Shown: positions 1 to 35,000 of the stretch, piece after piece
Numbering within the stretch: position 1 is the stretch's first letter
Layout of the letters: every line of letters begins with the position of its first letter
Program-made: the position numbers and the translations under genes
The notes under the pieces: generated by a model
Seen by the model: the letters and a program-made list of their open reading frames with translations, nothing else
Told to the model about the DNA's origin: nothing
Databases searched by the model: none
NCBI RefSeq assembly: GCF_022539405.1
Contig: NZ_CP054394.1
Location: 2,972,501 to 3,007,500, forward strand
Direction of reading: 5' to 3'
DNA: 35,000 nt
From: Natranaerofaba carboxydovora
GTDB taxonomy: Bacteria; Bacillota; Natranaerobiia; Natranaerobiales; Natranaerofabaceae

Positions 1-1364
<1,364 letters not shown>

Positions 1365-1416
1365 TACCGGTTCAAATTTGGATCTACACTATGTGCAGCT
1401 TTCAGAGAATAAATGT

Positions 1417-1536
1417 GGCTGTATCTAGTTCAATTTAAAAATCAAGCGGCTTTTATTGATACATCTAAGGCTCATACCTTCGCCAAGATGTATTAGCAAA
1501 AAACCCTAAAGATTTTAAATTGAACTAGATACAGCC
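1417..1536. repeat. 24-bp perfect inverted repeat in the 23S-5S spacer
   Basis: The arms 1417-1440 and 1513-1536 are perfectly complementary over 24 nt and enclose a 72-nt loop. The loop holds a second hairpin (ATACATCT 1459-1466 with AGATGTAT 1486-1493, closed by AAGG/CCTT) and a core at 1485-1505 (AAGATGTATTAGCAA then A-rich) that recurs at 10369 and, inverted, at 8591. No U-run follows the stem, so it does not look like a terminator. It could be a small inserted element, an rRNA processing hairpin, or both. Confidence 0.85.
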
Positions 1537-1592
1537 TGAAAAAAAGCCAAAAACAAGACAATGTAATATTGATATGACCTTTGAATCTAAGG

Positions 1593-1710
1593 GTCCGGTG
1601 AAAATAGCGGAGGAGACACACCTGTTCCCATTTCGAACACAGAAGTTAAGCCCTCCTGCGCCTATGGTACTGGGAGCGAGAGCTCCCGGGAGAGTAGGTC
1701 TTTGCCGGAC
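1593..1710 (+). rRNA. rrf: 5S ribosomal RNA
   Basis: The segment matches the bacterial 5S pattern: TCCGGTGAAAATAGCGGAGG at the start, CCTGTTCCCATTTCGAACAC and GAAGTTAAGCC in the middle, GAGAGTAGGTC near the end. The termini GTCCGG and CCGGAC pair as helix I. Length is about 117 nt, as expected. It lies about 230 nt behind 23S in the same orientation, and a mobile element starts 14 bp after it. Confidence 0.96.
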
Positions 1711-1713
1711 CCT

Positions 1714-1723
1714 TTAGTTATTT
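1714..1723. repeat. Target-site duplication, left copy
   Basis: TTAGTTATTT directly abuts the left terminal inverted repeat. The identical 10 bp abut the right terminal repeat at 8300-8309. Removing the element and one copy rejoins 5S to CTGGGG plus a T-run, which restores a plausible rRNA terminator (ACCC ... GGGT and T7). Confidence 0.88.
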
Positions 1724-1779
1724 TAAGGGGTTCGATTTTGAAGTTGAAAATTTAAAATCACAAAGTAAATCACAAAAAA
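1724..1779. repeat. Left terminal inverted repeat
   Basis: It begins TAAGGGGTTCGATTTTGAAG. The first 26 bp are identical to the inverse of the right end. The next 30 bp match with seven differences and hold two TCACA sites (1758 and 1770) in the same place as in the right repeat. Confidence 0.9.
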
Positions 1780-1817
1780 GTAGCAGTTAAATCACATGAT
1801 TTTAACTGCTACTTTTT
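1775..1817. terminator. Left subterminal hairpin (possible two-way terminator)
   Basis: A perfect 17-bp stem (1775-1791 with 1801-1817) has an A-run on one side and a T-run on the other, so it could end transcription in both directions. Its stem contains GCAGTT/AACTGC, which recurs in the hairpin at the other end of the element (8164-8208). It would end rRNA read-through now that the native 5S terminator is split. Confidence 0.7.
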
Positions 1818-1856
1818 ACTATTATAACAGGAATTAATATTATAATAACTTAAAAA

Positions 1857-1932
1857 TCACAAATTTTTCACAAGATAATACACAATAGAAATAAATATTT
1901 CTGACGTGAATTTTTTGTGATTTTTAATGTGA
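1857..1932. repeat. Left phased TCACA/TGTGA site arrays
   Basis: Sites lie at 1857 and 1868 (TCACA) and 1880 (ACACA), then in the opposite orientation at 1905 (CGTGA), 1916 and 1928 (TGTGA). The steps within each trio are 11 then 12 bp. The last site ends just before the promoter of the ribbon-helix-helix gene. The terminal repeat adds sites at 1758, 1770 and 1792 (steps 12 and 22). I infer binding sites for the element's own transposition or repressor protein. Confidence 0.75.
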
Positions 1933-1936
1933 AAAT

Positions 1937-1986
1937 TTCGTTAAAAAAGTAAATATGGTATAATATAGGTGATAGGACAACCTATA
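1937..1986 (+). promoter_or_regulatory. Promoter and likely operator of the element's first gene
   Basis: A perfect TATAAT lies at 1959-1964, with only a poor -35 candidate (TTCGTT, 1937-1942) 16 bp upstream. An inverted repeat, TATAGGT (1964-1970) and ACCTATA (1980-1986), overlaps the -10 and start region, where a repressor would block transcription. The downstream gene encodes a ribbon-helix-helix protein, so autoregulation is likely. This is inference. Confidence 0.6.
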
Positions 1987-2003
1987 AGGGAGAGCTGTTA
2001 TTA

Positions 2004-2297
2004 ATGGGAATCAGGTTTTTAAAGCCTCGAAAAAAGAATACTACAAAAGTAGAGTTAGAATTGCCAAACCACTTGGTTAAGTTATTAGAATTATATGCAA
2101 ATTATTGTAATCGTAGTCGTGATGAAATAGTAGAGCATTATTTAGAGGAGATTTTAAAAGAAGATAAAGATTTTATTCAGTGGGGTAAAAATAGAAGGCA
2201 TAATAAACTTTTTAAAAAATATATTGAAGAAGTTTCAACAAGTAATACGGATAATATAACTATACTAAAAGAAGAAAAGGAAGAAGATAAGGCATGA
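2004..2297 (+). CDS. Ribbon-helix-helix DNA-binding protein of the mobile element
   Basis: A 97-residue protein. Residues 13-21 form the alternating strand typical of ribbon-helix-helix repressors (TTKVELELP), followed by helix 22-34, a NRSRD turn and a second helix at 39-52. This is the CopG/Arc type fold, which binds DNA as a dimer through the strand. The C-terminal part (53-97) is charged and of unknown role. Start ATG follows AAGGGAG at a rather long spacing. Its last four bases overlap the start of the transposase gene (ATGA), so the two are translationally coupled. I infer that it represses its own promoter (inverted repeat at 1964-1986), binds the phased TGTGA sites at the element ends, or both. 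The fold assignment is from sequence pattern only. Confidence 0.75.
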   Translation: MGIRFLKPRKKNTTKVELELPNHLVKLLELYANYCNRSRDEIVEHYLEEILKEDKDFIQWGKNRRHNKLFKKYIEEVSTSNTDNITILKEEKEEDKA

Positions 2298-4303
2298 ATT
2301 TTTATACCCGTATTGCTAATAAAAGAGACCAAATAGTAGAAATAGATACTCCTGTTTCTGAAGATAAAGTAGATTTAAGACAAGAAGATTATGAAAAGAT
2401 GTCAAGAAAAGCTTTTAATAAGAAACATAGACTGTTTTTAACAAGAGAACAATTTACACCAGTGAAATTAAAGTATAAAGACAAAACTTACCCCCTTCAG
2501 TTAAATCATTGTAATAATCCATTTTGTCGGTGGTTTGGCGAAAATCAAAGTGAAATTTCTAGATTAAGCACTAGAGGTAGAAAACGCTACAAATACAGGA
2601 TTGATGGAGATTGGGAAAAAGAAGATAGAGGTAGAATGATTATTTGTAACAATGATCCCAATGTACCAGGTGCTTATGGTAATTGTGCAACTAGACCTGT
2701 ATCTAATTGGAGTGCAGCAGAAGAAATAAAGCGATTAGTAACAATAAACACACCAGTTGATATTGAGCCAGAATATAAATATCATAAAGATTCTTGTAAT
2801 AAGCCTCACACAAACCCTTTTGATAACCCTGAAGATTTTCAGAAATATGGCAAAAGCAAATATAATTCTCAAAGACTTCGCTGTAAAGAATGCTACAAAA
2901 TTACTACTCTGATGCCTGAACGTGAAAAAGCCTTTACCTATCACCAGCAGCGAAGTGAAATAGTGCCAACCTTAGCATCAATGCTAATTAATAGAGTACC
3001 AGTTAAAAGAGCTTGTGAGATTCTTAATATTAGCTCTCAGACTTATTATGACAAGCTAGAATATGTATATCTTAGATGTTTAGAATTTTTAAGCAAATTT
3101 GAAACTAATCCATTATCTGATAAGTTTTTTGATAAATTATGGATTAACACTGACATGTTTATTTACTATTTAAACAACTCCCGTCATAAATTAAAAGGAA
3201 ATAAAAGAAGAAATAGAGTGACTAAAGAAAGTTTTAAGCGAATGGAAACAAATTTGATTGTATCTGGCGATATTCATTCGGGATATGTTTTGCGAGCAGA
3301 TTTGGCTTATGATTGGGATGCCACTAGAGAAAAATTATTAGCTGACACTAAAAAATATAAATGTGATCATATGGAAGAAAGTGAAAGAAAAAATGCCAGG
3401 CTAGAACATTCATATTTCCCTCAACCGCCTACAAAATTTGATAAAGAAAATTTATCAAATATAGATGAAGAAATAGAAAAATACAAACAGGAAAAAAAGA
3501 ATTTTGATACCAGATTTGATTATGTTAGTGGCTTACATGTGTCCCCTAGATATACTGCCATAGCCCATTTTTGGCTGCTGAAAAACTTATTGAACGTAAA
3601 AGATTGGTTTTTCATAAACGATGATGATGGCAGCTTAAAAAATAGTATCTTTCGAGTATTTAAGGATGAAATTAAAAATGGTTATGCTAATTATTTCCTG
3701 TGCCAAGTTGATCATGATAAACAATTAAGTCAAGCACTTAAGGAACATCAAGAATCCAAGATTGAGCTAAAGAACTGGAGAGATGAATGTGGCCTTTCCA
3801 AAAAGCTTTCTATTTGGCAAATAGCTCAAGATTACTTGGAACATCAGCTTGAGCATCATAATTTCTTTGAAGAGTTCTTGGATGATGATGGGAATAGTCG
3901 GATAGTTCGTGCTGGTAATCCTGTTGAGCATCCATTAGCTTCCCCCGATGCAGGATATAGAACTATAGATGTTTTAACTGATTTATCTGGACTTAATAAC
4001 AAGCAATTAGCTAAATTATTAATGCAAGTTAATAGCCGAGTTACAGATAATTTTATCCAGGAATTACGTCGTAGAGTTTCAATGTTAGAAAGACCCCTGT
4101 TAACAGCTAGGGCTCATAGAAAAAGTTATATTTATTCTAATTACAACCCTAAATATGCTCAATACCTGGCCACAATTTTAAGGACATATTATAACTTTTG
4201 TGATGCTAAAAAAGATAGAAAAGGAAATTTAACTACCCCTGCTATGAGAATTGGCATAGCAGATAAAGTTTTTGATTGGAATGATATATTATATTTTAAG
4301 TAA
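2294..4303 (+). CDS. Large DDE-like transposase, family not recognised
   Basis: A 669-residue protein. The N-terminal third has spaced cysteines suited to zinc binding (C73, C78, C118, C131, C168, and the pair C197-x2-C200). Residues 236-255 look like a helix-turn-helix (VPVKRACEILNISSQTYYDK). A possible RNase H-like catalytic core follows: D287 in WINTDMF, D443-D445 in FINDDDGS, and E599 in VSMLER. The C-terminus carries TPAMRIGIAD (648-657) followed by a W-x-D-I-L ending, resembling the tail of several integrase-type transposases. Its position inside a repeat-bounded element with a target duplication supports the transposase role more strongly than the sequence alone. It is longer than most insertion-sequence transposases. 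Catalytic residues are proposed by eye and unaligned. Start ATG overlaps the stop of the upstream gene. Confidence 0.7.
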   Translation: MNFYTRIANKRDQIVEIDTPVSEDKVDLRQEDYEKMSRKAFNKKHRLFLTREQFTPVKLKYKDKTYPLQLNHCNNPFCRWFGENQSEISRLSTRGRKRYKYRIDGDWEKEDRGRMIICNNDPNVPGAYGNCATRPVSNWSAAEEIKRLVTINTPVDIEPEYKYHKDSCNKPHTNPFDNPEDFQKYGKSKYNSQRLRCKECYKITTLMPEREKAFTYHQQRSEIVPTLASMLINRVPVKRACEILNISSQTYYDKLEYVYLRCLEFLSKFETNPLSDKFFDKLWINTDMFIYYLNNSRHKLKGNKRRNRVTKESFKRMETNLIVSGDIHSGYVLRADLAYDWDATREKLLADTKKYKCDHMEESERKNARLEHSYFPQPPTKFDKENLSNIDEEIEKYKQEKKNFDTRFDYVSGLHVSPRYTAIAHFWLLKNLLNVKDWFFINDDDGSLKNSIFRVFKDEIKNGYANYFLCQVDHDKQLSQALKEHQESKIELKNWRDECGLSKKLSIWQIAQDYLEHQLEHHNFFEEFLDDDGNSRIVRAGNPVEHPLASPDAGYRTIDVLTDLSGLNNKQLAKLLMQVNSRVTDNFIQELRRRVSMLERPLLTARAHRKSYIYSNYNPKYAQYLATILRTYYNFCDAKKDRKGNLTTPAMRIGIADKVFDWNDILYFK

Positions 4304-4427
4304 AGTGTTAAAGGATTTTATTACTAAAGAAAGAAGCTATTAGGGAAGATAAGATTATTGCTGTTCCTTAATTTAACCTAGGTTATGAAGAAAAATTAGA
4401 TGAAAATTAGTTAGCATGATATTTTAT

Positions 4428-4450
4428 AGTCCGATTTGGACTTAATTTTT
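4428..4450 (+). terminator. Weak terminator-like hairpin after the transposase gene
   Basis: AGTCC (4428-4432) pairs with GGACT (4438-4442) and is followed by TAA and seven Ts. The stem is only 5 bp. The rest of 4304-4476 is AT-rich and shows no convincing gene. Confidence 0.35.
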
Positions 4451-4476
4451 TTGAAAAATTAAAGTGAGGTGGTATT

Positions 4477-5193
4477 TTGTCAGGAAAGAGATTATTTCAT
4501 TTATTATTGATCACATGCTTATCTGTTTCAGTAGCTTTTATGACAGGTTGTACTCCAGAAGAAAAAACAGAAGTGGAGCACTTAAAAAATGAAAAAGAAC
4601 AGACAAAAGAAGAGTTTAAAGATGAATTATCTAGAAAAAAGTCTAGGATAGAAGATCTAGAACAAGAGTTAGAATCGAAAGAGCGTCAACTTAATAGGGC
4701 TGAATTTTATTCAGATGTTTTGCTTGAAATGGCTCAAACTGAAGGTGTAATGGCTCATGAGGTGTTATCGGAGGGAAAAATTAACGAACTACAGCATGAA
4801 AGTAATTTGTGGGATGGTACACTTCAGGTTGATGTTTCAGAAAATGATAAAAGTAAAGAAAAAGAATTTTCAAGCAATGGAGAGATAACAATTGACAGTT
4901 CTGAATTTGTTTTACATTTTTCAGGGAGTATAGATCCAGCATCTAACGCTGATTTTAGTGCTCACGGAATTGGATCATTTGAAAATTGGTTATATAACTT
5001 AAACGATATTGAAATTTTGGATGAAGAAAAAGTCTATGATGAAGAAGCTGCAAGTGGAGCAACTGGATTTGGGATAGGTTATGAATTCGAAGATATTTCA
5101 GACGGTAGTAGTATCGAAATAGAGATAACACCAGAAGTGAAAGATTATTTTGAATTGGATACAACAAATTTGATCATTAATGTTGAAAAGTAG
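4477..5193 (+). CDS. Lipoprotein with coiled coil, cargo gene 1 of the mobile element
   Basis: A 238-residue protein starting at TTG behind GAGGTGG. Residues 1-24 are a lipoprotein signal peptide with the lipobox MTGC, so C25 should be lipidated and the protein held outside the membrane. Residues 29-76 are very rich in E, K and Q with heptad spacing, a likely coiled coil. Residues 85-238 are acidic and probably beta-rich; I recognise no domain. The signal peptide is nearly identical to those of the next two genes, while the mature part is unrelated to them. Function unknown; surface attachment or envelope interaction is a guess. Confidence 0.8.
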   Translation: MSGKRLFHLLLITCLSVSVAFMTGCTPEEKTEVEHLKNEKEQTKEEFKDELSRKKSRIEDLEQELESKERQLNRAEFYSDVLLEMAQTEGVMAHEVLSEGKINELQHESNLWDGTLQVDVSENDKSKEKEFSSNGEITIDSSEFVLHFSGSIDPASNADFSAHGIGSFENWLYNLNDIEILDEEKVYDEEAASGATGFGIGYEFEDISDGSSIEIEITPEVKDYFELDTTNLIINVEK

Positions 5194-5271
5194 TTATGGG
5201 CAGTTTTAGACTGTTAAGATTTTCTTGTATTAACAGAGTATATTTTAGAGAGTCAGAAGCGAGGTGGTAGT

Positions 5272-6330
5272 TTGTCAGTAAGAAGGTTATTTCATTTATT
5301 ATTGATTACATGCTTGTTTGTTTCAATAGCTTTTATGGTAGGTTGTGCCACTGAGTACGAAGTAGAGGTACAGGCTGATCCTGAAAAAGCAGGAAAAATT
5401 GAGGGCGAAGGAACTTATGAAGAAGGTGATGAGGTTGCAGTTGAGACGAACCCTAAAGATGGATACGAATTTAAAAAATGGGAAAAAGATGGAGAAGAAT
5501 TAAGTCAAGATCAAGAATATAAATTTGAAGTTAAAGAAAACAAAAAATTAGTTGCTGAATTTGCAGAAACTGTAGACATTCCAGATGAAAATTTAGAAGC
5601 AGCTATTAAGCAAGAATTAGGTGTAAATCAAGTGACTAAAGAAAATATTAAAGAGTTAACATCTTTGGAGGCGAGAAGAGAAGGGATTAGCGATCTGAAT
5701 AACTTGGGAAAGGCAGAGAATCTTAAAAACTTAAACCTTTCGGGCAATAAAATTCAAGATATAACCGCTTTAACTGAACTTACTGGACTAGAGAAGTTAA
5801 ACTTAAACAATAATGAGATAACAGATATTAAAGCACTACATGAGTTAACAAATCTTAAAGAAATCAACCTTGCAGGAAATGAAATCGATGAGATAAGTTT
5901 TTTGGGAGAATTAACCGATCTCGAGGAACTTTCTGTGAAGGATTTGATATTGGTTGATTTTGTCCAATCTCCTGGAGATGACTATATAACTTATAGGGTA
6001 AAAAGCCCATTACCCTTAACTGTCGATGTTCAGGTAGTAAACATAAATGAAGATTTAAGCGTTGAACAGGTATTTGAACCAAATAGTGTTACTGATCGGG
6101 GCGAGCTTTATAGTTTTACTGAAGCGTCTTCCTATGAAGACCCATTTGTTCAGCATGTTCCCAAAACACATCCATTTGACGTTTATAAAGACCATGAATG
6201 GGAAAATACAGAAGTTTTAAAAGTTGTTGTTCGTGAAGAACTTGATGAGGGTATGGAAGGAGAACACAAACCATCTGGAGAGTATAAATTTGATTTTAAA
6301 AACAGAGAGATTATTGAGATTAATGATTAG
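5272..6330 (+). CDS. Leucine-rich-repeat lipoprotein, cargo gene 2 of the mobile element
   Basis: A 352-residue protein starting at TTG behind GAGGTGG. Signal peptide 1-24, lipobox MVGC, lipidated C25. Residues 29-97 resemble the divergent InlB B-repeat (YEVEVQADPE, then GYEFKKWEKDG and a VAEF end). Residues 102-130 (IPDENLEAAIKQELG) match the cap that precedes internalin-like repeats. Residues 145-225 hold about four leucine-rich repeats of the 22-residue type (LKNLNLSGNKIQDITAL). Residues 226-352 are an extra domain I do not recognise. Such proteins usually bind other proteins at the cell surface. The first 130 residues are closely similar to the next gene, so the pair arose by tandem duplication. 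Confidence 0.85.
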   Translation: MSVRRLFHLLLITCLFVSIAFMVGCATEYEVEVQADPEKAGKIEGEGTYEEGDEVAVETNPKDGYEFKKWEKDGEELSQDQEYKFEVKENKKLVAEFAETVDIPDENLEAAIKQELGVNQVTKENIKELTSLEARREGISDLNNLGKAENLKNLNLSGNKIQDITALTELTGLEKLNLNNNEITDIKALHELTNLKEINLAGNEIDEISFLGELTDLEELSVKDLILVDFVQSPGDDYITYRVKSPLPLTVDVQVVNINEDLSVEQVFEPNSVTDRGELYSFTEASSYEDPFVQHVPKTHPFDVYKDHEWENTEVLKVVVREELDEGMEGEHKPSGEYKFDFKNREIIEIND

Positions 6331-6423
6331 TTCTTTATGAGGAAGTTTACAATTCATGTATAGTATCTGATTTATGTCCCTGTCACAGGGTATATTTTAG
6401 AGAGTTAGAAGTGAGGTGATAGT

Positions 6424-8103
6424 TTGTCAGTAAGAAAATTGTTTCATTTATTATTGATCACATGCTTATTTGTTTCAGTAGCTTTTATGACAGGTTGTAC
6501 TCCAGAGTACGAAGTAGAAGTACAGGCTGATCCTGAAGAAACAGGAGAAATTAAGGGCGAAGGCACTTATGAGGAAGGTGAAGAGGTTACAGTAGAGGTT
6601 GAATCTAAAGAGGGTTATGAATTTGAAGGTTGGTATAAGGGTGAAGAAAGAGTCAGCGAAGCTGAAGAATATGAATTTGAAATTGAAGAAAACAAAGAAT
6701 TAGTTGCTGGTTTTGCTGAAATTGTAAACATTCCTGATGAAAACTTAGAGGCAGCAATTAAGGAAGAATTAGGTGTAGATCAAGTGACTAAAGAAAATAT
6801 TGAGGATTTAACGGTCTTGGATGCAGTTGGTGAAGATATAACTAACATCGAAGGAATTGAGCATGCAGTCAATTTAGAAGAACTTGATCTTGGTAGGACC
6901 AATATAAGAGATGAAGGAATAGAGCAACTAGCAGAAGCTGATGATTTAGAAGAACTTAATCTTTTTCATACCAATGTAACAGATAAAGGAGTAGAAAATT
7001 TGGCGGAAGCTGACAATTTAGAAGAGCTTGATCTTAGTCATAACGAAGTAACAGATGACGGGGTAAAACAACTAGCAGAAGCTGATAATTTAGAAGAGCT
7101 TGACCTTCGTCATACCGAAGTAACAGATAAAGGAGTAGAACATCTGGCGGAAGCTGATAATTTAGAAGAACTTAATCTTTTTTATACCAATGTAACAGAT
7201 AAAGGAGTAGAACATTTGGCAGAAGCTGACAATTTAGAATATCTTACTCTTCCAGGAGTTCGAAGAGTTGCAGGAGGAAAAAACGAATCCGAAGTAACAA
7301 ATGTGAATCCACTGGCAGAAGCTGAAAATTTAGAAAAACTTGATCTTAGAGGAACCGAAGTAACAAATGAAGGAGTAGAATACCTGGCAAAAGCAGACAT
7401 ATTGGAAGTGCTTGATCTCGAAGATACCCAAATAACAGGTGAAGTAATAAAACATCTATCAGAAGTTGAAAATTTAGAAAAACTTAAGCTTAGCAGAACT
7501 GAAGTAACAGATGACGAGATAAAAGACCTGGCAAAAGACCTGGCAGAAATTGATAATTTGGAACACCTTGATCTTAGAGGAACCGAAGTAACAGACGTAA
7601 ACGCACTAGCAGAAGCTGATAATTTAAAAGAGCTTTATATTGGCATAGCAAAAAGTGAATGGTTACATTTCACCGAAGTAACAGACGATGGGGTAAAACA
7701 ACTACCAGAAAATGATAGTTTAAAAAAGCTTGACATTAGCGGAACCGAAATAACAGATGAAGGAATAGAACAATTAGCAGAAGCAGATAGTTTAGAATAT
7801 CTTAATCTTGAAAGAACCGAAGTAACAGATGAAGGGATAAAACACTTGACAGAATTTGATAATTTGGAACACCTTAATCTTAGAAGTCTTAGAAGAACTG
7901 AAGTAACAGATGAAGGAATAAAACACCTAGCAGAACTTGATAATTTAGAAGAGCTTAGTCTTCATGATACCGAAGTAACAGATGAAGGATTAGAATACCT
8001 GGCAGAAGCAGATAGTTTAGAAGAGCTTGATATTAGAAGAACCGAAGTAGAGGATGAAATAATATCCAAATTAGAAAATGCAGGTATTGATGTCACATAT
8101 TGA
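6424..8103 (+). CDS. Long leucine-rich-repeat lipoprotein, cargo gene 3 of the mobile element
   Basis: A 559-residue protein starting at TTG behind GAGGTGA. Signal peptide 1-24, lipobox MTGC, C25 lipidated. An InlB B-repeat-like domain (29-97) and a cap (102-130) precede a long solenoid at about 145-555. The repeats are 22-24 residues, with the pattern DNLEELDLRHTEVTDKGVEH, of the T-E-V-T-D-x-G type seen in ribonuclease-inhibitor-like and bacterial LRR proteins. Many repeats are near-identical at the DNA level, indicating recent expansion. A few (around residues 280-295 and 410-425) are irregular in length. The protein is strongly acidic. It lacks the C-terminal domain of the upstream paralogue. 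Partner and function are unknown. Confidence 0.87.
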   Translation: MSVRKLFHLLLITCLFVSVAFMTGCTPEYEVEVQADPEETGEIKGEGTYEEGEEVTVEVESKEGYEFEGWYKGEERVSEAEEYEFEIEENKELVAGFAEIVNIPDENLEAAIKEELGVDQVTKENIEDLTVLDAVGEDITNIEGIEHAVNLEELDLGRTNIRDEGIEQLAEADDLEELNLFHTNVTDKGVENLAEADNLEELDLSHNEVTDDGVKQLAEADNLEELDLRHTEVTDKGVEHLAEADNLEELNLFYTNVTDKGVEHLAEADNLEYLTLPGVRRVAGGKNESEVTNVNPLAEAENLEKLDLRGTEVTNEGVEYLAKADILEVLDLEDTQITGEVIKHLSEVENLEKLKLSRTEVTDDEIKDLAKDLAEIDNLEHLDLRGTEVTDVNALAEADNLKELYIGIAKSEWLHFTEVTDDGVKQLPENDSLKKLDISGTEITDEGIEQLAEADSLEYLNLERTEVTDEGIKHLTEFDNLEHLNLRSLRRTEVTDEGIKHLAELDNLEELSLHDTEVTDEGLEYLAEADSLEELDIRRTEVEDEIISKLENAGIDVTY

Positions 8104-8163
8104 TGTAAGAAAAGACTTAACTTAGGAATGCGGGGAAGATTGTCTGATTTATGTGTCTTAAAT

Positions 8164-8210
8164 AAAAATGGCAGTTCTCATTTATCAAAATGAGAGAACT
8201 GCCATTTTTT
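8164..8210. terminator. Right subterminal hairpin (two-way terminator)
   Basis: The stem 8164-8183 with 8188-8208 has one 2-nt bulge, an A-run before and eight Ts after. It ends the lipoprotein transcript and could also stop transcription entering from the right. It contains GCAGTT/AACTGC like the left-end hairpin at 1775-1817. From here to 8299 there is no gene, only the end repeat array. Confidence 0.8.
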
Positions 8211-8214
8211 TTAG

Positions 8215-8265
8215 TGTGAAAAATTTGTGATTTACCATGTGAATTTTTTGTGATTTCGCCTGTGA
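8215..8265. repeat. Right phased TGTGA site array
   Basis: Five perfect TGTGA sites start at 8215, 8226, 8238, 8249 and 8261, steps 11-12-11-12 bp, about one helical turn each. They place equivalent groups on one face of the DNA. The inner three lie outside or at the edge of the 56-bp terminal repeat; the outer two correspond to the TCACA sites in the left repeat. Confidence 0.85.
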
Positions 8266-8299
8266 TTTTCGAATTTCAACTTCAAAATCGAACCCCTTA
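8244..8299. repeat. Right terminal inverted repeat
   Basis: Inverse copy of 1724-1779. It ends CTTCAAAATCGAACCCCTTA, immediately before the right target duplication. Confidence 0.9.
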
Positions 8300-8309
8300 T
8301 TAGTTATTT
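8300..8309. repeat. Target-site duplication, right copy
   Basis: TTAGTTATTT, identical to 1714-1723. It is followed by CTGGGG and seven Ts, the displaced second half of the rRNA operon terminator. Confidence 0.88.
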
Positions 8310-8336
8310 CTGGGGTTTTTTTAATTTTCTTAAATG

Positions 8337-8498
8337 TCAAGAGGTATAAGTGCCAAATTCATATTCAAATTGATAATTTAGGCATTCAGGTATATCTACA
8401 GGATATATTAAATTAGAATTTAAATTACAATAGGAATTATTGTCATCATCTTTTTGTTTAAACTTACATTCTTTTGAACAGGATAATTTATTAACCAT
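8337..8498 (-). CDS. Small cysteine-containing protein, unknown function
   Basis: A 53-residue protein. I choose the ATG at 8498 (MVNKLSCSKEC) because AGAGGAG sits 6 nt before it; a longer frame starting near 8534 includes this ribosome binding site as codons and is unlikely. Four cysteines in a C-x3-C-x11-C-x14-C-like arrangement could bind a metal. It faces the rRNA operon, so the two would have shared the terminator that the mobile element now splits. It resembles small clostridial Cys proteins of the DUF1540 kind only loosely. No function assigned. Confidence 0.6.
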   Translation of the reverse strand: MVNKLSCSKECKFKQKDDDNNSYCNLNSNLIYPVDIPECLNYQFEYEFGTYTS

Positions 8499-8590
8499 CT
8501 TAATCTCCTCTTTTGATTTTTTTTTCATAATCAATATATCTAGGTTTTTTTATTTTTTACATTTTGATATAGTATTATTTATGTAATAAT

Positions 8591-8618
8591 TTTTGTTTTT
8601 AATTGCAATACATCTTAA
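8591..8618 (-). repeat. Intergenic core motif, inverted copy
   Basis: Read on the minus strand it is TTAAGATGTATTGCAATT followed by AAAAACAAAA. It matches the copy at 10369-10396 at 26 of 28 positions, in the opposite orientation, so the pair brackets the flippase gene. I found no clear hairpin arms around this copy. Confidence 0.7.
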
Positions 8619-8728
8619 TGAGAAAGCAAGTCTAATGACAAATACTTTACTTATGTGAATAGAATTATTGTACTAGAATCAAACTTATCTTGTAAAATAT
8701 ATGGGAAAATATATGGGAGTTTTAAATT

Positions 8729-10333
8729 ATGCAAAAAGAATCTTTACTTAAAGGTACAGCTGTTCTTGGATCTGCTTTATTAATTGCTAAATTAATAGGT
8801 TTAATTTATCGTCTTATACTACCTAATATGGTTGGTACTCAGGTTATGGGATTGTATGGAATGGCATATTCTGTGTATACGGTTTTATTAACCTTATCTA
8901 TGGCTGGAATTCCAGTAGCAATCTCCAAGCTAATAAGCGGCTATTTAGCAGTAAACGACCCAAAAGGGGCAAAAAGAGTATTTAAAATAGCTTTTGTAGC
9001 AATTACTTCTACAGGGTTGCTTTTTACTTTAATATTATTTTTAGGAGCAGAATATATTGCTGAAAATATAACGGGTGATCCAAGGGCTTATTTAAGTCTA
9101 CAAGCAGTAGCACCTGCAATTTTTATTGTAGCTATAATGTCATCATTTCGAGGATATTTTCAAGGTATGCAGCAGATGACTAAAACTGCGGTTAGTCAGG
9201 TATTAGAACAGCTACTTAGAGTGGCTGGTATAATTCTATTTGCATATTTGCTACTACCAATTGGGACAGAGTATGCAGCTGCCGGAGCAGCCTTCGGTAA
9301 TGTTATTGGTTCTTTTACAGGTTTATGCTATTTGTTTGTAAGTTATATAAGAAATCCTCTCAACAAAAAGGAAAGTATAATTAATAAAGTCAAAATTGAA
9401 GAGCAAAATGAAGAAAAAGCATTTAATATTATTAAAAAGATTGCTTATCTATCATTTCCAATTATTATAGGGAACTTAATTATGCCCTTAATGAACTTGA
9501 TAGATGCAACGGTTGTTGTAAATAGGTTAACAGGTGCTGGTATCTCACAATATGAAGCGACAGCCATGTTTGCTCATTTGACTCAATATGCAAATCCATT
9601 AATTATGTTTCCTGGTACTTTAGGAATGGCTTTATCTATGAGTTTAGTTCCGGCTATATCAGAGTCTATGGCAAAAAATTATAGACAACAAGCAGAAAAT
9701 AGAGGCAAACTTGCAATAAGGTTTGCAATATTGATTGGCCTTCCTTCTACTTTAGGTATGTTTATACTTTCTGAACCTATAATAAATTTGATATTTCCTA
9801 GAGACCCTGAAGCTGCTATAGTTCTCAGGTATTTATCCTTTGCGATTTTATTTTTAATTCTTAAATTTGCTACTACAGGCATATTACAGGGAATGGGAAA
9901 AACTATGTTACCGGTAAAAAATCTATTTATTGGTGCTATTATAAAACTAATTGTGACTTTCTTTTTAACTTCCATACCAGAGATTAATGTTAAAGGAGCA
10001 GCCTTTGGAACAGTACTTGCACACCTATTAGCTACAGGTTTAAACTATAGGGATGCTAAGAAGTATTTGAACTTTAAAATTTTGCCTATGGCGGATGTAA
10101 TTAAACCTGTAATAAGCTCCCTGGGAATGTCTTTAGCTGTAATCATTATTTTCTGGCTTATGAATATAAATTTTTCACAAAATATAGCGACTATTTTATC
10201 TATAGGATTTGGAGTTTTAATATATTTGATTTTACTGTTAGGATTAAAGGTAGTTGAAAAAGACGAAATACATATGATACCTAGATATGGCCCGAAATTC
10301 GTAAAACTTCTGGAAAAAGCTAAAGTATGGTAG
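8729..10333 (+). CDS. SpoVB/MurJ-type polysaccharide or lipid II flippase
   Basis: A 534-residue membrane protein of the MOP flippase superfamily, with about 14 hydrophobic segments along its length. The start (LLKGTAVLGSALLIAKLIGLIYRL) and the MVGTQVMGLYGMAYSVYTV segment are typical of the Firmicutes SpoVB/polysaccharide-biosynthesis group. These proteins move lipid-linked sugars such as lipid II or spore cortex precursors across the membrane. The central segment AATAMFAHLTQYANPLIMFP and the LQGMGKTMLPVKN region near 395 also fit. A GGGAG lies 10 nt before the ATG. It stands alone, not in an obvious operon. Sequence alone does not separate SpoVB, MurJ and general flippases. It is bracketed by inverted copies of the core motif at 8591 and 10369. 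Confidence 0.88.
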   Translation: MQKESLLKGTAVLGSALLIAKLIGLIYRLILPNMVGTQVMGLYGMAYSVYTVLLTLSMAGIPVAISKLISGYLAVNDPKGAKRVFKIAFVAITSTGLLFTLILFLGAEYIAENITGDPRAYLSLQAVAPAIFIVAIMSSFRGYFQGMQQMTKTAVSQVLEQLLRVAGIILFAYLLLPIGTEYAAAGAAFGNVIGSFTGLCYLFVSYIRNPLNKKESIINKVKIEEQNEEKAFNIIKKIAYLSFPIIIGNLIMPLMNLIDATVVVNRLTGAGISQYEATAMFAHLTQYANPLIMFPGTLGMALSMSLVPAISESMAKNYRQQAENRGKLAIRFAILIGLPSTLGMFILSEPIINLIFPRDPEAAIVLRYLSFAILFLILKFATTGILQGMGKTMLPVKNLFIGAIIKLIVTFFLTSIPEINVKGAAFGTVLAHLLATGLNYRDAKKYLNFKILPMADVIKPVISSLGMSLAVIIIFWLMNINFSQNIATILSIGFGVLIYLILLLGLKVVEKDEIHMIPRYGPKFVKLLEKAKVW

Positions 10334-10340
10334 TTGAAAT

Positions 10341-10429
10341 TTTATTCTGGTGCAAAAAGTCTTTATCATCAAGATGTATTGCAATAAAAAACAAAACATT
10401 GTCCATATGACTTTTTGCACCAGAATAAA
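10341..10429. repeat. 21-bp perfect inverted repeat with the conserved loop motif
   Basis: Arms 10341-10361 and 10409-10429 are perfectly complementary (21 bp) around a 47-nt loop. The loop contains the core TCAAGATGTATTGCAAT and an A-rich tail (10369-10396). The arms are unrelated to those at 1417-1536, but the loop core is shared. There is no T-run directly after the stem, so a standard terminator is unlikely, though it sits between two genes of the same direction. Confidence 0.85.
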
Positions 10430-10460
10430 TATTTAGTTACTCAAAAGGGAGAGGATATAA

Positions 10461-11087
10461 TTGATACCTTTAGCTAAAAGTGAAGATCCAAAGAATTATA
10501 AACATGCTTTAGAAGTAGCAAAAAAAAATTTAATCCAAAAAGATCCTTTTAAAGTCGAAAAAAATGCAGGTGTTAAATGGGACGGGGAAAAATATATAGT
10601 AAAATCACTTAATGATGAACTGAAAGTTTATCCTAAAGAGGGTAAGGTATATCTGTCATCGCAGGAAAAATTAGTGGTTTTTACCTTACAATTAATATGT
10701 ATTAATTATTTAGCAAGAGCTGGCGGAGAAAATTTGACCTATAATAATATATCATATCGAGAGCTACCGGGTGCTGAAAGTTACTGGCTTGCCTTTAATC
10801 GTGAAGCTATATCGCCACTATTAAAGGCTTATGAAAAGGATAAGACAAGTTTCTCTGATGTATGTTCTATGCTAGGTGGTATAAAACAAGAAGGCAAAGC
10901 TGACTATAGTGCAATTTTTTGGGCGCTGCCAAAAGTACCTGTAATAATAAACCTCTGGGAAGGAGATGACGAAATTCCGGGTAATTGTAATATTTTATTT
11001 GATAAAGTAACCCCGGATTATTTACATACAGAAGACGTTGCTGCTCTTGGTCAGTTGATTGCAGAAATTATTCACAAAGAAGTATGA
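10461..11087 (+). CDS. DUF3786 family protein
   Basis: A 208-residue soluble protein starting at TTG behind GGGAGAGGA. Hallmarks of DUF3786 are visible: a YRELPGAESYWLAFNREAISPL segment (about 103-124), DYSAIFWALPKVPVIINLWEGDDEIPGN (about 148-175), and an ILFD followed by YLHTEDVAALG near the end. The family occurs mainly in anaerobes and has no established reaction. It stands between a long hairpin and a strong promoter, so it appears to be a single-gene unit. No cysteine cluster for a metal centre is seen. Confidence 0.8.
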   Translation: MIPLAKSEDPKNYKHALEVAKKNLIQKDPFKVEKNAGVKWDGEKYIVKSLNDELKVYPKEGKVYLSSQEKLVVFTLQLICINYLARAGGENLTYNNISYRELPGAESYWLAFNREAISPLLKAYEKDKTSFSDVCSMLGGIKQEGKADYSAIFWALPKVPVIINLWEGDDEIPGNCNILFDKVTPDYLHTEDVAALGQLIAEIIHKEV

Positions 11088-11118
11088 AATCGTACAAAAA
11101 AATATTTGTAACAATTAC

Positions 11119-11147
11119 TTGACATTACCTGTAATAGGCCGTATAAT
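11119..11147 (+). promoter_or_regulatory. Consensus sigma-A promoter
   Basis: TTGACA (11119-11124), 17-bp spacer, TATAAT (11142-11147): a perfect match to consensus. Start would be near 11154. A second TATAAT at 11191-11196 with TTGATT 16 bp upstream may be another promoter. No gene follows for over 600 bp, so the product is an RNA or a very long leader. Confidence 0.85.
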
Positions 11148-11153
11148 TTGGTC

Positions 11154-11290
11154 TAAATCAAGAACTATTTGATTTGTGCTGTTATTATTGTATAATGTCC
11201 TGCTTTTTAAAAAACACTGTATTAGGTGTTGCCCTCAAGCGGTTAAAGCCCGTTTCAATATTTAGGGTCTGTCGCTGGGGGTATTTTTAT
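11154..11290 (+). ncRNA. Candidate structured small RNA upstream of the T-box
   Basis: The RNA would start after the consensus promoter and end in a structured region. CCCTC-A-AGCG (11232-11241) pairs with CGCT-GGGGG (11273-11281), enclosing a short inner stem (GCCC with GGGT) and followed by TATTTTT. An alternative hairpin AAGCGG/CCGTTT (11237-11253) would exclude the long stem, so the region could switch. It also has a 5' hairpin AAATCAA/TTGATTT. Length is about 137 nt, or about 88 nt from the second promoter. I do not recognise it as a known riboswitch, 6S RNA or tmRNA. It could be an independent RNA or the first attenuator of the ilv operon. Confidence 0.55.
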
Positions 11291-11408
11291 AAACAACTTC
11301 AAAATTTTTTTATAATAATATTATCATATTATTTATAAATTTAATACGACAATAAAGATTAAAACAAAGAATTTAAAATTGAAAACGTAATTATATTTGA
11401 AATACGAT

Positions 11409-11712
11409 GAAGAGGAGTAGTAAGAAGGTTAGTTTCGGTTACAGAGAGTCGGCAGTAGGTGAGATACCGGCACCGGAATCTTCTGAAGATCGCCTCTGAG
11501 TAGCTATTCCGAAAGTATTAATTGTCTTTTCATTTTAAAATGAAAAGACAATAGTGTTATTAGGTTTAGCCGGCATTAGCCGTTATCTCCTGAGGGGCCA
11601 GTCTAAAATTATTTGACTGGAATTAGGGTGGTACCGCGGAAAGCTTGGTAGCCTTTCGTCCCTATTTGAGCTAATTTATTTAGCACATAAAAATGGGATG
11701 AAGGGCTTTTGT
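11409..11712 (+). promoter_or_regulatory. T-box leader controlling the ilv-leu operon
   Basis: The T-box sequence AGGGTGGTACCGCGG is at 11625-11639, with CGTCCCTA downstream. Stem I closes with AGAGG (11411-11415) and CCTCT (11493-11497). Its specifier loop has AGTAGTA on one side and GAAGATCG on the other, where ATC at 11489-11491 is the best specifier, fitting uncharged tRNA-Ile. A 32-bp palindrome (11521-11552) forms another stem, and CCAGTC/GACTGG (11599-11619) forms stem III. Binding of uncharged tRNA by the antiterminator would allow transcription of ilvE onward. The Ile assignment is moderate; GAT is the alternative reading. No clear promoter was found just upstream (TTGAAA-18-TACGAT at 11379-11408 is weak and very close), so transcripts may start further up. 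Confidence 0.93.
11651..11712 (+). terminator. T-box terminator hairpin
   Basis: GCCTTTCGTCCC (11651-11662) pairs over 12 bp (two G-U) with GGGATGAAGGGC (11695-11706), followed by TTTTGTAATTTT. The 5' arm includes the sequence also needed by the antiterminator, so the two forms exclude each other, as in other T-box leaders. Confidence 0.88.
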
Positions 11713-11773
11713 AATTTTAAATGGGAGTACAAAATTAGGTTTTTTATTTTAATTTTGTGGAGGGTGGTTATAT

Positions 11774-12670
11774 ATGTCTAAGCTGGTGTATTTAAATGGT
11801 GAGTTTGTAGCTGAAGAAGAAGCAAAAGTTAGCGTCTGGGATCATGGATACCTTTACGGAGATGGTGTTTTTGAAGGAATAAGAGCATATAACGGACGTA
11901 TATTTAAATTAAAAGAACATGTTAAAAGGTTATTTGAGTCGGCGAAATCTATTATGCTAGAAATTAATATGACTGAAGAAGAAATGTGTAAAGCAATAGC
12001 TCAAACTGTCAAGAAAAACGAATTGAAAGATGCATATATTAGAGTTGTGGTATCAAGAGGGGTAGGGGATTTAGGATTAGACCCTAATAACTGTACCAAA
12101 TCTCAAGTTGTAATAATTGCTAGCAAAATAACTTTATTCTCTGACGATTTATATGAAAACGGTCTAGAAGTTGTAACAGTAGCGACCAGGAGAAATGCCC
12201 ATGAAGCATTAAACCCTAAAATTAAATCTCTTAATTACTTAAATAATATCCTCGTCAAAATAGAAGCTAATTTAGCTGGTGTGAAAGAAGCTTTAATGAT
12301 AAATAATGAAGGCTATGTAGCGGAAGGTTCAGGTGATAATGTATTTATAATAAAAGACGGCGTGATATACACACCCCCACCATATGCTGGAATTTTGAAT
12401 GGTATAACCAGACAAACGGTTATGGAGCTTGCAGAAGAAAAGGGTTATCCGGTGAAAGAGGAACTTTTTACCAGACATGATGTTTATGTGTCTGACGAGT
12501 GCTTTCTGACGGGTACTGCTGCAGAGATAATACCTGTTATTAAGGTTGATGGAAGAAGTATTGGAAATGGTAATCCTGGTACTATTACAAAAGACTTGAT
12601 GGAACTATTTAGAGAACATACTCTTAATAATGGGGTTTCAATATATGACGACAAAGATTTGGCTGTATAG
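11774..12670 (+). CDS. ilvE: Branched-chain amino acid aminotransferase
   Basis: A 298-residue class IV PLP-dependent aminotransferase. It moves the amino group between glutamate and the 2-oxo acids of valine, leucine and isoleucine, the last step of their synthesis. The PLP lysine is K151 in NPKIKSLNYLNN. The AEGSGDNVFIIKDG and GILNGITRQTVMELA segments are typical of the family, as is YLYGDGVFEGIRAY near the start. Length is normal. ATG follows GGAGGGTGG. It is the first gene after the T-box and 13 bp ahead of ilvB. Class IV also contains D-amino-acid aminotransferases, but operon context settles the role. Confidence 0.96.
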   Translation: MSKLVYLNGEFVAEEEAKVSVWDHGYLYGDGVFEGIRAYNGRIFKLKEHVKRLFESAKSIMLEINMTEEEMCKAIAQTVKKNELKDAYIRVVVSRGVGDLGLDPNNCTKSQVVIIASKITLFSDDLYENGLEVVTVATRRNAHEALNPKIKSLNYLNNILVKIEANLAGVKEALMINNEGYVAEGSGDNVFIIKDGVIYTPPPYAGILNGITRQTVMELAEEKGYPVKEELFTRHDVYVSDECFLTGTAAEIIPVIKVDGRSIGNGNPGTITKDLMELFREHTLNNGVSIYDDKDLAV

Positions 12671-12683
12671 GGAGTGAGCTAAA

Positions 12684-14381
12684 GTGAATGGTGCACAGTT
12701 ATTAATGAAATGTTTGGAAAATGAAAAAGTAGAAACTATCTTTGGTTACCCTGGTGGTGCCGTGTTAGAACTTTATGATAAATTAATGGATGCAAACGTA
12801 GAGCACGTCTTAACAAGACATGAACAGGCAGCTGTTCATGCAGCTGATGGGTATTCGAGAGTTAGTGACAAACCAGGTGTATGTTTTGCTACTTCAGGTC
12901 CTGGAGCTACGAATCTAATTTCTGGTCTCGCTACTGCATATATGGACTCTATACCCTTGATTGTTATAACTGGACAGGTAGCAAAAGGCGCACTTGGTAG
13001 TGATGCTTTTCAGGAAGCTGATATAAAAGGGATTACAATACCAATTGTTAAACACAGTTATCTTTTAACTGATGTTAAGGATATACCACAGGTTATAAGA
13101 GAAGCTTTTCATATAGCGACTACAGGTCGACCCGGACCTGTTTTGATAGATGTTCCAAAAGATGTCTTAAATGAAGCATGCCCTGAAAACACCAAGCCAA
13201 AAACAGGAAAACCTGACTTACTTGGATATAAACCTACTTATGAAGGACACCCGGTTCAAATTAAAAAAGCAGTAAAAATGATTGAAAAAGCCCAGCGGCC
13301 AGTTATCTATGCCGGAGGAGGGGTAAAGCTTTCTAGTGCCGGTTCTGAAGTTTTAGAGCTAGCTGAAAAACAGGATATTCCCGTTGTTAATACTTTGATG
13401 GGTACAGGCGAATTCCCCTGGGATCATAGATTGTCTCTTGGAATGTCAGGTATGCATGGACATGTTGGTGCTAATAAGACGATGTTAAATTCGGATTTAA
13501 TTATTGCAATAGGAGTTAGATTTAGCGATAGAGGTACTGGTAATAAAGAAACTTTTATTAAAGATAAAAAAGTTATTCATATTGATATTGATCCTGCCGA
13601 AATAGGAAAAATAATTCCTGTTGATGTTCCAATAGTAGGGGATTCAAAAGGTATACTCGAGAAAATAAACAAAAAAATAAATTCAACTACACGGGAAAAA
13701 TGGCTTGAACAAGTAGAAAAATGGTATGACGAAGACAAAAAGCTATATCAAGAGCGTGTTACTAATCAAGCTAATAGAATTTCAGCTGGAACAGTACTTA
13801 GTAAAATTTCTAACACCTTGAAAAATAGAAACGAAGATATAATTGTATCAACGGACGTTGGTCAGCATCAAATGTGGGTTTCGCTTTATTATGAATATAT
13901 TACTCCGGGCAAATTCTTGAGTTCAGGTGGACTTGGAACGATGGGATTTGGTCTTCCGGCTTCTATGGGGGCAAGTTTTGCCAAAAATGATCATATGGTG
14001 ATAAGTTTTGTGGGAGATGGAGGCTTTCAAATGAACTCCCAGGAGCTTGCAACTATCTCAAGGTATAACTTACCTGTCAAAATAATAGTTATGAATAATA
14101 ACTGTCTTGGAATGGTTAGGCAGTGGCAGGAGATGTTTTTTAACGAAAAGTATTCTTCTACTATACTTGAAGGGAACCCTGATTTTGTAAAACTAGCTGA
14201 AGCTTATGGGCTAAATGCTGTAAGACTAGATGATGCAAAAACAATGGATCAAACTATTGAAAATGTCTTAGAAGATAAAAACCCTTGCCTTTTAGAAGTA
14301 AGGCTTTGTACTATAGAGAATGTGTTTCCTTTTGTACCTCCAGGAAAGCCTTTAAATGACATTATCAAGGAGGGGAAGTAA
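12684..14381 (+). CDS. ilvB: Acetolactate synthase, large (catalytic) subunit
   Basis: A 565-residue thiamine-diphosphate enzyme. It condenses pyruvate with pyruvate or 2-oxobutyrate, the first committed step to valine, leucine and isoleucine. The catalytic glutamate is E47 in RHEQAA; GDGGFQMNSQEL followed by MNNN is the cofactor/Mg site; LGTMGFGLPASMGA precedes it. The FAD-domain region in the middle is of normal length. Start GTG lies 13 bp after ilvE, behind GGAGTGAG. The regulatory subunit starts right after its stop codon, so they are made together. Confidence 0.97.
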   Translation: MNGAQLLMKCLENEKVETIFGYPGGAVLELYDKLMDANVEHVLTRHEQAAVHAADGYSRVSDKPGVCFATSGPGATNLISGLATAYMDSIPLIVITGQVAKGALGSDAFQEADIKGITIPIVKHSYLLTDVKDIPQVIREAFHIATTGRPGPVLIDVPKDVLNEACPENTKPKTGKPDLLGYKPTYEGHPVQIKKAVKMIEKAQRPVIYAGGGVKLSSAGSEVLELAEKQDIPVVNTLMGTGEFPWDHRLSLGMSGMHGHVGANKTMLNSDLIIAIGVRFSDRGTGNKETFIKDKKVIHIDIDPAEIGKIIPVDVPIVGDSKGILEKINKKINSTTREKWLEQVEKWYDEDKKLYQERVTNQANRISAGTVLSKISNTLKNRNEDIIVSTDVGQHQMWVSLYYEYITPGKFLSSGGLGTMGFGLPASMGASFAKNDHMVISFVGDGGFQMNSQELATISRYNLPVKIIVMNNNCLGMVRQWQEMFFNEKYSSTILEGNPDFVKLAEAYGLNAVRLDDAKTMDQTIENVLEDKNPCLLEVRLCTIENVFPFVPPGKPLNDIIKEGK

Positions 14382-14909
14382 ATGTCTAAGACACTAAGTG
14401 TACTGGTACACGATAGGCCAGGTGTTTTGAGCCGTGTATCGGGATTATTTACAAGAAGAGGATTCAATATTGAAAGCCTGGCTGTTGGCAAAAGTGAATA
14501 TGAAGGCCTTAGTAGGATAACTATTGTAGTGGCTAAAGACGAAAGAGTAGAGCAAATAGTGAAGCAGCTAAATAAATTGATAGATGTTGTTAAGGTCAGA
14601 GAGATGACTGAGATGGATACCTTAGAGAGAGAACTTGTTTTATTTAAGGTTAATGCTACTGGTGATGCTAGAAGAGAGGTCCAGGAGATTTGTGAAAACT
14701 TCAGGGCAAAGATTGTAGATGTTTCCCTGGATAGTTTAATAGTTGAAGTTACAGGGGATCATGAAAAGATATTAGCTTTGGAAAACTTATTGGGACATTT
14801 TGGTATTCAAGAAGTGGTAAGGACAGGAACTGTAGCCATGAGAAGAGGAATGCAAAAGAAAAAATATTTTAATAAAGGAGAGATGAAAAATGGCGCAAAT
14901 GTATTATGA
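14382..14909 (+). CDS. ilvN: Acetolactate synthase, small (regulatory) subunit
   Basis: A 175-residue regulatory subunit. Residues 4-75 form an ACT domain ([32 protein letters not shown]), which binds valine for feedback inhibition and also activates the large subunit. The C-terminal domain (about 82-160) is the usual second half. ATG directly follows the ilvB stop, with AAGGAGGGG inside the ilvB end as ribosome site. The last 20 bases overlap ilvC in another frame. It is slightly longer than usual at the C-terminus because of that overlap. Confidence 0.96.
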
Positions 14910-15891
14910 AAATGATGCAGATCTTAATGTTTTAAAATCTAAAACAATTGCTGTACTTGGCTTTGGTAGCCAGGGGCATGCTCAGGCACAAAACCTTAAA
15001 GACTCAGGCCTAAATGTGATAATTGGTCTAAGAGAAAATAGTAAAAGTAAACAAAAAGCAGAGGCAGCAGGACTTGAAGTATTACCAGTGGAGGAAGCTG
15101 TTAAAAAAGCTCAAGTAATTCAAATACTCTTGCCAGACGAAGCTCAACCAGAAATTTATGAACAAAAAGTAAAGCCAAATTTGGATGATGGTGATGCACT
15201 TGGTTTTTCACATGGGTTTAATATTCATTATAGCCAGGTAGTGCCTCCAAAAAATGTAGATGTCTTTATGATTGCTCCTAAAGGTCCCGGTCACCTGGTA
15301 AGGGAAACTTATGAAAGAGGAGAAGGTGTTCCTGGGCTTTTGGCAATATATCAGGATTATACAGGTAAGAGTAAAGAACTTGCCCTTTCCTATGCAAAAG
15401 GTGTTGGATGTACCAGAGGTGGACTTATCGAAACTAGCTTTGAAGAAGAAACAGAGACAGACCTATTTGGAGAGCAGGCTGTGCTTTGTGGAGGAGCAAG
15501 TGAACTAGTAAAGGCCGGCTATGAAACTTTGGTAGAAGCAGGTTATCAGGAGGAAGTAGCATATTTTGAATGTTTGCATGAGTTAAAGTTAATTGTTGAT
15601 CTGATGTATGAAGGTGGCCTTTCTTATATGAGGCATTCGATAAGTGATACAGCTCAATATGGTGATATGACAAGGGGCAAAAAGATAGTTGATGAGGAAT
15701 CCAAAAAAGCAATGAGAAAAATATTAGAGGAAGTACAGGATGGTACTTTTGCCAAAGAATGGATCTTAGAAAATAAAGCAGGACGTCCAATGTTTAATAA
15801 CTTAAATTACAAAGAACAAAATCATTCAATTGAACAGGTAGGTAAAGAACTTCGTAAAATGATGAGTTGGATCTCCGATAAAAAGGAGTGA
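14890..15891 (+). CDS. ilvC: Ketol-acid reductoisomerase
   Basis: A 333-residue class I enzyme. It isomerises and reduces acetolactate or acetohydroxybutyrate with NAD(P)H and Mg2+. The Rossmann motif is [13 protein letters not shown], and the following [14 protein letters not shown] loop has the arginine and serines usual in NADPH-preferring forms. The knotted C-terminal domain shows the metal-binding [12 protein letters not shown] and the [17 protein letters not shown] helix. ATG overlaps ilvN by 20 bp and is preceded by AAAGGAGAG. Confidence 0.97.
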
Positions 15892-15913
15892 AAGTAAAAA
15901 GGGAGTGAATAAA

Positions 15914-17494
15914 ATGAGAAAAATTCAGGTCTTTGATACTACCCTTAGAGACGGGGAGCAGACCCCGGGAGTTAGTTTGTGTACAGAAGAAAAATTAGAA
16001 CTAGCAAAACAGCTATCCCGTTTGGGAGTTGATATTATAGAAGCAGGATTCCCCTTTTCTTCAAAAGGGGAATTTGATGCGTGTAAAGCCATTGCAGATG
16101 AAGTAAAAGGTGTAACCATAGCAGCACTTTCTAGAGCTAACCAAAAAGAAATTGATCTTTGTAAAGATGTATTAAAAGGTGCAGAAAGATCGAGAATTCA
16201 CATATTTGTAGCAACATCTGAGGTACACTTGAAGTATAAACTGCAAAAGAGTAAAGAAGAAGTTTTGAAAATGGCTGTTGATTCTATCAAACATGCTAGA
16301 GGTCATTTTGATGAAATTCAGTTTTCACCTGAAGATGGTGGAAGCGGCAGAACCGACCCCGAATTTTTGCATCAGATAGTAGAAGCAGCAATTGATGCTG
16401 GAGCAGATGTGGTTAACATTCCGGATACAGTTGGGTATCAAACTACGCAGACTTTTTATGACCTAATTAAAGGTATTAAAGAAAATGTTCCAAACGCAGA
16501 TAAGGCTGTTATAAGTGTTCACTGTCATGATGATCTTGGAATGGCGGTGGCAAATACCCTGGCGGGAATAAAAGCTGGTGCAGATCAGATAGAGACAACT
16601 ATAAATGGCCTTGGTGAAAGAGCCGGCAATGCAGCTATGGAAGAAGTTGTTATGGCACTTAAAACAAGAAAAGATTATTATGATGCAGATACCAGGGTGG
16701 ATACCAGGCAGATTTATCGTACCAGTAGACTTGTAAGTAAACTTACTGGTATTAAGATTCAGGCTCATAAATCTGTTGTTGGCGATAATGCCTTTTCTCA
16801 TGAATCAGGGATACATCAGGATGGTATTTTAAAAGAAAAAAGCACTTATGAAATCATGACTCCTGACTCAATTGGCCTTAGCAGTAATACTCTTGCTTTA
16901 GGTAAGCATTCAGGACGACATGCATTTAAGAATAAATTAGATGAACTTGGTTTTAATAATTTAACCGAAGAGCAGTTCCAGAAAGCCTTTGATAAATTCA
17001 AAGACCTGGCTATTAGAAAGAAGAATTTAACTGATAGAGATATTGAGGCTATTGTGGAAAATAGGATATTTGTATATCCACAGGTTTATCAGTGGCTTGA
17101 TTTCCAGGTTCAATCAGGGAACAAGTCGGATGCTATGGCTATGGTAGGTCTAAAAAAAGATAATTCAAAAGTTATAAGAGAAGCAGCCTGTGGTAAAGGT
17201 CCGGTTGATGCTATATATCACACTATAAATAGATTAGTTGGAGAAACATATAAGCTACTTGACTACAATATAAAGTCCGTTACAGGAGGAACAGATGCTT
17301 TAGGTGAGGTGGTAGTTCGTCTTCAAAAAGATGAGATAACTGCTACCGGTCGTGGTATTTCTCCTGATATTTTAGAAGCCAGCGGCAAGGCATATATAGA
17401 CGCGATAAACAAAGTCATAAGTAAAAGGAGTGAGTTAGAAAATGGGTATGACGATGGCGGAGAAGATTTTGGCAAAACATGCCGGAAAGGATAA
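15914..17494 (+). CDS. leuA: 2-isopropylmalate synthase
   Basis: About 526 residues. It joins acetyl-CoA and 2-oxoisovalerate, the first step of the leucine branch. The catalytic barrel begins VFDTTLRDGEQTPGVSL; VHCHDDLGMAVANTLAG carries the metal-binding His pair; GLGERAGNAAMEEVVMAL follows. The C-terminal LeuA regulatory domain with SVTGGTDALGEVVVRL is present, so leucine feedback is likely. I start at ATG 15914 rather than GTG 15905, because the GTG lies inside the GGGAGTG ribosome site. The 3' end overlaps leuC by 53 bp, an unusually long overlap that leaves a short C-terminal tail of low conservation. Confidence 0.95.
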   Translation: MRKIQVFDTTLRDGEQTPGVSLCTEEKLELAKQLSRLGVDIIEAGFPFSSKGEFDACKAIADEVKGVTIAALSRANQKEIDLCKDVLKGAERSRIHIFVATSEVHLKYKLQKSKEEVLKMAVDSIKHARGHFDEIQFSPEDGGSGRTDPEFLHQIVEAAIDAGADVVNIPDTVGYQTTQTFYDLIKGIKENVPNADKAVISVHCHDDLGMAVANTLAGIKAGADQIETTINGLGERAGNAAMEEVVMALKTRKDYYDADTRVDTRQIYRTSRLVSKLTGIKIQAHKSVVGDNAFSHESGIHQDGILKEKSTYEIMTPDSIGLSSNTLALGKHSGRHAFKNKLDELGFNNLTEEQFQKAFDKFKDLAIRKKNLTDRDIEAIVENRIFVYPQVYQWLDFQVQSGNKSDAMAMVGLKKDNSKVIREAACGKGPVDAIYHTINRLVGETYKLLDYNIKSVTGGTDALGEVVVRLQKDEITATGRGISPDILEASGKAYIDAINKVISKRSELENGYDDGGEDFGKTCRKG

Positions 17495-18725
17495 AGTTAA
17501 GGCCGGAGATTTTGTCTTTGCAGAAGTTGATCTATTGTTGGCTAACGATATAACTGGTGTACTTGCCATACAGGAATTTGAAAAACTAGGGGCAGAAAAT
17601 GTATTTGATAAGGACAAAATAACTTTTATCCCGGATCATTTCACCCCAAATAAAGATATACTTTCTGCCAAACAGGCTAAAACTTTAAGGGAATTTTCTA
17701 GAAAACATGATCTGACCCATTATTATGAAGTAGGAAGATGTGGGGTAGAGCATGTCTTTTTACCGGAGCAGGGCATGGTAAAACCTGGAGACCTTGTTGT
17801 AGGTGGGGATTCTCATACCTGTACTTACGGGGGTCTTGGAGTTTTTGCAACAGGTATGGGAAGTACAGACCTTGCCTGTGCTATGGCAACAGGAAGAGTC
17901 TGGCTTAAAGTTCCCGAAACTTTAAGATTTAATATGGAAGGCACTCCTTCAAAGTGGGCTGGAGGAAAAGATCTTATATTGTATATTCTTGGTCAAATAG
18001 GAGTGGATGGAGCAAGGTACAAAGTCATGGAAATAGGGGGAAGTGCTATAGAGTCTCTATCTGTTGAAGGACGTCTTACTATGGCTAATATGGCTATTGA
18101 AGGTGGTGGCAAAACAGCCCTATTTAAAGCAGATGACAAAGCCATGGAATACTTGGATGGTCGGGTAGATAATATAAATGAAATAGAACCTGTTTTCAGT
18201 GACAAAGGCTGCGAATATGAAAAGACATATAACTATAATGTTGAGGGGTTAGAACCTCTGGTTGCACTTCCACACCTTCCTTCAAATGTTAAACCAGTAG
18301 ATGAAGTAGAAGAGACTGTACTTGACCAGGTAGTGATAGGGTCTTGTACCAATGGCCGTATCGAAGACTTAAGAGAAGCTCATCAAATTATAAAAGGCGA
18401 AAAGGCCGACCCAAATTTAAGATTTATAGTTATCCCTGGAAGCCAGGAGGTTTATAAGCAAGCACTAGAAGAAGGTTTGATTGCTGACTTCATAGATGCT
18501 GGAGCAGCTTTTAGTACTCCTACTTGTGGCCCCTGTCTTGGTGGACATATGGGTGTTTTAGCTCCAGGGGAAAAAGCCCTTGTAACTTTTAATAGAAATT
18601 TCATCGGTAGAATGGGTGACCCGGAAAGTCTAGTATATCTATCTAACCCCCAGGTGGCTGCTGCATCAGCGATTACCGGGAAAATCTCCCATCCAAGAGA
18701 GGTGAAACCACATGTCAAAGGATAG
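17442..18725 (+). CDS. leuC: 3-isopropylmalate dehydratase, large subunit (short archaeal/clostridial type)
   Basis: A 427-residue aconitase-family subunit carrying a [4Fe-4S] cluster. With LeuD it isomerises 2- to 3-isopropylmalate. Cluster cysteines are seen in VIGSCTNGRIEDL and TPTCGPCLGG; GGDSHTCTYGGLGVFATGMG is also typical. At about 420 residues it belongs to the shorter LeuC group shared with archaea and related to homoaconitase, and is smaller than the E. coli form (about 466). ATG sits behind AAAAGGAGTGAG within the end of leuA. Its end overlaps leuD by 14 bp. Confidence 0.96.
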   Translation: MGMTMAEKILAKHAGKDKVKAGDFVFAEVDLLLANDITGVLAIQEFEKLGAENVFDKDKITFIPDHFTPNKDILSAKQAKTLREFSRKHDLTHYYEVGRCGVEHVFLPEQGMVKPGDLVVGGDSHTCTYGGLGVFATGMGSTDLACAMATGRVWLKVPETLRFNMEGTPSKWAGGKDLILYILGQIGVDGARYKVMEIGGSAIESLSVEGRLTMANMAIEGGGKTALFKADDKAMEYLDGRVDNINEIEPVFSDKGCEYEKTYNYNVEGLEPLVALPHLPSNVKPVDEVEETVLDQVVIGSCTNGRIEDLREAHQIIKGEKADPNLRFIVIPGSQEVYKQALEEGLIADFIDAGAAFSTPTCGPCLGGHMGVLAPGEKALVTFNRNFIGRMGDPESLVYLSNPQVAAASAITGKISHPREVKPHVKG

Positions 18726-19218
18726 GACAAACAATAGAGCATGGACTTTTGGTAACGATATAGATACGGATGTTATAATTGCGGCCAGATATTTAAGTGT
18801 AGAAAGAGAAGAACTAAAAAAATATGTATTTTGCGACTACAGACCTGAATTTCCTAGAGATGTAAAAGAAGGAGACGTAATTGTAGCCGGAAGGAACTTT
18901 GGCTGTGGCAGTTCTAGAGAACATGCACCTTTAGCAATAAAAGAAGCTGGTGTTAAATATGTTCTTGCAAAGTCCTTTGCTAGGATTTTTTATAGAAATG
19001 CAGTAAACTTAGGAATTTATGCAGTAGAATGCTCTGACAAGCTTGATGATGTAGAAGAGGGAGATGAACTAGAAGTTAATATTAGAGAAGGTAAAGTATA
19101 TAATAAAACCAAGGATTTTGAAATTGAAGCAACTAGTTATCCTCCTTTTATGCTTGAAATTGTTGAAGCAGGAGGGCTTGTACCATATACAAGAGAAAGG
19201 ATTTTGAAAAATGAATAA
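18712..19218 (+). CDS. leuD: 3-isopropylmalate dehydratase, small subunit
   Basis: A 168-residue swivel-domain partner of LeuC. The [14 protein letters not shown] segment near the start and [15 protein letters not shown] are the substrate-binding signatures. The length matches the short type that pairs with the 420-residue LeuC. ATG overlaps leuC by 14 bp, behind GAGAGGTG. Its end overlaps leuB by 8 bp, so the three genes are tightly coupled. Confidence 0.96.
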
Positions 19219-20302
19219 AACATATAAAATCTGTATATTACCAGGAGATGGAATAGGTACTGATATTATAGAAGAAGGAAAAAAAGTGCTTCAAAGAGTA
19301 GCTGAAAAATCAGGTATAAAGCTAGATCTTGAAGAAGGATTAATAGGTGGTATAGCTTATGATAAAGAAGGCACCCCTTTTCCTCAAGATACCTGGGAAA
19401 AAGTAAAAGATGCTGATGCAGTTCTACTTGGTGCAGTTGGTGGGCCTAAATGGGACTGTCTCCCAAGGGACAAAAAGCCTGAAAAAGCACTTCTCGAATT
19501 AAGGAAAGGTTTGAATGTTTATTTGAACTTAAGACCTGTGAAAATATTTCCTTTTCTTGCCGGTATGTCTCCCATCAAAAATATAGCTAATGGTGAGATA
19601 ACACCTGATTTAGTAATAGCTAGAGAACTTTCTAGCGGTATTTATTACGGAGAACCAAAAGATCAGACAGGAAGCGGTGATAATAGAGAAGCTGTGGATA
19701 CTATGAGATATACCTATGAGGAGATTGAAAGAATAACAAGAAAAGCTTTTGAACTAGCAAAGAATAGAAGTGGTAAAGTAACATCAGTAGATAAGGCAAA
19801 TGTTCTTGCATCATCAGGGCTATGGCGAGATGTAGTCAATGAAATATCTAATGATTATCCAGATGTTGAACTTGATCATATCTTGGTAGATAATTGTGCT
19901 ATGCAGGTAGTCCTTAACCCTCAAGACTTTGATGTGATGTTATGTCCTAATATGTTTGGAGATATAATTAGTGATCTTGCTTCAGTTTTACCTGGCTCTA
20001 TAGGGCTTATGCCTTCTGCAAGTCTTGGTGAAGGTAGAAAAGGCCTCTACGAGCCTGTTCATGGATCTGCTCCGGACATAGCAGGTCAGGGTAAAGCAAA
20101 CCCTTTAGCAACGATTTTGAGTGTTGCTATGCTTTTGGAGATGACCCTTGGTCTAGGGGATGAAGCAAGAACAGTCGAAAAGGCAGTTTATGACGTTCTA
20201 AATGAAGGTTATAGGACTCATGATCTTTATTATGATGAAAAGAAGGAAACTCTTGTTAGCACACAAGAGATGGGAGATTTAATAACAGATAGAATTGTAT
20301 AA
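19211..20302 (+). CDS. leuB: 3-isopropylmalate dehydrogenase
   Basis: A 363-residue NAD-dependent oxidative decarboxylase that forms 2-oxoisocaproate, later aminated by IlvE. Seen: LPGDGIGTDIIEEG at the start, LLGAVGGPKWD, ELSSGIYYGEP, VDNCAMQVVLNPQDFDVMLCPNMFGDI (catalytic Lys/Asp region before it), and GSAPDIAGQGKANPLATILS for NAD binding. Length is normal. ATG overlaps leuD by 8 bp. It is the last gene of the operon, followed by a strong terminator. Confidence 0.97.
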   Translation: MNKTYKICILPGDGIGTDIIEEGKKVLQRVAEKSGIKLDLEEGLIGGIAYDKEGTPFPQDTWEKVKDADAVLLGAVGGPKWDCLPRDKKPEKALLELRKGLNVYLNLRPVKIFPFLAGMSPIKNIANGEITPDLVIARELSSGIYYGEPKDQTGSGDNREAVDTMRYTYEEIERITRKAFELAKNRSGKVTSVDKANVLASSGLWRDVVNEISNDYPDVELDHILVDNCAMQVVLNPQDFDVMLCPNMFGDIISDLASVLPGSIGLMPSASLGEGRKGLYEPVHGSAPDIAGQGKANPLATILSVAMLLEMTLGLGDEARTVEKAVYDVLNEGYRTHDLYYDEKKETLVSTQEMGDLITDRIV

Positions 20303-20311
20303 TAGCTTATT

Positions 20312-20360
20312 TAAAACCCCTGTTGTTTGGACTAATATAAGTCCTTCAATAGGGTTTTTT
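20312..20360 (+). terminator. Terminator of the ilv-leu operon
   Basis: AAAACCC with an extended stem (inner GGACT/AGTCC, outer AACCC/GGGTT) ends in six Ts. It lies 10 bp after leuB. Confidence 0.9.
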
Positions 20361-20437
20361 AAATGAATATAACATATTTTTAATAGACACATACAATGAA
20401 GCATAATAAATACAAAAGAGTTTTTGGAGGTGCTTTT

Positions 20438-21541
20438 TTGTCAGTCAAAGGAAAAACAAAAGTAGTTGTTGTTTTTGGTGGAAGGTCTGGGGAACACGAG
20501 GTTAGCTTAAAGTCTGCTAAAAGCGTTATGGAGGCTCTAGATAAGACTAAATTTGAAATTATTCCTATTGGAATTAAAAAAGATGGAAAATGGATATCTG
20601 GTGATAACCCATGGGACGAACTTTATTATAATAAAGAGTCAGGGAAAAATTTTGAAGTTACTTTGCTTCCTAAACCTGGGATGGGGCTTTGGAGATTAAA
20701 TCCAATGGAAAAATTAACAGATGTAGATGTTATTTTTCCGGTTTTACATGGAACGTATGGTGAAGATGGCACTTTGCAGGGGTTTTTGGAACTTTGTGAT
20801 ATCCCGTATGTTGGTTCTGGAGTTATTGGCTCTTCGCTAGGTATGGACAAAGTATTAATGAAAAAAATATTTCTATATGAAGGATTGAAAATTTCTAACT
20901 TTAAAGGTATTATCAGAAGAAAATGGGAAAAAGATAAGAAAAAATATATAAAAGAGATTGAAGAAACCCTCGAATATCCAGTTTTCGTTAAACCTGCGAA
21001 CCTTGGCTCTAGTGTAGGAATATCAAAGGTTAAATCATCTAACGAATTAGAAGATGCAGTTGATAATGCCTGTAAATTTGACAGCAAGGTTGTAGTTGAA
21101 GAAAATATAGAAGGTAAAGAAATTGAAGTAAGTGTCTTAGGAAATGAGAGTCCCAAAACCAGTGTTTGTGGAGAAATAATACCGTCAAAAGAGTTTTACG
21201 ACTATGAAGCTAAATATTTAGACGATGACAGTGAATTGATAATTCCAGCTCCAATTTCAGACAAATTATCTGATGAAACTAGAAATATAGCAAAAAAAGC
21301 ATTTATGGCATTAGATGCTAAGGGGCTAGCTAGGATAGATTTTTTTGTAAATAATGATACGGAAGACATATATATTAATGAGATTAACACAATGCCAGGG
21401 TTCACAGAGATTAGCATGTATCCAAAATTGTGGAATTACACTGGAATTTCATACGAAGAATTACTTACAGAAGTGATAGAACTTTCATTTATGGTCCATG
21501 AAGACAAGAAGCGTAACCAAACTGATTTTAAACAGTATTAA
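20438..21541 (+). CDS. ddl: D-alanine--D-alanine ligase
   Basis: An ATP-grasp enzyme that joins two D-alanines for peptidoglycan. I take TTG 20438 as start (367 residues), because GGAGGTG lies 7 nt before it; an in-frame ATG at 20396 has no ribosome site. Motifs: VVFGGRSGEHEVSLKSAKSV, LHGTYGEDGTLQGFLELC, YVGSGVIGSSLGMDK, VKPANLGSSVGIS, and INEINTMPGFTEISMYPKLW with metal ligands near the end. The EFYDYEAKY segment is usual for D-Ala-D-Ala ligases, not D-lactate forms. It forms its own unit between the leuB terminator and the pdxS promoter. Confidence 0.95.
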   Translation: MSVKGKTKVVVVFGGRSGEHEVSLKSAKSVMEALDKTKFEIIPIGIKKDGKWISGDNPWDELYYNKESGKNFEVTLLPKPGMGLWRLNPMEKLTDVDVIFPVLHGTYGEDGTLQGFLELCDIPYVGSGVIGSSLGMDKVLMKKIFLYEGLKISNFKGIIRRKWEKDKKKYIKEIEETLEYPVFVKPANLGSSVGISKVKSSNELEDAVDNACKFDSKVVVEENIEGKEIEVSVLGNESPKTSVCGEIIPSKEFYDYEAKYLDDDSELIIPAPISDKLSDETRNIAKKAFMALDAKGLARIDFFVNNDTEDIYINEINTMPGFTEISMYPKLWNYTGISYEELLTEVIELSFMVHEDKKRNQTDFKQY

Positions 21542-21559
21542 ATTATTATTATAGGCTTC

Positions 21560-21588
21560 TTGTTATTTAATTTTAGCTATAGTACAAT
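21560..21588 (+). promoter_or_regulatory. Probable promoter of pdxST
   Basis: TTGTTA (21560-21565), 17-bp spacer, TACAAT (21583-21588). It lies about 55 bp before the pdxS start and after the ddl stop. Confidence 0.6.
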
Positions 21589-21643
21589 AATGTAATACAG
21601 TTATAAACATTCACACCGATAATAGCAAGGGAGGAAATAGTAA

Positions 21644-22528
21644 ATGGTTGAAAAAGGGACTTATCGTGTAAAAAAAGGAATGGCAAGCATGCAAAAAGGC
21701 GGAGTTATAATGGATGTAACAACTGCCGAAGAAGCTATAATAGCGGAAAAATCAGGAGCTGTGGCAGTAATGGCTCTAGAGAAGGTTCCAGCAGATATTA
21801 GAGCAGGCGGCGGAGTGGCGAGAATGGCTGACCCAGTTGTTATTGAAGAAATTATGAGTGCAGTATCCATACCTGTAATGGCAAAGGCTAGAATAGGGCA
21901 CTTTGTGGAGGCCAAAATACTAGAAAGCCTTGAGATAGATTATATAGATGAAAGTGAAGTCTTAACTCCAGCAGATGAAAGATACCATATTGATAAACAT
22001 AAGTTTAATGTACCTTTTGTATGTGGAGCTAGAAACTTAGGTGAAGCACTTAGAAGAGTCGGTGAAGGTGCTGCAATGTTGAGAACTAAAGGAGAAGCAG
22101 GGACTGGTAATGTGGTAGAAGCGGTCAAGCATATGAGAACAGTGATGAGTGATATAAGAAAAGTAGTTAATATGCCTGATGATGAACTTATGACTGAAGC
22201 CAAGGAACTTGGAGCTCCTTATGAACTTTTAAAAGAAGTTAAAGAACAGGGTAGACTTCCTGTTGTTAATTTTGCAGCTGGTGGTGTCGCTACTCCTGCC
22301 GATGCTGCTTTGATGATGCACCTTGGTGCAGACGGTGTGTTTGTAGGTTCTGGAATATTTAAGTCAGGAAACCCTGAAAAAAGGGCAGAGGCCATAGTAG
22401 AAGCGGCCACAAATTATGAGGATTATTCTCATCTTGCTGAAGTATCGAAAAATCTAGGGGAAGCTATGGTAGGAATAAATATATCCGATATTGACGATGA
22501 ACAGAGAATGCAGGACAGAGGTTGGTAA
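21644..22528 (+). CDS. pdxS: Pyridoxal 5'-phosphate synthase, PdxS subunit
   Basis: A 294-residue TIM-barrel synthase that builds PLP from ribose 5-phosphate, glyceraldehyde 3-phosphate and ammonia supplied by PdxT. D24 (GGVIMDV) and K81 ([17 protein letters not shown]) match the known catalytic aspartate and lysine. [11 protein letters not shown] holds the second lysine region. The C-terminal [21 protein letters not shown] is the phosphate site. Length is normal. ATG follows GGGAGGAAATAG. pdxT follows 20 bp later. Confidence 0.97.
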
Positions 22529-22551
22529 AATTTAAGGAGTGGTAGAGGTTG

Positions 22552-23130
22552 ATGGATGTAAATATTGGAGTACTTGCTTTTCAAGGAGCTATTGATGAAC
22601 ACTTGGACATGCTTAATAAATGTAATGTTAAAGCTATAAAAGTTAAAAAAGTCGAAGATTTAGATGAAATTAACGGCCTTATTCTACCCGGTGGAGAAAG
22701 TACTACGATTGGAAGTTTTTTAGAGAGAAAAAATATGATTGAACCTATAAAAAAGTTTGCCAAAAAAGGATATCCTGTTATGGGTACATGCGCTGGCCTT
22801 GTCCTTCTTGCTAAACAGGTAGAAGGTCAGGATAAAGCATTTCTACAGTTAATGAATATTACCGTAAGAAGAAATGCCTTTGGAAGACAAAAGGATAGTT
22901 TTGAATCATACTTAGATATACCAGAAATAGGGAAGGAAGAGTTTAAAGGTGTTTTTATAAGGGCACCTTTAATAACTAGAACAGGGGATAAGGTAAAAAA
23001 ACTTTGCAGCGTAGATGGAAAAATTGTTGCTGCAAGAGAAGAAAACCTTATTGTTGGTGCTTTTCACCCGGAGCTTACAGATGATATAAGATGGCACAAA
23101 TACTTTGTAAATATGTCTAAATATGCATAA
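22552..23130 (+). CDS. pdxT: Pyridoxal 5'-phosphate synthase, glutaminase subunit PdxT
   Basis: About 192 residues, a class I glutaminase that feeds ammonia to PdxS. The nucleophile cysteine is in GTCAGLVLLA; the His-Glu pair is in FHPELTDDIRWH; LPGGESTTIG binds glutamine. ATG 22552 or the TTG one codon earlier could be the start behind AAGGAG. The pair sits upstream of serS as in Bacillus. Confidence 0.95.
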   Translation: MDVNIGVLAFQGAIDEHLDMLNKCNVKAIKVKKVEDLDEINGLILPGGESTTIGSFLERKNMIEPIKKFAKKGYPVMGTCAGLVLLAKQVEGQDKAFLQLMNITVRRNAFGRQKDSFESYLDIPEIGKEEFKGVFIRAPLITRTGDKVKKLCSVDGKIVAAREENLIVGAFHPELTDDIRWHKYFVNMSKYA

Positions 23131-23226
23131 AAAATGCATTATATGAAAAAAATTAAAAGATATATAAAGGGATATTAATGAGAAGTTATAGGGCTCTGCT
23201 TAACATGGCTGCAAGGGGGAAGAAAA

Positions 23227-24498
23227 ATGCTTGATATTAAATTTGTTAGAAATAATCCAGAAGTTGCTAGTACCGCTGCAAAAAACAAAGGAGAAGAAGA
23301 TTATGTAAATGAAATTTTGGCATACGATGAAAAAAGAAGGGAAAAATTACAGCAAGTTGAAAAATTAAAAGCGAAGAGAAACGAAGTTTCAAAAGAAATA
23401 GGCAAAGCTAAAAAATCTGGCAAAGAACCAGAAGAAGAAATAAAAGAGATGAAAAAAGTCTCTGATGAAATAAAAGAGATGGATGAAGAAATAAAAGAAA
23501 TTAACGATAAGCTTCAGGATTTATTGCTTCGATTACCTAATGTTCCTGATGACGCAGTACCTGTTGGTAGTGATGAGGAAGATAATGTAGAAGTGAGAAA
23601 ATGGAAAGAGCCCCAAGAAGAAGAGCATTTAATACCGCACTGGGATGTGGCAGATGAATTAGGCATTATAGATTTTGAGAGAGCTGGTAAAATAACCGGA
23701 TCTAGATTCGCTGCTTATATGGGGGAAGGGGCAAGATTAGAGAGAGCGCTTATTAACTTTATGATAGATATACATACTAGAGATCACGGTTATACCGAGG
23801 TTTTTCCTCCTTTTATTGTTAATGAAGCTTCAATGACAGGTACTGGACAGCTTCCCAAATTTACTGAAGATATGTTTAAACTTGAAGAATTTGACTATTA
23901 TTTGATACCAACAGCAGAAGTGCCAGTCACAAATTTGTATTCTAATGAAATTATTTCTGGTGAGAATTTGCCCTTGTATTATGTAGCTTATAGTGCTTGT
24001 TTTAGAAAAGAGGCTGGTGCTCATGGAAGAGATACCAGAGGACTCATAAGACAACATCAATTCAACAAAGTTGAGCTTGTTAAATTTTCAAAACCCGAAG
24101 AATCTTATAAAGAGCTTGACAAATTAGTCGCAGATGCTGAAAAAATACTGCAGCTATTGGAACTACCTTACAGAGTAATGTTAATGTGCAGTGGAGATCT
24201 TGGCTTTGCAGCAGCCAAAAAATATGATATAGAAGTTTGGATGCCTGGTTATTCTACCTATAGAGAAATTTCGTCTTGTAGTAATTTTGAAGATTTTCAA
24301 GCAAGGAGAGCTGATATTAAATATAGACCTGACAAAAACGAAAAAGCAAGATATGTACATACATTAAATGGGTCAGGAATTGCCGTGGGTAGAACAGTTG
24401 CAGCTTTATTAGAAAATCACAGGCAGCCGGATGGATCAGTATGGATTCCTACTCCATTACAAGGATATATGGGTGGATTAGAATATATTAAACCTTAA
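23227..24498 (+). CDS. serS: Seryl-tRNA synthetase
   Basis: A 423-residue class II synthetase that charges tRNA-Ser. Residues about 30-105 form the antiparallel coiled-coil arm (very K/E rich) that grips the long variable arm of tRNA-Ser. Motif 2 is [20 protein letters not shown]; motif 3 is [22 protein letters not shown] follows AAGGGGGAAG. No T-box was seen before it; the 96-bp gap after pdxT is AT-rich. Three tRNA-Ser genes follow within about 1.1 kb. Confidence 0.97.
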
Positions 24499-24539
24499 CT
24501 TTGAACCTTAAAATATTTATAAAGATTATATATAAAAGA

Positions 24540-24568
24540 TTGACACAGTATCTTGCGTGTGTTATACT
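24540..24568 (+). promoter_or_regulatory. Strong promoter of the tRNA cluster
   Basis: TTGACA (24540-24545), 17-bp spacer, TATACT (24563-24568). The start lies about 50 bp before the first tRNA. A short hairpin, TTATGC/GCATAA (24571-24597), sits in the 5' leader. A weaker second promoter, TTTAAT-17-TACAAT (24735-24763), precedes the second tRNA. Confidence 0.8.
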
Positions 24569-24624
24569 TTCTTATGCCTTTCAAAAGGGCAGCATAAAAG
24601 TTAATAAAAGTATATGAGAAACTT

Positions 24625-24715
24625 GGAGGGGTGTCCGAGTCCGGCTAAAGGAGCTGGTCTTGAAAACCAGTGCTCGCTTCGCGGGCCGTGGGTTCGAATC
24701 CCACCCCCTCCGCCA
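24625..24715 (+). tRNA. tRNA-Ser (anticodon TGA)
   Basis: Acceptor GGAGGGG pairs with CCCCTCC; the anticodon stem-loop CTGGTCTTGAAAACCAG shows TGA; there is a long variable arm; T loop GGGTTCGAATCCC; CCA is encoded. It is 91 nt long, normal for tRNA-Ser. Confidence 0.96.
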
Positions 24716-24777
24716 TTTTCCTAAAATATTGTACTTTAATTTGTTTAAAAAGTATGGTACAATGCTATAGCACACTC

Positions 24778-24875
<98 letters not shown>

Positions 24876-24915
24876 TTGTATAACTAAGAGTTTAATAAAT
24901 TAGCTAAAACTAGGT

Positions 24916-24992
24916 GCGCCCGTAGCTCAGCTGGATAGAGTAACTGACTACGAATCAGGAGGTCGGAGGTTCGAATCCTCCCGGGCGCGCCA
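24916..24992 (+). tRNA. tRNA-Arg (anticodon ACG)
   Basis: Acceptor GCGCCCG with CGGGCGC; anticodon stem-loop CTGACTACGAATCAG shows ACG; T loop GAGGTTCGAATCCTC; CCA is encoded. 77 nt. Its A34 is the wobble adenosine normally changed to inosine by TadA, whose gene begins 15 bp downstream. Confidence 0.96.
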
Positions 24993-25006
24993 TATTGGTG
25001 TTTAAA

Positions 25007-25465
25007 ATGAATAAAAAAGATATAGATGTTTTTTTTATGCAATTAGCCCTAAAGGAAGCACAAAAAGCTTTTGATATGGATGAAGTACCAATAGGTGCGG
25101 TTGTAGTAAGAGATGACAAGGTAATATCAAAGGCCTATAACAAAAAAGAACTTATAAATGATGCAACTGCTCATGCAGAAATACTAGCTATTAGAGATGC
25201 TGGGGCAAAACTAAATAGCTGGCGCTTGACTGGTTGTACTTTGTACGTTACAATTGAGCCCTGCCCCATGTGTGCGGGTGCCATTATTCAATCAAGAATT
25301 GAGAGAGTTGTTTTTGGAGCTTTTGATAAAAAGGCGTGGGGCAATTTGTCCTCAGAAAAGATATTGAAAAATCAGGAACTAAATCATCGGGTAGAGTTAA
25401 AGGCCAAAGTTCTTGAAGAAAAGTGTATAGAAGTTATGAGAAGTTTTTTTAAACGATTAAGGTAA
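25007..25465 (+). CDS. tadA: tRNA-specific adenosine deaminase
   Basis: A zinc deaminase of about 152 residues that converts A34 to inosine in tRNA-Arg(ACG), letting one tRNA read CGU, CGC and CGA. The catalytic H56-A-E58 (TAHAEILAI) and the P-C86-P-M-C89 zinc motif are present. I start at ATG 25007; an upstream TTG at 24995 is in frame but sits 3 bp behind the tRNA. No strong ribosome site is seen. Gene and substrate tRNA very likely share a transcript, with RNase cleavage at the tRNA 3' end leaving a very short leader. Confidence 0.95.
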   Translation: MNKKDIDVFFMQLALKEAQKAFDMDEVPIGAVVVRDDKVISKAYNKKELINDATAHAEILAIRDAGAKLNSWRLTGCTLYVTIEPCPMCAGAIIQSRIERVVFGAFDKKAWGNLSSEKILKNQELNHRVELKAKVLEEKCIEVMRSFFKRLR

Positions 25466-25511
25466 TTATTTTATTAATATAAATAATATGGATAAAGAAT
25501 GATATATATCT

Positions 25512-25606
<95 letters not shown>

Positions 25607-25627
25607 TTAATAAGAAAATAAATAATC

Positions 25628-25903
25628 TCGGCCGTGCTAGACGGGGAGGTAGCGGTGCCCTGTACCTGCAATCCGCTATAGCAGGGTTTAATTCCCGGCC
25701 TGAGGCCTCCTTTAGGTGTGGTCTGGCCTGAGTAAGTGGTGTCGATGGTTGGGTCCTATGCAACACAGGCCTATGAACCCCGTCAGATCCGGAAGGAAGC
25801 AGCGGTAAGTAGGTTACCTGTGTGTGCCATGGGGTCGCCTGACCGGAGCTAACTGTTCAGGTAACGCATAGCCTAAAGTGGTCAAGGGCGGGTGCACGGC
25901 CGA
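25628..25903 (+). ncRNA. ffs: Signal recognition particle RNA, large Bacillus type
   Basis: About 276 nt, with ends TCGGCCGTGC and GCACGGCCGA pairing as the closing helix. The Ffh-binding loop GTCAGATCCGGAAGGAAGC is at about 25784-25802. The extra length relative to the 114-nt E. coli RNA fits the Alu-domain-containing form of Bacillus and clostridia. It lies directly before dnaX, as in B. subtilis. Reading frames on either strand here are chance. Confidence 0.96.
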
Positions 25904-25917
25904 ATATATAAAAAACC

Positions 25918-25942
25918 AAGCGCCTTTAAGGCGCTTTTTTGA
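25918..25942 (+). terminator. Terminator of the SRP RNA gene
   Basis: AAGCGCC pairs with GGCGCTT around TTTAA, followed by a T6 run. It is 15 bp after the SRP RNA end. Confidence 0.92.
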
Positions 25943-25963
25943 TTAAAATGCTTATTTTTTATG

Positions 25964-25992
25964 TGAAAATTAAAATTTAATTATGATATAAT
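25964..25992 (+). promoter_or_regulatory. Probable dnaX promoter
   Basis: A perfect TATAAT at 25987-25992, with a weak TGAAAA (25964-25969) 17 bp upstream. It is 46 bp before the dnaX ATG. Confidence 0.6.
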
Positions 25993-26037
25993 GGCACAAG
26001 GAACGCCCCTGTTAACATACTTTAGGAGAGTGGAATT

Positions 26038-27648
26038 ATGAGCTATAAAGCCCTTTATAGAGAATGGCGTCCTGGCAGTTTTGAAGAACTGGTAGGTCAA
26101 GATCATATAGCGACAACCCTTAAAAATTCTATAATAAATGATAGAATTGCTCATGCTTATTTATTTTGTGGTCCAAGAGGAACAGGAAAAACAAGTACAG
26201 CGAAGGTTTTTGCTAAAGGGTTAAACTGCAGTGAAGGACCCACTCAAAATCCATGTGATATATGTGAATATTGTAAATCAATGAATGAAGGAAGATTTTT
26301 TGATGTAATTGAAATTGATGCAGCTTCAAACAGGGGTATTGATGAAATAAGGGAAATTAGAGATCAAGTCTTATATCCACCTTCAGAAGGGCGTTACAAG
26401 GTTTATATAATTGATGAGGTTCATATGCTAACTCAAGAGGCTTTTAATGCTTTGTTAAAAACCTTAGAAGAACCTCCGAGACATATAATCTTTATCCTAG
26501 CAACTACAGAACCTCACAGACTACCAACTACTATATTATCAAGATGTCAAAGGTTTGATTTTCATAGGTTATCTATTAAAAATATAGTAGGCAGGTTAGA
26601 AGAAGTATTAATAAATAATAATGTCCAATATGAAGATAAAGCTCTCTATACAATAGCAAGAAACGCTGAAGGTGGGATGAGGGATGCACTTAGCTTATTA
26701 GATCAGTGCCTATCTTTTTCAGAAAACAAAGAGCTAAAAAATGAACATGTGTTAGGAATAATAGGTTCGGTAGATGAGGATGTATTTTATAATCTTGTCC
26801 AATCTATTGTAGACTCTGATATTATAAGTACTCTTTCTGCAGTTAAAGAAATTATAGATAAAGGGAAAGATGTAAATCAATTTTTGAAAGATTTGATGAC
26901 TTATTTTAGGGATATCCTGCTAGTAAATACAGGTAGTGAAGACGAAGAGCTTATTAAAGGTGAGTATCAGAATTTAAAAGAGTTAGCAGGTTGTTTTAAA
27001 AATTATGAACTAATTGCTATGATAGATTATATTTCAGAAAAGCAAAAAGAATTAAGATGGTCACAAAATTCAAGATTGATTTTAGAGATGACTTTGTTTC
27101 GACTCATAAATCGTGATAAAATGTTTTCTGAACAAAATGATAAAATTAATTATCTAGAGGATAAAATAAATAACCTAGAAAGCAGACTGAAAGATCAAAA
27201 GCTAGATGACTTTGAAGGAGAATTAAAAGTAAGACAGAAAGAAAATAACCAGAAACAACAGAAAAAACAGGAGGAAAAGATAGAACAAGAAGAACAACAG
27301 TATGAAAAAGAAGCAGAAGGAAATTTGCCAGATAGTCAGAAAGAAACTGCGGGCGAAATAGGAGGCGAAGAAGTAACAATATCAGAAATAAACTCACAGT
27401 GGTCAGATATATTAAGCTCAATTAAAAAAGAAAAAATATATGCGCATGCTTATGTAGTTGAAGGAAAACCATATGAAGTTAAAAATAGTGTTTTGTATAT
27501 CGGCTTTTCTTCTCAGCATAATATTCATATGGAAAGGGCAGCTAAAAAAGAGAACAAAGAAGCCATAGAAAAAGTACTGAACACCTATTTTCCAGGTATT
27601 AAAGTAAGCTTTAAAATGATCTCTGATGATGAAAAAAAAAGCAAGTGA
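26038..27648 (+). CDS. dnaX: DNA polymerase III subunit gamma/tau (zero-frame product)
   Basis: A 536-residue clamp-loader ATPase. It loads the sliding clamp and links the polymerases at the fork. Walker A is GPRGTGKTS (45-53); four zinc cysteines are at 64, 73, 76 and 79; YIIDEVHML is Walker B; TTILSRCQRFDF holds the arginine-finger SRC motif. Residues about 365-430 are a charged, Q/E/K-rich linker. The zero frame ends DDEKKSK at 27648, right after a run of nine As (27632-27640). The family's usual end (an ALxxFGxxxVEV motif) is absent here but is encoded in the +1 frame to 27778. ATG lies behind TTTAGGAGAG. Confidence 0.95.
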   Translation: MSYKALYREWRPGSFEELVGQDHIATTLKNSIINDRIAHAYLFCGPRGTGKTSTAKVFAKGLNCSEGPTQNPCDICEYCKSMNEGRFFDVIEIDAASNRGIDEIREIRDQVLYPPSEGRYKVYIIDEVHMLTQEAFNALLKTLEEPPRHIIFILATTEPHRLPTTILSRCQRFDFHRLSIKNIVGRLEEVLINNNVQYEDKALYTIARNAEGGMRDALSLLDQCLSFSENKELKNEHVLGIIGSVDEDVFYNLVQSIVDSDIISTLSAVKEIIDKGKDVNQFLKDLMTYFRDILLVNTGSEDEELIKGEYQNLKELAGCFKNYELIAMIDYISEKQKELRWSQNSRLILEMTLFRLINRDKMFSEQNDKINYLEDKINNLESRLKDQKLDDFEGELKVRQKENNQKQQKKQEEKIEQEEQQYEKEAEGNLPDSQKETAGEIGGEEVTISEINSQWSDILSSIKKEKIYAHAYVVEGKPYEVKNSVLYIGFSSQHNIHMERAAKKENKEAIEKVLNTYFPGIKVSFKMISDDEKKSK

Positions 27649-27778
27649 AGAAAAACAGTTAAAAGAAGAAAAACAAATAAAAAATGAAAAAGAAGAAAAT
27701 GAAGTTGAGAAAAAAATTGTTGATTATGCCTTGGAAGAATTTGGTGAAGAAAAAGTAGAAGTATTTAAAAATATGTGA
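27641..27778 (+). other. dnaX: Out-of-frame C-terminal tail of DnaX (slippage or frameshift extension)
   Basis: Removing one A from the A9 run fuses DnaX to 45 more codons that end IVDYALEEFGEEKVEVFKNM and stop at 27776-27778. This resembles the usual Firmicutes DnaX terminus (an ALxxFGxxLVEI pattern, from memory of the family). The segment has the same K/E-rich make-up as the linker and leaves only 13 bp before ybaB. Either transcriptional slippage on A9 makes two products, as known for Thermus dnaX, or the frame is broken by mutation or a read error. Confidence 0.65.
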
Positions 27779-27791
27779 GGAGGGTTTTTTT

Positions 27792-28109
27792 ATGGGTAAA
27801 AACATGCAAAAAATGATGAAACAGGTACAACAGATGCAGGCAAAAATGGCTAAAATGCAGGAAGAGATGAAGGATAAGACAGTTGAAGCAACTTCAGGAG
27901 GAGAGGCTGTAACTGCTGTAGTTAATGGCTCTAAAGAAGTGGTAGACATAGAGATCGATCCTGATGCTGTAGATCCCGATGATGTTGAGATGTTAGAAGA
28001 TTTAGTGCTAGCTGCTGTTAATGAAGCTATGAAAAAAGCAGATGAAATGGTTAGTGAAGAGATGAAAAAAATAACAGGTGGTATGGATCTGCCTCCAGGA
28101 ATGTTTTAA
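27792..28109 (+). CDS. ybaB: YbaB/EbfC nucleoid-associated protein
   Basis: A 105-residue protein that binds DNA as a dimer. MGKNMQKMMKQVQQMQAKMAKMQEEM is the Met/Gln-rich first helix; TVEATSGGEAVTAVVNGSKEVVDIEIDP is the beta core; the C-terminal helix ends in GGMDLPPGMF. Length is normal. ATG follows TGAGGAGGG. It lies between dnaX and recR, the widely conserved order. Confidence 0.95.
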   Translation: MGKNMQKMMKQVQQMQAKMAKMQEEMKDKTVEATSGGEAVTAVVNGSKEVVDIEIDPDAVDPDDVEMLEDLVLAAVNEAMKKADEMVSEEMKKITGGMDLPPGMF

Positions 28110-28148
28110 AGGAAAGCATTTAACATAGTGAGCAGGAAGGATGACATT

Positions 28149-28748
28149 ATGGTAGATTATCCCCAGCCGATAAAAAGGTTAATAGAAGCTTTTTCTACAC
28201 TTCCAGGTATAGGACCTAAGTCTGCTGAAAGATTAGCTTTTCATATTATTTCTATGCCCAGAAAAAACGTACTAAATCTTTCGCAGTCTCTTTTAAATGT
28301 AAAAGATAATATTTTTCACTGCAGCGTATGCAACAACCTGACAGATGTAGATCCATGTTATATATGTCGTGATGAAAGAAGAGATAAAAAGTTAATTTGT
28401 GTAGTACAACAAGCAAAAGACTTAATAGCGTTAGAAAAAATAGGGGATTATAAAGGCAGCTATCATGTACTTCACGGGGCAATTTCCCCAATGGATGGGG
28501 TAGGACCTGAAGAATTGAATATTAACAAATTAATTGATAGGATAAAAGAGGGAGAAGTCGAGGAAATAATTTTGGCGACAAATCCTACTGTAGAAGGTGA
28601 AGCCACGGCAATGTATATATCTAAAGCAGCAAATCCATTGAATATTCGAGTTACAAGATTAGCATACGGGCTTCCGATGGGAGGAGATCTGGAGTATGCA
28701 GATGAAATGACTCTCTCAAAAGCTCTAGAAGGAAGAAAAGATTTTTAA
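28149..28748 (+). CDS. recR: Recombination protein RecR
   Basis: A 199-residue member of the RecFOR path, which helps load RecA on gapped DNA. It has a helix-hairpin-helix (LPGIGPKSAERLAFHI), a C4 zinc finger (C-x2-C in CSVCNN, then CYIC) and a Toprim domain beginning LICVVQQAKDLIALEKIG. I start at ATG 28149, behind GGAAGG, giving the standard length; a GTG at 28128 would add seven unconserved residues. It is followed by a strong terminator. Confidence 0.96.
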   Translation: MVDYPQPIKRLIEAFSTLPGIGPKSAERLAFHIISMPRKNVLNLSQSLLNVKDNIFHCSVCNNLTDVDPCYICRDERRDKKLICVVQQAKDLIALEKIGDYKGSYHVLHGAISPMDGVGPEELNINKLIDRIKEGEVEEIILATNPTVEGEATAMYISKAANPLNIRVTRLAYGLPMGGDLEYADEMTLSKALEGRKDF

Positions 28749-28756
28749 TGTATATG

Positions 28757-28782
28757 ACACCCTTATAAGGGTGTTTTTTTTT
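28757..28782 (+). terminator. Terminator after recR
   Basis: The palindrome ACACCCTTATAAGGGTGT (28757-28774) is followed by a run of eight more Ts. It ends the dnaX-ybaB-recR transcript. Confidence 0.93.
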
Positions 28783-28866
28783 GTGAATTTTGCTTGTTAT
28801 ATTTTTTTGTTTACCATACATATAATTACCCGGAGAGTATTATTAACTACTAAAAGGGTGAAGGGC

Positions 28867-29136
28867 TTGTGTAAAATTATAAAAAACTTCATTAGAAATT
28901 TATATAACAAAGACAACGAAAATTTCAATGAAAGTAAAGTTTATGAGCAGCATGAAAAAAAAGAAATTTATGAGGATATTAAAAAAACTCAATATGAATG
29001 GCAGGCTGCTAAGAATAAGTTTAACAATACTACGGATCCTGATCAGATAGATTATTCCATAAACTTAATGGAGCTACATGAAAAAAAACTAAAAATATTA
29101 TATAAAAGAGCAAAGGAATTAGAGAACAAAGAATAA
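28867..29136 (+). CDS. yaaL: DUF2508 (YaaL-like) small protein
   Basis: About 89 residues, starting at TTG 28867 (MCKIIKNFIRNLY) behind AAAGGGTG; a longer frame from 28771 overlaps the terminator and is unlikely. The protein is charged and helical, with DIKKTQYEWQAAKNKFNNTTDPDQIDYSINLM typical of DUF2508, including the DPDxIDYxI segment. No function is known. Its place between recR and bofA is the same as yaaL in B. subtilis. Confidence 0.82.
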   Translation: MCKIIKNFIRNLYNKDNENFNESKVYEQHEKKEIYEDIKKTQYEWQAAKNKFNNTTDPDQIDYSINLMELHEKKLKILYKRAKELENKE

Positions 29137-29204
29137 CTTGTCAATATAAATATTATATATATAATAATAAACTTAAAAATAGTACAAGGGAGAGGATTTA
29201 ATTG

Positions 29205-29486
29205 ATGGAGCTAATGCAGGAAGATATTAACATTATATTATCTATACTATTCGCCTGTTTACTGTTATATTTATTGGTAAAAATTTTAATTAAACCGTTG
29301 TTGTATTTGACAAAAATTTTTTACAAAGTAGCGGCTGGGTTTTTCATCTTAATTTTTGTCAACTTTACTTTAGGTGTACTTTTTCAATTCCAACTGGGGA
29401 TAAACCTTATCACGGCAACTATAGCAGGAATTTTAGGGGCGCCTGGCGTTGTTTTAATATATGGTGTTAAAAGTCTACTGGGATAG
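29205..29486 (+). CDS. bofA: BofA-like pro-sigma-K processing inhibitor
   Basis: A 93-residue membrane protein with three hydrophobic segments. The end GINLITATIAGILGAPGVVLIYGVKSLLG is the family signature. In Bacillus, BofA holds the SpoIVFB protease inactive until sigma-K is needed late in sporulation. ATG 29205 (or TTG 29202) follows AAGGGAGAGGA. Its presence suggests a sporulating ancestry, but the family also occurs outside spore formers. Confidence 0.87.
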   Translation: MELMQEDINIILSILFACLLLYLLVKILIKPLLYLTKIFYKVAAGFFILIFVNFTLGVLFQFQLGINLITATIAGILGAPGVVLIYGVKSLLG

Positions 29487-29513
29487 TAAAAGATACCTGA
29501 TACTGGTTTACAC

Positions 29514-29543
29514 TTGACTTTATTAATTTGTTTCTGTTATACT
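29514..29543 (+). promoter_or_regulatory. Probable promoter of the porGDAB operon
   Basis: TTGACT (29514-29519), 18-bp spacer, TATACT (29538-29543). The leader from about 29550 to 29811 is about 260 nt. It contains short pairings (TTATAA 29557/TTATAA 29618; CTAC/GTAG near 29570) and two T-runs, but I recognise no riboswitch. The stretch 29487-29811 holds no gene. Confidence 0.7.
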
Positions 29544-29811
29544 CACACTAAACCTGTTATAATAACTCTACCTATGTAGTTACTTTTGGAGTAGTAAGCC
29601 AAACTAAGTTATAAAAATTATCTGAAAAATCGCTATTTTTTTATTGCATTGAATGTCGTTTTTTTTTATCATTGTAGTTAATTTAAGAATTATAGCAGTA
29701 TAAAATGAAGCAAACAATTTTACTGTGTATTAACTTTTCTATGTATTAACTAAGTAAGTGATCAACAATAATACCTAAATTTTTTTATTGCCTAGTTAGG
29801 AGGTGCAATTA

Positions 29812-30408
29812 ATGTCAACAGAAGAAGTAACATTAGATAAGATTTTAGAAATTCGCTGGCATGCGCGTGGTGGACAAGGTGCAGTTACTGCTGCAAAAAC
29901 TTTGGCAGAAATGTCACTTATAAGGGATATGTTTTTTCAAGCATTTCCTGAGTATGGTCCTGAAAGAATGGGTGCACCAATTCAGTGTTTTAACCGTTTG
30001 AGTAAAAACGAAATTTCTGTTTATTGTGGTGTAACTGACCCTTCAATTGTTCTAGTGGTTGACCCAACATTATTGGACGTTGTTGATGTAACACATGGAA
30101 TGACTGAGGACGGCATCGTTATTGTAAACACCCATCAGTCTCCGGAGTCAATTAGGGGACAATTAAATGTTTCAGATGAGAACAAGGTGTATACTGTCGA
30201 TGCAACTCACATTTCAATGGATGCCTTAGGACGCTTTATGCCTAACATCCCAATGTTAGGAGCTTTTCTAAAAGTTACTGGTTTAATCACACTAGACCAA
30301 GCAAAAGAGTTTTTAAATGATTCTTTCGGTAAGAAATTTCCACAGAAAATAGTTGATAAAAATATTGAAGCAATGGAACGTGCATATCAGGAGGTGAAGG
30401 GCGAATGA
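29812..30408 (+). CDS. porG: Pyruvate:ferredoxin oxidoreductase, gamma subunit
   Basis: A 198-residue subunit of a ferredoxin-dependent 2-oxoacid oxidoreductase. EIRWHARGGQGAVTAAKTLAEM is the characteristic start; FPEYGPERMGAPIQCFNRLS follows. I start at ATG 29812, since GTG 29803 lies inside the AGGAGGTG ribosome site. It ends with an ATGA overlap into the delta gene. The gamma-delta-alpha-beta order is that of four-subunit pyruvate enzymes. Confidence 0.92.
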   Translation: MSTEEVTLDKILEIRWHARGGQGAVTAAKTLAEMSLIRDMFFQAFPEYGPERMGAPIQCFNRLSKNEISVYCGVTDPSIVLVVDPTLLDVVDVTHGMTEDGIVIVNTHQSPESIRGQLNVSDENKVYTVDATHISMDALGRFMPNIPMLGAFLKVTGLITLDQAKEFLNDSFGKKFPQKIVDKNIEAMERAYQEVKGE

Positions 30409-30728
30409 AATGGGATATAAGCGATATTAAAAATTGGAGCTGGGATAAGCATCCAAGAGGTGCAATTATATCCGAGCCTGGAAATTCAGAAAAATTTAAA
30501 ACAGGGGGATGGCGTTCTCTTAGGCCCATCCATGACCAGGAAAAATGTGTTCATTGCCTCACCTGTTTTATCTTTTGCCCTGATAGCTCTATAAAAGTAG
30601 AAGACGAGAAGATGAAGGAGATAGATTTAGAGTTTTGTAAAGGTTGCGGAATATGCGCTGAAGAATGTCCCAAGGATGCTATTGAAATGATTGACGAAAT
30701 GAAAGCTTTAGATGAGGAAAATAAATAA
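30405..30728 (+). CDS. porD: Pyruvate:ferredoxin oxidoreductase, delta (2x[4Fe-4S]) subunit
   Basis: A 107-residue ferredoxin-like electron carrier. Two clusters are evident: C48-x2-C51-x2-C54-x3-C58-P and C78-x2-C81-x2-C84-x3-C88-P. They pass electrons from the TPP site to external ferredoxin. The N-terminal GAIISEPGNSEKFKTGGWRSLRP is typical of PorD. ATG overlaps the porG stop by 4 bp. Confidence 0.94.
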   Translation: MKWDISDIKNWSWDKHPRGAIISEPGNSEKFKTGGWRSLRPIHDQEKCVHCLTCFIFCPDSSIKVEDEKMKEIDLEFCKGCGICAEECPKDAIEMIDEMKALDEENK

Positions 30729-30761
30729 AAGAGCTTTGTTAACTGAAAGGAGGAGAGAATT

Positions 30762-31961
30762 ATGGCTATTGAAAATAAATCAACGGTAGCTTATGTAGGA
30801 ACGGATGCAGTAGCTGAAGCCATGCGCCAGATTAACCCGGACGTAGTAGCAGCTTATCCTATTACTCCTCAGACAGCTATCGTAGAAACATTTTCAACTA
30901 TGGCTGCAAACGGCTTAGTTGATACGGAAATGGTTAATGTTGAAAGTGAGCATAGTGCTATGAGTGCTACCATTGGTGCTTCAGCAAGTGGAAGTAGAGC
31001 GATGACTTGTACATCATCACAGGGTCTCGGTTTGATGTGGGAGACTTTATATATTGCTTCAGGATTAAGACTACCTATAGTTATGCCTAATGTGAACCGT
31101 GCCCTTTCTGCTCCTATTAATATACATTGTGACCACAGTGATAGTATGGGGGCAAGGGATTCAGGATGGATACAGTTATTTTCCGAGAATGCACAGGAAG
31201 CGTACGATAATACAATACAAGCTATTAAAATTGCAGAGAATAGCAATGTTTACTTGCCTGTTATGGTGCTACTTGATGGTTTTATAATATCTCACGCCAT
31301 CGAAAGAATGGAACTTTTAGAGGACAACAAGGTTAAGGATTTTGTGGGTGAAGTAAATACGCCTTATTCACTATTAGATCCTAATAACCCCGTAACTGTA
31401 GGTTCTTTTGACGGTTTATATGGGTACTATTTTGAATTTAAGAAGCAGCAAGAAGAAGCTATGAAAAATTCTTTCTCTGTGATTAAAGAAGTTGGAGAAG
31501 ACTTTGGTAAGCTTTCAGGTCGTTCGTATGAATTCTTTGAAACCGAGTATATGGAAGATGCTGAGTTTGGATTTTTAGTACTTGGTTCTGCTGCAGGAAC
31601 GGTTAGACACCACGTGAAGTGTTTAAGAGAAAATGGTATACCTGCAGGTATGATCAAACTTCGTACCTATAGGCCCTTTCCAGGTAAAGAATTGGTAGAG
31701 GCTACTTCACACTTAAAAGCTTTAGCGGTAATGGATCGCTCTGACACATTTGCTGGTGGAATGGGAGGTCCTGTATTTATGGATCTTCGTTCAGCTTATT
31801 ATGATTATGACAAAAAACCACTTATGACTAATTATATTTACGGCCTTGGTGGACGAGATCTTTCTGTAGAATTAGTACAGCAAGCAACCGAAGAGATGCA
31901 GGATATCGTAAGAAATGGAGAAGTAAAGCAGACTGTAAATTATTTAGGGTTAAAGGAATAG
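30762..31961 (+). CDS. porA: Pyruvate:ferredoxin oxidoreductase, alpha subunit
   Basis: A 399-residue subunit that carries the pyrimidine-binding part. AYPITPQTAIVETFS near residue 34, ESEHSAMSATIGASASGSRAMTCTSSQGLGLMWETLY, and the later DRSDTFAGGMGGPVFMDLRSA are family marks. ATG follows AAAGGAGGAG. With the beta subunit it makes acetyl-CoA, CO2 and reduced ferredoxin from pyruvate. Confidence 0.93.
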   Translation: MAIENKSTVAYVGTDAVAEAMRQINPDVVAAYPITPQTAIVETFSTMAANGLVDTEMVNVESEHSAMSATIGASASGSRAMTCTSSQGLGLMWETLYIASGLRLPIVMPNVNRALSAPINIHCDHSDSMGARDSGWIQLFSENAQEAYDNTIQAIKIAENSNVYLPVMVLLDGFIISHAIERMELLEDNKVKDFVGEVNTPYSLLDPNNPVTVGSFDGLYGYYFEFKKQQEEAMKNSFSVIKEVGEDFGKLSGRSYEFFETEYMEDAEFGFLVLGSAAGTVRHHVKCLRENGIPAGMIKLRTYRPFPGKELVEATSHLKALAVMDRSDTFAGGMGGPVFMDLRSAYYDYDKKPLMTNYIYGLGGRDLSVELVQQATEEMQDIVRNGEVKQTVNYLGLKE

Positions 31962-31976
31962 GAGGTGAACAAAATA

Positions 31977-32912
31977 ATGTCTACTAGATTAAAGGACTTA
32001 TCAAAAAAAGATGAAATTCTTAAAGGTGGCCACAGACTTTGTGCAGGATGCGGTGCATCTATAGCTGTTAGACAGATATTAAAAGGACTTCCGGATGATG
32101 TAGAACTGGTTGTTTCAAATCCAACTGGTTGTTTAGAGGTTTCTACTACTATTTATCCATATACATCCTGGAATTGCTCCTATATTCATAGTGCTTTTGA
32201 AAACGTAGCTTCAACACTAAGTGGTGTTGAAAGTGCGTATAGATCTCTTAAAAAGCAGGGCAAAACTGATAAAGATTATCGTTTTGTTGTTTTTGCTGGT
32301 GATGGAGGAACTTATGATATAGGGTTTCAGGCGCTATCTGGTGCTTTAGAAAGAAACCATCGGATGGTTTATGTATGTTACAACAATGAGGCTTATATGA
32401 ATACAGGGATACAGCGCTCTGGAGCTACTTTAAAAGGTGCATGGACTACAACTAGTCCTCACGGAGAAGAGAGTTATGGTAAAGCCGAAAACCGAAAGGA
32501 TTTGACTTCAATTGTAGCAGCACATGACATACCTTATGTTGCACAAGCTTCTATAAGTAACTGGAGAGATGCTGTCAAAAAAGCGCAAAAAGCCTTCGAA
32601 GCTGACGGGCCTGCGTTTATCAATATTTTGTCACCTTGTCATAGAGGTTGGCGCTATCCTATGGAACAGACAGTGGAAGTTGCCAAAAAAGCGGTTGAAA
32701 CTTGTGCTTGGCCGTTGTATGAAGTTGAAAATGGAGAATATAATTTAACTGGTAAAGTAAAAGAGAAAAAGCCAGTAGAAGAATATTTGAAGATGCAGGG
32801 TAGATTTGCACATTTATTCAAGAAAGAAGAAAACAAAGAAGTTTTAGACTCTATTCAGCAGTATATCGATGAAAAATGGGAGAGAATAAAGTATCTAGCT
32901 GGAGAAGAGTAA
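31977..32912 (+). CDS. porB: Pyruvate:ferredoxin oxidoreductase, beta (TPP-binding) subunit
   Basis: A 311-residue TPP-binding subunit. It has cluster-binding cysteines C22 and C25 (LCAGCGA), the TPP/Mg motif GDGGTYDIGFQALSGAL ... NNEAYMNTGIQRSGAT, and WTTTSP, which favours pyruvate over branched 2-oxoacids. I start at ATG 31977; GTG 31965 is inside the AGGAGGTG ribosome site. A terminator follows. Confidence 0.93.
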   Translation: MSTRLKDLSKKDEILKGGHRLCAGCGASIAVRQILKGLPDDVELVVSNPTGCLEVSTTIYPYTSWNCSYIHSAFENVASTLSGVESAYRSLKKQGKTDKDYRFVVFAGDGGTYDIGFQALSGALERNHRMVYVCYNNEAYMNTGIQRSGATLKGAWTTTSPHGEESYGKAENRKDLTSIVAAHDIPYVAQASISNWRDAVKKAQKAFEADGPAFINILSPCHRGWRYPMEQTVEVAKKAVETCAWPLYEVENGEYNLTGKVKEKKPVEEYLKMQGRFAHLFKKEENKEVLDSIQQYIDEKWERIKYLAGEE

Positions 32913-32955
32913 AAAATTATCAATTTATCTTGAAATTAAAAACTGAGTTTAGGAT

Positions 32956-32990
32956 AAGAGGCTTTCTTATGAAAGTCTCTTTTTTTTTAT
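32956..32990 (+). terminator. Terminator of the por operon
   Basis: AGAGGCTTTC (32957-32966) pairs with GAAAGTCTCT (32971-32980; one G-U) around TTAT, followed by eight more Ts. Confidence 0.93.
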
Positions 32991-33096
32991 TTATGACGAA
33001 TGTTTGAAATCTATGGAGGTAAAGATAAGAAAGAATATGAGCCTTATAAAAGTAAAAAAATTATTAGCAAATATAGCTTGGAGGTGTCTTTAATAA

Positions 33097-34200
33097 ATGG
33101 CAAATAACCCTATTGAAGATGAAAAAAGGGTATTTATAACTGGAAATGAGGTAGTTGTATGGGCTGCCTTTGCAGCAGGGGCAAAAATGTTATATGGATA
33201 TCCTATAACCCCACAAAATGAAATTATGCATTACTGGACTAAATATGCTCCAGAATATAATAGAGATTTTTTGCAGACTGAAGATGAAATTTCTGCTGGT
33301 TTTTATACTATTGGTGCTGTATTGGGTGGGGTGAAAACTTTTACTGCTACTGCAGGCCCTGGTAATACTTTGTTTCAGGAGCCGATGTCAATGGCAGAGA
33401 TGATGAGAATTCCTACGGTATCTATTATAACTCAAAGAGGAGGCCCTTCCACAGCTACAGTTATTTATTCACAGCAGGAAGTCACAATGACCTGTTTTGG
33501 TGCTAACGGTGAAGGATTTAGGATAGTTTATTCTACAGCAGACCATCAAGAACTATATGATTACACGATAAAAGCTTTTAATACTGCGTGGAAATATCGT
33601 TTTCCTACATTTGTTTTGGGGGATGGCTATCAGGCAAAAATGAAAGAATCCGTAGAGATGTATAATCCAGAAAAAAGAGGAGTTAGAATGGTCGAATCTA
33701 AAGAAAGCATTGGGACAAAAGGAACTCCAGGGATAGACCGACCGCCTGCTCATTTGCGAAATACATATAATACAGAAGAAGAACTTTATGAAGTAGTAAT
33801 GGATTTAGCTAAAAGCTATGAAGATGTAGCGCCGGAAATTACCGAGTATCAAAGCGATAAATGTGATGATGCAGAAATTGTATTGATCTCTCATGGGATT
33901 GTGTTTAGAGCCGTTAGAGAGGCTGCCCAAATACTGAGGGAGAAAGGGATAAAGGTTGGATATTTTAGACCTATAACCCTTCGTCCTTTTCCTGAGAAAG
34001 AATTAAAAGAAAAAACCAAAAATGTCAAAAAAATTATAGTCATTGAATCAGCTTATGGACAGCTCAAAAAACTTATTACTGATGCGTTGTATGGATCTAG
34101 CTCGGAAATTTTAGAATTATATAAACCAGGAATGGGACTGACTTCAGATGAGATAATTGAGAAGGCTATGGAGGAGGTAAGTGTAAAATGTCAACTGTAA
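33097..34200 (+). CDS. Second 2-oxoacid:ferredoxin oxidoreductase, alpha subunit
   Basis: A 367-residue alpha subunit of the KorA/VorB type. FITGNEVVVWAAFAAGAKMLYGYPITPQNEI begins it; TATAGPGNTLFQEPMSMAEMMRIPTVSIITQRGGPST is characteristic. The C-terminal part has VGYFRPITLRPFPEKELKE. ATG lies behind TTGGAGGTG after a terminator, so this is a separate operon. No ferredoxin subunit precedes it. Substrate (2-oxoglutarate, branched 2-oxoacid or other) cannot be told from sequence alone. Overlaps the beta gene by 13 bp. Confidence 0.88.
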   Translation: MANNPIEDEKRVFITGNEVVVWAAFAAGAKMLYGYPITPQNEIMHYWTKYAPEYNRDFLQTEDEISAGFYTIGAVLGGVKTFTATAGPGNTLFQEPMSMAEMMRIPTVSIITQRGGPSTATVIYSQQEVTMTCFGANGEGFRIVYSTADHQELYDYTIKAFNTAWKYRFPTFVLGDGYQAKMKESVEMYNPEKRGVRMVESKESIGTKGTPGIDRPPAHLRNTYNTEEELYEVVMDLAKSYEDVAPEITEYQSDKCDDAEIVLISHGIVFRAVREAAQILREKGIKVGYFRPITLRPFPEKELKEKTKNVKKIIVIESAYGQLKKLITDALYGSSSEILELYKPGMGLTSDEIIEKAMEEVSVKCQL

Positions 34201-34940
34201 AGCCACCTATGCCAAAATCATGGTATGAAAAGACAAAACCACATAAATTTTGCCCGGGCTGTGGACATGGGCTTGTTCTAAAAGTGCTTGGAGAAGCAAT
34301 CGATGAACTTGAACTGCAGGATAAAGCTGTGTTTGGTTGTGACATAGGATGCTCACTTCTTGCGTGGGATTTTTTCAATTTGGATAGTATACAAACCCAC
34401 CATGGCAGAACAGTGCCGGTAATAGCAGGAATTACACGTGTGAGAGAAGACTTAGTAGGTATAGCGTATATGGGTGATGGTGGGGGTTATGCTATCGGTT
34501 CGCAGCATTTGGTTAATGCAGCGATGAGAGATGAACCTGTGACAGTAATATTAGTGAATAACGCTAACTATGGAATGACCGGTGGTCAAATGGCGCCTAC
34601 CACATTACCGTCTCAAAAAACCGAGACTTCTCCATTTGGCAGAGATGAAGAACTAACGGGAAGCCCGACCAAAGGTCCAGAGATGATTGCTACAACAGTT
34701 AAAGAAAACGCATATATTGCAAGAGGAACAATTGCAGATTTAAGAAAACTAAAAAAATATATCAAAAAAGCACTTTTGAATCAAATAGAAAAAAAGAGTT
34801 TTTCATTTGTAGAAGCAATATCTAGCTGTCCAACTAACTGGCGGACAAATGCAGAACAGACATGGGATTTCGTTGAAAGAGAAATGACAAAGTATTTTGA
34901 TATTGGTGAGATAAAAAAACCAGATGAGGAGGAAAAGTAG
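34188..34940 (+). CDS. Second 2-oxoacid:ferredoxin oxidoreductase, beta subunit
   Basis: A 250-residue TPP-binding subunit of the KorB/VorA type. C22 and C25 (FCPGCGHG) and C51/C55 (FGCDIGCS) are candidate cluster ligands; GDGGGYAIGSQHLVNAAM and NNANYGMTGGQMAPTT form the TPP/Mg site. ATG overlaps the alpha gene, behind GGAGG. One base overlaps the next gene (TAGTG). Confidence 0.9.
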   Translation: MSTVKPPMPKSWYEKTKPHKFCPGCGHGLVLKVLGEAIDELELQDKAVFGCDIGCSLLAWDFFNLDSIQTHHGRTVPVIAGITRVREDLVGIAYMGDGGGYAIGSQHLVNAAMRDEPVTVILVNNANYGMTGGQMAPTTLPSQKTETSPFGRDEELTGSPTKGPEMIATTVKENAYIARGTIADLRKLKKYIKKALLNQIEKKSFSFVEAISSCPTNWRTNAEQTWDFVEREMTKYFDIGEIKKPDEEEK

Positions 34941-35000
34941 TGACAGAAGTGGCAACAAAAATAACTCGGATTGCCCTTGCTGGTGAAGGTGGGCAGGGAG
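34940..35000 (+). CDS. Second 2-oxoacid:ferredoxin oxidoreductase, gamma subunit (partial)
   Basis: Only the first 20 codons lie in the window (MTEVATKITRIALAGEGGQG). The GEGGQG motif is the gamma-subunit signature. GTG starts one base inside the beta stop, behind GAGGAGG. The gene runs past the window end. Confidence 0.8.
   Translation, partial: MTEVATKITRIALAGEGGQG

Follow-up and report, generated by a model that had tools for sequence, protein, structure and literature searches.

Anatomy of the ilv-leu leader region

The window analysed here is a 35-kb stretch of the Natranaerofaba carboxydovora genome (3.26 Mb, one contig). Its forward strand carries an ilvE-ilvB-ilvN-ilvC-leuA-leuC-leuD-leuB operon (11774-20302), delimited by open reading frames; ilvE was assigned by Pfam, and ilvB, ilvN, ilvC, leuA, leuC, leuD and leuB were read by eye from their translations. 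Upstream of ilvE lies a T-box leader (11398-11666), which belongs to Rfam family RF00230 by its bit score (131.8 bits, with a cut-off of 93), its AUC (Ile) specifier and its terminator, T2 (11650-11713; -26.7 kcal/mol, tail UUUUGUAAUUUU). Applied to same-order T-boxes of valS, ileS, pheS and thrS, the rule by which we read the specifier gave the expected codon each time. Between Stem I and the antiterminator of the ilv leader, an AT-rich hairpin of 14 bp, ATTGTCTTTTCATTTTAAAATGAAAAGACAAT (11521-11552), is inserted. Further upstream on the same strand is a gene for a DUF3786 protein of 208 amino acids (10461-11087; Pfam PF12654, E 8e-47). Elsewhere in the window, 5272-6330 and 6424-8103 encode two neighbouring putative lipoproteins, paralogues whose N-termini are almost identical and which both contain leucine-rich repeats.

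Between the DUF3786 gene and the T-box leader is a promoter sequence, P1 (11119-11147, forward strand), that reads TTGACA-17-TATAAT and has a predicted start at about 11154-11155. It matches the consensus at 12/12 positions, and a scan of both strands found no other 12/12 site in the 35 kb, which bears out the initial annotation in calling it the best promoter of the window. By a rough composition estimate, which is not a program output, about 0.1 such sites are expected per window by chance. P1 scores 18.5 on a matrix derived from 33 T-box promoters, the maximum of that matrix. The same annotation held that P1 precedes no gene. This is correct for its immediate surroundings, but the T-box leader and then the ilv-leu operon follow downstream on the same strand. 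A possible second, weaker promoter, P2 (TTGATT-16-TATAAT, 10/12; 11169-11196, forward strand), is suggested by its sequence.

RNA initiated at P1 would begin with a small AU-rich 5' hairpin (AAAUCAAG/UUUGAUUU, 11155-11175, from folding). About 75-130 nt 3' of the P1 start is T1 (11230-11290, forward strand), a terminator-like hairpin with a U-rich tail. Its stem (11231-11282) is lengthened by the pair U11230-A11283 and runs directly into UUUUUAU (TTTTTAT in the DNA), in agreement with the earlier remark that the longer hairpin ends in a T-run. This tail is comparable to that of T2, 400 nt downstream. The energy of T1 is -20.6 kcal/mol, a value that none of 200 dinucleotide shuffles of 11148-11397 equalled (mean -7.0, best -15.0), and when the full RNA is folded 6/7 pairs of the outer stem have pairing probabilities of 0.96-1. 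Over its full 142 nt the RNA shows no unusual stability (z = -1.6); that of its 91-nt core is modestly raised (z = -2.5). The succession of a promoter and, about 140 nt on, a terminator-like hairpin is real as sequence anatomy.

A candidate antiterminator (11200-11242, forward strand) precedes T1. In it, 11200-11205 pairs with 11237-11242, enclosing a 6-bp hairpin (11213-11230) and excluding the terminator. In folding calculations this pairing has a probability of about 0.7-0.9 while the 3' end of the RNA lies at 11265-11275 (0.75-0.92 with the end at 11275), and falls to 0 once the 3' arm of T1 has been transcribed. Upstream sequence sequesters the T1 arm at least as well in 26-33% of shuffles, so the alternative fold does not by itself speak for a switch. 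Thus, of the two mutually exclusive hairpins proposed initially, the terminator hairpin stands outside anything its shuffles produce and the alternative fold does not rise above chance.

T1 could merely end the DUF3786 transcript. It is the first terminator noticed past that gene; our scan lists no terminator-like site between the DUF3786 stop at 11087 and T1. A plain terminator of this kind would also dampen P1, while part of the transcription would constitutively continue into the T-box leader; the chance-level alternative fold fits such an unregulated element. For a plain gene terminator its placement would be odd, since a perfect promoter lies between it and the stop codon 143 nt upstream, and we regard this explanation as rather unlikely.

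Short frames rich in branched-chain codons also lie between P1 and T1 (GTG 11176, VLLLLYNVLLF...; TTG 11169, MICAVIIV), which raises the idea of a leader-peptide attenuator in which a stalled ribosome controls T1. T-rich sequence readily gives Leu, Ile and Val codons, however, and neither start codon is preceded by a Shine-Dalgarno sequence. A ribosome stalled on the Leu/Ile/Val codons would leave T1 free to form, and one that translated the longer frame as far as its stop codon (11264) would break T1 up. The response would therefore be opposite to starvation-induced expression, and attenuation of this type is very improbable here.

Promoter position relative to the T-box

Where T-box promoters normally lie bears on whether P1 serves the operon. 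We compared 33 T-boxes from the host genome and two relatives of the same order; the promoter matrix was built from these same 33. A whole-genome search gave these two relatives and no genome from the host's own family. A promoter scoring above 11 is present within 100 nt of 29/33, and in the host genome each of the six other T-boxes is preceded by a TTGACA element at a distance of 47-83 nt. The spacer between T1 and the ilv T-box (11291-11397, about 107 nt, forward strand) is very AT-rich, and its best promoter score is 3.4, below the mean of its own shuffles (4.9). The one T-box that scores lower is that of pheS in the same order (L055), with a nearby promoter score of 1.9. Given this equally poor case, a weak local promoter at the ilv T-box is still conceivable.

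A second comparison concerns distance. In 20 T-box leaders with ilvE as the first gene, namely those across the phylum with a recognisable promoter, the -35 element lies 233-359 nt upstream of the antiterminator motif, compared with 508 nt at this locus. The lack of a usual promoter beside the ilv T-box, together with this distance, points to P1 as the most likely promoter of the ilv-leu operon. By the same sequence comparison, the leader has most likely gained about 200 nt containing a second terminator. The proposal that the element is placed in series with the T-box thus gains moderate, indirect support: a nearby promoter is absent at the ilv T-box, and P1 alone has such quality. Fuchsiella (L022), the closest named relative by IlvE, has neither a T-box nor a comparable leader upstream of ilvE, and in DTU086 (L023) the T-box seems to have its own adjacent promoter.

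Alternatively, P1 or P2 could produce an independent small RNA, a discrete 85- to 135-nt transcript ending at T1 that is either trans-acting or a by-product, while the ilv T-box uses a weak or unusual promoter of its own in the spacer. A promoter of stable-RNA quality followed by a strong terminator within 140 nt is what such a gene would look like, and at a locus in the same order (L053) a separate promoter-driven unit lies immediately upstream of a T-box equipped with another promoter. Against this, the spacer promoter is no better than shuffles, compared with 29/33 T-boxes of the order that have a good one, and the element has no Rfam sRNA match, no second copy in this genome and no relative among the genomes searched. 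We consider an independent small RNA a real but clearly less probable explanation than an operon driven from P1.

The L053 locus (genome G002, reverse strand) deserves description in its own right. Two T-box matches precede an argG-like gene there, and a 12/12 promoter is located about 250 nt upstream of the first. The short unit behind this promoter has a strong Shine-Dalgarno sequence (AAGGAGGTGATACT) and an open reading frame (MLVRRFQIMGRGSFISH) containing three AGA/AGG Arg codons. After the frame come a GC-rich hairpin that has no U-tract and then the T-box, which reads Arg (specifier CGC) and has a promoter to itself. Possibly the unit is an arginine leader peptide arranged in series with that T-box.

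Relatives and known RNA families

The T1 element matched no Rfam family, either at the gathering threshold or in a relaxed search (E<=10). A match to ar15 is due to chance (16.9 bits, where the cut-off is 40). The covariance search of 11200-11292 that the initial annotation had suggested recovered only the sequence itself among 101 relatives, 398 genomes of the phylum and three of the class, which neither strengthens nor refutes the new regulatory RNA or riboswitch proposed there; the first two sets overlap and together comprise roughly 400 genomes. A covariance model made from a single sequence finds relatives only if they are still moderately similar, and three genomes represent the class. 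For these reasons the missing homologs do not refute a riboswitch. Weak covariance hits of 20-26 bits (L044, L045, L075 and L076) look like chance when the sequences are read and lie in no comparable context, and an apparent second copy in the same genome, at 2858389, is a chance match within a protein-coding frame.

Two further candidates were rejected. A second 6S RNA is not indicated, as RF00013 has no match at the element and the 6S RNA of this genome is elsewhere. A CodY-regulated leader is likewise not indicated: the best match to the CodY box AATTTTCWGAAAATT at this locus is 11/15, and several sites elsewhere in the window surpass it. CodY itself is encoded full-length at 941951, and a second, partial CodY-like match is found at G000:C1:1965195-1965587.

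We also considered that a divergent riboswitch for ppGpp (ykkC type) precedes the T-box in series. A published study (PMC9481103) describes leaders that combine a ppGpp riboswitch with a T-box(Leu) in series, where either may come first and each has an expression platform of its own; these tandem leaders (Sherlock et al., 2018) are read there as AND gates, with 15 cases in which the riboswitch comes first. The genomic position and operon type at our locus are the same as in these leaders (PMC9481103). However, none of the ykkC clan matched the 421 bases searched at the locus, even at E<=10, and RF00442 has no match in the whole genome. RF00442 models guanidine-I, and a divergent ykkC subtype might escape detection by it. 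Of all the explanations weighed here, we give a ppGpp riboswitch the least credence.

Two probable terminators in series before ilvE

The reading we favour, to which we give about an even chance, is that P1 drives the ilv-leu operon and that polymerase passes T1 and then T2, the terminator of the Ile T-box, before it reaches ilvE. Transcription from P1 would reach T1 (11230-11290) as its first termination site, upstream of the Ile-specific T-box, and transcripts that pass it would continue into the T-box leader. There T2, which belongs to the T-box, would form the second barrier before ilvE. From the order of the elements, the operon probably has to pass two consecutive stop points. RNA stopped at T1 would accumulate as a 90- to 135-nt species.

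Passage through T1 may be regulated rather than merely leaky. The region 11200-11242 could fold as an antiterminator that is stabilised by some ligand or protein. If a signal of amino acid shortage governs T1, the two elements would form an AND gate with uncharged tRNA-Ile as the second input. The fuller proposal, that T1 is under the control of a small undescribed ligand-sensing or protein-binding RNA (11200-11290) which lacks a ppGpp aptamer and makes an AND gate together with the Ile T-box, is unlikely.

Like the tandem ppGpp/T-box(Leu) leaders, this locus has an element with its own terminator ahead of the T-box of a branched-chain amino acid operon. Unlike them, it has no detectable ykkC/ppGpp aptamer, and its T-box reads Ile rather than Leu. 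Compared with single ilv T-box leaders (RF00230), the T-box and operon are ordinary, but an extra terminator lies within the 508-nt gap between the -35 element and the antiterminator, where 233-359 nt is usual. There is also a resemblance, by description, to the orphan motifs ilvD (WRC-18-2) and ilvB (WRC-14-1), which are found in Veillonella and Leptospira only (PMC8632094): these too are rare structured leaders that precede branched-chain amino acid genes and show scarcely any covariation or none. The concept of serial leaders is thus already published, and the T1 element itself is an orphan.

If transcripts from P1 do pass T1 before the T-box, the operon would have a second RNA checkpoint outside every described family. 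The element would then offer, in a sparsely sampled lineage, a compact and testable case of a possible new regulator that governs how branched-chain amino acids are made. Other serial leaders might be discovered in genome sequences by the same promoter-distance test, which looks for T-boxes with an exceptionally remote upstream promoter.
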